Source: Marinobacter sp. (GTDB lineage Bacteria > Pseudomonadota > Gammaproteobacteria > Pseudomonadales > Oleiphilaceae). From it: 64,000 nucleotides of DNA. Every line of letters begins with the position of its first letter. The first letter of the stretch is position 1. Shown here piece by piece: positions 1 to 64,000 of the stretch. A program made the translations under genes and the position numbers. Under the pieces are notes generated by a model. The model was given only the letters and a program-made list of their open reading frames with translations, ran no database searches and was not told the DNA's origin. The stretch spans positions 1 to 64,000 of the forward strand of contig JAIUMV010000013.1 in the NCBI GenBank assembly GCA_022565395.1. Direction: 5' to 3'.

Positions 1-529
1 AAGCCTGCTCCGTCAGTAAGGCTTGGGATTTAAATCTCGACTCCCAGAAGTGGCCCGTACAGGCGTCTTCTCGATTAGCATCCCGGGCGATGGATTCATT
101 CAGGCATTTCATGAACCAGCTCAGGCTGCACAGGCGTTTGCGATACACCTGTACAGCCTCTTCCACCGCATTGTCCTCGGCTTCACCCAAGAGTTCCCCC
201 GCCAAATAGCGCTGTACGAGTCGCGAGCCTTTGAACAGGCTGCACCAGCGTTCCAGTACCTCATCCCGATTCCAATCCTCCGCCTGTTCCGGGCACAGTT
301 TGATGACCAAGTGGTAGTGGTTGGACATGACTGCATAGGCACACAGGTCGATGGTGAATATGGAGGAGAGCAACCGTATCCGCTCTTCAATCCACTGCCG
401 GCGATGCTCATAGCTTTTGCCGGTTTGTCGGTCATACCCACACAGGAACGTGCGTCGCACACAGCGTGAGACGATGTGGTAGTAGGGCGTGTCGGTCACG
501 GATACCAGTTGGTCGCGGGGACGGGTCAT
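1..529 (-). CDS. REP-associated tyrosine (Y1) transposase, 3' part beyond the left edge
   Basis: The reading frame opens with ATG at 529 and stays open for 176 codons to the left edge, so the C-terminus is missing. An AAGGA ribosome-binding site lies 5 bases before the start. Residues 69-74 (SNHYHL) carry the His-x-His pair of HUH/Y1 nucleases of the IS200/REP-associated transposase (RAYT) family. The block GHFWESRFKSQALL at 159-172 is typical of the longer RAYT subfamily common in marine gammaproteobacteria. Such enzymes cut and join single-stranded DNA at hairpins and are thought to mobilise REP palindromes. No second copy or insertion-sequence end is visible, so this is probably a domesticated single-copy gene. 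The catalytic tyrosine cannot be placed with certainty. Confidence 0.88.
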   Translation of the reverse strand, partial: MTRPRDQLVSVTDTPYYHIVSRCVRRTFLCGYDRQTGKSYEHRRQWIEERIRLLSSIFTIDLCAYAVMSNHYHLVIKLCPEQAEDWNRDEVLERWCSLFKGSRLVQRYLAGELLGEAEDNAVEEAVQVYRKRLCSLSWFMKCLNESIARDANREDACTGHFWESRFKSQALLTEQA

Positions 530-648
530 GCTTATCCTTCAGCAAGTTTACTTAACTAAAGCTGTATAAAAGCACAGTGTTTTGGGAAATGCAAGGCAGC
601 CACCCCTCCCCTAACAGCCCATGAGCGACAGGCAGGCATAGAACCCCA

Positions 649-834
649 TCAAGCGCACCCGCCCCCAGGCTTACCGTTTTTGAATTTTGCTTTGCAATTG
701 CCGCTCATGCACATGGTGCAGTAGTGCTCACGGTCCTCGTGTTTGCTGCCCTCGTTTAATGTGATGCCACAGCCGTTACACAGGAGAGCTGTGGTGTTTC
801 TGTCCGTTTTTACCCTTGCGTGCTTGTAGCCCAT
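649..834 (-). CDS. Small zinc-ribbon protein (61 aa), function unknown
   Basis: This is a complete 61-residue frame. Its ATG at 834 is preceded by CGGAG with a 6-base gap, which supports translation. Two Cys-x-x-Cys knuckles, CNGC at 19-22 and CTMC at 39-42, sit 16 residues apart, with further cysteines at 47 and 60. The CxxCG...YCxxC pattern suggests a zinc ribbon, possibly of the short 'putative zinc ribbon' type (PF12674-like), but I cannot name a family with certainty. The N-terminus is basic and no membrane segment is present. It stands alone between the transposase and the pyruvate oxidoreductase operon. Nucleic-acid or protein binding would be a guess. Confidence 0.6.
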   Translation of the reverse strand: MGYKHARVKTDRNTTALLCNGCGITLNEGSKHEDREHYCTMCMSGNCKAKFKNGKPGGGCA

Positions 835-994
835 AGAATACTCCGGGAGATCGTTGTTTCCTGATCTCTATGACCGACCAATGTACGTATGGATTGGTAC
901 GACGCCAGTGTTGGGTCAGACTGCTAATACTGCACAGCAGGGGCAAGCGCAGCAGCGGCTTTCCCCACCCGACTATGGTCCATGTCCTTACCCT

Positions 995-1993
995 TTACTT
1001 AGGCTGCCACCCCTGCAACAACCGGGCGTAGTTAAGTCGCTCCCAGGCATGGGCGTTCGGCGCGTTCGTCATGGACAGCGCCCCACGGGCCTGGGCCAAG
1101 GTGTCATAGCCCATATCCTGCAAGCGCTGGGTCAACTGTTTATGGATACGGGCTACCGCCGCTGGCCCTTCCATAAGCACGGCAGAGACCAGCTGTACCG
1201 CATGGGCACCCGACAGGATGGCCTTGGCCGCATCATCTCCCTGATGCACGCCTCCGGAGGCGGCCATGTCGAGTTTTGTGCGGCCGAAGAGCAAGCCCAG
1301 GGCGTGCAACCGCACCGGCAACTCCTGACAGCTGGATAGCACCACGTCCCGAGTCAACGTCAGGGTTTCCAGGTCCATATCCGGCTGGTAGAAGCGGTTA
1401 AACATCACCACGCCCCTCGCCCCCACCTTATCCAGGCCGGCAACAAACGCTGGCAGCGCCGAATAGAACGGCGACAACTTAACGCTCACTGGTATCGTTA
1501 CCGCCTCAACCACGGATGCCACCACGGCCAGTTGCCGGGCTTCCAGCGCGGCGGCGTCTTCGTTGGTGTCATTGGCTAGGTCATAGAGATTCAGTTCAAT
1601 GGCATCAGCCCCGGCCTGCTCCAGCTCAGTGGCATAGCCAGTCCAGCCCCCGGGTGTAATGCCGTTCAGCGAAGCGATGACCGGCACCGTCAGGTGCTTT
1701 TTCAGGGTGTCGAGGCGTCGCAGGTAGGTATTGGAACCGATGGAAAAGCGTTCCGACTCAGGAAAGAAGGACCTCGCCTCGGCATCCGTACTGATGCGGC
1801 TGTCGATGAATTTATGGGCCGCCATTTGTTCGGCAACGATCTGCTCCTCAAACAGGGAGCGCATCACCACAGCCCCGGCGCCCACCTCGACGCACGCCTG
1901 CAATACGGGCAGGTCATCAGTCAGCGGGCAGGCGCCAATGACCAGTGGGCTTGCCAGCTCCAGCCCAAGCCAGCGGGTAGTCAGGTCAGTCAT
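995..1993 (-). CDS. Dihydroorotate dehydrogenase-like flavoprotein
   Basis: This 332-residue protein has the TIM-barrel pattern of the dihydroorotate/dihydropyrimidine dehydrogenase superfamily. It begins MTDLTTRWLGLELASPLVIG and carries the strand motif VKLSPFYS and a C-terminal GGVHQGDDAAKA phosphate-binding region for FMN. The frame stays open further upstream, but the ATG at 1993 is chosen because it gives a canonical N-terminus and an ATGACTGA overlap of 8 bases with the end of the pyruvate oxidoreductase gene. It is a DHOD-like paralogue and not an obvious PyrD. Its substrate is unknown. The tight coupling suggests it works with the ferredoxin-dependent enzyme, perhaps sharing electrons, which is inference. 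Confidence 0.85.
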   Translation of the reverse strand: MTDLTTRWLGLELASPLVIGACPLTDDLPVLQACVEVGAGAVVMRSLFEEQIVAEQMAAHKFIDSRISTDAEARSFFPESERFSIGSNTYLRRLDTLKKHLTVPVIASLNGITPGGWTGYATELEQAGADAIELNLYDLANDTNEDAAALEARQLAVVASVVEAVTIPVSVKLSPFYSALPAFVAGLDKVGARGVVMFNRFYQPDMDLETLTLTRDVVLSSCQELPVRLHALGLLFGRTKLDMAASGGVHQGDDAAKAILSGAHAVQLVSAVLMEGPAAVARIHKQLTQRLQDMGYDTLAQARGALSMTNAPNAHAWERLNYARLLQGWQPK

Positions 1994-4900
1994 GGGGATG
2001 CTCTCCGTCCGGGTTTTGGGCTTCAAGGTGGATGCCCGCCAGTTGCTGATAGAGTTCACGACGGTCGGCAGCGGCTTCGGTGGCAGCAGCAACCAGTAGC
2101 TCATAGCGCTCCGGGTCACGCAGCTCCAACATACGGAAGCGGGCTTCCTCTTCCATATAGCGCCGCATGGGGACTTTCTGGCGTTTGGAGTCCAGCTGCA
2201 GGGGCGGCAGGCCTTGCGGGGTGCGCCGGGGGTCGAAGCGATACAGGGGCCAGGCCCAGCTATCAACGGCTCGGCGCTGCTGATCTGCGGAATGCACCAG
2301 ATCATAGCCGTGGGCAATGCAGGGGCTGTGGGCGATGATCAGCGCCGGGCCGTCGTAGCTCTCGGCTTCCTGAAACGCCTTGGCAGCCTGCGCGGCGTGG
2401 GACTGCATGCCAATCTGCGCCACATAGACATGGCCGTAACTCATAGCCAGCAGACCCAGATCTTTTTTGCGGGTTTCCTTACCGGCGGCAGCAAACTTGG
2501 CAATGGCACCAATGGGTGTCGCCTTGGATTGCTGGCCGCCAGTGTTGGAGTAGACCTCCGTATCCAGCACCAGCAGCTTGATGTTGCGGCCGCTGGCGAG
2601 CACGTGGTCGAGCCCGCCGTAGCCAATGTCATAGGCCCAGCCATCACCGCCAATAACCCAAACGCTTTTCGGGCAGAGCTCGTCTGCCAGCCGCGCCAGC
2701 TCGCCGGCCATGGGGTGTTTGATATCCTCGAGCTGTTCCTTCAGGTTCACAATGGCCGCTCGTCGCGCTGCCACCTGGCCGTCATCCAGCGTTTCGCATG
2801 GCGCTTGTAGTTGCTGTACCAGCGTCTCGGGCAGCTGCGGCGCCACACTCTGCAGTAGGTACGCTGCCCGCTGCTGCAGGCTGTCAAGCGCCAACCGGAA
2901 GCCCAGTCCTAATTCGGCGGCATCCTCAAACAGGGAGTTGTTCCAGGTTGGCCCCCGCCCCTGTTGGTCCGTGGTGTAGGGCGTGGTGGGCAGGTTGCCG
3001 CCGTAGATGGAGGAGCAACCGGTGGCATTGGCGATCATCAGGCGGTCACCCACCAGCTGGGTAAGCAGGCGGATATAGGGTGTTTCTCCGCAACCGGCAC
3101 AGGCACCGGAAAACTCGAACAAGGGAATCAGTAATGGCAGGCCCCGGACATTGCGGGGGATGCGGGTGCGGTCCACCTCGGGGCGACTGCGGAAGTAGGC
3201 CAGATTGATCTCTTCAGCGTCCCGGTGTGCCAGCCGCGGCTGCATGTTAATGGCTTTACGCTTGGGCTGCTGTTTGTCTTTCGCCGGGCAGACTTCCACA
3301 CACAGGCCGCAGCCGGTGCAGTCTTCCGCCGCCACCTGCACCCGGTACTGCAGGTCTTCAATACCTTCCGTGCCTGCCTCATCCACGGTCTCGAACAGAT
3401 CCGGTGCAGCGGTGAGGTCGTCCGGATCAAACACCCGGGTCAGAATGGCGCTGTGAGGGCAGATCATGCTGCAGAAGTTGCACTGTACACAGAGGTCGGA
3501 TTCCCAGATGGGCACCTCCTGAGCGATGCCCCGCTTCTCATACTGGGCAGTGCCCGTAGGCCAGGTGCCATCCACGGGAAAGGCGCTCACCGGCAGCTTC
3601 TCGCCCTGCCCTTCCATCAACAGGCGGGTCACCTTTTGTACAAACTCTGGCGCGTCACCGCTGATCAGGGGTGGCCGGCGGCGCTGGCTGGTGACTTTGC
3701 CCGGTAAGGGTACTTCATGCAGGTGGGCAAGGCTGGCGTCTACGGCCTCCAGGTTGCGGCGGACAATTTCTGGTCCACGGCGGCCCCAGGTCTCCTCGAT
3801 GGATCGTTTGATATGTGCGATGGCCTCCGCCTTGGGCAGAATATCAGCAAGGGCAAAGAAGCAGGCCTGCATTACCGTGTTGATGCGCTTATCCAGCCCT
3901 GCCTCATCCGCCACCCGGGTGGCGTCAATCACAAACAACCTCACCTGGCGATCCAGCAACAGCCGCTGGGCCTCATAAGGCAACTGATCCCAGGCTTCCG
4001 CCGGTGACCAGGGTACATTGAGCAGCACCGTCGCCCCTGGCGCGGCCTGTTCGAACACGTCGAAGCGTTCGATAAACTGCGGTGCATGTACCGCCAGGAA
4101 GTCTGCCTGACTGATCCGGTAGCTGGACCTTATCCAGCGAGGCCCGAAGCGCAGATGAGACACCGTGGTGGCGCCGGACTTTTTCGAGTCATAGACAAAG
4201 TGCCCCTGGGCAAACAGTTCAGTGCCCTCCCCCAGAATCTTGATGCTGGCCTTGTTGCTGCTAACCGTGCCGTCTGCACCCAGGCCGAAAAACAGCGCTC
4301 GGCGGGTGTCCGCTGGTTCGATGCTGAGGGCTTCATCGTCAGTGAGGGACAAATGGGTGACGTCGTCCTTGATGCCCACGGTAAAGCGCATTTTAGGCTG
4401 CTCTTTGGCCAGCTCGGCAAAGATGGCGCAGACCATGGCGGGGGTGAACTCACGGGACGACAGCCCATATCGGCCGCCAATCAGCCGTGGCATCTGGGTG
4501 AGCTGGCCCTGCGACCAGGCTGTCATCAGGGCGCCACTGATTTCCAGCAGCAGTGGCTCACCAGCGGCACCGGGCTCTTTGGTGCGATCAAGCACGGCGA
4601 TATGGCGTACCGTGTCCGGCAGGGCTGCGAAAAAGTGCTGCAATGAGAAAGGCCGGAACAGGCGGACCTTGAGCACGCCTACCTTGTGCCCCTGTTCCAG
4701 CAGCCACTCCACCGTCTCATGGGCGCACTCCGCACCGGAGCCCATCAACACAATAATGCGCTCGGCTTGCGGGTGCCCCACATAGTCAAACAGCTTGTAG
4801 TGACGGCCGGTGCTCTCGGCAAACCGGGTCATAACCGTTTCCAGGTGTTCCGGAAACCGGTCGTAAAAGGGATTGGCGGCCTCACGGGCCTGGAAGAAAG

Positions 4901-5564
4901 CGTCCGGGTTCTGGGAGGTACCGCGTATCACCGGCGCGTCCGGGGTCATGCGGCGGGCCCGATGATCTGCAATGGCATCCGCCGGCATCAGGGCTCTCAG
5001 GGTGTCATCATCCAGGTAGGCCACTTTGGCCATTTCATGGGAGGTGCGAAAGCCATCAAAAAAATGCAGCACCGGTACGCGGGATGCGAGCGTAACCGCA
5101 TGGCCGATAGCGGCCATATCATGGGCCTCCTGCACAGAGCCCGAGGCCAGTAAGGCAAAGCCTGTGGTGCGGGCCGCCATCACATCGGAATGATCACCAA
5201 AAATGGACAGGGCATGGGTGGCCACACTGCGGGCCGCCACATGCATGCACAGGGGCGTCAGCTCACCGGCAATTTTGAACATGTTGGGCAGCATCAGCAG
5301 CAGGCCCTGAGAGGCGGTAAAGGTCGTAGCAAGCGCCCCACCCTGCACTGCGCCATGCAACGCACCCGCAGCCCCCGCTTCGGACTGCATCTCCACCACC
5401 TGGGGCGTAACCCCCCAGAGATTCGGGCGCTTCAGACTGGCCCAGTCATCGGAGTATTCACCCATCGCCGATGAGGGCGTGATGGGATAGATGGCAATGG
5501 TTTCACTGCAACGGTAGGCTACGGAAGCAACGGCTTCGTTGCCTTCCAGGGTCTTGAACGCCAT
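1986..5564 (-). CDS. nifJ: Pyruvate:ferredoxin (flavodoxin) oxidoreductase, single-chain
   Basis: At 1192 residues this has the length of single-chain PFOR, which converts pyruvate, CoA and oxidised ferredoxin or flavodoxin to acetyl-CoA and CO2. The N-terminal pyruvate-binding domain has the YPITPSSAMGE motif near residue 27. Two 4Fe-4S ferredoxin motifs follow, CVQCNFCSMICP near 690 and CTGCGLCVEVCP near 747. The C-terminal thiamine-diphosphate domain has CAGCGETPY near 819 and GDGWAYDIGYGG near 968. All cluster cysteines appear present. It is translationally coupled to the DHOD-like gene. Its presence suggests low-oxygen or low-potential metabolism. No activase or nitrogenase genes are nearby, so a role in nitrogen fixation is not implied. 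Confidence 0.96.
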   Translation of the reverse strand: MAFKTLEGNEAVASVAYRCSETIAIYPITPSSAMGEYSDDWASLKRPNLWGVTPQVVEMQSEAGAAGALHGAVQGGALATTFTASQGLLLMLPNMFKIAGELTPLCMHVAARSVATHALSIFGDHSDVMAARTTGFALLASGSVQEAHDMAAIGHAVTLASRVPVLHFFDGFRTSHEMAKVAYLDDDTLRALMPADAIADHRARRMTPDAPVIRGTSQNPDAFFQAREAANPFYDRFPEHLETVMTRFAESTGRHYKLFDYVGHPQAERIIVLMGSGAECAHETVEWLLEQGHKVGVLKVRLFRPFSLQHFFAALPDTVRHIAVLDRTKEPGAAGEPLLLEISGALMTAWSQGQLTQMPRLIGGRYGLSSREFTPAMVCAIFAELAKEQPKMRFTVGIKDDVTHLSLTDDEALSIEPADTRRALFFGLGADGTVSSNKASIKILGEGTELFAQGHFVYDSKKSGATTVSHLRFGPRWIRSSYRISQADFLAVHAPQFIERFDVFEQAAPGATVLLNVPWSPAEAWDQLPYEAQRLLLDRQVRLFVIDATRVADEAGLDKRINTVMQACFFALADILPKAEAIAHIKRSIEETWGRRGPEIVRRNLEAVDASLAHLHEVPLPGKVTSQRRRPPLISGDAPEFVQKVTRLLMEGQGEKLPVSAFPVDGTWPTGTAQYEKRGIAQEVPIWESDLCVQCNFCSMICPHSAILTRVFDPDDLTAAPDLFETVDEAGTEGIEDLQYRVQVAAEDCTGCGLCVEVCPAKDKQQPKRKAINMQPRLAHRDAEEINLAYFRSRPEVDRTRIPRNVRGLPLLIPLFEFSGACAGCGETPYIRLLTQLVGDRLMIANATGCSSIYGGNLPTTPYTTDQQGRGPTWNNSLFEDAAELGLGFRLALDSLQQRAAYLLQSVAPQLPETLVQQLQAPCETLDDGQVAARRAAIVNLKEQLEDIKHPMAGELARLADELCPKSVWVIGGDGWAYDIGYGGLDHVLASGRNIKLLVLDTEVYSNTGGQQSKATPIGAIAKFAAAGKETRKKDLGLLAMSYGHVYVAQIGMQSHAAQAAKAFQEAESYDGPALIIAHSPCIAHGYDLVHSADQQRRAVDSWAWPLYRFDPRRTPQGLPPLQLDSKRQKVPMRRYMEEEARFRMLELRDPERYELLVAAATEAAADRRELYQQLAGIHLEAQNPDGEHPHD

Positions 5565-5733
5565 ATCCTCGTCCTTCAGGCATTGTTCAGGATTCAGCGT
5601 TTGAGTCTAGGTGGCAATAGGCGGAAACAACAGGAACACAGATCAAGGAAGGCACTGAAAAACTACAAATAACCGAAAGCCGTCGCAGAACAATGCGCAT
5701 TCGGCTCAGTCAACCAGAACAGATATTAAGAGG

Positions 5734-5813
<80 letters not shown>

Positions 5814-5896
5814 GGGAAAGCCTGTCTGGCTTTTGCTCTCAGGAGGCATTGAGAGACTTGAACTGAGATTTCCAACCGGCGATACCGGAGAGAAAT

Positions 5897-5972
<76 letters not shown>

Positions 5973-5989
5973 TTGGTCAACGAGGGCGT

Positions 5990-6017
5990 ATTCTACGGAT
6001 TCGACCGGATGCGTCAA
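5990..6017 (-). promoter_or_regulatory. Sigma-70 promoter of the tRNA-Gly/tRNA-Cys unit
   Basis: On the reverse strand TTGACG (6012-6017) and TAGAAT (5990-5995) are separated by 16 bases. Transcription would start about 10 bases before the mature 5' end of tRNA-Gly at 5972. The -35 box lies only 22 bases beyond the stop codon of the RND pump gene, so the tRNAs have their own promoter. Confidence 0.75.
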
Positions 6018-6039
6018 CCATTTTTTTAACTTTCTGTTT

Positions 6040-9000
6040 TCACAGGGATTTGGTTGTTTTTTGGTCAGTGCCTGCGAGGGCTGTTCCGGGTTGGCTCAGG
6101 GCCCCTCGTTTCAACGCATCTGTCAGGCCGTTGGCGATTCGGTAGACACAGGGCACCACAATCAGCGTCAACAGCATGGAAACACTCAGCCCCCCCACAA
6201 CCGCCAGCGCGAGGGGTTGCATGATCTCTGACCCTTCCCCGACGCCGATCGCCAGTGGCATCATGCCAAGCACGGTGGTTACGGTAGTCATCAGGATGGG
6301 GCGCAACCGGACCTTACCTGCGGCAACAATGGCGTCATCCAGCGCCATACCCTGACGACGGCCTATCTCAATATATTCCACCAGCAGAATGGCGTTGTTG
6401 ACCACCACGCCGATCAACAACACCATGCCAATCAGCACCGGTGCCGAAACCGGGTTACCCGTCAGCCACAGTAACCCTGCCACACCGCACAGGGACAGGG
6501 GCGCTGACAGAAGTATCACCAGCGGATTGGTGATGCGTTCATACTGGACCGCCAGCACCGCAAACACCAGGAATACGGCAAGCGCCAATATCACCCCTAT
6601 TTCCCGGTTCGTGGCCTGAATGGTTTCCCACTGGCCACCAAGAATGACGCCATAGCCGTCAGGCACATCCAGATCCCGGAGCGCTGCCTGCACATCTTGC
6701 AGCACCTCACTGACACTGGCGACCGCCGTGTTGATGTTGGCTTCCACCCGATGAATGCGACTTTGGTTCTCACGCCATAGGGTGGATGCGCTTTCCGCCA
6801 TCTCAAGCCCGGCCAGGTCCCTCAGCAGCACGCGGCCACCAGCCGGGGAAGGTATCACCAGATCCGCCAGTTTGTCCGGGTCGTCGATATCCTCTGGCTG
6901 AAGGCGGACACGAATGTCGTACTCCCGCCCCTGATCCAGAAAACGGGTTGCAACCTGTCCATCAAGCGCGGTACGCATAGCCTTGCCAATATCCGCAACC
7001 CCCAGGCCAGCGATTGCAGCCCGGTCACGGTCAACGGTAAGCTGAAGCTCCATGCTGCGGTCACCTTCACCGGCATCCAGCCCCACCAGGCCGGGCACAG
7101 CCTCCAAACGGCGGTATACTTCCTGCCCCAAGTCCTGCAATACGTGGAGGTCCGGCCCGCTGATACCCACGACCACATCGTTGCCGGATGAGGTGAACCT
7201 CAAACCACGAATCTGCGGCGGGCGTACGTTAATGCGCGCACCCGGAATATCCAGGTCCCGGACCGTGGCCCGGGCATCCCGCAACCATGCACCGGCTGAA
7301 CGATGCGGACGTTCCACTGCGGGTACTAATTGCACCAAAAACTGGGCAAAGGCGGGCTCCTGATTGACGGTGCCCCCCCAAAGACTACCGCCGGCAAGGG
7401 TAAACACACTTTGCACATAGGGGTCATCCACCAGCAGGCTTTCGATCTGCCGCGCATAGGCCAGCGTCTGTTGCGGGGGCGTACCCGCGGGCATGGACAC
7501 CCTGACCCGGACTTCACCGTCATCCATCACCGGCAAGAATTCATTCCCCAGGCTACTGAACAGCTGCGTTGCCCCCACCATTAAAGCGACGGCCACACCT
7601 GCCACCAGCCAGCGCCAACGCAAAGCAACTGGCAGTATCGCCTCATAGCCCCGGGACAGCCCCTGCACCCCTCGGGCAAACCCCCTGACCACCCAGGATG
7701 CCTCCAACCCGCTGCTGAAGCGTACTTTTCCCAGGGCCGCTGCCAACATAGGCACCAGCGTTAAGGCGGCGGCCAGGGTGGCGAGAATCGCAAATGAAAT
7801 CGTCAGGATCATCTCCCGAAACACCAGGGCCGCGGCACCGGTCAGCGCCAGAAAAGGTACCACTGCCGCCAGGTTGGTCAGGGTGCCGGCCGTTACCGCG
7901 GACACCACTTCACTCGCGCCATCCTGAGCGGCCTGCTCCGGCGACTTCCCCAGGCTTTGCCGGTGACGGTAGATGTTTTCCAGCATGACAATGGCGTTGT
8001 CCAGCAACAGGCCAACGCCCAGCGCCAGACCGCCCAGGCTGATAATGTTCAGAGTCAGGCCTGCCTGTCCCATCAAGGCGAAGGTTGCCAGCAGCGCAAC
8101 GGGTATGGACAGCCCCACGATAAAGCCCTTGCGCAAACTGCCTAGAAACAGCAACACCATAAGCATCGCCAGGGTGCCACCCATCAGCGCCGCCGTGGAT
8201 AGCCCGGTAAGGGCACCACGAATGAAAAAGGTTGGATCCTGGGTTGTCCGGTAGACTATGTCGTCAGGGATAAATCCGGTGGATCTTAGGTGTTCCAGCC
8301 TGGCTTTCACCGCGTCTGCAACAGCCACGGTGTTGGCTTCCGGCAGTTTGTAGATATCCACCTGTGCAGCGGGTGTACCATTGAGGCGGGCGAAAACACG
8401 CTGTTCACCACCACCATCTCTGACCCTCGCCACGTCCCCCAGGCGGACCTGCTGCGGTGCACTGTTATAGCCAACAGACAGGTCCAGTAGCACATTTTCG
8501 ATATCTGCAACACCAGTAAAGAGGCCCTTGGTGGTGGTCTGAATATCATGACCGGCAGACGTCAACCGCCCGCCGGATACATCGGTATTTTCAGCCGCCA
8601 GGGTGCGCACCACCTCATCCAGGGATAGACCCAGACTCACCAGTCGCTGCTGATCGGCCAGCACCTCGATTTCACGAACCAGCCCCCCGACAGCCTCAAC
8701 AGTGGCCACACCGGGAATGTTGAGTAATTGCGGCGTCAGGGTGTTATCCACCCAATCGGTGACCTCGACCTCAGAACGCATGCTGGAACTGAAGCCACCC
8801 CGCCAGACGGGTTCCTGACCACTGTCAAACTTACGTATTCTGGGGGGATCAATATCCGCCGGCAGGCGGTTCCTGGCCTGCTCAAGGTTGCGGGCGGCAT
8901 CCTGCAGGGCAAGATCCAGGTTGGTGCCAAAGCTAAAGGTAAGATCAACATCCGTGCGGGACTGACGCACGCGGCTTTCCAGCGCAATCACGTTCTCTGT

Positions 9001-9255
9001 GCCGGCGAGGCTGCGCTCGAGGACACGGGTGACCTGATTTTCTATGACGTCGGGAGACACGCCCGGATAGTTCACGGTTACCCGGATTTGCGGGTACTCG
9101 ATGGCTGGCAACAGGCTGACAGGCAGGCGCTGCAATCCGAACAGCCCGATCACAACTACCACGGCAACAATGGCGAGGGTGCCGACGGGGCGGCGAATGG
9201 CGGCACGGCTGAGTTGCGCCAGCCCGCCACGGTCGGAGGCGTCCAACTGACTCAT
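6040..9255 (-). CDS. RND-family efflux transporter (AcrB/MexF-like inner-membrane pump)
   Basis: This is a 1071-residue proton-driven resistance-nodulation-division pump. An N-terminal transmembrane helix at about 24-44 precedes the conserved LPVSLLPAIEYPQIRV segment. A first periplasmic loop, a block of helices around 335-490, a second loop starting GNEFLPVMDDGE, and C-terminal helices around 880-1040 complete the usual 12-helix layout. The proton-relay helix reads LLLDNAIVMLEN, with one Asp followed by Asn where AcrB has two Asp. The gene overlaps its adaptor by 4 bases (ATGA), and no TolC-type outer-membrane gene is adjacent. The substrate cannot be told from sequence. Hydrophobic or amphiphilic compounds are more likely than metals. 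Confidence 0.93.
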   Translation of the reverse strand: MSQLDASDRGGLAQLSRAAIRRPVGTLAIVAVVVVIGLFGLQRLPVSLLPAIEYPQIRVTVNYPGVSPDVIENQVTRVLERSLAGTENVIALESRVRQSRTDVDLTFSFGTNLDLALQDAARNLEQARNRLPADIDPPRIRKFDSGQEPVWRGGFSSSMRSEVEVTDWVDNTLTPQLLNIPGVATVEAVGGLVREIEVLADQQRLVSLGLSLDEVVRTLAAENTDVSGGRLTSAGHDIQTTTKGLFTGVADIENVLLDLSVGYNSAPQQVRLGDVARVRDGGGEQRVFARLNGTPAAQVDIYKLPEANTVAVADAVKARLEHLRSTGFIPDDIVYRTTQDPTFFIRGALTGLSTAALMGGTLAMLMVLLFLGSLRKGFIVGLSIPVALLATFALMGQAGLTLNIISLGGLALGVGLLLDNAIVMLENIYRHRQSLGKSPEQAAQDGASEVVSAVTAGTLTNLAAVVPFLALTGAAALVFREMILTISFAILATLAAALTLVPMLAAALGKVRFSSGLEASWVVRGFARGVQGLSRGYEAILPVALRWRWLVAGVAVALMVGATQLFSSLGNEFLPVMDDGEVRVRVSMPAGTPPQQTLAYARQIESLLVDDPYVQSVFTLAGGSLWGGTVNQEPAFAQFLVQLVPAVERPHRSAGAWLRDARATVRDLDIPGARINVRPPQIRGLRFTSSGNDVVVGISGPDLHVLQDLGQEVYRRLEAVPGLVGLDAGEGDRSMELQLTVDRDRAAIAGLGVADIGKAMRTALDGQVATRFLDQGREYDIRVRLQPEDIDDPDKLADLVIPSPAGGRVLLRDLAGLEMAESASTLWRENQSRIHRVEANINTAVASVSEVLQDVQAALRDLDVPDGYGVILGGQWETIQATNREIGVILALAVFLVFAVLAVQYERITNPLVILLSAPLSLCGVAGLLWLTGNPVSAPVLIGMVLLIGVVVNNAILLVEYIEIGRRQGMALDDAIVAAGKVRLRPILMTTVTTVLGMMPLAIGVGEGSEIMQPLALAVVGGLSVSMLLTLIVVPCVYRIANGLTDALKRGALSQPGTALAGTDQKTTKSL

Positions 9256-10364
9256 GGTTGCAGTACCCTGACGACTCGTACCGGCTGCCCTTCACGCATA
9301 TCCAGCGGGCTGGTGGCAAGAATGCGATCGCCAGGCGACAAACCTTGGACGATCTCCGTCCTGTCGCCACGGACTACCCCAGTCTCCACGGTACGCCGTT
9401 GCAAGCGGTTTTCCTCATCCACCACCATGACGAACGCCGAACTTTCGGCGCGGCCAATGGCTGCTGTCGGTATCGCCATCACATCATCACGCACGTCCGT
9501 GCGGGCGGACCCTCGCACCGTATAACCCGCGCCTATACCCTGGTCAGCAAGGCCGGAGGGCAGGCTAAGATCCACCTGCACCAGACGGCTTTGCTCTCTG
9601 GTTGAAGGCGCGACCCGCAACAACGGGGCATCGATCACCTGGCCGGGCAGCGCGTCCAGGCGCACAGCAAAGACTTGTCCGGCCTGCAGCTGCACGGCAT
9701 CCCGCTCTGAAACCATAAAGCGTGCCTGAAGGTCGTCCAGAGTTACCAGCTCAACAACAGGCGACTGGGCCTGCACCGCTTCCCCGGGCTCAACAAAGCG
9801 ACGACTGACGACACCATCCACGGGTGACAGGACTTGTCCATAGGCGGCCCGTGTCTGCCACAGACGAACCAGGCTTTCCGTGACCTGAACTGCGGCACGG
9901 GTGCTTTCCAGCTCCGCGTCAGAGGTGACATTACGCTCCCGCAGGCGGCTGGCCCGTTCATAATTGAAGCGGGCCAGTGCGGCTTCTGCCTCAGCTTTTT
10001 GCAGCTCTGCCCGTGCCTCTGATACATCGATACGCACCAGTATCTGCCCTGCAGTCACCCTGTGGCCTTCGTCAACCGTTACGGCCTCAACAGCGCCAGT
10101 TGCCCGTGCGGCGACCTGTATGCGGGCACGGGGAACCACCTCTCCGGTAAGGTTAAGGACGCGATAGAGCTGGGTGGGCTGCACGTCAAAGGCGGCAATG
10201 GCCAACCCCTGGTTTGAGTTTGCGGGTGACGCGGGGATTTCCGTCGCGTCACTGCAGCCGGAAAGAGCCACCACAACCCAAAGGGAAGCCAGGATTGTTC
10301 TGAAAGTATGTGAGGGTGACAGGGTTGAGCTCCTTTTCCACTGCGTCCGACGAAACAGCGTCAC
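9252..10364 (-). CDS. RND efflux periplasmic adaptor (membrane fusion protein), lipoprotein
   Basis: This 370-residue adaptor links the inner-membrane pump to an outer-membrane channel. The N-terminal hydrophobic stretch ends in a lipobox LSGC with Cys37, so it should be lipid-anchored in the periplasm. A split lipoyl/barrel-sandwich domain follows (GAVEAVTVDEGHRVTAGQIL, and later GVVSRRFVEPGEAV), interrupted by an alpha-helical hairpin at about residues 115-170. A beta-barrel and membrane-proximal domain form the C-terminus. The first Met leaves a rather long basic n-region, so the true start may lie a few codons later. It is the first gene of a two-gene operon, and no regulator gene is adjacent. 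Confidence 0.92.
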   Translation of the reverse strand: MTLFRRTQWKRSSTLSPSHTFRTILASLWVVVALSGCSDATEIPASPANSNQGLAIAAFDVQPTQLYRVLNLTGEVVPRARIQVAARATGAVEAVTVDEGHRVTAGQILVRIDVSEARAELQKAEAEAALARFNYERASRLRERNVTSDAELESTRAAVQVTESLVRLWQTRAAYGQVLSPVDGVVSRRFVEPGEAVQAQSPVVELVTLDDLQARFMVSERDAVQLQAGQVFAVRLDALPGQVIDAPLLRVAPSTREQSRLVQVDLSLPSGLADQGIGAGYTVRGSARTDVRDDVMAIPTAAIGRAESSAFVMVVDEENRLQRRTVETGVVRGDRTEIVQGLSPGDRILATSPLDMREGQPVRVVRVLQP

Positions 10365-10642
10365 GCCGGGCGCTCAGCATGGCCGCGAGTCATGACACCC
10401 GTATGACACCTTTGTCTGGCAGGGGTTTCCTGCGGCCTGGTCTAAAGTGCTACGGGCAGAACTGAAATCAGATGACTTAACGTGGAGTAGCCTAGCAGAA
10501 CAGAGCGTTAAAGTATGGGAGGCTTGCGACTGAGGTCGGGGGGCTGGTGCGGGCGGCCATATGGCGGATAACACGGACCTCGCCGGTCATACGATAAAAG
10601 CACCTCGGAATCAGTCAGTGCATAAGTGCTCAATCGAGAGGA

Positions 10643-11194
10643 TCAGACGCTTTTCGGGAACAGGTCCGGCCATGCCGCCTTGAGGTAAAGCAACATCGAC
10701 CAGAGCGTAAGGGCCGCAGCAATGTACAAAAGTCCCAGCCCTAACTGGGAAATCAGGTGCCCTGGAGGCACCATCAGCAACATGATGATAGACACCATCT
10801 GTGCCGTGGTCTTGATCTTGCCGATGTAGGACACAGCAACACTCGCCCGGCTGCCGATTTCCGCCATCCATTCCCGCAACGCCGAGATAACAATCTCTCG
10901 CCCGACAATAATCATGGCGGGGAGCGTGAGCAGCAATGACGCATGTTCATGGACTAGCATGGTCAAAGCCACCGCTACCATCAGCTTGTCAGCGACCGGA
11001 TCGAGAAAGGCGCCAAACGGCGTACCCTGGTCAAGCCGCCGCGCCAGATAGCCGTCCAGCCAGTCAGTGAGTCCGGCGAGGGCAAATATTGTTGCGCTTG
11101 CGAGATAGCGCCATTCATAGGGCAAATAGAAGATCGCCACAACCACCGGAATCATGATAATCCGGGACATCGTCAAAATATTAGGTACGTTCAT
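10643..11194 (-). CDS. pgsA: CDP-diacylglycerol--glycerol-3-phosphate 3-phosphatidyltransferase
   Basis: This 183-residue integral membrane enzyme makes phosphatidylglycerophosphate, the first committed step to phosphatidylglycerol and cardiolipin. It has the CDP-alcohol phosphotransferase signature DWLDGYLARRLDQG...GAFLDPVADK at about residues 44-70, with the Asp residues that bind metal. The remaining sequence is several hydrophobic helices. It begins 5 bases after uvrC ends and so is very likely cotranscribed with gacA and uvrC. This order is widely conserved in gammaproteobacteria. Confidence 0.97.
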   Translation of the reverse strand: MNVPNILTMSRIIMIPVVVAIFYLPYEWRYLASATIFALAGLTDWLDGYLARRLDQGTPFGAFLDPVADKLMVAVALTMLVHEHASLLLTLPAMIIVGREIVISALREWMAEIGSRASVAVSYIGKIKTTAQMVSIIMLLMVPPGHLISQLGLGLLYIAAALTLWSMLLYLKAAWPDLFPKSV

Positions 11195-11199
11195 TCCAT

Positions 11200-13047
11200 C
11201 TACTCGTTATGCAGCGCTGCATATATGGTTTCCGCCAGGTTCCGGCTGATGCCCTGCACCTTGGCTATCTCATCCACGCTGGCTTTGCGGATATCCTGCA
11301 GGCCACCAAAATAGCGAATCAGGTCCCTGCGCCGTTTAGGACCCACACCCTCTATTCCCTCAAGGCTGGACTGCCGCCGTTTCTTATCCCGTCGTGCCCG
11401 GTGGCCGCTGATGGCAAAGCGGTGGCTTTCGTCGCGGATATGCTGAATCAGGTGCAGCGCCGGTGACTCCGGCGGCACTCTGAATACCACCCCCGTCTGG
11501 GCATCCACCAGCTGCTCCATGCCTGCCTTGCGGGTAACACCTTTGGCTACGCCAATCAGGACAATGTCTGTCAGTCCAAGCTCAGCAAGCACCTGGGAGG
11601 CAATGTTCAACTGGCCTTTGCCGCCGTCAATAAACACCAGATCAGGACGCTTGCCCTCGCCGGACGCCACCCGTTTAAAGCGCCGCGTCAACACCTGTTT
11701 CATGGCGGCGTAATCGTCTCCGCCTGTGATGCCTTCGATATTGTAGAGGCGATAATCGGCTTTCAGGGGTCCATTCTCGTCAAAAACCACGCAAGATGCG
11801 ACTGTGTTTTCACCCTGACTATGACTAATGTCAAAACATTCCATGCGTTTTGGCACTTCTGCAAGGTCCAGCAGCTCCCGCAGTGCCAGCAGGCGTCTGT
11901 AGACAGTTTCCTTACTGGCCAAACGGCTGAGCAGGGTTTGCCGGGCGTTGGTTGCCGCCAACTCCAGCCAGCGCCGCCTTTCACCACGCACATTGCTCCG
12001 TACCTGCACATCCTTTCCAGCCGACGCTACCAGCGCATCACGCAGGACGTCCTGCGCCGGAATTTCAGTTGGCACCAGGATATCGGGCGGCACCTCCCGC
12101 TGACTGCTGCCCCCGAGATAGTATTGCCCGAGGAATGCCGCGAGCAACTCAGGAGGCGTTTGTTCAAGGGTGAACCTGGGGAAGTAATCCTTGGTCCCAA
12201 GTACCCTGCCACCGCGCACGTTGATCACCACCACGCACACGACGCCAGCCTCCTGGGCAACCCCCAGCACGTCGGCATCCGCACTGCCACCCTCCATGGA
12301 CTGCTGCTCCTGTACATGGCGCAGGTGATTGATCTGGTCCCGCAAAACCGCGGCCTTCTCAAACGCCAGCTCTGCTGCTGCCTTCTCCATGGCGGCCATA
12401 AGATCTCGCAGAATGGCCGGATTCTTCCCCTCCAGAAACATCCGCGCATGGCGTATATCCTCCTGATACTCCGCCGGACTCACCAACTCCACGCAGGGCG
12501 CGGTGCAGCGTTTGATCTGGTACTGCAGGCACGGACGCGTTCTGTTTCTAAAAAATGATTCACTACAAGATCTTATGCGGAATAGCTTTTGTAATGTGTT
12601 AAGACTTTCCTTGACCGCCCCGGAACTTGGAAATGGGCCAAACCAGACGCCGCCCCCTTTGCGGGTACGCCCTCGCCGGAATGTCAGGGATGGGTAGTCC
12701 TGGTGCGACGACAGGTAGATATAGGGGTAGGATTTATCATCCCGCAGCAAAATATTGTAGGGGGGCCGCAGCGCCTTGATCAGGTTCTGCTCCAGCAGCA
12801 GAGCTTCTGTCTCGCTGCCGGTAATGGTGATCTGAATGCCGCAGATCTTGTCCACCATGGCCTGGGTTTTGGGTGCCAGACCGGTCTTGCGAAAATAGCT
12901 CGCTACCCGCTTTTTCAGATTGCGGGCCTTGCCTACATAAAGCACTTCGCCCGCGTCGTCCATCATGCGATAGACACCCGGACGTTCCGTTAGCTGTGCA
13001 ATGAATCCCTTACTGTCAAAGCCGCCCGTCTCAGACTTTGTCGGCAT
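11200..13047 (-). CDS. uvrC: UvrABC excinuclease subunit C
   Basis: At 615 residues this is a full-length UvrC, which makes both incisions in nucleotide excision repair. The GIY-YIG nuclease domain starts at about residue 18 (GVYRMMDDAGEVLYVGKARN). A cysteine group RSC...RPCLQYQIKRCTAPC at about 155-185 matches the cysteines reported to hold an iron-sulfur cluster in E. coli UvrC. A UVR domain lies near 210-245, an RNase H-like 5' nuclease domain near 390-540, and helix-hairpin-helix motifs form the C-terminus. The start overlaps the end of gacA by 17 bases. Confidence 0.97.
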   Translation of the reverse strand: MPTKSETGGFDSKGFIAQLTERPGVYRMMDDAGEVLYVGKARNLKKRVASYFRKTGLAPKTQAMVDKICGIQITITGSETEALLLEQNLIKALRPPYNILLRDDKSYPYIYLSSHQDYPSLTFRRGRTRKGGGVWFGPFPSSGAVKESLNTLQKLFRIRSCSESFFRNRTRPCLQYQIKRCTAPCVELVSPAEYQEDIRHARMFLEGKNPAILRDLMAAMEKAAAELAFEKAAVLRDQINHLRHVQEQQSMEGGSADADVLGVAQEAGVVCVVVINVRGGRVLGTKDYFPRFTLEQTPPELLAAFLGQYYLGGSSQREVPPDILVPTEIPAQDVLRDALVASAGKDVQVRSNVRGERRRWLELAATNARQTLLSRLASKETVYRRLLALRELLDLAEVPKRMECFDISHSQGENTVASCVVFDENGPLKADYRLYNIEGITGGDDYAAMKQVLTRRFKRVASGEGKRPDLVFIDGGKGQLNIASQVLAELGLTDIVLIGVAKGVTRKAGMEQLVDAQTGVVFRVPPESPALHLIQHIRDESHRFAISGHRARRDKKRRQSSLEGIEGVGPKRRRDLIRYFGGLQDIRKASVDEIAKVQGISRNLAETIYAALHNE

Positions 13048-13687
13048 CCAGCAACCCGAGTCTAACGGCCATTAGCGCCAGTTCCACATCGCTGGAGATC
13101 CCCAGCTTCTCAAAAATACGATACCGGTAGCTATTCACGGTTTTCGGGCTGAGGCACAGTTTGTCGGAAATGTCCTGTACCTTCTGGCAGTTGACCACCA
13201 TCAGCGCAATCTGTAGCTCCCGCTCAGACAGACGATCAAAAATGGACTGCTCGTCGTCATCCGCTTCACCAGATAGCTGTTTGAGCGCCATTTTCTGGGC
13301 AATTTCTGGGCTGATATAGCGTTGTCCGGTGTGGGCTACGCGAATGGCGCGAACGATCTCCCGGATATCCGCACCCTTGGTAATGTAGGCAGACGCGCCC
13401 GCCTGCATGACCCGGGTAGGATAAGGGTCGTCAGCACAGGCGGTTACCGCGATAACCCGGATGGCGTCATCAATTCTGAGTATCCGCTTGGTGGCTTCAA
13501 GGCCGCCAATGCCGGGCATACGAATGTCCATCAGGACGATATCGGGCACATCACGGCGGACAAAGTCGATGGCATCCTCTCCTGATGACGCTTCACCTAT
13601 GACCTGAATGTCCGGGTCGTCAGCCAACATGCGGCTGATACCGGAACGCACCAGATCATGGTCATCAACCACCAATACCTTGATCAA
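13031..13687 (-). CDS. gacA: GacA/UvrY-family response regulator
   Basis: This 218-residue LuxR-type response regulator is the usual partner of the GacS/BarA kinase controlling small Rsm RNAs. The receiver domain begins IKVLVVDDHDLVRSG, with the phospho-acceptor Asp54 in LMDIRMPG. The C-terminal helix-turn-helix contains LSERELQIALMVV and LSPKTVNSYRYRIFEKL. I place the start at the TTG at 13687. GAGGTG lies 5 bases before it, and the resulting length matches E. coli UvrY (218). An ATG further upstream would add about 42 residues with no counterpart in the family. The uncommon TTG start may keep expression low. It leads the gacA-uvrC-pgsA unit. Confidence 0.93.
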   Translation of the reverse strand: MIKVLVVDDHDLVRSGISRMLADDPDIQVIGEASSGEDAIDFVRRDVPDIVLMDIRMPGIGGLEATKRILRIDDAIRVIAVTACADDPYPTRVMQAGASAYITKGADIREIVRAIRVAHTGQRYISPEIAQKMALKQLSGEADDDEQSIFDRLSERELQIALMVVNCQKVQDISDKLCLSPKTVNSYRYRIFEKLGISSDVELALMAVRLGLLDADKV

Positions 13688-13790
13688 TCTCTCACCTCTA
13701 CCTTGCCCTTCCTGAAGATCGTGAAATTGTAGCCCTTTAAGGTCGCCACCGGTACCTGATTCAACAAAGGATTGCCGGCGACGGCAACCA

Positions 13791-15596
13791 TCAGTAAATG
13801 AATACTGCACCAAGAGGAACGCTCATCGGCTGACCCTCGCTTGCTGTGGCCACCTCATCCGAGGCGTACGCTGGCGCGCCGATCAGCAGCGAACGGCCGC
13901 CATCCCTGAGCGCTACAGCCATACCAAACGCACTTTCCTTGTGGATGCCTGGGGGCGTCTGCACACTTTCCAGTATCCATTCTGTCCCCTGGTCCCGATA
14001 GACAAATACCGCGCCCACATCGGGCAAAAACGATGTGTTGTCCGGCTCGGTAGCCACACCGCTAAACGGTGCAGCAATGGCGATAAATTTGCCGTCTGGC
14101 GTGACAGCAAGGCGCATGCCGAAAGCGCGGCTGTCCACCTCAGTAACATGCCTTGGTGGTTCAAAGCTGCTTACCGCCTGCAGCACGGCGCCCGCCTGCA
14201 GCACCAGATAGAGAAACGCCCTGCCTCGTCCGCTTTCTGAATCCGGAGCTCCTACCAGCAGGTAACCGCCATCCTTGAAAAAAGCCAAGTGTTCACCAAA
14301 GCCGGATACCTGCGGGTCTTTGATCACCTTGTCGCCCACAAGCCGCCACTGCCCTTGTTCCTCGCGCCACAGCCCTACAGCAGCCTCTGTACTGTCCGCT
14401 ATTGGCATGCTGTTCCCACCGAACAAATCCGGACCATAAACATTCGGCGCGCCAATTGCCAGATATCGGCCATTGGGCGAAAGTGCAAGCCCCTCACCAA
14501 ACCGCTTACCGCCGAATGCCCCGCCTGGGTTAACAATGGTTTGCTGCCAGTCAAAGTAGCCGTCGGCAAGTCTGTACAGGTGAACGTGGCCCCGACCGGT
14601 TTCAGTTGCGGGTGTTACAACGGCCAGCGTCGAGGCATCAGACGACAGGGCAAGCACCCGGCCAAAGTGGCCAACAGCATCCACACTCGACGGTGTTATC
14701 TCCTGAGTGGCTACCCAACCATCATCACGATTATTTCTGCGATAGACGTACACCGCTCCGGCGTTCGATGCGGTGCCGGCCTCCACTGTCAAAGACCGCC
14801 CCGGCGCACTGACAACCAGCCACTGCCCATCACCGGACATGGCCGTCGCCAAGCCCAAGTAATTACCGGCCTGAGGTTCCTCCGGGTCAACGTTGTAGCC
14901 CTCCAGCGACCAACTCCCCTCCTGGTCGCCGAAGGTCACGAAGCCGCCCTGAAAGTTAAGCTCATTGGCATCGCTGTCCTGGTACTCCGAAAGTGCGGGA
15001 ATACCGCTGATCCAGCGGGTACCCTCCTGATTTGACGACAATGAATAGCCTTTAAACAAAGGACGGACCGTTCTCCCGTCAACTGACACGAAAGGGGCAG
15101 GCTTAAATACACCGATGATATCAAGGAGACTGAATGCCCCGGCCGCATGCAGGTCTGCTAACCGGGTGACGGGTGAAGGGGTGGTGCACCCGCCGGCATT
15201 ACACGCTTCGAGGTAGGCGACGGTATTCAGCGCAAGGTGGGCGGACAGCCCATGTTTTACAGTGACGCCAGGCAGCGCCTCAACCGCCGGCAGGTAATCC
15301 TGACCACCATTCTCGCTGACCCAGAGGCGGTAGTAATCAGCGCCATCCACGGCCTCCCAACTGATGGCAAGCTGTTTTACGCCGTAGGGAGAGAACCGGG
15401 GTGCGGATGCAGACTGGCCAGTGAGGTCGGGTGGCTCGGAATCCGATGAATCCGAATCACCTTGTTCTGCACCTGCGGATTGTTCTACGGGGCCCATGGG
15501 GCCATCGCTGCAGGCTGCCAGCAACAGACAGAGCAGCAGAAGCGGAATAGGCAATGAAGAAACTGAAAAATGAGAAAACAACAGGACCCGAGGCAT
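13791..15596 (-). CDS. Secreted lipoprotein with a fibronectin-III-like domain and FG-GAP beta-propeller repeats
   Basis: This 601-residue protein has a signal sequence ending in LLAAC, with lipidation at Cys29. An acidic, low-complexity linker (about 32-60) follows, then a fibronectin type III-like module around 65-150 (ISWEAVDGADYYRLWVSE). From about 210 to the end there are six or so repeats of the form FGxxLAxSxDGxxLxIGAP...GxVxxYR, the integrin-alpha FG-GAP propeller pattern. Its likely role is adhesion or binding at the cell surface. It is 154 bases downstream of the metalloprotease gene on the same strand. It could be the last member of that cluster or an independent gene. Confidence 0.75.
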   Translation of the reverse strand: MPRVLLFSHFSVSSLPIPLLLLCLLLAACSDGPMGPVEQSAGAEQGDSDSSDSEPPDLTGQSASAPRFSPYGVKQLAISWEAVDGADYYRLWVSENGGQDYLPAVEALPGVTVKHGLSAHLALNTVAYLEACNAGGCTTPSPVTRLADLHAAGAFSLLDIIGVFKPAPFVSVDGRTVRPLFKGYSLSSNQEGTRWISGIPALSEYQDSDANELNFQGGFVTFGDQEGSWSLEGYNVDPEEPQAGNYLGLATAMSGDGQWLVVSAPGRSLTVEAGTASNAGAVYVYRRNNRDDGWVATQEITPSSVDAVGHFGRVLALSSDASTLAVVTPATETGRGHVHLYRLADGYFDWQQTIVNPGGAFGGKRFGEGLALSPNGRYLAIGAPNVYGPDLFGGNSMPIADSTEAAVGLWREEQGQWRLVGDKVIKDPQVSGFGEHLAFFKDGGYLLVGAPDSESGRGRAFLYLVLQAGAVLQAVSSFEPPRHVTEVDSRAFGMRLAVTPDGKFIAIAAPFSGVATEPDNTSFLPDVGAVFVYRDQGTEWILESVQTPPGIHKESAFGMAVALRDGGRSLLIGAPAYASDEVATASEGQPMSVPLGAVFIY

Positions 15597-15750
15597 GGTG
15601 CACTCCGTTGCGTGGTCGACAGATCGTCTAGGCGCAATGCCCGATTACAGCATCCAATCACGGGCAAAGCGCGCAAACCATACCGCTAAATCCGCCCTAA
15701 CTCAAGGGCACCTGCGGGTATCCTGTTAACCAGTACCGGGTCCTGCTCTA

Positions 15751-18075
15751 TCAGCTTGGCTGGACTCTGCGCAGGCTCAGCAGGCCAACAGATAGCAGCA
15801 GCAACCACAGAGACAAAGCACCGACTTTTCGCTCCTGACTGCCAGACCCTACCTGGGTGGTTGCTGGCGCCCCGACCTTCGTCAAAGCCACGGTTTGAGG
15901 GTCTGAGAGCCCCTGCCGCACCAGCCTCTCGGCTGCGATCACCAATGGCTGATAGCCTTCGGCCTCGAGGCGCAGCTCGTCCCATATGATCAGCCCATCC
16001 ACAGCACCCAGTACCAACAGATCAGTCGCAGCTGAAGCCACCCAGGCCTGGCGGTGAGTGTAGTAATCGTGGCCATCCTCATCCGCAACCGCCAGTGTCG
16101 CAGACACCTCCAGACCCTCGGTCAGGTTGTCCACCCGCACCGCCAAGAACGCATCCGCGCCTTCCAGCATGACCTGGCAGTTTCTGTACTGATCATCGCA
16201 GCCAGCCTGACCGGTATCAAGCCAAGCCGGGTTGACATCCCCGCCAGTCCAGTAAAGTCTGGCACCGTCATACAGCGCCTTGCCATCAACAACGACCGCA
16301 AACGCGCCGGGCTCACTGCCGCTGACGGATCCCAGCGACGCGTTCGCTACCAGCCCGCCATTGTCGGCGATAGTCACCTGTGCCGGATTGATTGGCTGAC
16401 CTAATTTATTGAAGAGAAAGCCGCGCAGCTCAACCGGTGAATAGTCCATTGCCACGGCTGCCATAAGAATCTGGCCGTTCGTGGCATTGGCGCCGGTACC
16501 CTGCCAACGCCAGTTAATGCGAGCCACGCCTGCGGGTACAGCAACGTCCCTCGGCTGCCAGCTGGTGTTGCTCACCGCCCCCTGATAGAGCGTCTCGCCC
16601 TGATCGCTGGTGACTACCAATGTTCCAGAGGCCCCTGCCTGCCATGCACGAACCTGGAATGTCAGTGTTTGCGGATGCACTGTGGGCGCCGGCAGCTCCA
16701 GGGTCAGACTGGCTTGTTCATTACCATGTATAGGGGGGCTCAACGCACTGACTTCACCCTGATACCGCTGCTCTGACTGAACCACCCAGGCGCCATCGCC
16801 ACTGGTGCGCCAGATTCCCGCCGCCATACCCAGCGCCTGAGCGAACGTACCCGGCTGATTACGCCAGCCTGCCGCCAAGGTCAGGGTTTCCCTGAGCACG
16901 CGGGCATTATCTTTGTCATGCTCACCTGTGGGCAGCCCGGAACCGGTATGCAGCACATCAGGGTTGGAGAAATGGGCAATCTGAGGGCAATTCCACTGCG
17001 GGCTGCAACTGCTGCCGTAGGCCATGATGGTGCGGAACTGGCGGCTACGGAAATGCCCATAGGCATAGTTGGAAAACGAATCCCGTGACCTGTCCGAGGC
17101 AATATCATCATGGTTCAGACCGAAGTTATGCCCCAGTTCATGGGCCAGGGTATAGGCGCCCAGGCAGCCCACGTTCGCACTGGTGACCGAATAGGACCAA
17201 TCTGACCAATTGGTACTACGACGCGTCAGCAGGTAACCTAGGCCACAATAGCCACTGAAACGGCCAATCAACGCCACCGCGTCCACGGAATGCAGTTGCG
17301 CCAGTGCCCTCACCGCGTTATCAGTGCGGATATGGCTGAGTGCCCGCCCCATATCATCATCCCGTTCGCTTTCACGAAGCAGGGTGTCGTCAACCAGCAC
17401 GCTGGCGACCAGTCGCACGCGTCCTGCCACCCCGCTGTTGATCAGCGCGGTATTGGTGTTATCAACAGCGTTGCGGATGGCCAGGCGCAACGCGGCTTCA
17501 TCGGCATAGGCGGAGTGGGCAACCGCGCCTGGCGTGTAGATCAGCAACAGGTCAACCTGGGGTTCTGTGCCAGCGCTGTTGGCTGCGGACACAGGCTCAT
17601 CAGACTGTCTGGCACCCGGTGCATTGCGCAGGGTGTCAATGAGCGGTTCAGTTCGCGGCCCCATAGGCGGGTGGGCGGCCTGTACCCGATCAGGGTCCAT
17701 CCGTTCAAGCCAGAGCTGCCCTCTTTCCTGATTGTGGACCCGATACTCATCGCTGCCGATTTCTATACGCCCGTACACCCGGTCACCGGTCGTGGTGATG
17801 GTGCCTTGACCAATCCGGCCAGCATTGTCACGGACAACACCACGCCATACCTTACTGGTGTCGCCGGTAACCTCAATATCGCCCTCGCCGAAATACAACG
17901 GTGCAGGCCCCGCCAGAGCCGCCCGAACGCCAGGCTGCATAATGCTTGCGGGCGAGAGCCCCAGCGGTTGGCGATCAATAATCTGGGGCGGCAAGGTCAC
18001 CTGATGGCCCGTGGCGAATGACGCCATGGACAGGAAAGTTAACAACAGCGCGAGCAATGCATTACGAACTACCAC
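15751..18075 (-). CDS. Secreted reprolysin-like zinc metalloprotease with C-terminal membrane/sorting tail
   Basis: This 774-residue protein starts at GTG 18075, in a TAGTG overlap with the upstream lipoprotein gene. A signal peptide covers about 1-22. A propeptide-like beta domain follows at about 60-125, with KVWRGVV at 75-81 and TGDRVYGRIEI at 96-106. The catalytic domain (about 172-405) has the zinc motif HELGHNFGLNHD at 312-323 and the Met-turn TIMAYG at 349-354, the layout of M12B (adamalysin-like) enzymes. Four cysteines (277, 304, 357, 363) may form disulfides. The rest is beta-rich. The last 30 residues are a Gly/Ser stretch, a hydrophobic helix and an RR pair, resembling a GlyGly-CTERM sorting signal. 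The substrate is unknown. Confidence 0.88.
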   Translation of the reverse strand: MVVRNALLALLLTFLSMASFATGHQVTLPPQIIDRQPLGLSPASIMQPGVRAALAGPAPLYFGEGDIEVTGDTSKVWRGVVRDNAGRIGQGTITTTGDRVYGRIEIGSDEYRVHNQERGQLWLERMDPDRVQAAHPPMGPRTEPLIDTLRNAPGARQSDEPVSAANSAGTEPQVDLLLIYTPGAVAHSAYADEAALRLAIRNAVDNTNTALINSGVAGRVRLVASVLVDDTLLRESERDDDMGRALSHIRTDNAVRALAQLHSVDAVALIGRFSGYCGLGYLLTRRSTNWSDWSYSVTSANVGCLGAYTLAHELGHNFGLNHDDIASDRSRDSFSNYAYGHFRSRQFRTIMAYGSSCSPQWNCPQIAHFSNPDVLHTGSGLPTGEHDKDNARVLRETLTLAAGWRNQPGTFAQALGMAAGIWRTSGDGAWVVQSEQRYQGEVSALSPPIHGNEQASLTLELPAPTVHPQTLTFQVRAWQAGASGTLVVTSDQGETLYQGAVSNTSWQPRDVAVPAGVARINWRWQGTGANATNGQILMAAVAMDYSPVELRGFLFNKLGQPINPAQVTIADNGGLVANASLGSVSGSEPGAFAVVVDGKALYDGARLYWTGGDVNPAWLDTGQAGCDDQYRNCQVMLEGADAFLAVRVDNLTEGLEVSATLAVADEDGHDYYTHRQAWVASAATDLLVLGAVDGLIIWDELRLEAEGYQPLVIAAERLVRQGLSDPQTVALTKVGAPATTQVGSGSQERKVGALSLWLLLLSVGLLSLRRVQPS

Positions 18076-18596
18076 TACAGCTCCTCTCTGTCATTGGGTA
18101 CAACCGGCTCTCCGGGGTGATGTGGTTTCCGGTACTCCTCAGCCACCACCAATACGCCTTGCGTACCGTCCACCTGCAACAGAAAACTGAAGCCATCCAT
18201 CTGGAAACTCCCTGCCAACCGCTCACCGGACCGTGACAAGGTCAAGGCTGAAACCTGCGCACTCTCGCGGTAGAGGTCACCTCGCCACACATCCGTGGGT
18301 GAGCCCTCAAGACTGGCAACATCAAACATCAGCAGCATGCCATCGGGAAGCGTCAGGAACTCCACAACACCACCCTCGTTGTTCAATGCCAGCAGCGGTG
18401 CCGGATTCACGTCCAGCAGGTACCGACGGTTAGCCGACCAGCCCGAGACGCCGTTAACAAGTGCCAGCACTGCCGTTTGTGGCCTTTCAGCTGCCCCCGA
18501 TGTACGTGTACAACCCACCAGGCTGGTCATCAGGAAGACCAACATAAGGCATGCCATAAGCCTGGCCAGGGGAGATTGGATGATGAGATTGGACAT
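18075..18596 (-). CDS. Lipoprotein resembling a free-standing M12 protease propeptide
   Basis: This is a 173-residue predicted lipoprotein. A hydrophobic signal ends in the lipobox LVGC with Cys29. Residues 100-152 (DVWRGDLY, LTLSRSGERLAGSFQMDG, GVLVVAEE) align by eye with the propeptide region of the downstream protease (KVWRGVV, TITTTGDRVYGRIEIG, GQLWLERMD). The stop codon overlaps the protease GTG start as TAGTG, so the two are translationally coupled. I choose ATG 18596 because it gives a normal n-region. Upstream in-frame ATGs at 18734 and 18620 would only lengthen the leader, and no start has a strong ribosome-binding site. A role as inhibitor or folding helper for the protease is inference. 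Confidence 0.72.
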   Translation of the reverse strand: MSNLIIQSPLARLMACLMLVFLMTSLVGCTRTSGAAERPQTAVLALVNGVSGWSANRRYLLDVNPAPLLALNNEGGVVEFLTLPDGMLLMFDVASLEGSPTDVWRGDLYRESAQVSALTLSRSGERLAGSFQMDGFSFLLQVDGTQGVLVVAEEYRKPHHPGEPVVPNDREEL

Positions 18597-18906
18597 AACA
18601 ACTCGTACGGTGAAAGCCATACCCGATATGCTACCCGAAGGCAGGAAGAAACTTGCGCTGCCGCGAGACCCGATGTTCGGATTTGAGATTTTCGGCACGT
18701 CGCGCGCTGTTAATTTGTCATTTTTTTGGCGCAAAATCGTGTGAGATACGTAGATACCCTGACGAAGACAGGGTTAGTGGCAAGGCAAATGCAAATTAAG
18801 CCAGACGAGACAAGCAAGGCCCGCAACGTCGGGTATTCGGACAGAGGTGCGTGAGGCGAGCAGAGTTACAAGCGAAGGAGGTGTTTGAGAGAAAGCAAAA
18901 AGAAAG

Positions 18907-18997
18907 TGGCGGTGGGCCAGGGATTCGAACCCCGGGAGGGCTATTAACCCTCGGCGGTTTTCAAGACCGCTGCATTCAACCACTCTGCCAGCCCACC
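18907..18997 (-). tRNA. tRNA-Ser (UGA)
   Basis: This is a 91-base class II tRNA on the reverse strand including encoded CCA. The acceptor stem pairs GGTGGGC (18991-18997) with GCCCACC (18911-18917), with discriminator G. The anticodon stem-loop GCGGT-CTTGAAA-ACCGC reads UGA. The long variable arm GAGGGTTAATAGCCCTC is diagnostic for tRNA-Ser. The neighbourhood of tRNA-Ser, yccA and tus genes is also the arrangement I recall in Pseudomonas. Confidence 0.97.
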
Positions 18998-19041
18998 GTC
19001 GGAAGAGAAGCTGCCGACGCTATGCGCCAGCAGCGGTGTGC

Positions 19042-19069
19042 ATGATACCGGAATCCGTTGGCCTGTCAA
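19042..19069 (-). promoter_or_regulatory. Sigma-70 promoter of tRNA-Ser
   Basis: On the reverse strand a perfect TTGACA (19064-19069) is followed after 16 bases by TATCAT (19042-19047). Transcription would begin near 19035, giving a leader of about 38 bases before the tRNA 5' end at 18997. It points away from yccA. Confidence 0.75.
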
Positions 19070-19253
19070 CGCCTTGTCATGTATCCATTCTATAGTCCCA
19101 CATTACACGGATTTAATGCCCGTAAGGCGGCAACCGATAGGGAAGTCATTGAAACTTCGGGGGCTGCCATTATTATGTGTAACTGACCGTCTAAACCGGT
19201 GGTGAGCTGCACTTGCTGCTAGCCACCCCACCTTTAAGTAATGGAGACTCAGG

Positions 19254-19949
19254 ATGCAAGACAGACGCGTAACCGCCATGCCTGGCGCGAGCCAGGGAGT
19301 TGGCATCAGTGCAGAAGCCCACAAGGTTCTGCGTAACACCTATAGCCTGCTGGCTATGACTTTGCTGTTCAGCGCCATTATGGCTGGCGTATCCATGGCA
19401 GTCGGGCTGGGTCGCGGCGCCTCTCTGGTCTGCTCCCTCACCGCTCTGGTTCTGATCTGGTTTGTTATTCCCCGCACCGCGAACAGCAGCGCTGGTCTCG
19501 GCGTCGTATTTGCCATCACTGGCTTGCTCGGTCTGTCTCTTGGCCCCCTGCTGATGCACTACCTGTCCGTTCCTAACGGCGGCAGCATCGTAATGCAGGC
19601 CATGGGCGGTACCGCCATCGTGTTTTTCTCCCTGTCTGCCTACGTGCTGACTACCAAGAAAGACTTTAGCTTCCTTGGCGGCATGCTGTTCGCTGGCTTT
19701 ATCGTCGTTATCGTTGGTTTCATTGGCGCGCTTATCGCGGGCATGATGGGCTATAACGTAAGCGGCTTCAGCCTGGCACTCAGTGCAGCCATTGTTCTGC
19801 TCATGTCCGGTTTCATCCTGTTTGACACCAGCCGTATCGTTAACGGCGGTGAAACCAACTACATACTGGCTACTGTTGGCCTGTACCTGAGTATCTACAA
19901 CCTGTTCACCAGCCTGCTGCATCTGATCGGCGCCTTCTCCGACGACTGA
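19254..19949 (+). CDS. yccA: YccA-family (Bax inhibitor-1) membrane protein
   Basis: This 231-residue protein has seven hydrophobic helices and the Bax inhibitor-1 family layout. It contains FDTSRIVNGGETNYILATVGLYLSIYN near the C-terminus with the conserved acidic and hydroxyl residues. E. coli YccA (219 aa) is a substrate and modulator of the FtsH protease and can protect SecY from degradation. A GGAG ribosome-binding site precedes the ATG by about 9 bases. A strong terminator follows, so the gene is probably monocistronic. Confidence 0.92.
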   Translation: MQDRRVTAMPGASQGVGISAEAHKVLRNTYSLLAMTLLFSAIMAGVSMAVGLGRGASLVCSLTALVLIWFVIPRTANSSAGLGVVFAITGLLGLSLGPLLMHYLSVPNGGSIVMQAMGGTAIVFFSLSAYVLTTKKDFSFLGGMLFAGFIVVIVGFIGALIAGMMGYNVSGFSLALSAAIVLLMSGFILFDTSRIVNGGETNYILATVGLYLSIYNLFTSLLHLIGAFSDD

Positions 19950-19976
19950 TCGCAGTGTTCTGCTTGCCTGGTTATG

Positions 19977-20005
19977 AAAACCCCGGCCCTGCCGGGGTTT
20001 TTTTT
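19977..20005 (+). terminator. Intrinsic terminator after yccA
   Basis: The stem CCCCGGC-cct-GCCGGGG (19981-19997) is preceded by four A and followed by eight T (19998-20005), a textbook rho-independent terminator on the plus strand. An in-frame ATG at 19974 that would lengthen TusD lies against this hairpin, which argues for the later TusD start. Confidence 0.93.
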
Positions 20006-20042
20006 AGGTAAAATGGCAGGATATCTTCTTTGGAGAACTATC

Positions 20043-20462
20043 GTGGCGACAGAGACTCCCCGCCCCTCCCTGGGCCTGGTGATTACCGGCGCCCCTTACG
20101 ACAGCCAGGCACCGCAGACAGCCCTGTCATTTGCCCGGGCCGCCATTGCTCAGGGGGCAAGGATTCAACGGGTCTTTCTCTACAGTGAGGGCGTTCAGCT
20201 GGCCTCGGACCTGCTGCAACCCCCGAGCGATGAGACAAACTGGCATCGTGAATGGCGCGCCTTTCTCCTGGAACACCGGATACCCGTTACCGTCTGTGTG
20301 GCTTCGGCATTACGGCGCGGGATTCTCGACAGTTCAGAAGCCAGCCGCTTTGACAAGCCTGCACCCAATGTCACTGAACCTTTCTGCATAGGCGGGCTGG
20401 GGGATTGGGTGGAGCTGTTATCTGCAGACACGCAGGTCATCTATTTTCTGGGACAGCACTGA
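20043..20462 (+). CDS. tusD: tRNA 2-thiouridine sulfur-relay protein TusD
   Basis: This 139-residue DsrE-like protein accepts persulfide sulfur from TusA and passes it on to TusE for thiolation of U34 in tRNA by MnmA. The conserved Cys85 lies in VCVASALRRG, matching the active Cys78 region of E. coli TusD. The start is the GTG at 20043, with GGAGA 6 bases upstream. The longer frame would begin next to the yccA terminator hairpin. The gene heads the tusDCBE operon, with only one base before tusC. Confidence 0.95.
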   Translation: MATETPRPSLGLVITGAPYDSQAPQTALSFARAAIAQGARIQRVFLYSEGVQLASDLLQPPSDETNWHREWRAFLLEHRIPVTVCVASALRRGILDSSEASRFDKPAPNVTEPFCIGGLGDWVELLSADTQVIYFLGQH

Positions 20463-20463
20463 C

Positions 20464-20805
20464 ATGAAAACCCTGATTGTCATTGACCAGCCACCCTATG
20501 GCAGCCTGCTGGGCCGTGAACTTATGGACATGGCCTTTTCTCTTTCCGCGTTTGACCGCCGTGTCGACATCCTGTTTGCTGGCGCTGGCGTAAACTGGCT
20601 CAGGGACAACCATCAACCCGAGTTGCTGCAGCAGAAAAATGCCGCCAAGAACCTGTCCGCAGCGCAGATCTTTGGTGTTGAGCGCTTGCTTGCCTCCACC
20701 GCCGACCTGAAACGTTTTCAAATAGACCCGGGCCAGCTGAAGTACCAGGTTGAGCTTGTCAGCGAGCCCGTCGATAACGCTTACGACCATGTTGTGAGGC
20801 TCTGA
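20464..20805 (+). CDS. tusC: Sulfur-relay protein TusC
   Basis: This 113-residue DsrF-family protein is a structural partner of TusD and TusB in the heterohexameric relay complex. It begins MKTLIVIDQPPYGSLLGRE and keeps the LLASTADLKRFQ and family C-terminal segments. It lacks a dedicated catalytic cysteine, as expected for TusC. The gene starts one base after tusD and ends one base before tusB. Confidence 0.94.
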   Translation: MKTLIVIDQPPYGSLLGRELMDMAFSLSAFDRRVDILFAGAGVNWLRDNHQPELLQQKNAAKNLSAAQIFGVERLLASTADLKRFQIDPGQLKYQVELVSEPVDNAYDHVVRL

Positions 20806-20806
20806 G

Positions 20807-21082
20807 ATGCCACAACTGCACATTATCAACAAAGCACCCGGTCACACCCGGTTCGATGCCTGCCTGGCCGCACTTCAGCCCGGCGACAGCCTGTTACTGA
20901 TCGAAGATGCCGTCATTGCCTGCATCGACATCCAGGCGCACTGGCCTGAACAGGTGAATATCATGGCACTGGAGGCAGACCTGCGTGCCCGCGGCATTAC
21001 TGCTCCAGCATCGAACATCAGCCCTGCCGACTATGATCGCTGGGTCAAACTGACCATGGAGCTACCCTCCCAATCATGGTGA
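20807..21082 (+). CDS. tusB: Sulfur-relay protein TusB
   Basis: This 91-residue DsrH-family subunit of the TusBCD complex has the family core GDSLLLIEDAVIAC and the C-terminal segment DYDRWVKLTMELPSQSW. The first Met is well placed one base after the tusC stop. Its last 7 bases overlap the start of tusE (ATGGTGA), which indicates translational coupling. Confidence 0.93.
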   Translation: MPQLHIINKAPGHTRFDACLAALQPGDSLLLIEDAVIACIDIQAHWPEQVNIMALEADLRARGITAPASNISPADYDRWVKLTMELPSQSW

Positions 21083-21402
21083 CAACGACCATACCTGCGC
21101 GGGATAAAGATGGCTTCCTGCTGGCGCCGTCCAGCTGGACGCCTGATATTGCTGTCGCAATCGCCGCTGAACAAGGGCTCAACATAACCGACCAGCACTG
21201 GGAAATTATCCTGCTGCTCCGGGACTTTTATCAGCAGCACGATATTGCGCCGCCAGCCAATCGCATCTTTGTAAAAACCGTTCGCGACCTGCTGGGGGAT
21301 GACAAGGGCAACAGCATCTATCTTATGCAGCTCTTTCCGGGTAGTCCGGTGAAGGAAGCGTGCCGTATTGCGGGGTTACCCCGCCCCACTAACTGCCTGT
21401 AA
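21076..21402 (+). CDS. tusE: TusE/DsrC-family sulfur carrier with two C-terminal cysteines
   Basis: This 108-residue member of the DsrC/TusE/DsvC family carries a persulfide on its swinging C-terminal arm and hands it to MnmA. The core HWEIILLLRDFY and GNSIYLMQLFPGSP are conserved. The C-terminal arm reads EACRIAGLPRPTNCL. The penultimate Cys107 corresponds to CysA, and Cys96, 11 residues earlier, to CysB of dissimilatory DsrC. E. coli TusE has only CysA. The operon context (tusDCB, no dsr genes in view) still supports a role in tRNA thiolation. Confidence 0.94.
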   Translation: MVTTTIPARDKDGFLLAPSSWTPDIAVAIAAEQGLNITDQHWEIILLLRDFYQQHDIAPPANRIFVKTVRDLLGDDKGNSIYLMQLFPGSPVKEACRIAGLPRPTNCL

Positions 21403-21422
21403 AGGTCAACAAGGTCTCATTC

Positions 21423-22463
21423 ATGCCGCTACCAGAAAACACACAGCTACCCCAGCCCAAAGATGGCGAGCATCCTTTCGCACCCTATGTCCGCATCCTG
21501 GGCAAAGGTAAAAAAGGTTCCCGCTCACTCACGCGTGAAGAGGCCCGGCATGCTCTGGGGATGATATTGGCTGGCCAGGTCGAACCCGTGCAGCTGGGTG
21601 CCTTTCTGATGCTGATTCGTGTTAAGGAAGAAACCCCCGATGAGCTCGCGGGATTTGTCGAGGCGGTCAAGGATCACATCACACCGCCAGCCTCCCTGCA
21701 GGTAGATATTGACTGGTCATCCTATGCCGGCAAACGCCGCCATGCTCCCTGGTTTCTGTTTTCCATACTGCTACTTGCGGAGGCTGGCCTCCGCACCTTC
21801 GTGCACGGCGCAGAAGGTCATACCGCCGAGCGGCTCTACCTGAGTGATGCCATGTCAGAACTGGGGCTTGAGCCCGCCACAGACTGGGCTCAAGCAGAGC
21901 ATCAGTTAACAGCGCAGGGCTTCAGCTACCTGCCTTTAAGGCAGTTTTCGCCGGGGCTGGCAGATATGATTGATCTGCGCCCTACCCTTGGCCTGCGCTC
22001 GCCGGTCCATTCGCTGGCGCGGCTGATCAACCCCCTCAATGCACCGCTGGTTGTTCAGGGCATCTTCCACCCACCCTACCTGCCCCTGCATCAAGAGGCG
22101 GGCGCGCTGCTGGGCTACAGGCGCCTGGCTGTGATTAAAGGTGAAGGAGGCGAGATTGAGCGCAACCCGGATAACGCGATGGTCGTGCACAAAGCTGAAA
22201 CAGACCCAATGGGTGCGAGCAAGCTACAGCATGAAGAGTGGCCAGCACTGTTCCCCCGCCGGCACGTGAAACCCGCGGACATCAGCATGAGCCATATGCG
22301 CCAGGTCTGGCGGGGAGAGGAACAGGACGAATACGGTATCGCCGCGGTTGTGAGCACGGCAGCCCTCGCCCTCAAAGAGACAGGCAAAGCCGCCAGTCAG
22401 GACGAGGCACTGGCGCTGGCGGAATCCTTGTGGGCCACGCGAAATAAAACCCGTTTTGACTAA
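21423..22463 (+). CDS. ybiB: TrpD2/YbiB-family (anthranilate phosphoribosyltransferase-like) protein
   Basis: This 346-residue member of the glycosyltransferase family 3 fold is related to anthranilate phosphoribosyltransferase. The helical N-terminal domain contains LTREEARHALGMILAGQVEPVQ, followed by the alpha/beta domain. Where TrpD has a glycine-rich GTGGD PRPP loop, this protein reads DWSSYAGKRRHAPW, as in TrpD2/YbiB. These are reported to bind nucleic acid and to lack tryptophan-pathway activity. The gene starts 20 bases after tusE and may extend that operon. It ends 6 bases from the convergent gene at 22470. Confidence 0.86.
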   Translation: MPLPENTQLPQPKDGEHPFAPYVRILGKGKKGSRSLTREEARHALGMILAGQVEPVQLGAFLMLIRVKEETPDELAGFVEAVKDHITPPASLQVDIDWSSYAGKRRHAPWFLFSILLLAEAGLRTFVHGAEGHTAERLYLSDAMSELGLEPATDWAQAEHQLTAQGFSYLPLRQFSPGLADMIDLRPTLGLRSPVHSLARLINPLNAPLVVQGIFHPPYLPLHQEAGALLGYRRLAVIKGEGGEIERNPDNAMVVHKAETDPMGASKLQHEEWPALFPRRHVKPADISMSHMRQVWRGEEQDEYGIAAVVSTAALALKETGKAASQDEALALAESLWATRNKTRFD

Positions 22464-22469
22464 AGCGCC

Positions 22470-22796
22470 TTAATCCCGGCGGCCGTTGCTGCGGCGGCGC
22501 AGATCGTCTGCGCTGCCCAGGAATGCACTTAAACCGTTCTCAAAAAGCTCTGAACCCAACTTGGCCATCTGGCGGGTTGAGCCTTTAAGTGTTGTCTCAG
22601 GCAGCTCCTTGAAGGCCTCAGCAACACCCGCTTTGGCGCCGCGCTGAACCTTGCCTTCAACGGAGTCAGCCGCCGCCATCAGCTCAGCCATTTTCTTGTC
22701 CACATAGGGTCGCATAATGCCGTAAAAGAAGCCGGCCAATAAACCACCAACCAACAGCACTGTAATCAGGATATTGATGACAATCAGTTGCCACAT
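22470..22796 (-). CDS. Small single-pass membrane protein, function unknown
   Basis: This 108-residue protein has one N-terminal transmembrane helix (about 4-28) followed by a polar, helical cytoplasmic tail ending in an Arg-rich segment. I choose ATG 22796 because GGAGG lies 7 bases upstream. An ATG at 22817 would leave no room for a binding site. It starts 27 bases after the upstream DUF445 gene and is probably in its operon. No family is recognised. Confidence 0.7.
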   Translation of the reverse strand: MWQLIVINILITVLLVGGLLAGFFYGIMRPYVDKKMAELMAAADSVEGKVQRGAKAGVAEAFKELPETTLKGSTRQMAKLGSELFENGLSAFLGSADDLRRRSNGRRD

Positions 22797-22823
22797 GGTG
22801 TTGCCTCCGGGGCCCAATGGCCG

Positions 22824-24023
22824 TTAGATAAACTGTGTAATAATAACCCACTGCGCCAAACCTGCGAGTGAGCCCAAGATACCGCCCACCACCATCAGCT
22901 GAAACTCTTCCTCTTTGAAAGCAGGTCGCAGGATGTCCTGAAACTCTTTTGGCCCGAGAGACTTCATCTGCCCGGCCAGTACCTCTGCCACTATGGGGGC
23001 GCGATCACGGTTAAAGCCGGGGTCGCAGAACACATGCTGGGTGGCTATGGCCGCCTTGTTGTTCATCGCTTTCTTAATGTCCGTATAACCCGTCATGCCC
23101 ACTGCCAATTGGGCAGTCAGCTTCATTACAACGGAGTGATCCAGCAGTGGTCGCAAATGCTTCTGGATAATTATCCGGGTACGATCCCCGTGACGACCGT
23201 GGAGCATGGCATTGGCCACTCGCTCAACGGTGATCAGCTCATTTGCCACGAGCCGACTCCATACTTCGCTTATTTCATCCTGACGGCGTAAAAATAACCC
23301 CTGAATGCGCCAGAATCCCAGCTTGACCGGAAACAGCGGACGAAAAATCGTGTTAATAGCCAGCCAGTTGGTAATAAAGCCAACACCAAAGCCAATGACC
23401 GGCAGCAGCCAGGCCTGCGGATACAATAGCCAAAGCGGGATCACAGCCGCACCTAGCAGGCCGCCAATAATAGCGCCCTTGCTGATCACCGATTTCAGCT
23501 CTACCGAGCCCGCTTCCTTGAAAATCCGGTTCATCAGATCCGGGTGTTGCTTGAGCTCATGACTAAGTAGCGCTTTCAGGTCTACCAGTTCGTCAAGGTC
23601 GTCCCCGAAATCCTCCACCAGGGATTCAATACGGCTTGGTAATTGCTCCCGCGCCCACTGGTAAACCCGACGCCGCAAAAAATTGGGCATATTGTCCCAT
23701 AGCACCGGCTGCACGTCGTACATGATTTCGTCAATGTATTCGTCAAGGCGGGGGTTAACCTGGGAAACAATCTGTTCAACGATGCGACTGGGATCAAGCT
23801 TCTTGTAGACCTCATTCAGGTCGCCAAATTGCTCCAGCGTGCGATCAATACAGATATGGGCCATTTTTTCGGATTTGCGGGGTATAACCCCCTGCCATCC
23901 CAGCCATGGATTGAGGCCGATGTAGTTCACCGGATAGAACGACATCTGGATAGCCAGCCAGTTAGTGCCCCAACCGACCAGTGCTGCCACGAGCGGCACG
24001 GACCACAGCGCAATATCGACCAA
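22824..24023 (-). CDS. DUF445-family membrane protein
   Basis: This 399-residue protein matches the DUF445 pattern. The N-terminal helix contains GWGTNWLAIQMSFYP, repeated internally as GFITNWLAINTIFRPLFP at about 217-234, which is the hallmark of the family. Between these are long soluble helices, and a final hydrophobic segment closes the protein. The start is a TTG at 24023, whose product begins at the usual family N-terminus. The function of DUF445 proteins is not settled. It is probably cotranscribed with the small membrane protein downstream. Confidence 0.82.
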   Translation of the reverse strand: MVDIALWSVPLVAALVGWGTNWLAIQMSFYPVNYIGLNPWLGWQGVIPRKSEKMAHICIDRTLEQFGDLNEVYKKLDPSRIVEQIVSQVNPRLDEYIDEIMYDVQPVLWDNMPNFLRRRVYQWAREQLPSRIESLVEDFGDDLDELVDLKALLSHELKQHPDLMNRIFKEAGSVELKSVISKGAIIGGLLGAAVIPLWLLYPQAWLLPVIGFGVGFITNWLAINTIFRPLFPVKLGFWRIQGLFLRRQDEISEVWSRLVANELITVERVANAMLHGRHGDRTRIIIQKHLRPLLDHSVVMKLTAQLAVGMTGYTDIKKAMNNKAAIATQHVFCDPGFNRDRAPIVAEVLAGQMKSLGPKEFQDILRPAFKEEEFQLMVVGGILGSLAGLAQWVIITQFI

Positions 24024-24228
24024 GAGTTGACCCCAACGAAATAAGTAAAACGCAGGTTATTGATTATGGGAGGGATAGTGGAGGATGAAAGAGGTCGTTA
24101 CATTGGCCGTGTTGCCACGAAAACCCGGTGTCTTCCGCATAACGGCGTGTCAGAACAGGCCAGAGCCCCCGCGTTGGCGCAGGCTAAGCCTCCCCTATCC
24201 AGCTAGGGAGGCTCGCTGATTTAAGCGT

Positions 24229-24816
24229 CTATTGGTAGTAGGCGTTGTCTTTAACTGAGTGGTCTGTCACATCTCTGACGGCGGTTATTTCCGGCACCCG
24301 CTCCATCAATGTGCGCTCTACCCCTTGCTTCAATGTCAGGCTGACGGCGCTACAACCCTGGCAACCACCACCAAAGCGCAGGACTGCAACCGACTCCTCG
24401 ACAATTTCAACAAGGGAAACATCACCACCGTGTGCCGCCAGGCCGGGATTGATTTCGGTGGCCAGCGTGTAATTGATGCGGTCCGCGAGGGGCGCATTCT
24501 CATCAACCTTGGGGACCTTGGCATTTGGGGCCTTGATGGTGAGCTGTCCACCCATCTGGTCCTTGGAGTAATCGACAAACGCTTCTTCCAAAAACGGCAC
24601 CGAATTATGGTCGATATAAAGCGGGAAGCGCTGCAGGTCGATACGCTCATCAGTCGGCACCACCTCATTGGGCGGGCAGTAGGCCAAACAGGTTTCGGCA
24701 TTCTTAGTGCCCGGCTGGGTCACGAAAATCCGCACGCCCATGCCTTCAACGTCCTGTTTTTCAATAAGTTGTGCCAGGTAATCCCGGGCAGAATCAGTGA
24801 CGGTAACCAGAGACAT
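24229..24816 (-). CDS. nfuA: Fe-S biogenesis protein NfuA
   Basis: This 195-residue carrier delivers 4Fe-4S clusters to client enzymes, notably under oxidative stress or iron limitation. The N-terminal degenerate A-type domain includes ETCLAYCPP around 41-49. The C-terminal Nfu domain has the cluster-binding GGGCQGCS motif with Cys152 and Cys155. It is divergently oriented to metH with about 200 bases between the starts. Confidence 0.96.
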
Positions 24817-25016
24817 AATTCACGTTCAACCTGTTGCAAGTTTCACACGTATTCTAAGGCACTTGAGGACAACATTAAAGCCTGAGTATTTTAGTTGGTT
24901 TTTATGATGACTATAGTCAATAGCAAGTGTTTCAGCGGGACGTCAATCCGCAATTCTGCTATCATGCCGCGCCTGCAGTGGCCACCCTTAACATTCTGGT
25001 ACTTGGATTTTCCGCT

Positions 25017-28715
<3,699 letters not shown>

Positions 28716-28726
28716 GAGAGACGAAC

Positions 28727-28966
28727 GTGACAGCACCAGCCAATAACCCACAAAAACCAAACGCCAGAAAGCCAGCGCTGAAACGCTGGCTAAAGGTGAT
28801 TCAGGCCACGTTGGCTGGGGCCTTGGGCGTGCAGTCGAAACGTAACTATGAGGAAGATTTCAGCAGCACGAGCCCCTGGCCGTATATAGCGGCAGGCCTG
28901 TTGTTCGGGCTTGGCTTTATCCTCACCCTGATGCTGATTGTACGCTGGGTACTGGCCAGCCAGTAA
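28727..28966 (+). CDS. DUF2970 small membrane protein
   Basis: This 79-residue protein starts at GTG 28727, eleven bases after metH ends. The basic N-terminus leads into the DUF2970 signature VIQATLAGALGVQSKRNYEEDF at about 24-45, followed by one transmembrane helix (about 51-75). The function is unknown. The position suggests cotranscription with metH. Confidence 0.82.
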   Translation: MTAPANNPQKPNARKPALKRWLKVIQATLAGALGVQSKRNYEEDFSSTSPWPYIAAGLLFGLGFILTLMLIVRWVLASQ

Positions 28967-28971
28967 CCCCG

Positions 28972-29085
28972 CTACTGGGTTGCCACCCAGGTCACCGCGA
29001 GGGCAACGCACAACATAATCAGCATGATGGCAGCGATAGCGTCTGCATGACTGTCAGTGGAAGCCTTCTTCTTCATGGTTTTCAC
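28972..29085 (-). CDS. 37-residue single-pass membrane protein, function unknown
   Basis: This short frame starts at GTG 29085, with AAAGGAG 7 bases upstream, and ends at TAG 28972. The product begins MKTMKKKASTDSHADAIA and continues as a hydrophobic helix of about 18 residues to a final Gln. A basic N-terminus followed by one membrane helix is typical of bacterial small membrane proteins. It is convergent with the DUF2970 gene, with 5 bases between the stops. An internal ATG would give 34 residues. No homologue is recognised. Confidence 0.55.
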   Translation of the reverse strand: MKTMKKKASTDSHADAIAAIMLIMLCVALAVTWVATQ

Positions 29086-29210
29086 GGTCTTGCTCCTTTG
29101 CCTGATTTGCAGGTCGTTTTTTGTTGTACTTCAAGAATAGAAAGGTGCAGCGGGGAAAGCCACCTCTTTTTAAGCACCATCAGTTATTAACATAGTGTAA
29201 AACGATCATT

Positions 29211-29237
29211 TTGTGCATAAGAAAAGTTTGCTATTGT
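29211..29237 (+). promoter_or_regulatory. Possible promoter of the sulfite reductase operon
   Basis: TTGTGC (29211-29216) and TATTGT (29232-29237) are separated by 15 bases and lie 55 bases before the cysI start. Both boxes are imperfect and the spacing is short. An activator such as CysB would be expected from the family, but I cannot define its site. Confidence 0.3.
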
Positions 29238-29292
29238 TCGCCCCAAAGTGGGATAGCCACAACCCAGTAACGTAAATCTCAGGATCAGATCT

Positions 29293-30954
29293 ATGTACGT
29301 TTATGACGAATATGATCGTCAAATTCTTCAGGAACGGGTCGCTCAGTTCCGTCATCAGACAGCCCGTGCGCTGACCGGTGAGCTCAGCGAAGAAGAGTTC
29401 CTGCCACTGCGCCTGCAGAACGGTCTTTATGTTCAGCGTCTGGCACCGATGCTGCGGATCTGTATCCCCTACGGCATGCTCAACGCCACCCAGCTTCGGC
29501 GGCTGGCGCGGGTAACCCGCGACTATGACAAGGGTTTTGCCCACTTTACTACCCGTCAGAACGTGCAGCTTAACTGGCCCAATCTTGAAGATGTGCCCGA
29601 CATTCTTGCGGAACTGGCGGAAGTGGAAATGCATGCCAACCAGACCAGTGGCAACTGCATTCGTAACACCACCACAGACCAGTACGCCGGTGTGCACGCT
29701 GATGAGCTTATCGACCCGCGCCCCTACTGCGAGGTTATCCGTCAGTGGTCCACCTATCACCCGGAATTTGCCTTCCTGCCCCGCAAATTCAAGATCGCGG
29801 TGAATGCAGCGGCCAATACAGACCGCGCAGCTATTCAGGTGCATGATATTGGCCTGCAGATAGTGCGTGACGCAGCTGGTCAGCTGGGCTTCCGTGTCCA
29901 CGCAGGTGGCGGTCTCGGACGCACACCCATGGTGGGCCCGGTAATCCGTGAGTTTCTGCCTGAGCTGGATCTGCTGACCTACCTTGAGGCTATCGTTCGG
30001 GTCTACAACCGTTATGGTCGCCGTGACAACAAGTACAAGGCCCGTATCAAGATACTGGTAAAAGCATTGACGCCGGAAGGCTTTGCTGAGCGAGTGGAGG
30101 CCGAGTGGAACCATATCAAGGACTCCCCCAGCCGTCTGACACCCGAAGCCATTGAACAGGTCAAGGTGTTCTTCACCGAGCCCGCCTACGCAGCGCTGGA
30201 GGACAACCCCGCAGCGCTGGTGCAGGCGCGGAGCGATGACAAGGCCTTCAACAACTGGGTGACCCGCAACACCGAGCCCCACAAAAAGCCCGGTTATCGT
30301 ATCGTTACCCTGACTCTGAAAAAGACTGGCGTACCGCCGGGTGATATTACTGACCGTCAGCTGGAGCAGGTTGCCGACCTCTGTGAACGTTTCAGCTTTG
30401 GCGAAGTCCGCGCCACCCACAATCAGAATCTGGTTCTGGCAGACGTGCGTCAGGACGAGCTGTATGCGCTCTGGCAAGCCATCAAACCGCTGGGCTTTGC
30501 CACCCCCAACCTGAATACCCTAACGGATATCATCTGCTGCCCCGGCGGCGACTATTGCGCACTGGCCAACGCCAAGTCCATCCCGGTGGCAGAAGCGATT
30601 CAGCGCAAGTTTGATAACCTGGACTACCTCTACGACCTGGGTGATATCGAGCTGAATATCTCCGGCTGCATGAACGCCTGTGGCCACCACCACGTAGGGA
30701 ATATTGGCGTGCTGGGCGTGGATAAGAAAGGCGAGGAGTTCTATCAGGTCTCACTTGGCGGCTCCTCCCAGCATGACGCCGAGATCGGCAAGATCCTTGG
30801 CCCTTCCTTCGCCCAGGAGCAGATGCCCGAGGTGATTGAAAAGATTATCAACGTCTATGTTGAACAGCGTACTGACGAAGAGAGTTTCCTGGATACCTTC
30901 CGCCGCGTCGGAATGAATCCTTTCAAGGAGCGGGTATATGCCACAAATCATTAA
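29293..30954 (+). CDS. cysI: Assimilatory sulfite reductase hemoprotein (nitrite/sulfite reductase family)
   Basis: This 553-residue siroheme and 4Fe-4S enzyme reduces sulfite to sulfide. Two ferrite-like repeats are present. The active-site segment HFTTRQNVQLNW lies near residue 85, and the cluster cysteines occur in CCPGGDYC and GCMNACGHHH near 416-462. An AGGA binding site lies 8 bases before the ATG. The type is that of Pseudomonas CysI, paired with a DUF934 protein and lacking an adjacent flavoprotein CysJ. The SUMT gene needed for siroheme is at 51415. Confidence 0.95.
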   Translation: MYVYDEYDRQILQERVAQFRHQTARALTGELSEEEFLPLRLQNGLYVQRLAPMLRICIPYGMLNATQLRRLARVTRDYDKGFAHFTTRQNVQLNWPNLEDVPDILAELAEVEMHANQTSGNCIRNTTTDQYAGVHADELIDPRPYCEVIRQWSTYHPEFAFLPRKFKIAVNAAANTDRAAIQVHDIGLQIVRDAAGQLGFRVHAGGGLGRTPMVGPVIREFLPELDLLTYLEAIVRVYNRYGRRDNKYKARIKILVKALTPEGFAERVEAEWNHIKDSPSRLTPEAIEQVKVFFTEPAYAALEDNPAALVQARSDDKAFNNWVTRNTEPHKKPGYRIVTLTLKKTGVPPGDITDRQLEQVADLCERFSFGEVRATHNQNLVLADVRQDELYALWQAIKPLGFATPNLNTLTDIICCPGGDYCALANAKSIPVAEAIQRKFDNLDYLYDLGDIELNISGCMNACGHHHVGNIGVLGVDKKGEEFYQVSLGGSSQHDAEIGKILGPSFAQEQMPEVIEKIINVYVEQRTDEESFLDTFRRVGMNPFKERVYATNH

Positions 30955-31444
30955 AGCTGACGGCATCCAGGATGATATCTGGACACTGCTGAGCGCAGCA
31001 CCTGCAGAAGGTGAATCACTTAACCTGCCGGAAGGGCCGGTGATCGTCCCTGTGGCTGTATGGCAGGCCGAGCGGGAGACCCTCAAAGCCCGTGGCGACG
31101 TGGGTGTTTGGCTGGAGAGTCATGAAGAGCCTGAAGCCCTGGCAGATGATGTCACCACCCTGCCCCTGATTGCCGTGAATTTCCCGAAGTTTACCGACGG
31201 CCGTGGTTACAGCATCGGACGCCTGTTGCGTGAGCGCTTTGGCTTTTCCGGCGAGCTGCGCGCCATTGGTGATGTGCTGCTGGACCAGCTTCAGTTCATG
31301 CGGCGCTGCGGCTTTGACGCTTATGCGCTGCGTTCTGACAAGGACATCCAGCAGGCGGAATACTGTCTGAACTTCTTCTCCATGGCCTACCAGGCTGATG
31401 TACACCAGAAGGTGCCACTGTTCCGACGCCGGAATGCCAGCTGA
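30938..31444 (+). CDS. DUF934 protein, partner of sulfite reductase
   Basis: This 168-residue soluble protein has the DUF934 core FPKFTDGRGYSIGRLLRERF followed by GELRAIGDVLLDQLQFMRRCGF. It overlaps the end of cysI by 17 bases, a pairing seen in many proteobacteria. DUF934 proteins are annotated as putative oxidoreductases. A role in delivering electrons to, or assembling, sulfite reductase is plausible but unproven. No cysteine-rich cluster motif is visible. Confidence 0.88.
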   Translation: MPQIIKADGIQDDIWTLLSAAPAEGESLNLPEGPVIVPVAVWQAERETLKARGDVGVWLESHEEPEALADDVTTLPLIAVNFPKFTDGRGYSIGRLLRERFGFSGELRAIGDVLLDQLQFMRRCGFDAYALRSDKDIQQAEYCLNFFSMAYQADVHQKVPLFRRRNAS

Positions 31445-31463
31445 CCCTTGATACATCAGTAAC

Positions 31464-31491
31464 AAAAAAGCCTCCAGACGGAGGCTTTTTT
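31464..31491. terminator. Bidirectional terminator between cysI operon and quinone oxidoreductase gene
   Basis: AAAAAAGCCTCC-agac-GGAGGCTTTTTT forms a perfect GC-rich hairpin with an A tract before and a T tract after it. It can therefore end transcription from both convergent units. Confidence 0.92.
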
Positions 31492-31510
31492 GTAGCAAGC
31501 GGGCTTCGGA

Positions 31511-32515
31511 TTAACTTCTGGCGTGATCCAGCACCACCTTGCCCGATGAGCTTCCGCTCAGGAAAGCCTTGAGGGCCGTCGCCAATCCATCACGCCCTAT
31601 TTCCACAAAGCTGTCTTCTGCACCGGGGCAAGCCCAGTCACCCGAAAGCAACTGCCAGATCGCCGCCTTGTCATCGCGCTCAATCTCCACCGAATCCACA
31701 CCCAGCAGATTGACACCCCGCAGGATGAACGGCAGTACAGTGGTGTTGAGTTGAACACCAGCCACCAGGCCACAGCACGCCACAGAGCCCCCGGGTTGCA
31801 CCTGTTTGAGAAACTCCGCCAGCACGTCTCCACCCACGGTATCAATGCCACCAGCGTAAGCCGCCTTTAGCATGGGTTTGGGTTGCGCTACCAGGCTCTC
31901 ACGCCCGATCACCGCGGTTGCACCCAATGACTTGAGCCAGTCAGCCTTGTCAGCCTTTCCGGTCACGGCCACCACTTCATAGCCCAGTTTGGCCAGCAAC
32001 TCTGTCGCAATGGAGCCCACAGCACCGGAGGCCCCGGTTACCAGAACCGGGCCATCCGCTGGCTTCAGGCCCACCTGCAGCAGTTTGTCGACACACAATC
32101 CCGCCGTCAGCCCAGCGGTGCCATAGACCATGGCCAGTCGGGACGACCAGTCGGCTGGCAGCGGAACCACCCAGCCGGCTGGCACACGGATATACTCACC
32201 AAAACCACCGGGTGTATTCATGCCCAGGTCATAACCAGTAACAATGACGGCATCACCTGCGGCAAACTCGGGCGTGGCGGACTCAACAACCAGCCCAGCC
32301 GCATCAATACCGGGGGTATGGGGATACTGACGGGTCACCCCCTTATTGCCCGATGCAGACAAAGCGTCCTTGTAGTTCAAGGAAGCATGATTCACCCGGA
32401 TGAGGACTTCGCCCGGGGGTAAATCCGCCACATGGCACACCTCCTCCGCACCAACAAAGCCGTCATCTGTTTGGTGCACCCGCCAGGCGCGATAATCAGA
32501 AACCTGAGCTGTCAT
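31511..32515 (-). CDS. YhdH/AcuI-family NADPH-dependent oxidoreductase (MDR superfamily)
   Basis: This 334-residue zinc-free medium-chain dehydrogenase/reductase has a GroES-like N-terminal domain (NHASLNYKDALSASG) and a Rossmann domain with VTGASGAVGSIA around 157-168. The signature follows the YhdH/YhfP quinone-oxidoreductase family, which includes acrylyl-CoA reductase AcuI. The sequence alone does not separate acrylyl-CoA reduction from a general enone reductase role. It is a single gene, convergent with the cysI operon. Confidence 0.88.
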   Translation of the reverse strand: MTAQVSDYRAWRVHQTDDGFVGAEEVCHVADLPPGEVLIRVNHASLNYKDALSASGNKGVTRQYPHTPGIDAAGLVVESATPEFAAGDAVIVTGYDLGMNTPGGFGEYIRVPAGWVVPLPADWSSRLAMVYGTAGLTAGLCVDKLLQVGLKPADGPVLVTGASGAVGSIATELLAKLGYEVVAVTGKADKADWLKSLGATAVIGRESLVAQPKPMLKAAYAGGIDTVGGDVLAEFLKQVQPGGSVACCGLVAGVQLNTTVLPFILRGVNLLGVDSVEIERDDKAAIWQLLSGDWACPGAEDSFVEIGRDGLATALKAFLSGSSSGKVVLDHARS

Positions 32516-32570
32516 GCTTTCTCCGTTTTATTTGTCGTAGTTGCGATCGGTCGTCATGTGACCGTCGTGA

Positions 32571-33632
32571 TTACTGCCAGCGACTGCCCCGCAGCATGCT
32601 GTCCAGTTTCAAGCCAACCTGCTCTGCCATGCTCGCTGCTGCCAGCCCAAGCTTTTCCGGCACCGTGCGCTTGCGACGAAAGGTAACCTGGACCAGCTCA
32701 GCGTCATCACAACGGTCCAGCAGATACTCGTCTGAGGTCTTCAGCTCATCCGCCAGATTGACCTCCAGTGCGCGCCGGCCAAACCAAATGTCACCGTTCG
32801 CTACCTGTGCAACATCAACCACCGGACGATGTTCCTGCACATAGTCCTTGAACAGGACGTGAATGTCTTCCAGATCGGCCAGAAACTTCTGCCGGCCCTT
32901 CTCTGTATTCTCACCGAACACCGTCAGCGTGCGTTTGTGTTCACCTGCGGTGAGCACTTCAAAATCGATCTCGTTCTTTTGCAGCAGGCGGTGAAAGTTC
33001 GGCAACTGCGCAACCACGCCAATGGAGCCCAGAATAGCAAAGGGCGATGCAATGATCCGGTCGGCGACACAGGCCATCATATAGCCGCCACTGGCAGCTA
33101 CCTTGTCAACACAGGCCGTCAGACGAATACCTTTGGACTTAATGCGATCGAGCTGGGCTGCGGCAAGGCCGTAGGCATGCACCATCCCCCCCGCGCTCTC
33201 CAGTCGCACCACCACCTCATCCTTGCCGGGTTCCGCCACACCGAGCACGGCCGTAATGGACTGACGCAGGGATTCGGTATCACCTGCCTTCAAGTCACCA
33301 TGAAAATCAAGCACAAACACTCTGGGCTTGGGCGCTGCCGCTTCTGCACCTTTCTTCCGGGCCTTCTGTTCGTCCTTTTCTTTCTTTTTGCGCTCCTTGT
33401 CCCACTGTTTGCGCTCGTGGGGCGCCAGCATACGTGCGGTCATCGCCTCTTTAAGTTTGTTAAAACGCTCATTCAGGCGCTTGACCTGCAACTCCCCGTC
33501 ATCATCATGGGTGGCTTTCTCTTTTTGTACTGCAGCGACAATGGCGCCAACCAACAGCACGATTACGACAGCCAGGGTAACCACCTTGGCGGCAAACAGG
33601 CCATACTCTGCCAGGAATTCCAACGTTGACAT
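32571..33632 (-). CDS. sohB: SohB family S49 peptidase (inner membrane)
   Basis: This 353-residue relative of signal peptide peptidase A has an N-terminal membrane anchor (about 10-35), a highly charged Lys/Glu-rich coiled segment (about 48-98), and an S49 domain with nucleophile Ser181 in AASGGYMMA and probable base Lys233. It begins MSTLEFLAEYGLF, like E. coli SohB. The AGGGAG before that ATG touches it directly, so an upstream ATG at 33659 is possible, although it falls inside a hairpin. SohB acts on membrane or periplasmic proteins; its specificity is unknown. Confidence 0.9.
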   Translation of the reverse strand: MSTLEFLAEYGLFAAKVVTLAVVIVLLVGAIVAAVQKEKATHDDDGELQVKRLNERFNKLKEAMTARMLAPHERKQWDKERKKKEKDEQKARKKGAEAAAPKPRVFVLDFHGDLKAGDTESLRQSITAVLGVAEPGKDEVVVRLESAGGMVHAYGLAAAQLDRIKSKGIRLTACVDKVAASGGYMMACVADRIIASPFAILGSIGVVAQLPNFHRLLQKNEIDFEVLTAGEHKRTLTVFGENTEKGRQKFLADLEDIHVLFKDYVQEHRPVVDVAQVANGDIWFGRRALEVNLADELKTSDEYLLDRCDDAELVQVTFRRKRTVPEKLGLAAASMAEQVGLKLDSMLRGSRWQ

Positions 33633-33646
33633 CTCCCTAAAATGAC

Positions 33647-33668
33647 GTTGGCAGGGCATCCTGCCAAC
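33647..33668 (-). promoter_or_regulatory. Perfect hairpin in the sohB leader
   Basis: GTTGGCAGG (33647-33655) and CCTGCCAAC (33660-33668) form a 9-bp perfect stem with a 4-base loop. It ends 14 bases before the sohB start on the transcribed strand. No T tract follows, so it is not an obvious terminator. It could affect ribosome access. Confidence 0.4.
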
Positions 33669-33890
33669 CTGTAAATACGCACGCTTGCGCGCGTTCACTC
33701 AAACCATCACCCGCCGGGCTGAATAGCTAAGGCACGCACGCCATAACGTAAGGCACACGGCATCAGGCTTCTAAAGCGGCATTAGTCCATTGATTGTAAT
33801 GATGCGACATTAAGGTACAAGAGAAAGGAGGAGCGCAAAGGGACAATTTGCGAGAACCAGCGAGAAATTAAAACAAGCGTTCGATTGGGC
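33669..33890. other. Intergenic stretch with no recognised feature
   Basis: This lies in the 409-base divergent region between sohB and the SCP2 gene. Apart from the sohB leader hairpin on one side and the SCP2 promoter on the other, I see no RNA gene, repeat or convincing reading frame. It probably holds the sohB promoter, which I cannot place. Confidence 0.5.
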
Positions 33891-33919
33891 TTGACAGCCT
33901 TTTGCCCTACCCCTAAAGT
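33891..33919 (+). promoter_or_regulatory. Strong sigma-70 promoter upstream of the SCP2 protein
   Basis: TTGACA (33891-33896) and TAAAGT (33914-33919) are separated by 17 bases, close to consensus. The predicted start near 33927 would give a leader of about 115 bases. A TATAGT at 34001-34006 could provide a second, shorter transcript, but its -35 region is poor. Confidence 0.65.
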
Positions 33920-34041
33920 CGAGTGGTTCCTGCCGCCCGGGTCCGGATGCGCATCATTGCAGCGCCCGTTACGGCAAGACCCCGATGAAGAAGCTGGCAC
34001 TATAGTCAGCACTCATGACAACTTACGATAAGGGTATAACA

Positions 34042-34353
34042 ATGTCTGTAGCTCAGATTTTCGAAAAGCTGGAACAGAACTTCAATGCTGACGCGGCCAA
34101 CGGCCTGGACCTGGTGTTCCAGTTCAACATCGAAGATGACAAGAACTACAACCTGGTTATCGCCGATGGCACCTGCAAACTGAATGAAGGTGAGCACGAC
34201 GATCCTTCCGTTACACTGATCATGAACTCTGAAACCCTGCAGGGCATCGTTTCCGGTGAAACCGACGGTATGCAAGCGTTCATGGCTGGCCAGCTGCGCG
34301 CCGAAGGCGACATGATGCTGGCTACCAAGCTGGGCGAACTGTTCGGCATGTAA
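34042..34353 (+). CDS. SCP2 sterol-carrier-domain protein
   Basis: This 103-residue protein consists almost entirely of an SCP2-like lipid-binding fold. It begins MSVAQIFEKLEQNFNADAA, has the central strand LDLVFQFNIEDDKNYNLVI, and the family segment DPSVTLIMNSETLQGIVSG. The start at 34042 has AAGGG 7 bases upstream; an earlier in-frame ATG at 34015 lacks this. Proteins of this type bind hydrophobic ligands. The strong promoter and terminator suggest an abundant monocistronic product. Confidence 0.88.
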   Translation: MSVAQIFEKLEQNFNADAANGLDLVFQFNIEDDKNYNLVIADGTCKLNEGEHDDPSVTLIMNSETLQGIVSGETDGMQAFMAGQLRAEGDMMLATKLGELFGM

Positions 34354-34367
34354 GACGCCGCACCCTG

Positions 34368-34398
34368 TAAACATGGCGCCTCAGGGCGCCATGTTTAT
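34368..34398. terminator. Palindromic terminator between SCP2 gene and fimL
   Basis: A perfect 13-bp stem, TAAACATGGCGCC (34368-34380) with GGCGCCATGTTTA (34385-34397), has a 4-base loop. It sits between convergent genes and should act on both strands, although the T tract is short. Confidence 0.75.
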
Positions 34399-34422
34399 AT
34401 CTAAGAAGTATCTTTCGCCCCG

Positions 34423-36132
34423 TTACAAACCGGCATCGTCCAGTGACGTGTCTGCCAGCTTCAGCAAGTCCAGGTTCCGCCCGTCCCGTTTGCCCACCGT
34501 CTCAATGTAGTATTCCATCGACGTGAGCGCATCAGCCATCGCTTCCAACACCATTTGGGAGGGAATATCCTTGCTGTCGAGCAAGCGCTTCTGAATGCTT
34601 TCGGCAATCCGCGCCAGCACATTGGCCGCTTCCGGATCATCCAGCACCATGAAGCCGCCCCAGATACTGTGCAGCGTGGTTGGCAGGTTAGCCAGGTGAA
34701 GCTTGTCGTAGTCTGACTCAATAAACGCCGTAATAGCACGCTTTGCGAGGGTCAAGGCAGCCCGGGCCTCATCAGCGACTACATACAGCGCTTCCTTGAG
34801 GTACAGGGAATCGTTGCTGGCGCTGCCTTCAGGCGTGGCCAGCGCGTCAGTCTCCTGGGTAATACCGCGACTGACGATCTGCATGGCTGCATCTTCAATA
34901 CTCAGGACGGCATCAGCAAGGGCATAGAGCTCTTTTTCTTCCGGCAGCGTATTGTCTGCCTCCCAACGCTTGAGTACATCCGCCTGTCGTCTGGCAAGGT
35001 TCGCCATACGCGTCAGGTCCAGCATCAGCAGGGTGTTGGCCAATCGCTCAAGGGAGGCTGCGATACTGCCGAACTCACTGAGATCAGGCTCAATGCCCCG
35101 CTCGATAATGTCGAGTTTGTCTTTCAGCTGGTTGAGTTCTTCCTGCAGAGCGCCAGACAGGGACTTAAGAACATCAGCACCAGGGCCGTACAGCCGTTTC
35201 CGGTGAGTCTCCATGATGGACTCAGGCAGATCCGTTGGCGCAACGCCCACGCTCTGCAGCAACTGAGTCACCTCCTGGTTGCCCGAGCCGCTACGGTAAA
35301 GAATGTAGATCAACTCTTTGACCAGGTGCTCCGGCACGGGCTTTGCCGCCGCACTCTCACCCACGTAGACCATCTGCCGGGTCAGCTTCTCAATGGCCAT
35401 CATCAAACGCTTGCGGTTCTTGCCGAAGCCCATGGCGTAGTCGAGCATGGTGTCCAGCGTAATGGACAGTAAACACCACAGGCGACTCATCTCATGTTCG
35501 CTGGTCAGACGGGCAAACCCGACGGCCGCACGAGCCATCAGTTTCTTGCTTACCACCGCATCCCGTTCTTTCAATACGCCCAGCAGACCAATCTGGTACA
35601 TCAACCGCATACGGCGTGCATAAACATCATAGTCATGCCTCAGGGACTGCAGCGGTGGCAAGTCAACGGCACGGCAGAAGTCCGGTATATCCTGTAACGT
35701 AAAGTCAAAGAAACGGGAATCAGGGTACGGCGACTCCTTGCGGGCCTCACGCAACTCATTGATGACGGGCAGAAGGAGCTCGGGATGATCTGCGCGCTCC
35801 TGATAGTAATACTCAACATAACGTCGCAAGATGAACAGCGCGCTGTTGAGCGTGGTCAGCAGGATATTCTTGTCATCATTGGCACCAACAGGCACATCAT
35901 TGGCCAGCGCCACGGCTTCCTGGCACAACAAGGTGCCGCCACGTAGCTCCACCAGAATGAAGATACCCCTGAGCTGGTTCAGGTAGTCGACGCAGTTCTG
36001 CAAGTCTTCCCCGCTCTCCCGGTTTTCCTGGAAGCGTTCGAGACTCGCCTCTGCCTGTTTGATGGTCTGTTCAATTTCCCCTTTGACCAGATCAAACGAC
36101 TGGGACTTCGTCGCAAGAGACGATTGAACCAT
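34423..36132 (-). CDS. fimL: FimL-like protein (ChpA/PilL N-terminal homologue)
   Basis: This 569-residue helical protein resembles the N-terminal portion of the chemosensory kinase ChpA/PilL without the kinase part. Segments include CVDYLNQLRGIFILVELRGG at about 47-66 and RRYVEYYYQERADHPELLLP. In Pseudomonas aeruginosa, FimL (about 556 aa) promotes type IV pilus function, twitching and cAMP signalling. Both the length and the neighbourhood (dnaQ, rnhA, gloB, mltD) match my recollection of the Pseudomonas locus. It lacks the phosphorylatable His context of a working Hpt domain as far as I can see. It starts 119 bases after dnaQ ends. Confidence 0.82.
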   Translation of the reverse strand: MVQSSLATKSQSFDLVKGEIEQTIKQAEASLERFQENRESGEDLQNCVDYLNQLRGIFILVELRGGTLLCQEAVALANDVPVGANDDKNILLTTLNSALFILRRYVEYYYQERADHPELLLPVINELREARKESPYPDSRFFDFTLQDIPDFCRAVDLPPLQSLRHDYDVYARRMRLMYQIGLLGVLKERDAVVSKKLMARAAVGFARLTSEHEMSRLWCLLSITLDTMLDYAMGFGKNRKRLMMAIEKLTRQMVYVGESAAAKPVPEHLVKELIYILYRSGSGNQEVTQLLQSVGVAPTDLPESIMETHRKRLYGPGADVLKSLSGALQEELNQLKDKLDIIERGIEPDLSEFGSIAASLERLANTLLMLDLTRMANLARRQADVLKRWEADNTLPEEKELYALADAVLSIEDAAMQIVSRGITQETDALATPEGSASNDSLYLKEALYVVADEARAALTLAKRAITAFIESDYDKLHLANLPTTLHSIWGGFMVLDDPEAANVLARIAESIQKRLLDSKDIPSQMVLEAMADALTSMEYYIETVGKRDGRNLDLLKLADTSLDDAGL

Positions 36133-36251
36133 ATACTGGACATTCCTTAGTGATTAGCGAGTGAGACACGACTGTAAAAAATCTGCGTTCTTCCCACTAC
36201 TTATAACACAAAACCAGAACCTCTCAAGGAAACAGGCCCAGTAACGTGAAA

Positions 36252-36959
36252 TCAGTCCGCTTCCACAGCGTCCCAAACGGTCTTGCCAGAAGCCTTGGCC
36301 ACCACCTGCAAAAACGCCTGGTGCGCCTCCCGCTCTTCTGTGCTGGCACGAATAACCCGCAACGGTGGCCGGTCGGCTGATAGACGCCTGATGGCGCTGA
36401 TACCGCCCTCGCCGTCGCTGCCAGCATCTAATGACAGGGCCGTCTGGCCTCCCGTCATTAACAGGTAGACGTCAGCAAGGATCTCCGCATCCAGCAAGGC
36501 GCCGTGCAGTTCCCGGTTGCTGTTGTCCACTCCGTAGCGTTTACACAGGGCATCCAGATTGTTTTTCTGGCCTGGGTGTTTAGCCCGGGCCACCGCCAGG
36601 GTATCTACAACCCGACAGAACTGCTCAACCCGCCACTCATTGTTGTTCAGGGCAAATTCGTTGTTGATGAAGCCCACGTCAAACGCAGCGTTGTGGATGA
36701 CCAGCTCGGCACCTTTGATGAAGGCAAAGAACTCATCGACGATATCCTTGAAAATCGGTTTGTCAGCCAGGAATTCATTGGTGATACCGTGAACGGCGAT
36801 GGCTTCCGCTTCCACTTCACGCTGCGGATTGATATAGACGTGGTAGTGCCGACCGGTGAGCTGACGCTCTTCCAGTTCAACACAGCCAATTTCGATGATC
36901 CGGTGCCCCTGAGCGGGGTCAATACCGGTCGTTTCCGTATCAAGAACAATCTGTCTCAT
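36252..36959 (-). CDS. dnaQ: DNA polymerase III epsilon subunit (proofreading exonuclease)
   Basis: This 235-residue DEDD exonuclease corrects replication errors. Exo I is DTETTGID (Asp7, Glu9), Exo II is IHNAAFDVGF near 88-97, and Exo III is ELHGALLDAEILADVY near 149-164, with the catalytic His. The C-terminal tail that binds the polymerase alpha subunit is present (residues about 185-235). It follows rnhA by 20 bases on the same strand. In E. coli these two genes are adjacent but divergent. Confidence 0.96.
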   Translation of the reverse strand: MRQIVLDTETTGIDPAQGHRIIEIGCVELEERQLTGRHYHVYINPQREVEAEAIAVHGITNEFLADKPIFKDIVDEFFAFIKGAELVIHNAAFDVGFINNEFALNNNEWRVEQFCRVVDTLAVARAKHPGQKNNLDALCKRYGVDNSNRELHGALLDAEILADVYLLMTGGQTALSLDAGSDGEGGISAIRRLSADRPPLRVIRASTEEREAHQAFLQVVAKASGKTVWDAVEAD

Positions 36960-36979
36960 TGTATCTCCGACTCAAAAGG

Positions 36980-37414
36980 TCACAGGGACTCCACGCCCCG
37001 GTTGGCGAGAGCATCGGCCAGTTCATTGTCGGGATTGCCCGCGTGGCCCTTCACCCAGTGCCAGTTTACCCGGTGACGACCGACCTCTTCATCCAGACGA
37101 CGCCACAAGTCATCGTTCTTAACAGGCTTTTTTGCAGCCGTCTTCCACCCGTTGCGCTTCCAGCCCGCCAGCCACTCGGTAATGCCCTTTCGTACGTACT
37201 GGGAGTCAGTGTACAGCTCCACATCGCAGGGGCGCTGCAGCGCGCGCAGCGCTTCGATGGCGGCCATCAACTCCATGCGATTGTTGGTGGTATCAGGCTC
37301 GCCCCCCCAAAGTTCCTTGGCGGATTCGCCATAACGAAGTACGGCGCCCCAGCCCCCAGGGCCAGGGTTACCTTTGCAGGCGCCGTCGGTATAGATGACT
37401 ACTTTGCGGGTCAT
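36980..37414 (-). CDS. rnhA: Ribonuclease HI
   Basis: This 144-residue enzyme cuts the RNA strand of RNA-DNA hybrids. The catalytic residues are visible as Asp10 ([14 protein letters not shown]), Glu48 ([12 protein letters not shown]) and Asp70 (LYTDSQYV), with a C-terminal Asp in NELADALAN. The basic handle region [19 protein letters not shown] is present. Its start lies 47 bases inside the end of the methyltransferase gene upstream, an unusually long overlap. Confidence 0.97.
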
Positions 37415-38213
37415 AAAATCGTTTCACCACTTCTCGCTGCGGCACACCCGTCGGGCCCAGGGATCTCGGTGAAGCCAGCGGGATCACCTTGGCGCCTGCC
37501 CACCGGGGTCGCTTGGCCACACGTGCCACGGTTTGTTTGCTGGCAAGGATACAGTAATACGCCCCGAAAGGAAGAAAGCGCTCGCCCTGAAGCCGCCGCA
37601 ACAGTGGCCAGGACTTCAGTTTTACCGAATGACGAAATGGCGGCTGATAGAAGTGACTGTCGCTGGACAGGGTTTCCAGATCCAGCAGGTTCAGCCAGTC
37701 CTCCAGCCGGTTACGAAACAGAAAGCGGCCACTCCAGGGCGCTGAGGGCTGGCGACTAAAGAGCTTGCGCATGCCCCACAGGCTTAAGGGGTTGAAGCCA
37801 ATCAATAACAGGTGCCCCTTGCCACGCAAAACACGGCAGGCCTCCCGGATCACCTGATGGGGCCAACCGGAAAAGTCATGGGCATGCTGCAGAATAACAA
37901 GGTCCATGGAGCCATTGGAAAAAGGGAGCTCGTCGGCATCGCACACCAGGGCGCCCGCAGGAATATCCGGATGCCAGCGGGGTAAGGCTGAAAAACAGTG
38001 GGCAAAATCGCCGTCACCGGTGAGGCGATGTCGCAGACCGGGGCCTACCCACAACTGGTGCACACCTGAAAGCCCTTGTGTCAGGCGGCTCACCTGTGTC
38101 GCCTGATCTGCCAGCAGGGCTTTACCCAAGGGCGAATCCAGCCAGCCATCAAACTGGGCCAGCTGGGCAGGGTAATCAATCCGGGCTGCTCGCCCACGAC
38201 CTGTTTGCGCCAT
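37368..38213 (-). CDS. SAM-dependent methyltransferase (type 11-like)
   Basis: This 281-residue protein has a class I methyltransferase core, in which LWVGPGLRH replaces the usual glycine-rich loop, [10 protein letters not shown] is the acidic strand, and [20 protein letters not shown] and [21 protein letters not shown] follow. I choose ATG 38213 with AAGGTG 6 bases before its last spacer. An upstream ATG at 38261 would add 16 residues. A methyltransferase holds this position beside rnhA and gloB in Pseudomonas as well (recalled). The substrate is unknown. It is divergent from gloB. Confidence 0.85.
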
Positions 38214-38309
38214 CTCCGACACCTTGTTATTGACCGGGGTGCAACTCGCTTCCGACCTCATGGTCCCCTATCATAGCAGCATACCTCAAGCCACCATAAG
38301 GGAGCAGAG

Positions 38310-39107
38310 ATGCCATCCATTCATGCCATCAAAGCCTTTACTGACAACTATATCTGGTGCATTGCCGACCACGGCAGCAAGCGCGCGCTGGCGGTAGACC
38401 CGGGGCAAGCAGAGCCTTTACTGGCGTGGCTGGAGGCGCAGGAACTGGTGCTTGATACCGTGCTGATCACGCACCATCATCCCGATCACACCGGCGGTGT
38501 AGGCAAGCTCCGACAGGCGCTGCCTGACCTTAAGGTGTACGGCCCCGCTCAGTCGCCGTTTCGGGACGTAGATCAACCCTGCGCGGAACGGGATGAGGTG
38601 CGTTGGGGCGCCTTCCGTTTCGAGGTGCTGGCCGTTCCCGGGCATACCCTTGATCACATTGCCTACTACTGCGAAGAAACGCCGGAAGGAGAGCCGTTGG
38701 TATTCTGTGGCGATACGCTGTTTGTTTGTGGCTGCGGCCGTCTGTTCGAGGGTTCGCCAGCAACCATGCGCCAGTCACTGGCAAAGCTTGCTGCTTTGCC
38801 GGATACAACCAGGGTTTACTGTACTCACGAATACACGCTGGCAAATCTGGCCTTCGCTCGGCATATCCTGCCTCAGGACACGGCCCTGGCAGCTTTTGCC
38901 AGCCATGCAGAGCAGCGCCGCGCTGACGGCCTGGCCACCGTGCCAACTGACATAGCCACCGAACGTCGCCTCAACCCGTTCCTGCGCTGGGCTGACCCTC
39001 AGGTTATCGCCGCCGCACAAAACCACCCAGAGCCTGACGACGCCCTTAAGGCTGGAGAGGCCGACGCTGTGTTTGCGGCCATCAGGTTGGCAAAAGACCG
39101 ATTCTGA
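38310..39107 (+). CDS. gloB: Hydroxyacylglutathione hydrolase (glyoxalase II)
   Basis: This 265-residue metallo-beta-lactamase-fold enzyme hydrolyses S-lactoylglutathione in methylglyoxal detoxification. The binuclear metal motif THHHPDHTGG is at 54-63. Further ligands lie in VPGHTLDHIAYY, FCGDTLFVCGCGRLFEG and CTHEYTLANLAFA, all typical of glyoxalase II. The C-terminal helical domain includes ERRLNPFLRW. Confidence 0.96.
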   Translation: MPSIHAIKAFTDNYIWCIADHGSKRALAVDPGQAEPLLAWLEAQELVLDTVLITHHHPDHTGGVGKLRQALPDLKVYGPAQSPFRDVDQPCAERDEVRWGAFRFEVLAVPGHTLDHIAYYCEETPEGEPLVFCGDTLFVCGCGRLFEGSPATMRQSLAKLAALPDTTRVYCTHEYTLANLAFARHILPQDTALAAFASHAEQRRADGLATVPTDIATERRLNPFLRWADPQVIAAAQNHPEPDDALKAGEADAVFAAIRLAKDRF

Positions 39108-39173
39108 CCCGGTGCAGGTCGCACACGGTTACCCTCGGTGGCCTGCGATGAACGTGTTGTAACACCATCGTCC

Positions 39174-39202
39174 TTGAACAGCTTCGGGGCATTACATAGA
39201 AT
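39174..39202 (+). promoter_or_regulatory. Probable sigma-70 promoter of mltD
   Basis: TTGAAC (39174-39179) and TAGAAT (39197-39202) are 17 bases apart. They lie about 67 bases before the mltD start, in the gap after gloB. Confidence 0.6.
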
Positions 39203-39268
39203 CCTGAAGCAACTTACGCAAGACGCACGCGCCTACAGGCCACCGCATCCAACAACCGGTATTATTTC

Positions 39269-40978
39269 ATGACGGTCAGAAGTCTCTCCGCCCTGCTCAT
39301 CCTTTTCGCCTTGTCTGGCTGCCAATCCTTCACAACCAAACCCACCGCAGCATCTGAACAGGATGCCTTGATGGAGTCCGAGGAAGTTGCTGTTGCAGCG
39401 GGTGACGACGCGCTGAAGCGAGCGGTGGAGCAGGAGCGCAATGGCGCCGGGGTCACCGCACTGGATGACGCTATCGACCCTAGCCTTCAGGTTGAGGCGG
39501 AGAAAGCCCGCCAACGGCTTGAGCAAGGCGCTGAGCGCGCCAAAGAGGATGGTGGGCACGACCTGTGGGATCGCATGCGCAGCCTGTATCAGATGGACCT
39601 GACGGTCTCCAATACCCGAATTGAACAGCAGCTGAGCTGGTACATGCGCCACCCGCGCTATATTGAGCGCGTGGTTGAGCGAGGCAGCCGCTATCTGCAC
39701 CACATCGTCAATGAAATTGAAGAACGGGGCCTTCCCGGGGAACTTGCACTGCTGCCTATTGTAGAAAGCGCTTTTGATCCTTTCGCATATTCCCATGGCC
39801 GCGCGGCTGGCCTTTGGCAGTTTATTCCCTCCACCGGGCGGGCGTTTGGTCTCAACCAGAGCTGGTGGTACGACCAACGCCGGGACGTGCTGGACTCCAC
39901 CGACGCCGCCCTGCAATATCTGGAGCGGCTGGCCAATCGTTTTGATGGTGACTACACCCTCGCCCTGGCCTCCTACAATGCCGGTGCAGGCACGGTCTCC
40001 AGTGCCATTCGTCGTAACCAGCGCCTGAATCAGCCTACTGACTACTGGAATCTGCGCCTGCCGAACGAAACCCTTGCCTACGTGCCTAAACTTATCGCCC
40101 TGGCCAAGATATTCCAGGACCCTGAAGCCTATGGCATTGACCTCCCCACCCTGACTGACGAGCCGTACTTTGAAGTCGTTGATACAGGTTCGCAGCTTGA
40201 CCTGGCCCAGGCCGCCAGCCTTGCTGGGGTTGAGATTGGCGAGGTCTACCTGCTGAACCCGGCTTACAACCGCTGGGCCACCGCCCCTGATGGACCTCAT
40301 CGCCTGCTGGTGCCAGCCGCTCAGGCAGAGCAGTTTCGTGAGGGCCTGGAAGCCCTGGACCCGCGTCAGCGGGTAGCCTGGGAGCATTACCGGGTCAATC
40401 CCGGTGATACCCTGATCAGGATTGCCAACCGTTTCAACACCACGCCTGCCGTGATTCAGGAAGCAAACAACCTGAATGGTCACATAATCCGCGTCGGACA
40501 GGCGTTGCTGATTCCACGGGCCAGCGAGGACAGCGATGTCTATGCCCTGAGCGCCAGTCAACGGCTGGAGCGCACCCAGGCCCGCGGAACCAACACCAAC
40601 GGTACTCGTCTAACCCACACAGTAAGCCGGGGCGATACCTTCTGGGACCTGGCCCGTAAACACAACGTGAGCGTAAGACAGTTGGCACAATGGAACGGCA
40701 TGGCACCCGGGGACCCGTTGATTCCCGGCAAGCAGCTGGTGATCTGGTCGCAAAACAGCACAGCCGTAACCACCGCCGCCGTAAATTCTGCCCGCGGTGA
40801 CAGTATGGTGCGCAGGGTAGGCTATCGGGTACGCCAGGGGGATTCCCTGTCAGCTATTGCCAGTCGTTTTTCTGTCAATGTGAGCGACATCGCGCAATGG
40901 AACAATCTGAACGTGAATCGCTATCTGCAGCCGGGCCAAAGTCTGGTACTCTACGTTGATATAAGAAATAGCCCCTAA
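39269..40978 (+). CDS. mltD: Membrane-bound lytic murein transglycosylase D with three LysM domains
   Basis: This 569-residue lipoprotein (lipobox LSGC) cleaves peptidoglycan glycan strands. The SLT domain has the catalytic Glu166 in LLPIVESAFDP and the GRAAGLWQFIPSTGRAFGL segment. Three LysM modules follow: HYRVNPGDTLIRIANRF near 372, THTVSRGDTFWDLARKHN near 450, and GYRVRQGDSLSAIASRF near 518. E. coli MltD has two LysM repeats, so this form has one more. Confidence 0.95.
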   Translation: MTVRSLSALLILFALSGCQSFTTKPTAASEQDALMESEEVAVAAGDDALKRAVEQERNGAGVTALDDAIDPSLQVEAEKARQRLEQGAERAKEDGGHDLWDRMRSLYQMDLTVSNTRIEQQLSWYMRHPRYIERVVERGSRYLHHIVNEIEERGLPGELALLPIVESAFDPFAYSHGRAAGLWQFIPSTGRAFGLNQSWWYDQRRDVLDSTDAALQYLERLANRFDGDYTLALASYNAGAGTVSSAIRRNQRLNQPTDYWNLRLPNETLAYVPKLIALAKIFQDPEAYGIDLPTLTDEPYFEVVDTGSQLDLAQAASLAGVEIGEVYLLNPAYNRWATAPDGPHRLLVPAAQAEQFREGLEALDPRQRVAWEHYRVNPGDTLIRIANRFNTTPAVIQEANNLNGHIIRVGQALLIPRASEDSDVYALSASQRLERTQARGTNTNGTRLTHTVSRGDTFWDLARKHNVSVRQLAQWNGMAPGDPLIPGKQLVIWSQNSTAVTTAAVNSARGDSMVRRVGYRVRQGDSLSAIASRFSVNVSDIAQWNNLNVNRYLQPGQSLVLYVDIRNSP

Positions 40979-41069
40979 GTGCCTGAAAGAGTTAGGGGAA
41001 ATAAAAGCAGTACCGGATGCTGCCTGCCAACTGCGAAGACCCTGATAATAAGAGGTGCGACAGATAACC

Positions 41070-42872
41070 ATGAAAGTTCCAGCCATTTGGGCTTTGCTAG
41101 CCTCCCTGTTTACTGCCGGCGGAGCGCTGGCTGAAGAGGTTCCGGTTACCGTCAAGCATGGTATCGCCATGCACGGAGAGCCGCGTTACGGGGCCGATTT
41201 CAGCCACTTTGAGTACGTTAACCCGCAGGCGCCCAAGGGTGGCACGTTAAGGTTACACGTCGTGGCCAACGGCTTTGATACCTTTAACCCCTTTGTGATT
41301 CGGGGTGTGGCGGCCGCCGGCGTAAGCACTTATGTCTACGATACGCTGCTGGAATCCTCTGACGATGAGCCTTTCAGTGCCTATGGCCTGATTGCAGAAT
41401 CACTGGAAACCCCGGCTGACCGCAGCTTTGTTATCTTCAACCTGCGTCCTGAGGCGCGCTTTCAGGATGGCAAACCCATTACGGCTGACGACGTCGCCTT
41501 CTCCTTCGAACTGCTGACCACCAAAGGACACCCTTTCTTCCGCAGCTATTACAGCGACGTGAGCCAGGTAACAGTTGAATCCCCGCACCGTATCCGTTTT
41601 GACTTTGGCGATGACAATCGTGAACTGCCGCTGATCCTGGGGCAGCTGCCCATTCTGCCAAAGCATTTCTGGGCAGAACGGGAGTTTGATCGCGCGGGCC
41701 TGACCATACCCGTCGGCAGTGGGCCCTATCGCATCGAGAGCTTTGACGCGGGCCGCTCAGTCACCTATCGCAGAGTCGAGGATTACTGGGCCAGGGATCT
41801 GCCCGTCAATCGCGGGCGCCATAACTTTAACCAGATCCGCTATGACTACTACTCAGACTCAACGGTGGCACTTGAGGCCTTTAAGGCCGGCCACTATGAT
41901 TTCCGCCTGGAGTCCTCTGCCAAGGATTGGGCGACCGCCTATACCGGCGATGCTTTCCGCCGCGGCCGGGTCACGGTAGAGGAGCTGGACCATGGCCGCC
42001 CTGCCGGCATGCAGGCTTTCGTCCTCAACACCCGTAAACCACAGTTTGCCGACCCTAAAGTAAGGCAGGCGCTGGCCTACGCCTTTGACTTCGAGTGGGC
42101 TAACCGCAACCTGTTCCATGACCAGTACAGCCGCACCCAGAGCTTCTTCGAGAATAGTGATCTGGCCTCTACCGGGCTGCCGTCTGAGCAGGAGCTCGCT
42201 ATCCTTGAGCCCTATCGCGATCGGCTGCCGCCGGAAGTGTTCACCAAGGTTTACACGCCACCCACCCTGAGCGATGGCCAGACCCTCAGGGACAATCTGC
42301 GCACGGCCATGCAGCTTCTGCGTGAGGCAGGCTACGAAGTCCGTAACGGTAAGATGACCCATCGCCCCACCGGTCAGCCCCTGCGGTTTGAGATACTGCT
42401 TCATCAGAAGAATTTTGAGCGCATTGTGCTGCCCTTCAAGACCAATCTGGAGCGCCTGGGCATCGATGTGGAGGTACGCCTGGTTGACACCAACCAGTAC
42501 GTGCAGCGGGTACGAGCCTTTGATTTCGACATCATCACGCAGGTGCTGCCACAGTCCAACTCCCCCGGCAACGAGCAGCGGGACTACTGGCACTCCGATA
42601 ATGCCGAGATTCAGGGCTCACGTAACTTCATGGGCATCCGCAACCCAGTGGTGGATGAATTGCTGGAACTGGTCATCCGCGCACCAGACCGGGAAACCCT
42701 GGTGCATCGGGTACGTGCCCTTGACCGGGTATTGCTGTGGAACCACTACGTCATCCCACAGTGGTATCTGGGTGTTGATCGAATCGCCTACTGGAATCAA
42801 CTGCAACGTCCTGAACAAGTACCCAAGGCTGGTTTCAACCTGAGCAACTGGTGGGCCCGTGAGCCTGACTGA
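41070..42872 (+). CDS. yejA: Peptide ABC transporter substrate-binding protein YejA
   Basis: This 600-residue family-5 extracellular solute-binding protein has a signal peptide of about 23 residues ending at ALA-EE. The motif ITADDVAFSFELLT and the later VRQALAYAFDFEWANRNLF are typical. E. coli YejA is 604 residues. The Yej system imports peptides, including microcin C in E. coli. A GTG start at 41055 would add five residues, and neither start has an ideally spaced binding site. It is the first gene of yejABEF. Confidence 0.93.
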   Translation: MKVPAIWALLASLFTAGGALAEEVPVTVKHGIAMHGEPRYGADFSHFEYVNPQAPKGGTLRLHVVANGFDTFNPFVIRGVAAAGVSTYVYDTLLESSDDEPFSAYGLIAESLETPADRSFVIFNLRPEARFQDGKPITADDVAFSFELLTTKGHPFFRSYYSDVSQVTVESPHRIRFDFGDDNRELPLILGQLPILPKHFWAEREFDRAGLTIPVGSGPYRIESFDAGRSVTYRRVEDYWARDLPVNRGRHNFNQIRYDYYSDSTVALEAFKAGHYDFRLESSAKDWATAYTGDAFRRGRVTVEELDHGRPAGMQAFVLNTRKPQFADPKVRQALAYAFDFEWANRNLFHDQYSRTQSFFENSDLASTGLPSEQELAILEPYRDRLPPEVFTKVYTPPTLSDGQTLRDNLRTAMQLLREAGYEVRNGKMTHRPTGQPLRFEILLHQKNFERIVLPFKTNLERLGIDVEVRLVDTNQYVQRVRAFDFDIITQVLPQSNSPGNEQRDYWHSDNAEIQGSRNFMGIRNPVVDELLELVIRAPDRETLVHRVRALDRVLLWNHYVIPQWYLGVDRIAYWNQLQRPEQVPKAGFNLSNWWAREPD

Positions 42873-42918
42873 CCCGGTAGCAATGCTGATTCGTTTCATC
42901 CAGGAGTAGCAGGCTGCC

Positions 42919-43998
42919 ATGGGCAACTATATTCTCAGGCGATTGGCGCTGATCATCCCTACCCTGATCGGCATCATGTTGCTCAACTTTGTGATTGTGC
43001 AGGCCGCACCCGGCGGCCCGATTGAACAAATGATTGCCCAGTTGGAAGGGCATGGCAGCAGCGCCCTCAGCCGGGCTACCGGGGGCGGCGGCGCCGAGGT
43101 GGATACCGGCGGCGGCGACACCCGCGGAGCGCGGGGTCTGGACCCTGCTTTTATCGCTGAACTTGAAATCATGTACGGCTTTGACAAGCCCGCCCATGAA
43201 CGCTTTTTCAAGATGATGAAGGACTATGCCACCTTCAACTTCGGGGAAAGCTTTTTCCGGGACAGAACAGTCATTGAGCTCATCAAGGAAAAGATGCCCG
43301 TGTCCATCTCCCTCGGGCTATGGTCCACGCTGATCATCTACCTGATATCCATTCCCCTGGGTATCCGCAAGGCGGTAAGCGACGGCTCGCGCTTTGATGT
43401 CTGGACCAGTTCCGTCATTGTCGTGGGCTATGCCATTCCAGGCTTCCTGTTTGCCATCCTGCTCATTGTCCTGTTTGCAGGGGGCAGCTATTTCAGCCTG
43501 TTCCCGCTTCGGGGACTCACGTCCCCCGGTTTTGCCGATATGACCTGGTACCAGCAGATCGGCGACTACTTCTGGCATCTTACCCTGCCGGTGGCGGCCA
43601 ATGTCATTGGCGGCTTTGCCACCCTGACCCTGCTCACCAAGAACTCTTTCCTGGATGAGATTGGCAAGCACTATGTGGTCACAGCCCGGGCCAAAGGGCT
43701 GGAGGAAAAGCGCATTCTTTACGGCCACGTCTTTCGCAATGCCATGCTGATTGTCATTGCCAGTATGCCTGGCGTGCTCATTGGCCTATTCTTCACCGGT
43801 TCGCTGCTGATAGAGGTTATCTTCTCTCTCGACGGGCTTGGGCTACTGGGCTTCGAGGCTGCATTGCAGCGCGATTATCCGGTTATCTTTGGCACCCTGT
43901 TCATATTTACGCTCATGGGTCTAGCCCTGAAACTGATCAGCGATCTCACCTATGTGCTGGTGGACCCCCGCATTGATTTTGAAAGTCGCGAGGGATGA
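42919..43998 (+). CDS. yejB: Peptide ABC transporter permease YejB
   Basis: This 359-residue inner-membrane permease has six helices and the binding-protein-dependent EAA-type loop [24 protein letters not shown] near residue 253. A Gly/Ala-rich periplasmic insert around 52-75 is also present in E. coli YejB. Its last 4 bases overlap the start of yejE (ATGA). Confidence 0.95.
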
Positions 43999-45026
43999 GC
44001 ATGGCCTGGCAACTTTCACCGATACAGCAGCGTCGCCTGCGCAACTTCCGCAACAACCGCCGCGGCTACTGGTCACTATGGATCTTTCTCGCACTGTTTG
44101 GTCTCGCCCTGTGCGCAGAGCTGATCGCCAACGACAAACCGCTTGTGATCTCTTATCAGGGGGGCATTTATTTCCCGGTATGGGAGCGGATACCTGATGA
44201 GTATTTTGGCGGCTTTCTGCCCGCCGAAGCGGACTACCGTGATCCCTTTATCCGGGATGAGATTGTCGATAATGGGTGGATGATCTGGCCCCCTATTCGC
44301 TTCAGTTATCGAACCATTAACTATGACCTGCCAGTGCCCTCACCGGCACCGCCTTCCCGGGAAAACTGGCTGGGCACCGATGACCAGGGACGCGATGTGG
44401 CCGCCCGGCTGATCTATGGCTTCAGGATTTCGGTGCTGTTTGGCCTTGTGCTGACTCTGGCCAGCTGTGTGGTAGGCATCGCTGTCGGTGCCCTGCAAGG
44501 CTATTACGGCGGTAAGGTGGACCTGCTGGGGCAAAGGTTTATCGAAGTCTGGTCCGGCTTACCGGTGCTCTACCTGCTGATCATCCTCTCAGCCATTGTT
44601 CAGCCCAACTTCTGGTGGCTGCTCGGTATCATGCTGCTGTTCAGCTGGATGGGGCTGGTTGATGTGGTGCGGGCAGAGTTCCTGCGAGCCCGCAACTTTG
44701 AATATGTGAGGGCTGCGCGGGCATTGGGGCTGGGTAACCGTCTCATCATGTTCCGCCATGTTTTGCCCAATGCCATGGTCGCCACGCTGACCTTTGTACC
44801 CTTTATCCTGACCGGCGCCATTACCGCCCTGACCTCCCTCGACTTTCTGGGCTTTGGCCTGCCCCCGGGCTCGCCGTCACTGGGGGAGCTTATTGCACAG
44901 GGCAAAGACAACATTCACGCCCCCTGGCTGGGCCTGTCCGCGTTTATCACCCTGTCAGTCATGCTGACCCTGCTGGTGTTTGTCGGCGAGGCCGTCCGTG
45001 ATGCCTTTGACCCAAGGAAGAACTGA
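43995..45026 (+). CDS. yejE: Peptide ABC transporter permease YejE
   Basis: This 343-residue second permease of the complex has an N-terminal OppC-type leader helix. A long periplasmic segment contains [20 protein letters not shown], and the EAA loop is [25 protein letters not shown] near residue 237. It is coupled to yejB and followed by yejF after 2 bases. Confidence 0.95.
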
Positions 45027-45028
45027 CC

Positions 45029-46615
45029 ATGAGTGACTTCCTGACGATTGATAATCTCCACGTCGCCTTCGGCGATACGGACGTGGTAAGCGGCCTTTCC
45101 TTCAGCCTGGAGCCAGGCAAAACCCTGGCTTTGGTGGGTGAAAGCGGGTCCGGCAAATCTGTCAGTGCGCTGTCCATTCTGCGGCTGATCAACAGTGCGC
45201 AAATTCGCTATCCGTCGGGAAAAATCCTGTTCCGGGGCGAGGATTTGCTCCGGGTGCCGGAAAAACGCTTGCGTCAGATCCGTGGCAGCCGGATCAGCAT
45301 GATTTTTCAGGAGCCCATGACCTCCCTCAATCCCTTGCACACGGTGGAGCGTCAGATTACCGAAATACTGTCCATTCATCGTGGCATGCGGGGCCCTCAG
45401 GCCCGTGCCCGCTGCCTGGAGTTGCTCGATATGGTGGGCATTCCCAGCCCAGCAGAGAAGCTCGCCAGTTACCCCCACCAGTTGTCCGGCGGTCAGAAGC
45501 AACGGGTCATGATTGCCATGGCACTGGCTAATGAGCCAGAGTTACTCGTCGCTGACGAACCCACCACTGCACTGGATGTTACCGTTCAGCAGCAGGTGCT
45601 TGAGCTGATACAGGAGCTGCAGCGCAAGCATCATATGGCGGCACTGCTGATTACCCATGATCTCAATATCGTCCGCCGTTATGCTGATCAGGTGGTCGTA
45701 ATGGAGAAGGGCCAACTGGTGGAGGCGGCTGATACCGAAACCCTGTTCGAGCACCCACAGCAACCTTATACCCGGCAACTGCTAGACGCCATGCCCCATG
45801 ACCAGCCCCCCGCCCTGGTGGGCAATCGCCATGAGCTGTTGAGCGTAGACAACCTCCAGGTCCGCTTTCCCCTCAAGCGCAATCTGTTCGGCAAAGTCAC
45901 ATCGGCGTTTCATGCAGTCGCCGGCGCAACCTTCAGGCTTGGGAAAGGTGAAACCCTGGGTATTGTGGGAGAAAGCGGCAGCGGTAAAACAACCATTGGT
46001 CACGCCTTGCTTAAACTCATCGAAAGCCAGGGCCAGGTGAGCCTTGACGGCATTCGTCTTGATGGTTTGAATCAACGGCAGTTCCGGCCTTATCGCCGGC
46101 GTATCCAGATTGTCTTCCAGGACCCGTTTGGCAGCCTGAGTCCCAGAATGTCGGTGGGCGACATTGTCGGCGAAGGGCTGGGCATTCACTTTCCTGCCGA
46201 CCAGGCGCAGCATGAGCAACGCATTATCAAAGCCTTGCGGGATGTGGGCCTGGACCCCGATACCCGGCACCGCTATCCTCACGAATTTTCCGGCGGGCAA
46301 CGTCAACGTATTGCTATCGCCCGCGCACTGGTACTGCAACCTGAGCTGATTATACTGGACGAACCCACATCAGCCCTTGATCGTACCGTGCAGAAACAGG
46401 TGGTCGAGCTTCTGCGCAACCTGCAGCAACAGTACGGCCTGAGCTATGTATTTATCAGTCATGACCTGGCCGTAGTGAAAGCACTCAGTCACCATCTATT
46501 GGTATTAAAACAGGGACAAGTAGTTGAGTATGGCCCTGCAGAGCAGGTATTTGAGGCACCGCAGGCGCTCTATACCCAGCAGCTGCTGGAAGCCGCGTTC
46601 TTTTATCACCGCTAG
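45029..46615 (+). CDS. yejF: Peptide ABC transporter ATPase YejF (two fused nucleotide-binding domains)
   Basis: This 528-residue ATPase has two complete ABC domains. The first has Walker A GESGSGKS near 37-44, signature LSGGQKQRV near 152 and Walker B LLVADEPTTALD. The second has Walker A GESGSGKTT near 315, signature FSGGQRQRIAIARAL near 420 and Walker B LIILDEPTSALD. It powers both permeases. The gene closes the yejABEF operon. Confidence 0.96.
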   Translation: MSDFLTIDNLHVAFGDTDVVSGLSFSLEPGKTLALVGESGSGKSVSALSILRLINSAQIRYPSGKILFRGEDLLRVPEKRLRQIRGSRISMIFQEPMTSLNPLHTVERQITEILSIHRGMRGPQARARCLELLDMVGIPSPAEKLASYPHQLSGGQKQRVMIAMALANEPELLVADEPTTALDVTVQQQVLELIQELQRKHHMAALLITHDLNIVRRYADQVVVMEKGQLVEAADTETLFEHPQQPYTRQLLDAMPHDQPPALVGNRHELLSVDNLQVRFPLKRNLFGKVTSAFHAVAGATFRLGKGETLGIVGESGSGKTTIGHALLKLIESQGQVSLDGIRLDGLNQRQFRPYRRRIQIVFQDPFGSLSPRMSVGDIVGEGLGIHFPADQAQHEQRIIKALRDVGLDPDTRHRYPHEFSGGQRQRIAIARALVLQPELIILDEPTSALDRTVQKQVVELLRNLQQQYGLSYVFISHDLAVVKALSHHLLVLKQGQVVEYGPAEQVFEAPQALYTQQLLEAAFFYHR

Positions 46616-46727
46616 CGGGCCTGTGCAGGCCAGCTCGGTAGGAAATGCGCCTTAGACCTGTGTCGAGTTAACACAGCGGCCGGTTTTTAACACAATAGCC
46701 GCACTATCATCGCAAGGGGATTTAATC

Positions 46728-47513
46728 ATGGATTTGTTAAAGGGTAAGCGGGCACTCATCGTTGGCGTGGCCAGCAAACATTCGATCGCCCATGGCATCG
46801 CCGAAGCCTTCCACCGTCATGGCGCCGAACTCGCATTTACCTATCAGAATGAGAAACTGAAATCCCGGGTAGAAGAGTTTGCTGCATCCTGGGGCAGTGA
46901 CCTGATCTTCCCCTGCGATGTAGCCAGCGATGAAGAAATCGCGAGCGTGTTTGAAGCCCTGGGCAAGCACTGGGATGGCATTGACATCATCGTCCATTCT
47001 GTCGGCTTTGCCCCAGCCCACGAGCTCAACGGCAACTACGTGGATATCACCACCCGGGAAGGCTTCCGCATCGCTCACGACATCAGTTCATACAGCTTTG
47101 TCGCTCTGGCCAAGGCTGCCAAGCCTCTGCTGCGCCCCAATGCGGCACTACTGACACTGACCTACCTGGGCTCGGAAAAAGTGCTGCCGAACTATAACGT
47201 GATGGGGCTTGCCAAGGCGTCTCTGGAAGCCAATGTGCGCTATATGGCTGCCAGCCTGGGCAAGGAGGGCGTGCGGGTTAACGGCATCTCTGCCGGCCCT
47301 ATCAAGACCCTGGCGGCCTCCGGCATTCGCAGCTTCCGTCGCATGCTGTCAGAGAACTCCGGCCGCGCGCCCCTGGGTCGCAATGTAACGACCGAGGAAG
47401 TGGGTAACTCCGCCGTATTCCTGTGCTCAGACATGGCCAGCGGCGTTACCGGCGAAATCATGTTTGTGGACTGCGGTTACAACATCACCGCCATGGCAAC
47501 GCTCGAGGAATAA
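46728..47513 (+). CDS. fabI: Enoyl-[acyl-carrier-protein] reductase (NADH), FabI
   Basis: This 261-residue short-chain dehydrogenase catalyses the last reduction in fatty acid elongation. The NAD-binding start [14 protein letters not shown] replaces the usual glycine-rich loop, as in FabI. The catalytic Tyr156 and Lys163 lie in [15 protein letters not shown]. Length and residues match E. coli FabI, the triclosan target. The gene ends 5 bases from the convergent PilZ gene with no terminator between. Confidence 0.97.
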
Positions 47514-47518
47514 GCGGC

Positions 47519-47923
47519 CTACTGGGAGGCCATTGCACGAGCGATGGCCTCATTCCATTCAATGACGGAAGTTTCGTCAGACTCCATCACATGGAAACCC
47601 ACCGCCCAGAGCCTTTCCTGCTCACGGCGACACCAGATCACCTCACCCATAATCTGAAACCGGGCGTAATCATCTTCCAGCATGACTTCCAGAGGCAGGA
47701 TCGAGCCCTCCGGGAGTGGCTCCGGCAGTGTCACCTGGATACCGTTGGCCGATAGATCCCGGGTCTGGCATTCGATAATGCGGGCAGGCAGATCTACCTG
47801 AGGGTCGGCCGCCTCCATCTCAATGGTCACCTTGGCCCGCGCAAAGAGCCGGAGATTGTCGCGCTTGTCGGTGCCATCCTGCGGCGCAGTGGCGCCGGTA
47901 AAATTGAAATCGTCGTCAGTCAT
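47519..47923 (-). CDS. PilZ-domain c-di-GMP-binding protein
   Basis: This 134-residue protein has both canonical PilZ ligand motifs: RLFAR (Arg25-x3-Arg29) and DLSANG (56-61). These match RxxxR and (D/N)xSxxG, so c-di-GMP binding is likely. The rest is a beta-barrel pattern with a C-terminal helix. It is translationally coupled to the upstream gene, sharing one base. The target is unknown. Confidence 0.86.
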   Translation of the reverse strand: MTDDDFNFTGATAPQDGTDKRDNLRLFARAKVTIEMEAADPQVDLPARIIECQTRDLSANGIQVTLPEPLPEGSILPLEVMLEDDYARFQIMGEVIWCRREQERLWAVGFHVMESDETSVIEWNEAIARAMASQ

Positions 47924-49812
47924 CAGCGACCTACCCGGATGCGGCCCACCACACGTGAAAGTGTGTCTTCAAAATCGGCGGCGCCACTGAGAATTTTGGC
48001 TTTTTTGTTGACCAGCAGCTCCGTCAGCTGGTCCGTCGTCAATTCCGTCTTGTTCAGCCCAAAGCGATCCACCAGGATAAGTTTCCGTGATGCATTGATG
48101 CGCACTGCCAACTTCAGTTTAGCCGGGCCTTCCGCGTTTGCCAGCTGTGGTAATGCCCCCTCCTCAAACGCCACCCAGCCACCTAGCTTGAAGCTTTCCA
48201 CCTGGTCGCGGCAGGCTTCCGTCAGTGCCTTCAGCTCACGCTCTGCCTCAAGTTTTTCATCCGCTTCCCGCTGAGCCTTGCGCTCGGCTTCCTCTTTTAA
48301 ACGTGCGGCTTCGCGGGCGGCCTCTTCAGCCCGCCGTGCGGCCTCGGCCGCCTCTTTCTCTTTGCGTAGCTGTTCCGCACGGGCGCGCGCCTTATCAGCT
48401 GCTTCCTGACGTTGTTTCTGCTGCACGTCCAACACTTTTTTCAACGCCGCCAGGGTGTCGCTCAACAATGTGCCAAAGTGTGTGGCTTCAGGCAACGGCT
48501 GCATCTCCCCTTTGCTCAGCTTGTCCTGAAAGCTGCGCCACGCCATCAATTCAAGTTTGACGCCTTGGCCATTGGTCCAGAGAATCTCTCCGCTTTCCTC
48601 CAGCAAACAGAGCAGATACTTCCGCTGCTGCTTGCTGCCCTCGCCTTCCACAAACCAATGGCCCAGATGCGCCGCCAGGGCGCCTTCATCAATCCGGTCT
48701 ACCTGCAGGGCGTCAGGGTTAAAGGACCGGGGTTTGCAGGGCTCCAGCGACAAGTCCTCCCCCCTCAGGCGGCTGGCCAGCATCTGGGCGATGCCATCCA
48801 GCGCATCGGCGGCCAGCTTTTCGCCATAAACCCGCTCCCAGACGTCGCTGAGCTTGTCCCCCAGCTGCTCGCCAACCTGATATAGCTTTTCCCGTTGACT
48901 GTCAGAAAGCCTCACATCGCCAACCCAAACCAGCCACTCGAGTAATTTGGTGGCATGTTTCCAGTTCTCGCCCTGCAGCCCTTCAGCCCAAGCGACCTGG
49001 CGCAGAAGTGCAAGCCAGCGTGCATCAATAAAACTGTTAATCGCCTCGGGCAGCTTGCGCCCTTGCGTGGCACGGCCAACCAGAGCGTTGGCTGCATGCT
49101 CGGCACGGCGTTGGCGGGCGGCCCCCTGCTCAGTGGCCATCAGTCGCTCGTTCAGAGGTCCTACCTTACGTTTGGCCTTGTCATGGTCGGCCAGCCACTC
49201 GCCAAGGTACGCCTCCACGGGGTCCATGGTGTTGGATTCAAACGCGTCAATGACCTTTGATACCAGTGCATCCAGACGTTCGAGCAGCGCCCGTGAGGTA
49301 CGTCCGCCGGTATCGCTCCAGCCCCGGTGATCAGCCAGACTGTCGAGCCAGGCCAGCAGGATGCCAGAAAACGCCTCGCCCCCCTGTTTGTTGATCTGCC
49401 AGGCAAACACATAGCGCAGGCGGGCAATCCGCTCGACCAGCTCGGGGTGCAGACCGGAGGTACGCAGGAACACGTCCATGATCCGGTCAGCGATATAGGC
49501 GGCGTTGACCTGCCGTGCTGTCCACGCCAGCTGCACGGATTTCAATAAGGCCGTAACGGGCTCATCCCGCTGCTCGTGCCAGCAGGAGAGAATCAGTGGC
49601 CGCCAATCAACCTGCTGATCATCCGGTATGCGGGCCACGGGGTATGGCAGATCTGGAACCCGGATACCGGCCAGCACACCATCCACAAGGGCAACAGCCT
49701 GCGCCTGTGAAGGGGCTGTGTTCGCGGTCTCCTGGCCACTTTTTGTCACTGCCATTGAAGCACTGTTCCCACAGCTGTCGCTGATACCGATAAGTGAAGT
49801 CATATTGTTCAT
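47923..49812 (-). CDS. DUF1631-like protein with long coiled coil
   Basis: This 629-residue soluble protein has an N-terminal helical region (about 50-430), then a highly charged Ala/Glu/Arg coiled coil (about 465-535). The C-terminal module KLKLAVRINASRKLILVDR-FGLNKTELT near 567-595 resembles the end of DUF1631 proteins. The assignment is by eye and moderate. Coupling to a canonical PilZ gene suggests a shared role in c-di-GMP output. No signal peptide or membrane helix is evident. Confidence 0.65.
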   Translation of the reverse strand: MNNMTSLIGISDSCGNSASMAVTKSGQETANTAPSQAQAVALVDGVLAGIRVPDLPYPVARIPDDQQVDWRPLILSCWHEQRDEPVTALLKSVQLAWTARQVNAAYIADRIMDVFLRTSGLHPELVERIARLRYVFAWQINKQGGEAFSGILLAWLDSLADHRGWSDTGGRTSRALLERLDALVSKVIDAFESNTMDPVEAYLGEWLADHDKAKRKVGPLNERLMATEQGAARQRRAEHAANALVGRATQGRKLPEAINSFIDARWLALLRQVAWAEGLQGENWKHATKLLEWLVWVGDVRLSDSQREKLYQVGEQLGDKLSDVWERVYGEKLAADALDGIAQMLASRLRGEDLSLEPCKPRSFNPDALQVDRIDEGALAAHLGHWFVEGEGSKQQRKYLLCLLEESGEILWTNGQGVKLELMAWRSFQDKLSKGEMQPLPEATHFGTLLSDTLAALKKVLDVQQKQRQEAADKARARAEQLRKEKEAAEAARRAEEAAREAARLKEEAERKAQREADEKLEAERELKALTEACRDQVESFKLGGWVAFEEGALPQLANAEGPAKLKLAVRINASRKLILVDRFGLNKTELTTDQLTELLVNKKAKILSGAADFEDTLSRVVGRIRVGR

Positions 49813-49962
49813 ATTAGGCTATTCCAGCATGGGCAGTGTCGGGCGTCCAGCCCAAGCGTCAGAAACTCAATGGAATTCATAAAACACCACCAAAAATGTG
49901 GTTCTGTAGCAGGGCTGCGCGGGCAGGTTCGTTGCATTGGATACCCAAATAACGCAGACTTA

Positions 49963-50230
49963 AGGAGCCTCTGGTCAAGTCCCGGATCACCTCTGGCATT
50001 CAGAGCCGATTCTGATCAAGGCGCGACTTTGCAGGAATACCGGGCGTCTTTCAAAAAGGCGCAACACGGAGCAGAGTCGGCTCTGAACGCCCCGAAGGGC
50101 GAGGCCTGGAGCCTGCACCTGCGTCGTTGCAGGTCTTGCTAAGGGCTACGGCCATTAACTGCGCCCTGCGTCTAGCATCTGCAGGCTCCAGGTCACGCAG
50201 AGGCGATTCGGGACTTGACCAGAGGCTCCT
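49963..50230. repeat. MITE-like element of nested inverted repeats upstream of aroF
   Basis: Outer arms at 49963-49995 and 50198-50230 match as inverted repeats in 31 of 33 positions. Inside are a perfect 13-bp pair (50105-50117 with 50180-50192) and a perfect 11-bp pair (49999-50009 with 50077-50087). The element has no coding capacity of its own. No clear target duplication is visible at the edges. It fills most of the 458 bases between the DUF1631-like gene and aroF. Nothing else is recognised at 49813-49962 or 50231-50270. Confidence 0.72.
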
Positions 50231-50270
50231 AGCCTCATCCGTTCCATCTAGTCTCAGGAATAACACCAGC

Positions 50271-51344
50271 ATGTCCGGTAATAAAATTGAGAACGTCAAT
50301 GTTGCCAGTCAGGAAGCCCTGATTACCCCTGAAGCCCTGAAAAATGAAATGCCACTGACCGAAATGGCTGCTGCCACCGTGGCACAGGGTCGCCAAACCA
50401 TTTATGACATTATGGATGGCAAAGACCATCGTCTGTTTATCGTTGTAGGCCCTTGCTCTATCCATGATGTCAAAGCAGCGAAAGAGTATGCTGAGCGCCT
50501 GAAGCATCTGGCAGACGAGCTCAGTGACACACTCTTTATCGTGATGCGGGTTTACTTTGAAAAGCCCCGCACAACGGTAGGCTGGAAGGGGCTGATCAAC
50601 GACCCTCACCTGAACGACTCGTTTGATATTGAGCAGGGCCTGCATATTGGCCGTCGCCTGTTGCTGGATATCGCAGAAATGGGCCTACCGACCGCCACTG
50701 AGGCGCTGGATCCCATTTCCCCCCAATATCTGCAGGATACGATCTCCTGGTCTGCCATCGGCGCCCGTACCACAGAATCCCAGACTCACCGTGAGATGAG
50801 CAGTGGCTTGTCCATGGCCATTGGCTTCAAGAACGGTACCGACGGCGGCCTTGATGTTGCCGTTAACGCCATGAATTCCGTCAGCCACCCCCATAGTTTC
50901 CTGGGTATCGACCAGAAAGGCCAGGTATCCATTATCCGCACCAAGGGTAACGCCTATGGTCACGTAGTGCTGCGCGGTGGTGGCGGCAAGCCCAACTATG
51001 ACACCGTAAGCGTCAAATTGTGCGAGCAGGCACTGGAAAAAGCCGGTCTGCGTAAATCCATTATGGTGGATTGCAGCCACGCCAACTCCAATAAGGATCC
51101 TGGCCTGCAGCCACTGGTGATGCAGGACGTTGTCCACCAGATCCTGGAAGGCAACGCCTCGATCCAGAGCCTGATGATCGAAAGCCATCTGAACTGGGGC
51201 AATCAGTCAATCCCGGAGCGTCTGGAAGACCTCAAGTACGGTGTGTCCATAACCGACGCCTGTATTGACTGGGACACCACTGAGAAAGCGCTGCGGGAAA
51301 TGCGGGACAAGCTGAAAGACGTACTACCCAAGCGCATTAGCTAA
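50271..51344 (+). CDS. aroF: 3-deoxy-7-phosphoheptulonate (DAHP) synthase, class I, AroF-like
   Basis: This 357-residue enzyme joins phosphoenolpyruvate and erythrose 4-phosphate, the first shikimate-pathway step. Motifs are VVGPCSIHD, YFEKPRTTVGWKGLINDP, SWSAIGARTTESQTHRE and VDCSHANSNKD. The segment ATEALDPISPQYL and overall similarity favour the tyrosine-sensitive AroF type over AroG or AroH. The start is the ATG at 50271, although the frame is open 48 codons further into the repeat element. Confidence 0.93.
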   Translation: MSGNKIENVNVASQEALITPEALKNEMPLTEMAAATVAQGRQTIYDIMDGKDHRLFIVVGPCSIHDVKAAKEYAERLKHLADELSDTLFIVMRVYFEKPRTTVGWKGLINDPHLNDSFDIEQGLHIGRRLLLDIAEMGLPTATEALDPISPQYLQDTISWSAIGARTTESQTHREMSSGLSMAIGFKNGTDGGLDVAVNAMNSVSHPHSFLGIDQKGQVSIIRTKGNAYGHVVLRGGGGKPNYDTVSVKLCEQALEKAGLRKSIMVDCSHANSNKDPGLQPLVMQDVVHQILEGNASIQSLMIESHLNWGNQSIPERLEDLKYGVSITDACIDWDTTEKALREMRDKLKDVLPKRIS

Positions 51345-51381
51345 CCACCGCGAGCCATCCGGCGGCAGGTTAGCATTCAAT

Positions 51382-51413
51382 AAAAAAGGAGGCTGCATCG
51401 CCTCCTTTTTTTG
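51382..51413. terminator. Bidirectional terminator between aroF and cobA
   Basis: The stem GGAGGC-tgcatc-GCCTCC is flanked by six A on the left and seven or more T on the right. It can serve both convergent genes. Confidence 0.92.
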
Positions 51414-51414
51414 C

Positions 51415-52235
51415 TCACTGCCGCCAGCTATCTACCCAGTTCAATTTATCCCGCAAGCGCACGACCTCGCCGATAATGATAAGGGTCGGTGCATGTACAC
51501 CACTGGCCGCAACCCGCTCAACAATGTTGGTCAGGTTTCCGGTAACCACCTGCTGTTCAGGTGTTGTGCCCTTGGAAATCAGGGCGATGGGCATGTCAGG
51601 AGTCATCCCGTAGGCTATCAGCTCGCGGGTGATAACAGGCAAACCCACCAAGCCCATGTAGAACACCAGTGTCTGGTTGGACTGGACAAAATCCCGCCAG
51701 GGTAAATCACAGGTATCATTTTTCAGGTGCCCGGTGATAAAGCGCACCGATTGAGCATAGTTCCTGTGGGTCAGCGGAATACCGGCATAAGCGGAGCAGC
51801 CAGACGCGGCGGTGATACCCGGCACCACCTGAAAGGGTACGCCGGCATCCGCCAGTGTTTCGATTTCCTCGCCGCCGCGACCAAAGATAAAGGGATCGCC
51901 GCCCTTGAGCCGCACCACCACTCTGCCCGCCTTGGCATAATCCACTAGCCGCTGATTGATCTGATCCTGAGGCAGTGTGTGGTTTGACCGCTGTTTACCC
52001 ACGTGGACCCGCTCAGCATCCGGGCGGATCAATGCCAGTATTTCCGGTGACACCAGACGGTCGTAAAGCACCACATCGGCACGGGCAATCAGTTTGACGG
52101 CTTTAAGGGTCAATAACTCCGGGTCGCCTGGCCCAGCGCCCACCAGAAACACACCCTCTGTCGGCGTCGGTTGCGACGCCTCTTCGATGGCGTTATGAAT
52201 CGTCTGGTCAAGCAGCGCTGAATCAGGACTAGTCA

Positions 52236-52236
<1 letters not shown>
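51415..52236 (-). CDS. cobA: Uroporphyrinogen-III C-methyltransferase (SUMT)
   Basis: This 273-residue enzyme makes precorrin-2 from uroporphyrinogen III using two SAM molecules, towards siroheme or cobalamin. Motifs are [15 protein letters not shown] at 32-46, [30 protein letters not shown] and [22 protein letters not shown]. It lacks the CysG dehydrogenase/chelatase half. The first base overlaps the last of serS. Its product could supply the sulfite reductase at 29293 and the cobalamin used by MetH. Confidence 0.95.
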
Positions 52237-53528
<1,292 letters not shown>

Positions 53529-53620
53529 TTATAGGTCGAACGGAAAACGGCATTATACCCGGCTGAACGACCGTGACCACCGGCCGGTTAACCATTATTC
53601 AGAATGGGAAAAGACCGGTA

Positions 53621-54964
53621 TCAGGCGGGGTCATCCCAGCGCTTGCGGTTGCTCGCGTCATTGCGGGCTTCGAGCCAGTCTCGTTTCTGAGCCAGCTTGA
53701 TTTCCAGGCCACGTTCGACCGGGTGGTAGTAGCGGGTGCCTTTAAGGGCATGGGGCAAGTATACCTCACCTGCAGCAAATGCGTCAGGCTCGTCATGAGC
53801 ATAGCGGTACTCGTCGCCATGCCCCAGGGATTTCATCAGGCTGGTAGGCGCATTGCGCAAATGGACAGGCACCTCATGATCGCCCTGGCTGCGAATATCG
53901 GCCATGCACTGGTTAAAGGCCTTGTAGACGGCGTTACTCTTTGGCGCCAGGGCCAGATAGACCACCGCCTGAGCCAGCGCCAGTTCACCTTCCGGCGACC
54001 CCAGCCGCTCCTGTGCCTCCCAGGCATCCAGTGCCAGCCGAAGGGCCCGAGGATCCGCATTGCCGATATCCTCACTGGCAATACGGGCCAGGCGCCGCGC
54101 CACATAGGCAGGCTCAGCGCCGCCATCCAGCATCCGACACATCCAGTAGAGGGAGGCATCCGGGTCAGAACCACGTACCGATTTATGCAGCGCGGAGATC
54201 TGGTCATAGAAAATATCGCCGCCCTTGTCGAAGCGACGCAGGCTGGCCTGCAAGACCTGTTCAAGTACCGCCTCAGTCACCAGCGCCTGGCCCGTGGTGT
54301 CATCCGCCAGATCGGCGCTGATTTCCAGTATGTTAAGCGCCCGTCTGGCGTCGCCGCCAGCGGCACTGACCATCAGATCGAGAATGGTGTCAGGCACCTG
54401 TACGCGATCGGCCAGCCCTTCCGGCGAGTGCAAGGCCCGTTGCAACAGCTGCTTCAGGTCCTCAGCTTCAAGATGTTTGAGGACATACACCCGGGTACGG
54501 GACAGCAAGGCACTGTTGAGTTCAAAGGAGGGGTTTTCGGTGGTGGCGCCAACAAAAATAAAGGTGCCATCTTCGATATGGGGCAGGAATGCATCCTGCT
54601 GGCTTTTGTTGAAACGGTGCACCTCATCGACGAACAGCAACGTGTCCCTGCCCTCCGCATCTTTGCGCAGCTTGGCCCGTTCAACCGCGGCCCGGATATC
54701 CTTGACCCCGCTGAGCACTGCCGACATCGTTTCGTATGCCAGATCACCTATATTCGCTAACAATCTGGCGAAACTGGTTTTACCGACGCCCGGCGGCCCC
54801 CAAAGGATCATGGAGTGCAGCTGGCCCTGCTCCAATGCGCGCCGCAGGGGCTTATCCTGCCCTAGCAGATGATGCTGACCGGCATAGTCGTCAAGCGTCC
54901 TTGGCCGCATACGGGCAGCCAATGGCTGAAACCCCTGGCTTTCGCCAAAGAGGCCTGCCTGCAT
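53621..54964 (-). CDS. rarA: Replication-associated recombination protein A (AAA+ ATPase)
   Basis: This 447-residue RarA/MgsA protein, related to eukaryotic WRNIP1, acts at stalled replication forks. Walker A is WGPPGVGKTSFARLLA near 55-70, Walker B LLFVDEVHRFNKSQQDAFLP near 107-126, and sensor GATTENPSFELNSALLSR near 138. The C-terminal tetramerisation part includes PVHLRNAPTSLMKSLGHG. Its start overlaps the lolA stop by one base (TGATG). Confidence 0.96.
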   Translation of the reverse strand: MQAGLFGESQGFQPLAARMRPRTLDDYAGQHHLLGQDKPLRRALEQGQLHSMILWGPPGVGKTSFARLLANIGDLAYETMSAVLSGVKDIRAAVERAKLRKDAEGRDTLLFVDEVHRFNKSQQDAFLPHIEDGTFIFVGATTENPSFELNSALLSRTRVYVLKHLEAEDLKQLLQRALHSPEGLADRVQVPDTILDLMVSAAGGDARRALNILEISADLADDTTGQALVTEAVLEQVLQASLRRFDKGGDIFYDQISALHKSVRGSDPDASLYWMCRMLDGGAEPAYVARRLARIASEDIGNADPRALRLALDAWEAQERLGSPEGELALAQAVVYLALAPKSNAVYKAFNQCMADIRSQGDHEVPVHLRNAPTSLMKSLGHGDEYRYAHDEPDAFAAGEVYLPHALKGTRYYHPVERGLEIKLAQKRDWLEARNDASNRKRWDDPA

Positions 54965-55608
54965 CAGCGCTCGCTCCGGATAACGTCAGTGCCTTCCGGA
55001 TACTCAAGCTGGAAGGCGCCGTCGTCGATCGCGCCATTAATAGCGATATTACGGAAACTCAGAATGCTGATCTGCTCGAAAGAGTCCTGCAGCCGCATTT
55101 CCTGCAACTGCTGGTCACGGAAACGGAGCCGCAGCGTAACGAACAGCGAGTCCGGACTGCGGGGCTCCAGGGTATAGTCCACAACCCCACCGTTATGATG
55201 CTGGACACTGACCCGGTAACTGTCCTCCAGATCATCCACTTCACCGCTGAGCAACAGCGCAGGCGTTGAGCTCATCTGCTGGTCCATGGCCTGAATGGTG
55301 ACCTGCTCAAGGTCAGGGTCATAAACCTCAACGTAGCGGCCCCGTGCCACAATATACTGCTCCATGGGTGGCTCAGCATACCAGTAGAACAGGCCGGGAC
55401 GTTTTGCCTTCAGGTTGCCCTGAACTTCCTGTACCCGGCGGCCTTGGGCATCCACGACAATCTGAATAAAATCTGCTTCAAAGGCCCGGTACTCTCTCAG
55501 GGTTTCAGCAAGGCTCCTGGAGGCGTTGCTGTCATCACCAGCCTGGGCATTGAAGCCCAGCAAGGTAAGTCCCAACGTGAGAAAAAAAGTCCGGATAGCT
55601 ACTGTCAT
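54964..55608 (-). CDS. lolA: Outer-membrane lipoprotein carrier LolA
   Basis: This 214-residue periplasmic chaperone carries lipoproteins from LolCDE to LolB. The signal peptide ends near AQA-GD at about residue 22. The segments FEADFIQIVVDAQGRRVQEV and GLFYWYAEPPMEQYIV are typical. The start is the ATG at 55608, with AGGA and GGAG upstream. An ATG 18 codons earlier lies within the end of ftsK. It is coupled to rarA. Confidence 0.94.
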   Translation of the reverse strand: MTVAIRTFFLTLGLTLLGFNAQAGDDSNASRSLAETLREYRAFEADFIQIVVDAQGRRVQEVQGNLKAKRPGLFYWYAEPPMEQYIVARGRYVEVYDPDLEQVTIQAMDQQMSSTPALLLSGEVDDLEDSYRVSVQHHNGGVVDYTLEPRSPDSLFVTLRLRFRDQQLQEMRLQDSFEQISILSFRNIAINGAIDDGAFQLEYPEGTDVIRSER

Positions 55609-55636
55609 CAAATCCTGCTCCACTTGCAAAAGGGCG

Positions 55637-58249
55637 TCAGTCTCTGGGTGGCGGTGGCGCAAGCACTTCCCTTGAGCCGTTATGCCCAGCCGGGCTTACC
55701 ACCCCGGAAGCTTCCATGGCATCCACCAGATTCGCTGCGCGGTTATAACCAATCTTGAACTTACGCTGCACCGAGGAGATGGACACCCGGCGGCTTTCCG
55801 TCACGAACGCGACGGCTTCGTCATAGAGGGAGTCCCCCTCACTGTCGCCACCGCCCTCACTGAGGGTCGGCACACCCGGCAGATACTCGCCTTCGGCGCC
55901 ATTGAGGACATCCTCCACATACACCGGCTCCCCGCGTGCCTTCCAGGCACTGACGACCCGGTGCACTTCATCATCATCCACAAAAGCGCCGTGAACCCTG
56001 ACCGGCAAGCCGGAGCCCGGTGGCAGGTAGAGCATGTCACCATGCCCCAGCAGCTGCTCTGCACCGCCCTGATCGAGCACCGTGCGAGAGTCAATCTTGG
56101 ATGAGACCTGGAAGGACATCCGTGTTGGAATATTGGCTTTGATCAGGCCGGTAATAACATCCACCGACGGGCGCTGGGTGGCAAGAATAAGGTGGATACC
56201 GGCTGCGCGGGCCTTCTGGGCAATCCGCGCGATCAGTTCCTCTACTTTTTTGCCGACAATCATCATCATGTCGGCAAACTCGTCGATGACCACCACGATA
56301 AACGGCAGGGTCTCCAGTTCCGGCCGGTCCTCCTCACCGTTCATCAGGTATTCATCGGGCTTCCACAGAGGATCCAGTAGCGGCTCGCCTGCTTCAATGG
56401 CCTCTTTAACCTTGCGGTTATAACCGGCAATATTGCGGACACCGAGGTTCGCCATCAGCTTGTAGCGTCGCTCCATCTCGGCAACACTCCAGCGCAGGGC
56501 GTTGGCCGCCTCTTTCATGTCAGTGACCACCGGCGCCAACAGGTGGGGTATACCCTCATAGATGCTCAGTTCCAGCATCTTCGGGTCCACCATAATAAAG
56601 CGCACTTCCTCAGGAGTTGCCTTGAGCAGCATACTCAGCAGCATGGCATTGACACCAACGGATTTACCGGAGCCGGTGGTACCGGCCACCAGCAGGTGCG
56701 GCATTTTGGCGAGATTGGCCGTTACCGGATTGCCGCCAATATCATTACCCAAAGCAAGCGTCAGGGGTGAGCTGGACTCTCGGAACAACTTGCTGTCCAG
56801 TACCTCGCTGAGACGCACCATCTGGCGTTTCTCGTTGGGTATCTCTATGCCCACCACGGACTTGCCGGGAATCACCTCTACTACGCGGACACTGAGCACT
56901 GCCAGTGACCGGGCAAGGTCCTTCGCAAGGTTGGAGATGCGCGATACCTTGACGCCGGGGGCGGGTTTGATTTCAAACCGGGTGATGACCGGACCGGGAT
57001 TGACCTCGACCACTTCCACGCTGACGCCAAAGTCGGCGAGCTTTTCTTCCAGCAGCCGCGACATGTGCTCAAGGGACTCTTCGGTATAGCCCTGCTCCTG
57101 ATGAGGGTCAGGCGGGTCCAGCAGGGCCACCGGCGGAATCACGCTGTCGATATCATCAAACAGGGAGCGTTGCGGGGGCTCTTCAGCGCTCTGCCGCGGC
57201 TCTTCTTCCCGCTTGAACGGTGAAATTTTCAGGGCTTTCTTCAAGCCGTTGCCAGCGTTCTGCTTGCCGGGCAGCGTATCGCCCTGGGGCTTGGTGACGC
57301 CGCGACCCTCTTCATCCGCCGCAAACTTTTCCAGCAGACGGGGCTCCTCGGCGGCAAGGTAATCCTCAAAACGTGGCTCCTGGCGCCCGCTCCGGTCTGC
57401 AGAGGGCTGCGGCTTTGCAGCAATCTTGCGGCGGCGGAACAGGGATTTAAGTCGCGCCATTAGACCGTCAGGCCTTTTGTTGGCCCCCGAATCCGGCGAA
57501 GTGACACGCTCATTGACTAGGGGTGGCTCACGTTTGGGTTGGTTTTTCTCCGCCGCAGGCTTCGATGGCTTTACCGTATCTTTGGGCTGGCTCTTTGCCT
57601 TTTCGACAGAGGTATCAAACGCTGCCCGTAATGTGCGGCCCAGCTTGAGGGTCATCCGCCCCACCCAGTCCATCAGCGCAAACCAGGACAAACCGGTGAA
57701 GATGGTGATGGCAAAGAGGAAGATAGCCACCAGCAATACGGTGGTGGCGGGCAGGTTGAAGAAGGCCACCATGGCGGATGACACTTCCTTGCCCAGCACG
57801 CCGCCGGCATTGGAGTCCAGCCCAAACACCGAGTACAGGGCGAGCAGGCTACTGGCAGACATGAGTACCAGCAGAAAGCCACCCAGGCGCAGGGCCAGTA
57901 ACGGCCCATGGAATTCAAGAGCCTGGTGGCGGGCGCGCACCAGGCGTATCGCGTACACCGCGATCAGCAACGGGAACAACAATGAGACCTGCCCGAAAAA
58001 GTCCATCATCAGGCTGGCAAGCCAGGCGCCCGAGCGCCCCGCATAATTGGTGACGGTCGTATCGTGGCCGATACTCGCCCAGCCAGGATCTGCTGGGTTG
58101 AAGGTGAGCAACGCCATGCTGAGATAGACGCAGATGGCAATCAGCGCGATGGCTGCACCTTCCCGGGCACCCTGCGTCAGCAGGCGCCTGAACCGGAGCT
58201 GCTTGTCTGTCAGCGCTTGCGCCTCTGGCGCGGACTTGGACGATGGCAT
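55637..58249 (-). CDS. ftsK: DNA translocase FtsK
   Basis: This 870-residue septal translocase has four or five N-terminal membrane helices (about 30-190) and a linker rich in Pro, Lys and Arg (about 215-395). The RecA-like motor has Walker [14 protein letters not shown] near residue 520 and Walker [15 protein letters not shown]. The C-terminal winged helix contains [20 protein letters not shown], which reads KOPS. It coordinates chromosome dimer resolution with cell division. It begins 2 bases after the metZ stop. Confidence 0.97.
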
Positions 58250-58251
58250 CC

Positions 58252-59472
58252 CTATTTCAACGCCTCCAACCCTCTTGCGAGGTCTTTCTTGATGTCATCA
58301 ATGGACTCAATACCCACCGATAGCCGGATCAGGTTTTCGGTGATGCCCGCCTCAGCCTTGTCTTCCGGCGACAACCGCCCGTGGGTGGTGGTGGCGGGAT
58401 GGGTGATGGTGGTTTTTACATCACCAAGGTTAGCCGTTATGGATACCATGCGAGTGCCGTCAATCACTGCCCAGGCCTGCTCGCGCCCCCCACGGACAGT
58501 GAAGGACAACACCCCGCCAAACCCCTGCTGCTGGCTGCGGGCCAGTTCATGCTGGGGATGGTCAGGCAAACCAGCATAATACACGTGGTCAACGCCGGGC
58601 TGTGTTTGCAACCATGTAGCCAACTCTAGAGCATTCTCACAGTGGGCGCGCATACGGATTGGTAAGGTTTCCAGACCCTTGAGGAACACCCAGGCGTTAA
58701 ACGGGCTCATGGTCGGCCCAGCCGAACGCAGGAAACCGTAGACCTCTTCCAGCAACGCGTTGCTGCCCACCACCACACCGCCAACACAACGTCCCTGACC
58801 ATCCAGATACTTGGTGGCGGAATGGATCACCAAATCGGCACCGAAGCTCAGCGGCCGCTGCAGTACCGGCGTACAGAAACAGTTATCCACCACAAACAGC
58901 GCGTCATGCTGACGTGCCAAGGCTGCCAGCGCAGCCATATCGGCGACCTCGCAAAGGGGATTGGAGGGCGTTTCAATGAACAGCATGCGGGTTTCCGGCC
59001 GCATGGCCGCCTGCCAGCCGGCAACGTCCGTCAGTTTGACGAAGCTGATATCCACTCCGAACTTACTGAGGTATTTCTGGAACAGCACATTGGTGGTTCC
59101 AAACACCCCCCGGGAACAGACAATGTGGTCACCGGCTTTCAGTAACGCCATGCAGGTACTGAGAATTGCCGCCATACCTGAGGCGGTGGCCACTGCCCGT
59201 TCACCACCTTCCATTGCTGCAATCCGTGCCTCAAAGGCCTGCACTGTCGGGTTGGTAAAGCGGGAATAGATATTACCCGGCTCCTCACCGCCAAAACGCG
59301 CTGCTGCCTGGGCTGCACTGCCGTAGACAAAACTGGACGTCGGAAAGATGGCGTCACTGTGTTCCAGCTGCCCGGTACGAATCTGCCCTGCCCTCACGGC
59401 CAGGGTATCCATACTGGCACCGTCCAGGTCGGATTCAGGAATCAGTAGGTGCTCGTCTCGGCAGTAGGTCAT
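58252..59472 (-). CDS. metZ: O-succinylhomoserine sulfhydrylase
   Basis: This 406-residue PLP enzyme makes homocysteine directly from O-succinylhomoserine and sulfide. The PLP lysine is Lys221 in [12 protein letters not shown]. Other family motifs are [17 protein letters not shown] and [23 protein letters not shown] precedes the ATG by 7 bases. The gene order metZ-purF-cvpA-dedD-folC-accD supports MetZ over cystathionine gamma-synthase. With cysI and metH it covers sulfide to methionine. Confidence 0.92.
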
Positions 59473-59495
59473 GCAAACGCCCCGGTCGGTTTTCG

Positions 59496-61019
59496 TCAGT
59501 CGTCGTCGTTATGAAGATCAATAATACCGCTGTCTGCAGTCATGGTGGCACCAGAAGCACTGCGGGAAGCGTCATTCCGGTTGGCTTCAAGACGCGCCAG
59601 ATAGGCCTCATCCACGTCACCGGTGATGTACTCGCCATTGAACACCGAACACTCCCAGCGCTCGATATCCGGATTAACATCATTCACACAGGTCAACAGA
59701 TCCTCAAGATCCTGATAGACCAGCCAGTCAGCACCGATCATGTTTTGCACTTCCTCGACCGTCCGATCATGAGCGATCAACTCATCGGCAGCCGGCATGT
59801 CGATACCGTAAACGTTGGGGTAGCGGACCGGGGGCGCGGCTGAGGCAAAGTAAACCTTACGGGCACCAGCATCACGGGCCATCTGGACGATCTCGCGACA
59901 GGTGGTGCCGCGGACGATTGAGTCATCCACCAGCATCACGTTTTTGTCCTTGAACTCCAGATCAATGGGGTTCAGCTTCTGGCGCACCGATTTCTTACGC
60001 AGTTTTTGTCCCGGCATGATGAAGGTGCGCCCGATGTAGCGGTTCTTCATGAAACCTTCCCGGTACTTGACGCCCAGGCGGTGAGCCAGCTGCATAGCAG
60101 ATGTGCGGCTGGTGTCGGGAATTGGCATGATCACATCAATGTCATGTTCCGGGCGCTCACGCATCACCTTGTCAGCCAGGGTCTCACCCATGCGCAAACG
60201 GGCCTTGTACACGGATACCTTATCAATGATGGAGTCCGGGCGGGCAAAATACACGTGCTCAAAAATACAGGGCACCAGGTGGGGATCGTCCGCACACTGC
60301 TGAGTGTAGAGGCTGCCATCGGTTTCAATATAGATGGCCTCACCGGGTTCAATGTCACGTACCATTCTGAAGCCTGCCGCACTCAGAGCAACACTCTCAG
60401 AGGCAATCATGTATTCCTTGCCGTCATCGGACTCACGCACGCCATAACACACCGGACGGATACCGTGTGGGTCACGGAAAGCCAGAATACCGTACCCGGT
60501 CACCATGGCGATAACCGCATACGCTCCCCGTACGCGCTTGTGAACGGCGCTGACCGCAGCAAAGATCTCATCTTTGGTGGGTGTCAGCTTGCCCAGCTTC
60601 TGCAGCTCATGGGCAAACACGTTCAGCAGCACTTCAGAGTCGGAGTTGGTGTTGATGTGGCGAAGATCAGTCCGGAACAGGTCTTCACTCAGCTCGTCAG
60701 CATTCGTGAGGTTGCCGTTGTGGGCAAGCGTGATGCCATAAGGGCTGTTAACGTAAAAGGGCTGCGCTTCCGCCGAGCTGGATGAACCCGCTGTCGGATA
60801 ACGCACATGACCGATACCGACGTTGCCAACCAGCCGCCGCATGTGCCGGGTGTGAAACACATCCCGCACCAGGCCGTTGTCTTTACGGAGAAAAAACCGG
60901 TTATCCTGAAAGGTAACGATACCGGCCGCATCCTGACCCCGGTGCTGCAACACTGTCAGTGCATCGTACAGTAACTGGTTTACATTGGATGTGCTGACAA
61001 TACCAACTATTCCACACAT
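59496..61019 (-). CDS. purF: Amidophosphoribosyltransferase
   Basis: This 507-residue enzyme carries out the first step of purine synthesis, from PRPP and glutamine to phosphoribosylamine. The N-terminal nucleophile is Cys2 in MCGIVGIVS, with no propeptide. The PRPP loop is [19 protein letters not shown] near residue 365. The glutaminase region includes [16 protein letters not shown]. It is cotranscribed with cvpA, 46 bases apart. Confidence 0.98.
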
Positions 61020-61065
61020 GGGTGTCGTGTTCTCCAGAGCGTTTACAGAAATTCAAGAAATGCGT

Positions 61066-61635
61066 TTACAGGCCGTGCTTCAATATCAGGCTCGCTTCAT
61101 TGGGGAAGCTGTTACCTGCACCTTCCCCATCCTGGCCCTCAGGACCGAGGAAACGGGAAAACTCATCCCCGAAGGTGTGGCGCGACCAGGTTTCCACCAC
61201 TGACAGGCGTTCAATCATTACAGACTCCTGCCACCAGGTATCTTCTGCCAGTGGGGTATAACGGGTGAAAGCGATCATTACTACCACGATAACCAGACCA
61301 CGCAACAAACCAAACCCCATACCGAGTACCCGGTCCGTGGAGGTGAGACCTGTCGCACGTATCAGATGCCCGATCAGGTTGTTGATAATGATGCCCACAA
61401 TCAAAGTGGCAAAAAACAGAATGGCGAAGGCTGCTACCAGTCGAACCACTGGTGTTTCCACCGTGTCTGCAAGCAATGACTGCATTTGCGGATGAAAGGT
61501 TCGGGCGACCACAAAGGCACAGACCCAGGTAACCAGTGAGAGCGCCTCTTTGACAAACCCCCTGGCAAGACTGATCAGCGTCGAAACCGCAATAATTACT
61601 ATGATGACCCAATCAATCCAGATCAATGCGTCCAT
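61066..61635 (-). CDS. cvpA: CvpA-family membrane protein
   Basis: This 189-residue inner-membrane protein has four hydrophobic helices and the family start IWIDWVIIVIIAVSTLISLARGFVKE. The segment GMGFGLLRGLVIVVVMIA is also typical. CvpA is needed for colicin V production and envelope stress resistance in enterobacteria; its molecular role is unsettled. Confidence 0.92.
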   Translation of the reverse strand: MDALIWIDWVIIVIIAVSTLISLARGFVKEALSLVTWVCAFVVARTFHPQMQSLLADTVETPVVRLVAAFAILFFATLIVGIIINNLIGHLIRATGLTSTDRVLGMGFGLLRGLVIVVVMIAFTRYTPLAEDTWWQESVMIERLSVVETWSRHTFGDEFSRFLGPEGQDGEGAGNSFPNEASLILKHGL

Positions 61636-61739
61636 CGATGGCCCGGCGACGAATGAATAGAAAGCGGGATTTTAGCAGGAATGGCGCCCAACCCAAACTG
61701 CAATCGGGCGCTTATTTCGGACGGCTCTGATTAAGGGTG

Positions 61740-62324
61740 TCAGCGGTCACCGCTGGTGACCAGGCTGTTCACACTGAACTGACGGTCAAGCGCCTGTTTG
61801 GCCTTGTCTGCATCACTGCGCTCAATGAAAGGACCGGCAAAAACCCGCTGCAGAGGCGCTGCGCCGGCACGCTCCACCCGCTGCACGTGGGCGTTGTATC
61901 CCGCTTCACGCACGCGATCCCGCAACCCACGGGCATTATCTGCACTGCCAAAGCTGCCTAGCTGCACCACCCAGGCACCCTGGAGGGTTTCAGCATACTG
62001 TACCTGCTCAGGCTGTGGCGCAGGCGCTGCGGCTGGCACTTGCGGCTGCGGCCGTGGCTGTGCCACAGCAGGTTCTGCCGGAGGCGTCACCGGAGCCGCT
62101 TCGGGCTCCTCAATCCGCCAGCCTGGTGCCGATTCGACAGTATCAGGTAGTTGCTGTTGAGTAGGTGAGCGGACCTGTACAGCGGGGAACACGGGCTCAT
62201 CAGGGATGTCGATCACGCGACTGGTGCGTTCGGGGTGCGGCTCATCAAACAGCATGGGGACAAAAATGACCGCGAGGGAAATCAGCACCAGCGCGCCTAT
62301 AAGACGCTGTTTGAGTCCATCCAC
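61740..62324 (-). CDS. dedD: SPOR-domain protein DedD
   Basis: This 194-residue single-pass division protein has an inner-membrane helix LIGALVLISLAVIFVPMLF at about 8-26, followed by a Pro/Ala-rich periplasmic linker. The C-terminal SPOR domain (about 115-192, AWVVQLGSFGSADNARGLRD) binds denuded peptidoglycan at the septum. The start is the GTG at 62324, giving the usual DGLKQRLIGA N-terminus. The frame is open 26 codons further upstream. Confidence 0.92.
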   Translation of the reverse strand: MDGLKQRLIGALVLISLAVIFVPMLFDEPHPERTSRVIDIPDEPVFPAVQVRSPTQQQLPDTVESAPGWRIEEPEAAPVTPPAEPAVAQPRPQPQVPAAAPAPQPEQVQYAETLQGAWVVQLGSFGSADNARGLRDRVREAGYNAHVQRVERAGAAPLQRVFAGPFIERSDADKAKQALDRQFSVNSLVTSGDR

Positions 62325-62431
62325 CGTACCATGACTCCTGAAAGCTGCCGTAACCAAGGACGCCAACTGCGCCCAACCCAGCCAAGATGGTAACTCGGCC
62401 ACACACTGAACTCAAAAACAACAGGGGCAAA

Positions 62432-63718
62432 TTAACGGGTTTTAAGAAAGTAGGTCTGAGCCGCCGCTACCGTAAAGAAGGAACCGAAGATCAGCAGCCG
62501 GTCGTCCGGCGCCATATCTGCCAGGGCAGCCTCAATAGCCTGTGATACGGAGGCGTAGCAGCCGGTCAAGGCGTCAGGTTCCAGCCCTGCTCTCGTTTTC
62601 AGCACCTCTACCGCCAAACCACGGGGCACATCAAGGCCTGCCAGATACCAATGATTGGTTGCAGGCGCCATGGCCGCGACAACGCCCGTTACGTCTTTAT
62701 CCTCAAGCGCGGCATACACCACCCGCGTTGCTCCTTTCACTGCAGCGCCCTGCAGTCGCCCAGCGAGCCAATGGGCCGCATGGGGATTGTGGCCCACATC
62801 AGCAATTACCAGCGGCTGTTGACTAAGGGTCTGAAACCGCCCCGGCAAGCTGACCGCCGCCAGCACCTGCGCAATGCGCTCTTCACTCATGCCGGGTAAC
62901 AATAGCCGCGCGGCCTCGACAGCCATACCCAAACTAGCCGCTGGCAAAGGCGAACCTTCTACAGAGACGGCCGCAACAGGTTCATCACTCAGGTAGATCA
63001 CCCGGTCACCGGACTGCTCCAGCCGGTAGTGCTCACCAAGGCGACGCAACGGGATGCGCTGTGCCGCAACCTGCTGCATTACGGACTTGGGGGGGTTCAG
63101 TTCACCGTAGATGGCAGGCTTGCCCACCCGCAAAATACCCGCCTTTTCGAACCCGATATCTTCCCGGTTATCGCCCAGCCAGGCGGTATGATCCAGGTCG
63201 ATGGAGGTGATAATGGCCAGGTCAGCATCCCAGACATTGACGGCGTCCAGACGACCGCCCAGCCCCACCTCCAACACCCAGTCCTCCATGCCGGCGGCTG
63301 CCATGGCGGCAAACGCTGCCAACGTGCCGAACTCGAAATAGGTCAGTGAGACACTGCCCCGGGCGGCTTCCACGCGCTCGAAAGCTGCGACAAGGTCTGC
63401 ATCACAGGCATCTCGTCCATTCAGCCGCACTCGCTCGTTGTACTTGAGCAAATGCGGGGAGGAATAGACCCCAACCTTACGGCCAGCATCCAACAGCAGC
63501 GCCTCGATACAGGCTGCGGTGCTACCTTTTCCATTGGTGCCTGCTACGGTAATCACCCTGGGCCTCGGGCGTCGAGGGAAAAGCTTTTGCAACACCAGCA
63601 AGACCCGGTCTAACCCCATGTCTATCTCGACCGGGTGCAAGGCTTCCAGGTAGTCAAGCCAGACTGCAAGACCGGCCCCGGACTGGGGCCGCTGTGGTGC
63701 GCTGGAACGGTCAGTCAC
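62432..63718 (-). CDS. folC: Bifunctional dihydrofolate/folylpolyglutamate synthase
   Basis: This 428-residue Mur-ligase-fold enzyme makes dihydrofolate and adds glutamate tails. The P loop is [15 protein letters not shown] near 58-72. Further motifs are [17 protein letters not shown] and [16 protein letters not shown] near 308. Its start overlaps the end of accD by 8 bases. Confidence 0.96.
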
Positions 63719-64000
63719 GGGTTACAGGCACCTGGGATTCTTCATAATGGGGAGCTTCTTCATGGGCCGGCTTGGGCTGGCCAGTAAACTTGGCCAGTAC
63801 GCAGGCAATACGCTCACGCAGCTCATGGCGATGCAGGATCATGTCGATAGCACCGTGCTCAAGCAGGAACTCGCTACGCTGGAAGCCCTCCGGCAGTTTC
63901 TCACGCACCGTCTGCTCAATAACCCGCGGGCCCGCAAAACCAATCAGTGCATAGGGCTCAGCGATATTAAGATCACCCAGCATTGCCAGACTGGCAGAGA
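63711..64000 (-). CDS. accD: Acetyl-CoA carboxylase carboxyltransferase subunit beta, C-terminal part
   Basis: The last 95 or so codons of accD are in the window and the frame runs past the right edge. The segments [39 protein letters not shown] and [20 protein letters not shown] are diagnostic for the beta carboxyltransferase, which transfers CO2 from biotin to acetyl-CoA. The N-terminal zinc ribbon lies outside. A variable acidic tail ends the protein. Confidence 0.96.

Follow-up and report, generated by a model that had tools for sequence, protein, structure and literature searches.

Directly upstream of the gene for a secreted metalloprotease, a Marinobacter sp. encodes a lipoprotein whose residues ~57-171 are homologous, by profile comparison, to the whole in-cis propeptide (residues ~31-143) of that same protease. 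It is probable that we are dealing with a membrane-anchored stand-alone propeptide of the next-encoded enzyme, which would act in trans in the periplasm in the manner of CpaB and BamI. The protein is classed here as a stand-alone propeptide homologue, not as a propeptide: it is a separate open reading frame (ORF) ending in TAG, and is not fused N-terminally to the catalytic domain.

The gene pair and its products

The pair lies in a window of 64,000 nucleotides, the whole stretch of DNA that was analysed, with the following features.

18075..18596, minus strand: lipoprotein, 173 aa, stand-alone propeptide-like (ORF list; ATG at 18596, TAG stop 18077-18075)
18510..18521, minus strand: lipobox LVGC, lipidation expected at Cys29 (read from the sequence; +2 residue Thr, not Asp)
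18084..18428, minus strand: propeptide-like beta domain and tail, residues 57-171 (hhalign; AF2 strands 57-61 and 77-154)
18114..18122, minus strand: His-His-Pro (159-161) in the proline-rich tail, aligning opposite the invariant His-Pro of cis propeptides
18086-18081, minus strand: GAGGAG, ribosome-site-like stretch
18073..18077, minus strand: TAGTG overlap of lipoprotein stop and protease start (one shared base, read from the sequence)
15751..18075, minus strand: metalloprotease, 774 aa, secreted, reprolysin-type, M12 (Reprolysin_5; GTG start 18075-18073)
17647..17985, minus strand: in-cis propeptide, protease residues 31-143 (hhalign; AF2 strands 32-37 and 60-126)
16864..17562, minus strand: catalytic domain, residues 172-404 (Pfam, AF2; Z 26.4 with the CpaA chain 6o38_A)
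17107..17142, minus strand: zinc site HELGHNFGLNHD, residues 312-323, with the Met-turn Met351 further on

The protease consists of a signal peptide, the cis propeptide, the catalytic domain and a C-terminal extension. It is reprolysin-like (M12B): it scores 43.9 bits with Reprolysin_5 (Pfam cut-off 27) and carries HEXXHXXGXXHD and a Met-turn; across an alignment of 37 sequences, H312, E313, G315, H316, H322 and M351 do not vary. The Mep72 model NF052434 matches its catalytic part only (E 1.3e-28), at 99.9 bits, far under the 645-bit cut-off, so that the enzyme is not a Mep72 equivalog. GspD, the type II secretin, is found over cut-off in the window's own genome.

In the lipoprotein, the lipobox Cys is invariant among the four lipoproteins aligned, as are four Pro of the tail, together with a His at 159 or 160; the His-His-Pro might have the role of a switch. 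The +2 residue, Thr, would direct the protein to the outer membrane under the sorting rule for lipoproteins. The protein matches no Pfam family over cut-off and no NCBIfam family at E<=1, the CpaB model NF033512 and the BamI model NF052435 included, and a PDB sequence search with the lipoprotein profile (A4) returned one unrelated chain, at E 0.56.

The TAGTG overlap noted in the original prediction is present in the window, but three relatives have gaps of 51, ~100 and 72 bases in its place. Scans of 15500-19300 gave three promoters (1.8 expected by chance) and two terminators (3.4 expected), and neither was used. Because the BamI operon is driven by Vfr, CRP/Vfr-like sites with at most two mismatches were searched for in the whole window: 15 were found, 25 being expected, and none lies near the lipoprotein start.

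Homology of the lipoprotein and the cis propeptide

The resemblance first noticed by eye, between lipoprotein residues 100-152 and protease residues 73-126, turned out to be the central part of a more extended similarity. When the two window proteins are compared by BLASTP as a single pair, E is 0.001, over lipoprotein residues 58-133; a whole-genome search with a profile of three lipoproteins retrieves, at E 3.4e-6, the propeptide of the window protease itself. Comparison of profile with profile, which the original prediction had called for, places the similarity far above background (P 3e-16): hhalign of four lipoproteins against four cis propeptides has a probability of 98.7 and P about 3e-16 to 4.4e-16, spanning lipoprotein residues 52-171 and protease residues 27-143, and the lipoproteins against 69 in-cis propeptides give P 9e-13. 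None of 100 column shuffles matches the score of the real profile, and the reversed profile falls short too. Conversely, a profile made only of in-cis propeptides matches the lipoprotein ORF at E 7.4e-8, the ORF being taken here with a TTG start and extended to 18734.

The 69 in-cis propeptides come from 79 proteases filtered for 110-420 residues ahead of the catalytic domain, and their profile contained no stand-alone gene. Run against 2514 ORFs at E<=0.05, it matched 95 and no stray ORF: 68 were counted as proteases, including many from which the profile had been built, and 27 are stand-alone genes beside such proteases, amounting to 24 different sequences (the genes of L034/L027, L035/L097 and L083/L096 being counted twice). 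'Protease' here means a zinc motif for 64 ORFs, not checked singly, and for four more either a match of the catalytic domain (L061, L088, L095) or likeness to tandem neighbours (L074, 8406-9086, truncated where the locus ends). That two small beta domains resemble each other by chance, as the low identity of the window pair (22% of 76 columns) might bring to mind, is hardly conceivable in the face of these P values, of the shuffles and of the lack of stray matches.

As a side observation, the three-lipoprotein profile also matched a 353-aa ORF (G345) and a 135-aa ORF (G413), at E ~1e-3. Finally, in at least 14 of the 69 in-cis propeptides a crude text scan finds Cys-Gly in the linker, where the window group has His-Pro.

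Predicted structures

As modelled by AF2, the lipoprotein (pLDDT 79.1) and protease residues 1-404 (pLDDT 84.8) have a nearly identical strand order, which supports a similar predicted fold for lipoprotein and cis propeptide. The two models were compared by strand order, where the original prediction had called for a superposition; the lipoprotein fold is not an independent test, because its AF2 alignment contained cis propeptides. Foldseek places at ranks 1-6 for the lipoprotein model the small chains of 6o38, which have 117-130 residues, with prob 0.92-1.00 but E of only 0.013-0.094. This entry is the CpaA/CpaB complex, its small chains being assigned to CpaB by size, and the comparison (VIA) gives Z 9.5 and rmsd 5.2 over 109 residues. 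As modelled, the lipoprotein has the fold of CpaB in 6o38. Next after these chains comes an ADAM17 prodomain entry, with Z up to 7.8, in a range (Z 7-8) which the tool's own note describes as common without kinship. Among PDB sequences, the ADAM17 prodomain is also first for a profile built mostly from in-cis propeptides together with the lipoprotein, at E 0.12 only.

Relatives and origin

A lipoprotein of this kind precedes such a protease in all four cases with a visible neighbourhood, which bears out the expected co-occurrence. Together with the profile statistics and the predicted fold (not fully independent), this upholds the view that the window encodes a copy of a protease propeptide as a protein of its own, tethered to the membrane; none of the three outcomes that the original prediction named as refuting it came about. 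The gene occurs in few genomes of its family (2 of 163); a scan of named genomes with a single protease as query gave no match, and an alignment was used as query afterwards.

The four lipoproteins group together, next to a second clade made up of their cognate cis propeptides, and the pair has therefore been kept through a long divergence. In Nitrospira, the stand-alone gene breaks off just behind the propeptide domain, as would be expected of a truncated copy. There are signs in the sequences that propeptides may have been copied into neighbouring genes more than once: separate origins are suggested because each stand-alone gene groups with its own cis propeptide, while label counts alone are also compatible with a single origin followed by losses. 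One might then see in the lipoprotein a non-functional remnant of a duplicated protease gene, given its rarity and the abrupt end of the Nitrospira gene. This is very unlikely: the lipoproteins of three relatives, 27-36% identical to that of the window, are intact, with lipobox, domain and tail all retained.

Kinship with CpaB, BamI and other systems

The original prediction knew of no described system of this kind. This does not hold: CpaA/CpaB and Mep72/BamI, both experimentally studied, are close functional precedents (PMC4713064, PMC7542363, PMC4334185). In earlier descriptions CpaB is a novel chaperone that has an SRPBCC-like domain, and BamI an inhibitor without known homologues. On profile evidence BamI belongs to the same domain family as the lipoprotein, and so does CpaB, through an intermediate and by fold. 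The intermediate is the partner gene of locus L115, which matches the CpaB model (4.8e-14) and the BamI model (2.8e-8), both under cut-off, and is itself matched by the in-cis propeptide profile at 8e-11; BamI and CpaB are therefore tied in by sequence. BamI is homologous to in-cis propeptides in profile-profile comparison (P 7e-8); its direct link to the lipoproteins is weak (P 0.0055), and the in-cis profile recovers only 11 of 21 BamI genes at E<=0.05. BamI-type partners were chosen by a text pattern among upstream ORFs; that the BamI and L115 profiles find the same 26 again follows from the way they were built. A PDB sequence search with the BamI profile (A6) gave one unrelated chain, at E 0.12.

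In Acinetobacter (NF033512, 6o38), as in the window, a membrane-anchored periplasmic partner is encoded beside a secreted M72/adamalysin-like metzincin, and the small chains of 6o38 are the best structural matches of the lipoprotein model. CpaB differs by its N-terminal transmembrane anchor and its downstream gene (PMC4713064), whereas the window protein has its lipobox Cys29 and an upstream gene. In Pseudomonas (NF052434/NF052435), the partner gene is likewise upstream in the operon and the catalytic domain is related. There, however, the catalytic domain of Mep72 directly follows the signal peptide, while the window protease has its cis propeptide (31-143); BamI begins with a transmembrane-like stretch, its model finding no match in the lipoprotein; and the published intergenic gap is 78 bp, where the window genes overlap by one base. 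The in-cis propeptides of bacterial M12/M72 enzymes are the same domain by profile, with a similar predicted fold, the window protein being by contrast a separate and, as predicted, lipidated polypeptide. The ADAM17 prodomain is next by fold after the CpaB chains. Farther away, SUB1-ProM, a mimic of the Plasmodium subtilisin propeptide, is also a stand-alone propeptide homologue encoded beside protease genes and has been shown to inhibit SUB1; it differs in protease class and is predicted to be soluble, without a membrane anchor (PMC6993865). RhpP/RhpC, an M4 protease with a 99-aa cytoplasmic partner (PMC6490944), was set aside as a precedent. New with respect to CpaB and BamI are the lipid anchor, a protease that retains its cis propeptide, and the signs of repeated propeptide copying, features that we did not find in print in CC-licensed PMC articles among the matches listed.

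Proposed function

Homology, adjacency, recurrence, lipobox, conserved tail and the type II secretin of the genome form the observed basis of our explanation. Most likely, the lipoprotein would be a tethered trans-acting propeptide, working as a chaperone and/or a latency factor before type II secretion. Its beta domain would sit on the newly made catalytic domain, while the tail HHPGEPVVP would cover the zinc cleft; the protease would thereby fold and stay quiet until it leaves via the type II secretion system, the anchored cap remaining behind. Because the protease also keeps a cis propeptide, the lipoprotein is a probable second lock, re-capping an enzyme that lost its cis propeptide too early; for the same reason, the trans copy might be redundant. 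It is in this sense that we infer binding, chaperone or inhibitor action, location in the envelope and the way in which cis and trans copies share the work.

CpaB is membrane-anchored, and without it CpaA is not secreted (PMC4713064). Its tail is reported to enter the CpaA catalytic site as in a zymogen and to block access (PMC7542363), while a review states that CpaA activity is not blocked by CpaB (PMC9952577); because of this contradiction inhibition is less sure than chaperoning. BamI, parts of which are natively unfolded by prediction, binds Mep72 in tests with refolded proteins, and it makes Mep72 less toxic to E. coli (PMC4334185). It is possible, if doubtful, that the lipoprotein would only help the protease to fold and reach the secretion machine, without inactivating it, which is one reading of CpaB: the need of CpaA for CpaB and the statement of the review go that way, and the cap is already supplied by the cis propeptide. 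Yet the His and four Pro retained in the tail of all four lipoproteins are what occupation of the cleft, not folding, would lead one to expect, and the relief of toxicity by BamI also argues for more than folding. An immunity-like inhibitor, which would protect the envelope of the producing cell against protease that returns or is active at the surface and would have no role in biogenesis, is an unlikely account. The lipid anchor with its outer membrane-type Thr is consistent with it, as are the relief of toxicity by BamI and the JDVT-CTERM tails (NCBIfam) matched in three relatives of the protease; however, secretion itself needs CpaB in the related system, and the tail of the window protease gave no NCBIfam match to a sorting signal at E<=10. 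A tethered trans-acting propeptide remains the reading we prefer.

Wider significance

More generally, we lean towards the view that bacterial M12/M72 metzincins repeatedly made their propeptide a separate, often membrane-anchored gene, existing in cis+trans and trans-only states, and that CpaB and BamI would be trans-acting propeptides, perhaps of the same type as the ADAM17 prodomain. A 'two-lock' state, with both copies, would be that of the window lipoprotein, of Desulfobacteraceae and of Nitrospira; the cis copy would be gone in Mep72/BamI, in the L083 pair and probably in CpaA/CpaB. Two orphan partner families, CpaB and BamI, and a new family of lipoproteins would thus be joined to one domain, the metzincin propeptide, with a predicted binding mode common to the three: the prodomain face, and the tail in the zinc cleft. 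The cis+trans pair would be an intermediate from which trans-only systems could have come. This makes it testable why certain secreted proteases require a separate gene for folding and quiescence, and suggests a genomic search for specific chaperones or inhibitors of metalloproteases, namely propeptide homologues adjoining secreted metalloproteases.

Lipoprotein and protease

Three genes of the minus strand are concerned:

18075-18596, minus: lipoprotein, 173 aa, ATG at 18596, lipobox LVGC with Cys29
15751-18075, minus: secreted zinc protease, 774 aa, GTG at 18075, its start codon having one base in common with the lipoprotein stop
13791-15596, minus: putative lipoprotein with an FG-GAP repeat, 601 aa, separated by 154 bases from the end of the protease gene upstream of it

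The protease exceeds the Pfam cut-offs for Reprolysin_5, _3 and _4. Both HELGHNFGLNHD and a Met-turn occur in it, and an alignment of 37 sequences shows no variation at these positions. The NCBIfam models for Mep72 (Pseudomonas) and CpaA (Acinetobacter) match its catalytic part, far below their cut-offs, while the lipoprotein matches no curated family of Pfam or NCBIfam. The predicted one-base overlap is present; the gaps in relatives being 51, about 100 and 72 bases, it is a local feature of the window. Beside the relatives' pairs at loci L025-L027 no such FG-GAP neighbour was seen. The proteases of L025, L026 and L027 have JDVT-CTERM sorting tails in their last 50 residues; the C-terminus of the window protease is a hydrophobic stretch with arginines, matched by no model.

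Kinship with the cis propeptide

Searching the window's own family with the lipoprotein retrieved two further pairs of lipoprotein and protease from a single genome, and the query also matched (E 7e-4) inside the protease adjoining one of them; a fourth pair came from genome G450, in another family of the same class. A profile of three lipoproteins finds the propeptide (the N-terminal domain of the protease) both in the window, with E 3.4e-6, and in G450, with E 1.7e-10. Profile-profile comparison of four lipoproteins with four proteases, spanning the whole domain and a proline-rich tail, is well above background (probability 98.7, P 4.4e-16). Trimmed to the domain, the sequences give P 3.3e-16 and a score of 93.5, with 18.9 at best for 100 column shuffles and 18.7 for the reversed profile. 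Judged from these profiles, the resemblance is homology, and the ordered pattern on which the original prediction had based its stand-alone propeptide is the central part of a match that spans the full length. The pair is real, and its essence had been read correctly.

The AlphaFold2 models have the following strands (E) and helices (H):

Lipoprotein (pLDDT 79.1): E57-61 H66-69 E77-82 E88-97 E103-110 E113-123 E126-133 E136-142 E148-154
Cis propeptide (model pLDDT 84.8): E32-37 H42-45 E60-69 E74-83 E88-96 E99-106 E109-115 E121-126

Their orders agree save for lipoprotein strand 77-82 after the helix, of which the protease has just a bridge of two residues, 51-52; as propeptides were present in the lipoprotein's alignment, this supports kinship without being an independent test of it. 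In Foldseek, ranks 1-6 for the lipoprotein model are small chains of 6o38, the CpaA/CpaB entry (117-130 residues, E 0.013-0.094), directly followed by an ADAM17 prodomain entry. VIA gives 6o38_G a Z of 9.5 (109 residues, rmsd 5.2), ADAM17 entries 6.7-7.8 and unrelated folds at most 6.5; VIA itself cautions that Z 7-8 is frequent without kinship, so that ADAM17 is here a lead. Matches of the protease model are CpaA, at Z 26.4, the zymogen of ADAM17, at Z 21.4 over residues 23-404, and profragilysin, at Z 20.0 over residues 35-400. When PDB sequences are ranked by a profile of 26 rows, made from 23 in-cis propeptides, two lipoproteins and one stand-alone gene of Nitrospira, the top five are ADAM17 entries (E 0.12-0.74), a link that is suggestive only. 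Ups1/SLMO1 and polyketide-cyclase folds also appear among the lipoprotein model's matches (Z 5-6.5), which may be why CpaB once received an SRPBCC assignment.

Distribution and origin

Lipoprotein-type genes are rare: they occur in 2 of 163 genomes of the own family. At class level 6 of 369 genomes matched at E<=0.01, two with lipoprotein genes and two with in-cis propeptides; at phylum level, 4 of 398 at E<=0.001, namely the lipoprotein of the window's genome and three 455-aa ORFs, one a confirmed protease. The expected co-occurrence was found, the lipoprotein directly preceding its protease in all four visible neighbourhoods. A fifth lipoprotein, the C-terminal part of a gene at a contig edge (L027 1-138, contig C452 of G016), lies about 600 bases before a complete one, possibly in tandem.

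Stand-alone propeptide genes adjoin the protease in 5 of 62 named relatives: a Halomonas MAG (L034, already counted among the lipoprotein pairs), Nitrospira moscoviensis (L035, downstream), two Desulfobacteraceae MAGs (L049 and L076, upstream) and a Pseudomonadales MAG (L083), whose protease lacks a cis copy. That protease (3271-4687) begins with a lipobox-like stretch and contains a linker of low complexity, and it has no propeptide; its 177-aa upstream partner matches the in-cis profile (8.9e-5), and the pair is possibly a lipoprotein version of Mep72/BamI. In a Bacteroidetes locus (L066 3683-5413) propeptide-like and catalytic parts are separate ORFs, through either a split gene or a frameshift.

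The 35-domain tree places the four lipoproteins in one clade (95/84) adjoining that of their cognate cis propeptides (92/88), with a weak join (90/43). The Desulfobacteraceae stand-alone genes pair with their own cis propeptides (100/100), as does that of Nitrospira (89/87); the branch leading to L083 is very long. This pattern fits two or three separate duplications of the propeptide; gene conversion could also have produced it.

BamI and CpaB as probable trans-acting propeptides

The original prediction knew of no described system of this kind; published functional relatives exist, Mep72/BamI and CpaA/CpaB (PMC4334185, PMC4713064). According to these, bamI is co-transcribed with the Mep72 gene in P. 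aeruginosa, the two refolded proteins bind each other in vitro, BamI makes Mep72 less toxic to E. coli, and unfolded regions are predicted for BamI (PMC4334185). PMC4222646 begins the Mep72 peptidase domain at residue 27 and states that PA2782 is without functional homology to known proteins. CpaA secretion requires CpaB, a membrane-bound chaperone to which an SRPBCC-type domain is ascribed, and the gene adjoining Mep72 is listed as a putative chaperone (PMC4713064). The CpaB tail is reported inside the CpaA catalytic site, zymogen-like (PMC7542363); a review holds that CpaB does not block CpaA activity (PMC9952577).

Among 248 genomes, the family of one Pseudomonas genome, 20 hold Mep72-like genes, 26 in all; 21 of these genes, from 15 genomes, exceed the Mep72 cut-off. 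Directly upstream of each of the 26 lies a partner of BamI or L115 type. The zinc motif stands at residue 148-184 in 22 of the 26, leaving no room for a cis propeptide; start codons of the other four were taken too far upstream. The L102 partner exceeds the BamI cut-off (260 bits vs 180); that of L115 matches CpaB (4.8e-14) and BamI (2.8e-8), both below cut-off.

Profile-profile comparison with 69 in-cis propeptides (shuffle controls 0/100 each, reversed profiles negative)
Lipoproteins: P 9.3e-13, probability 97.8
L115-type partners (five): P 5.2e-9, probability 95.9
BamI (20 sequences): P 7.2e-8, probability 94.6

Against the catalytic domain neither BamI (P 0.8) nor the lipoproteins (P 0.29) matched. 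At E<=0.05 the in-cis profile matches 95 of 2514 ORFs. Of these, 68 were counted as proteases, and the other 27, comprising 24 distinct sequences, are all stand-alone neighbours; the profile recovers 11 of 21 BamI genes and all five of L115 type. BamI and the lipoproteins match each other weakly (P 0.0055), so that their link runs via the in-cis propeptides, while that of CpaB rests on the L115 partners and the fold, its own sequence being outside the comparison.

Tail, anchor and function

In the window's group, all four cis propeptides have His135 and Pro136; opposite them each lipoprotein has a His, at 159 or 160, and four prolines that never vary, with strict His-Pro in 3 of 4. This conserved tail suggests contact with the zinc site. 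Other in-cis propeptides (L037, L039, L080 among them) have, in place of the His-Pro of the window's group, a cysteine-switch-like Cys-Gly after the beta domain, found in the linker of at least 14 of 69 in a crude, unaligned text scan.

In E. coli, lipoproteins with a residue other than Asp after the lipidated Cys go to the outer membrane; in the window's protein and its three relatives the residue there is not Asp, which points to that membrane. CpaB and BamI have transmembrane anchors, whereas the window-type proteins have a lipid anchor. The window's genome has a type II secretin.

The joint link of metzincin propeptides, BamI, CpaB and the lipoprotein family was not found stated in the CC-licensed PMC literature searched, to which the CpaA/CpaB structure paper does not belong. 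Taken together, domain, tail and anchor speak for a propeptide that is tethered and acts in trans. The simplest idea for keeping two copies is that the lipoprotein would be a second lock for an enzyme stripped of its cis propeptide before export.
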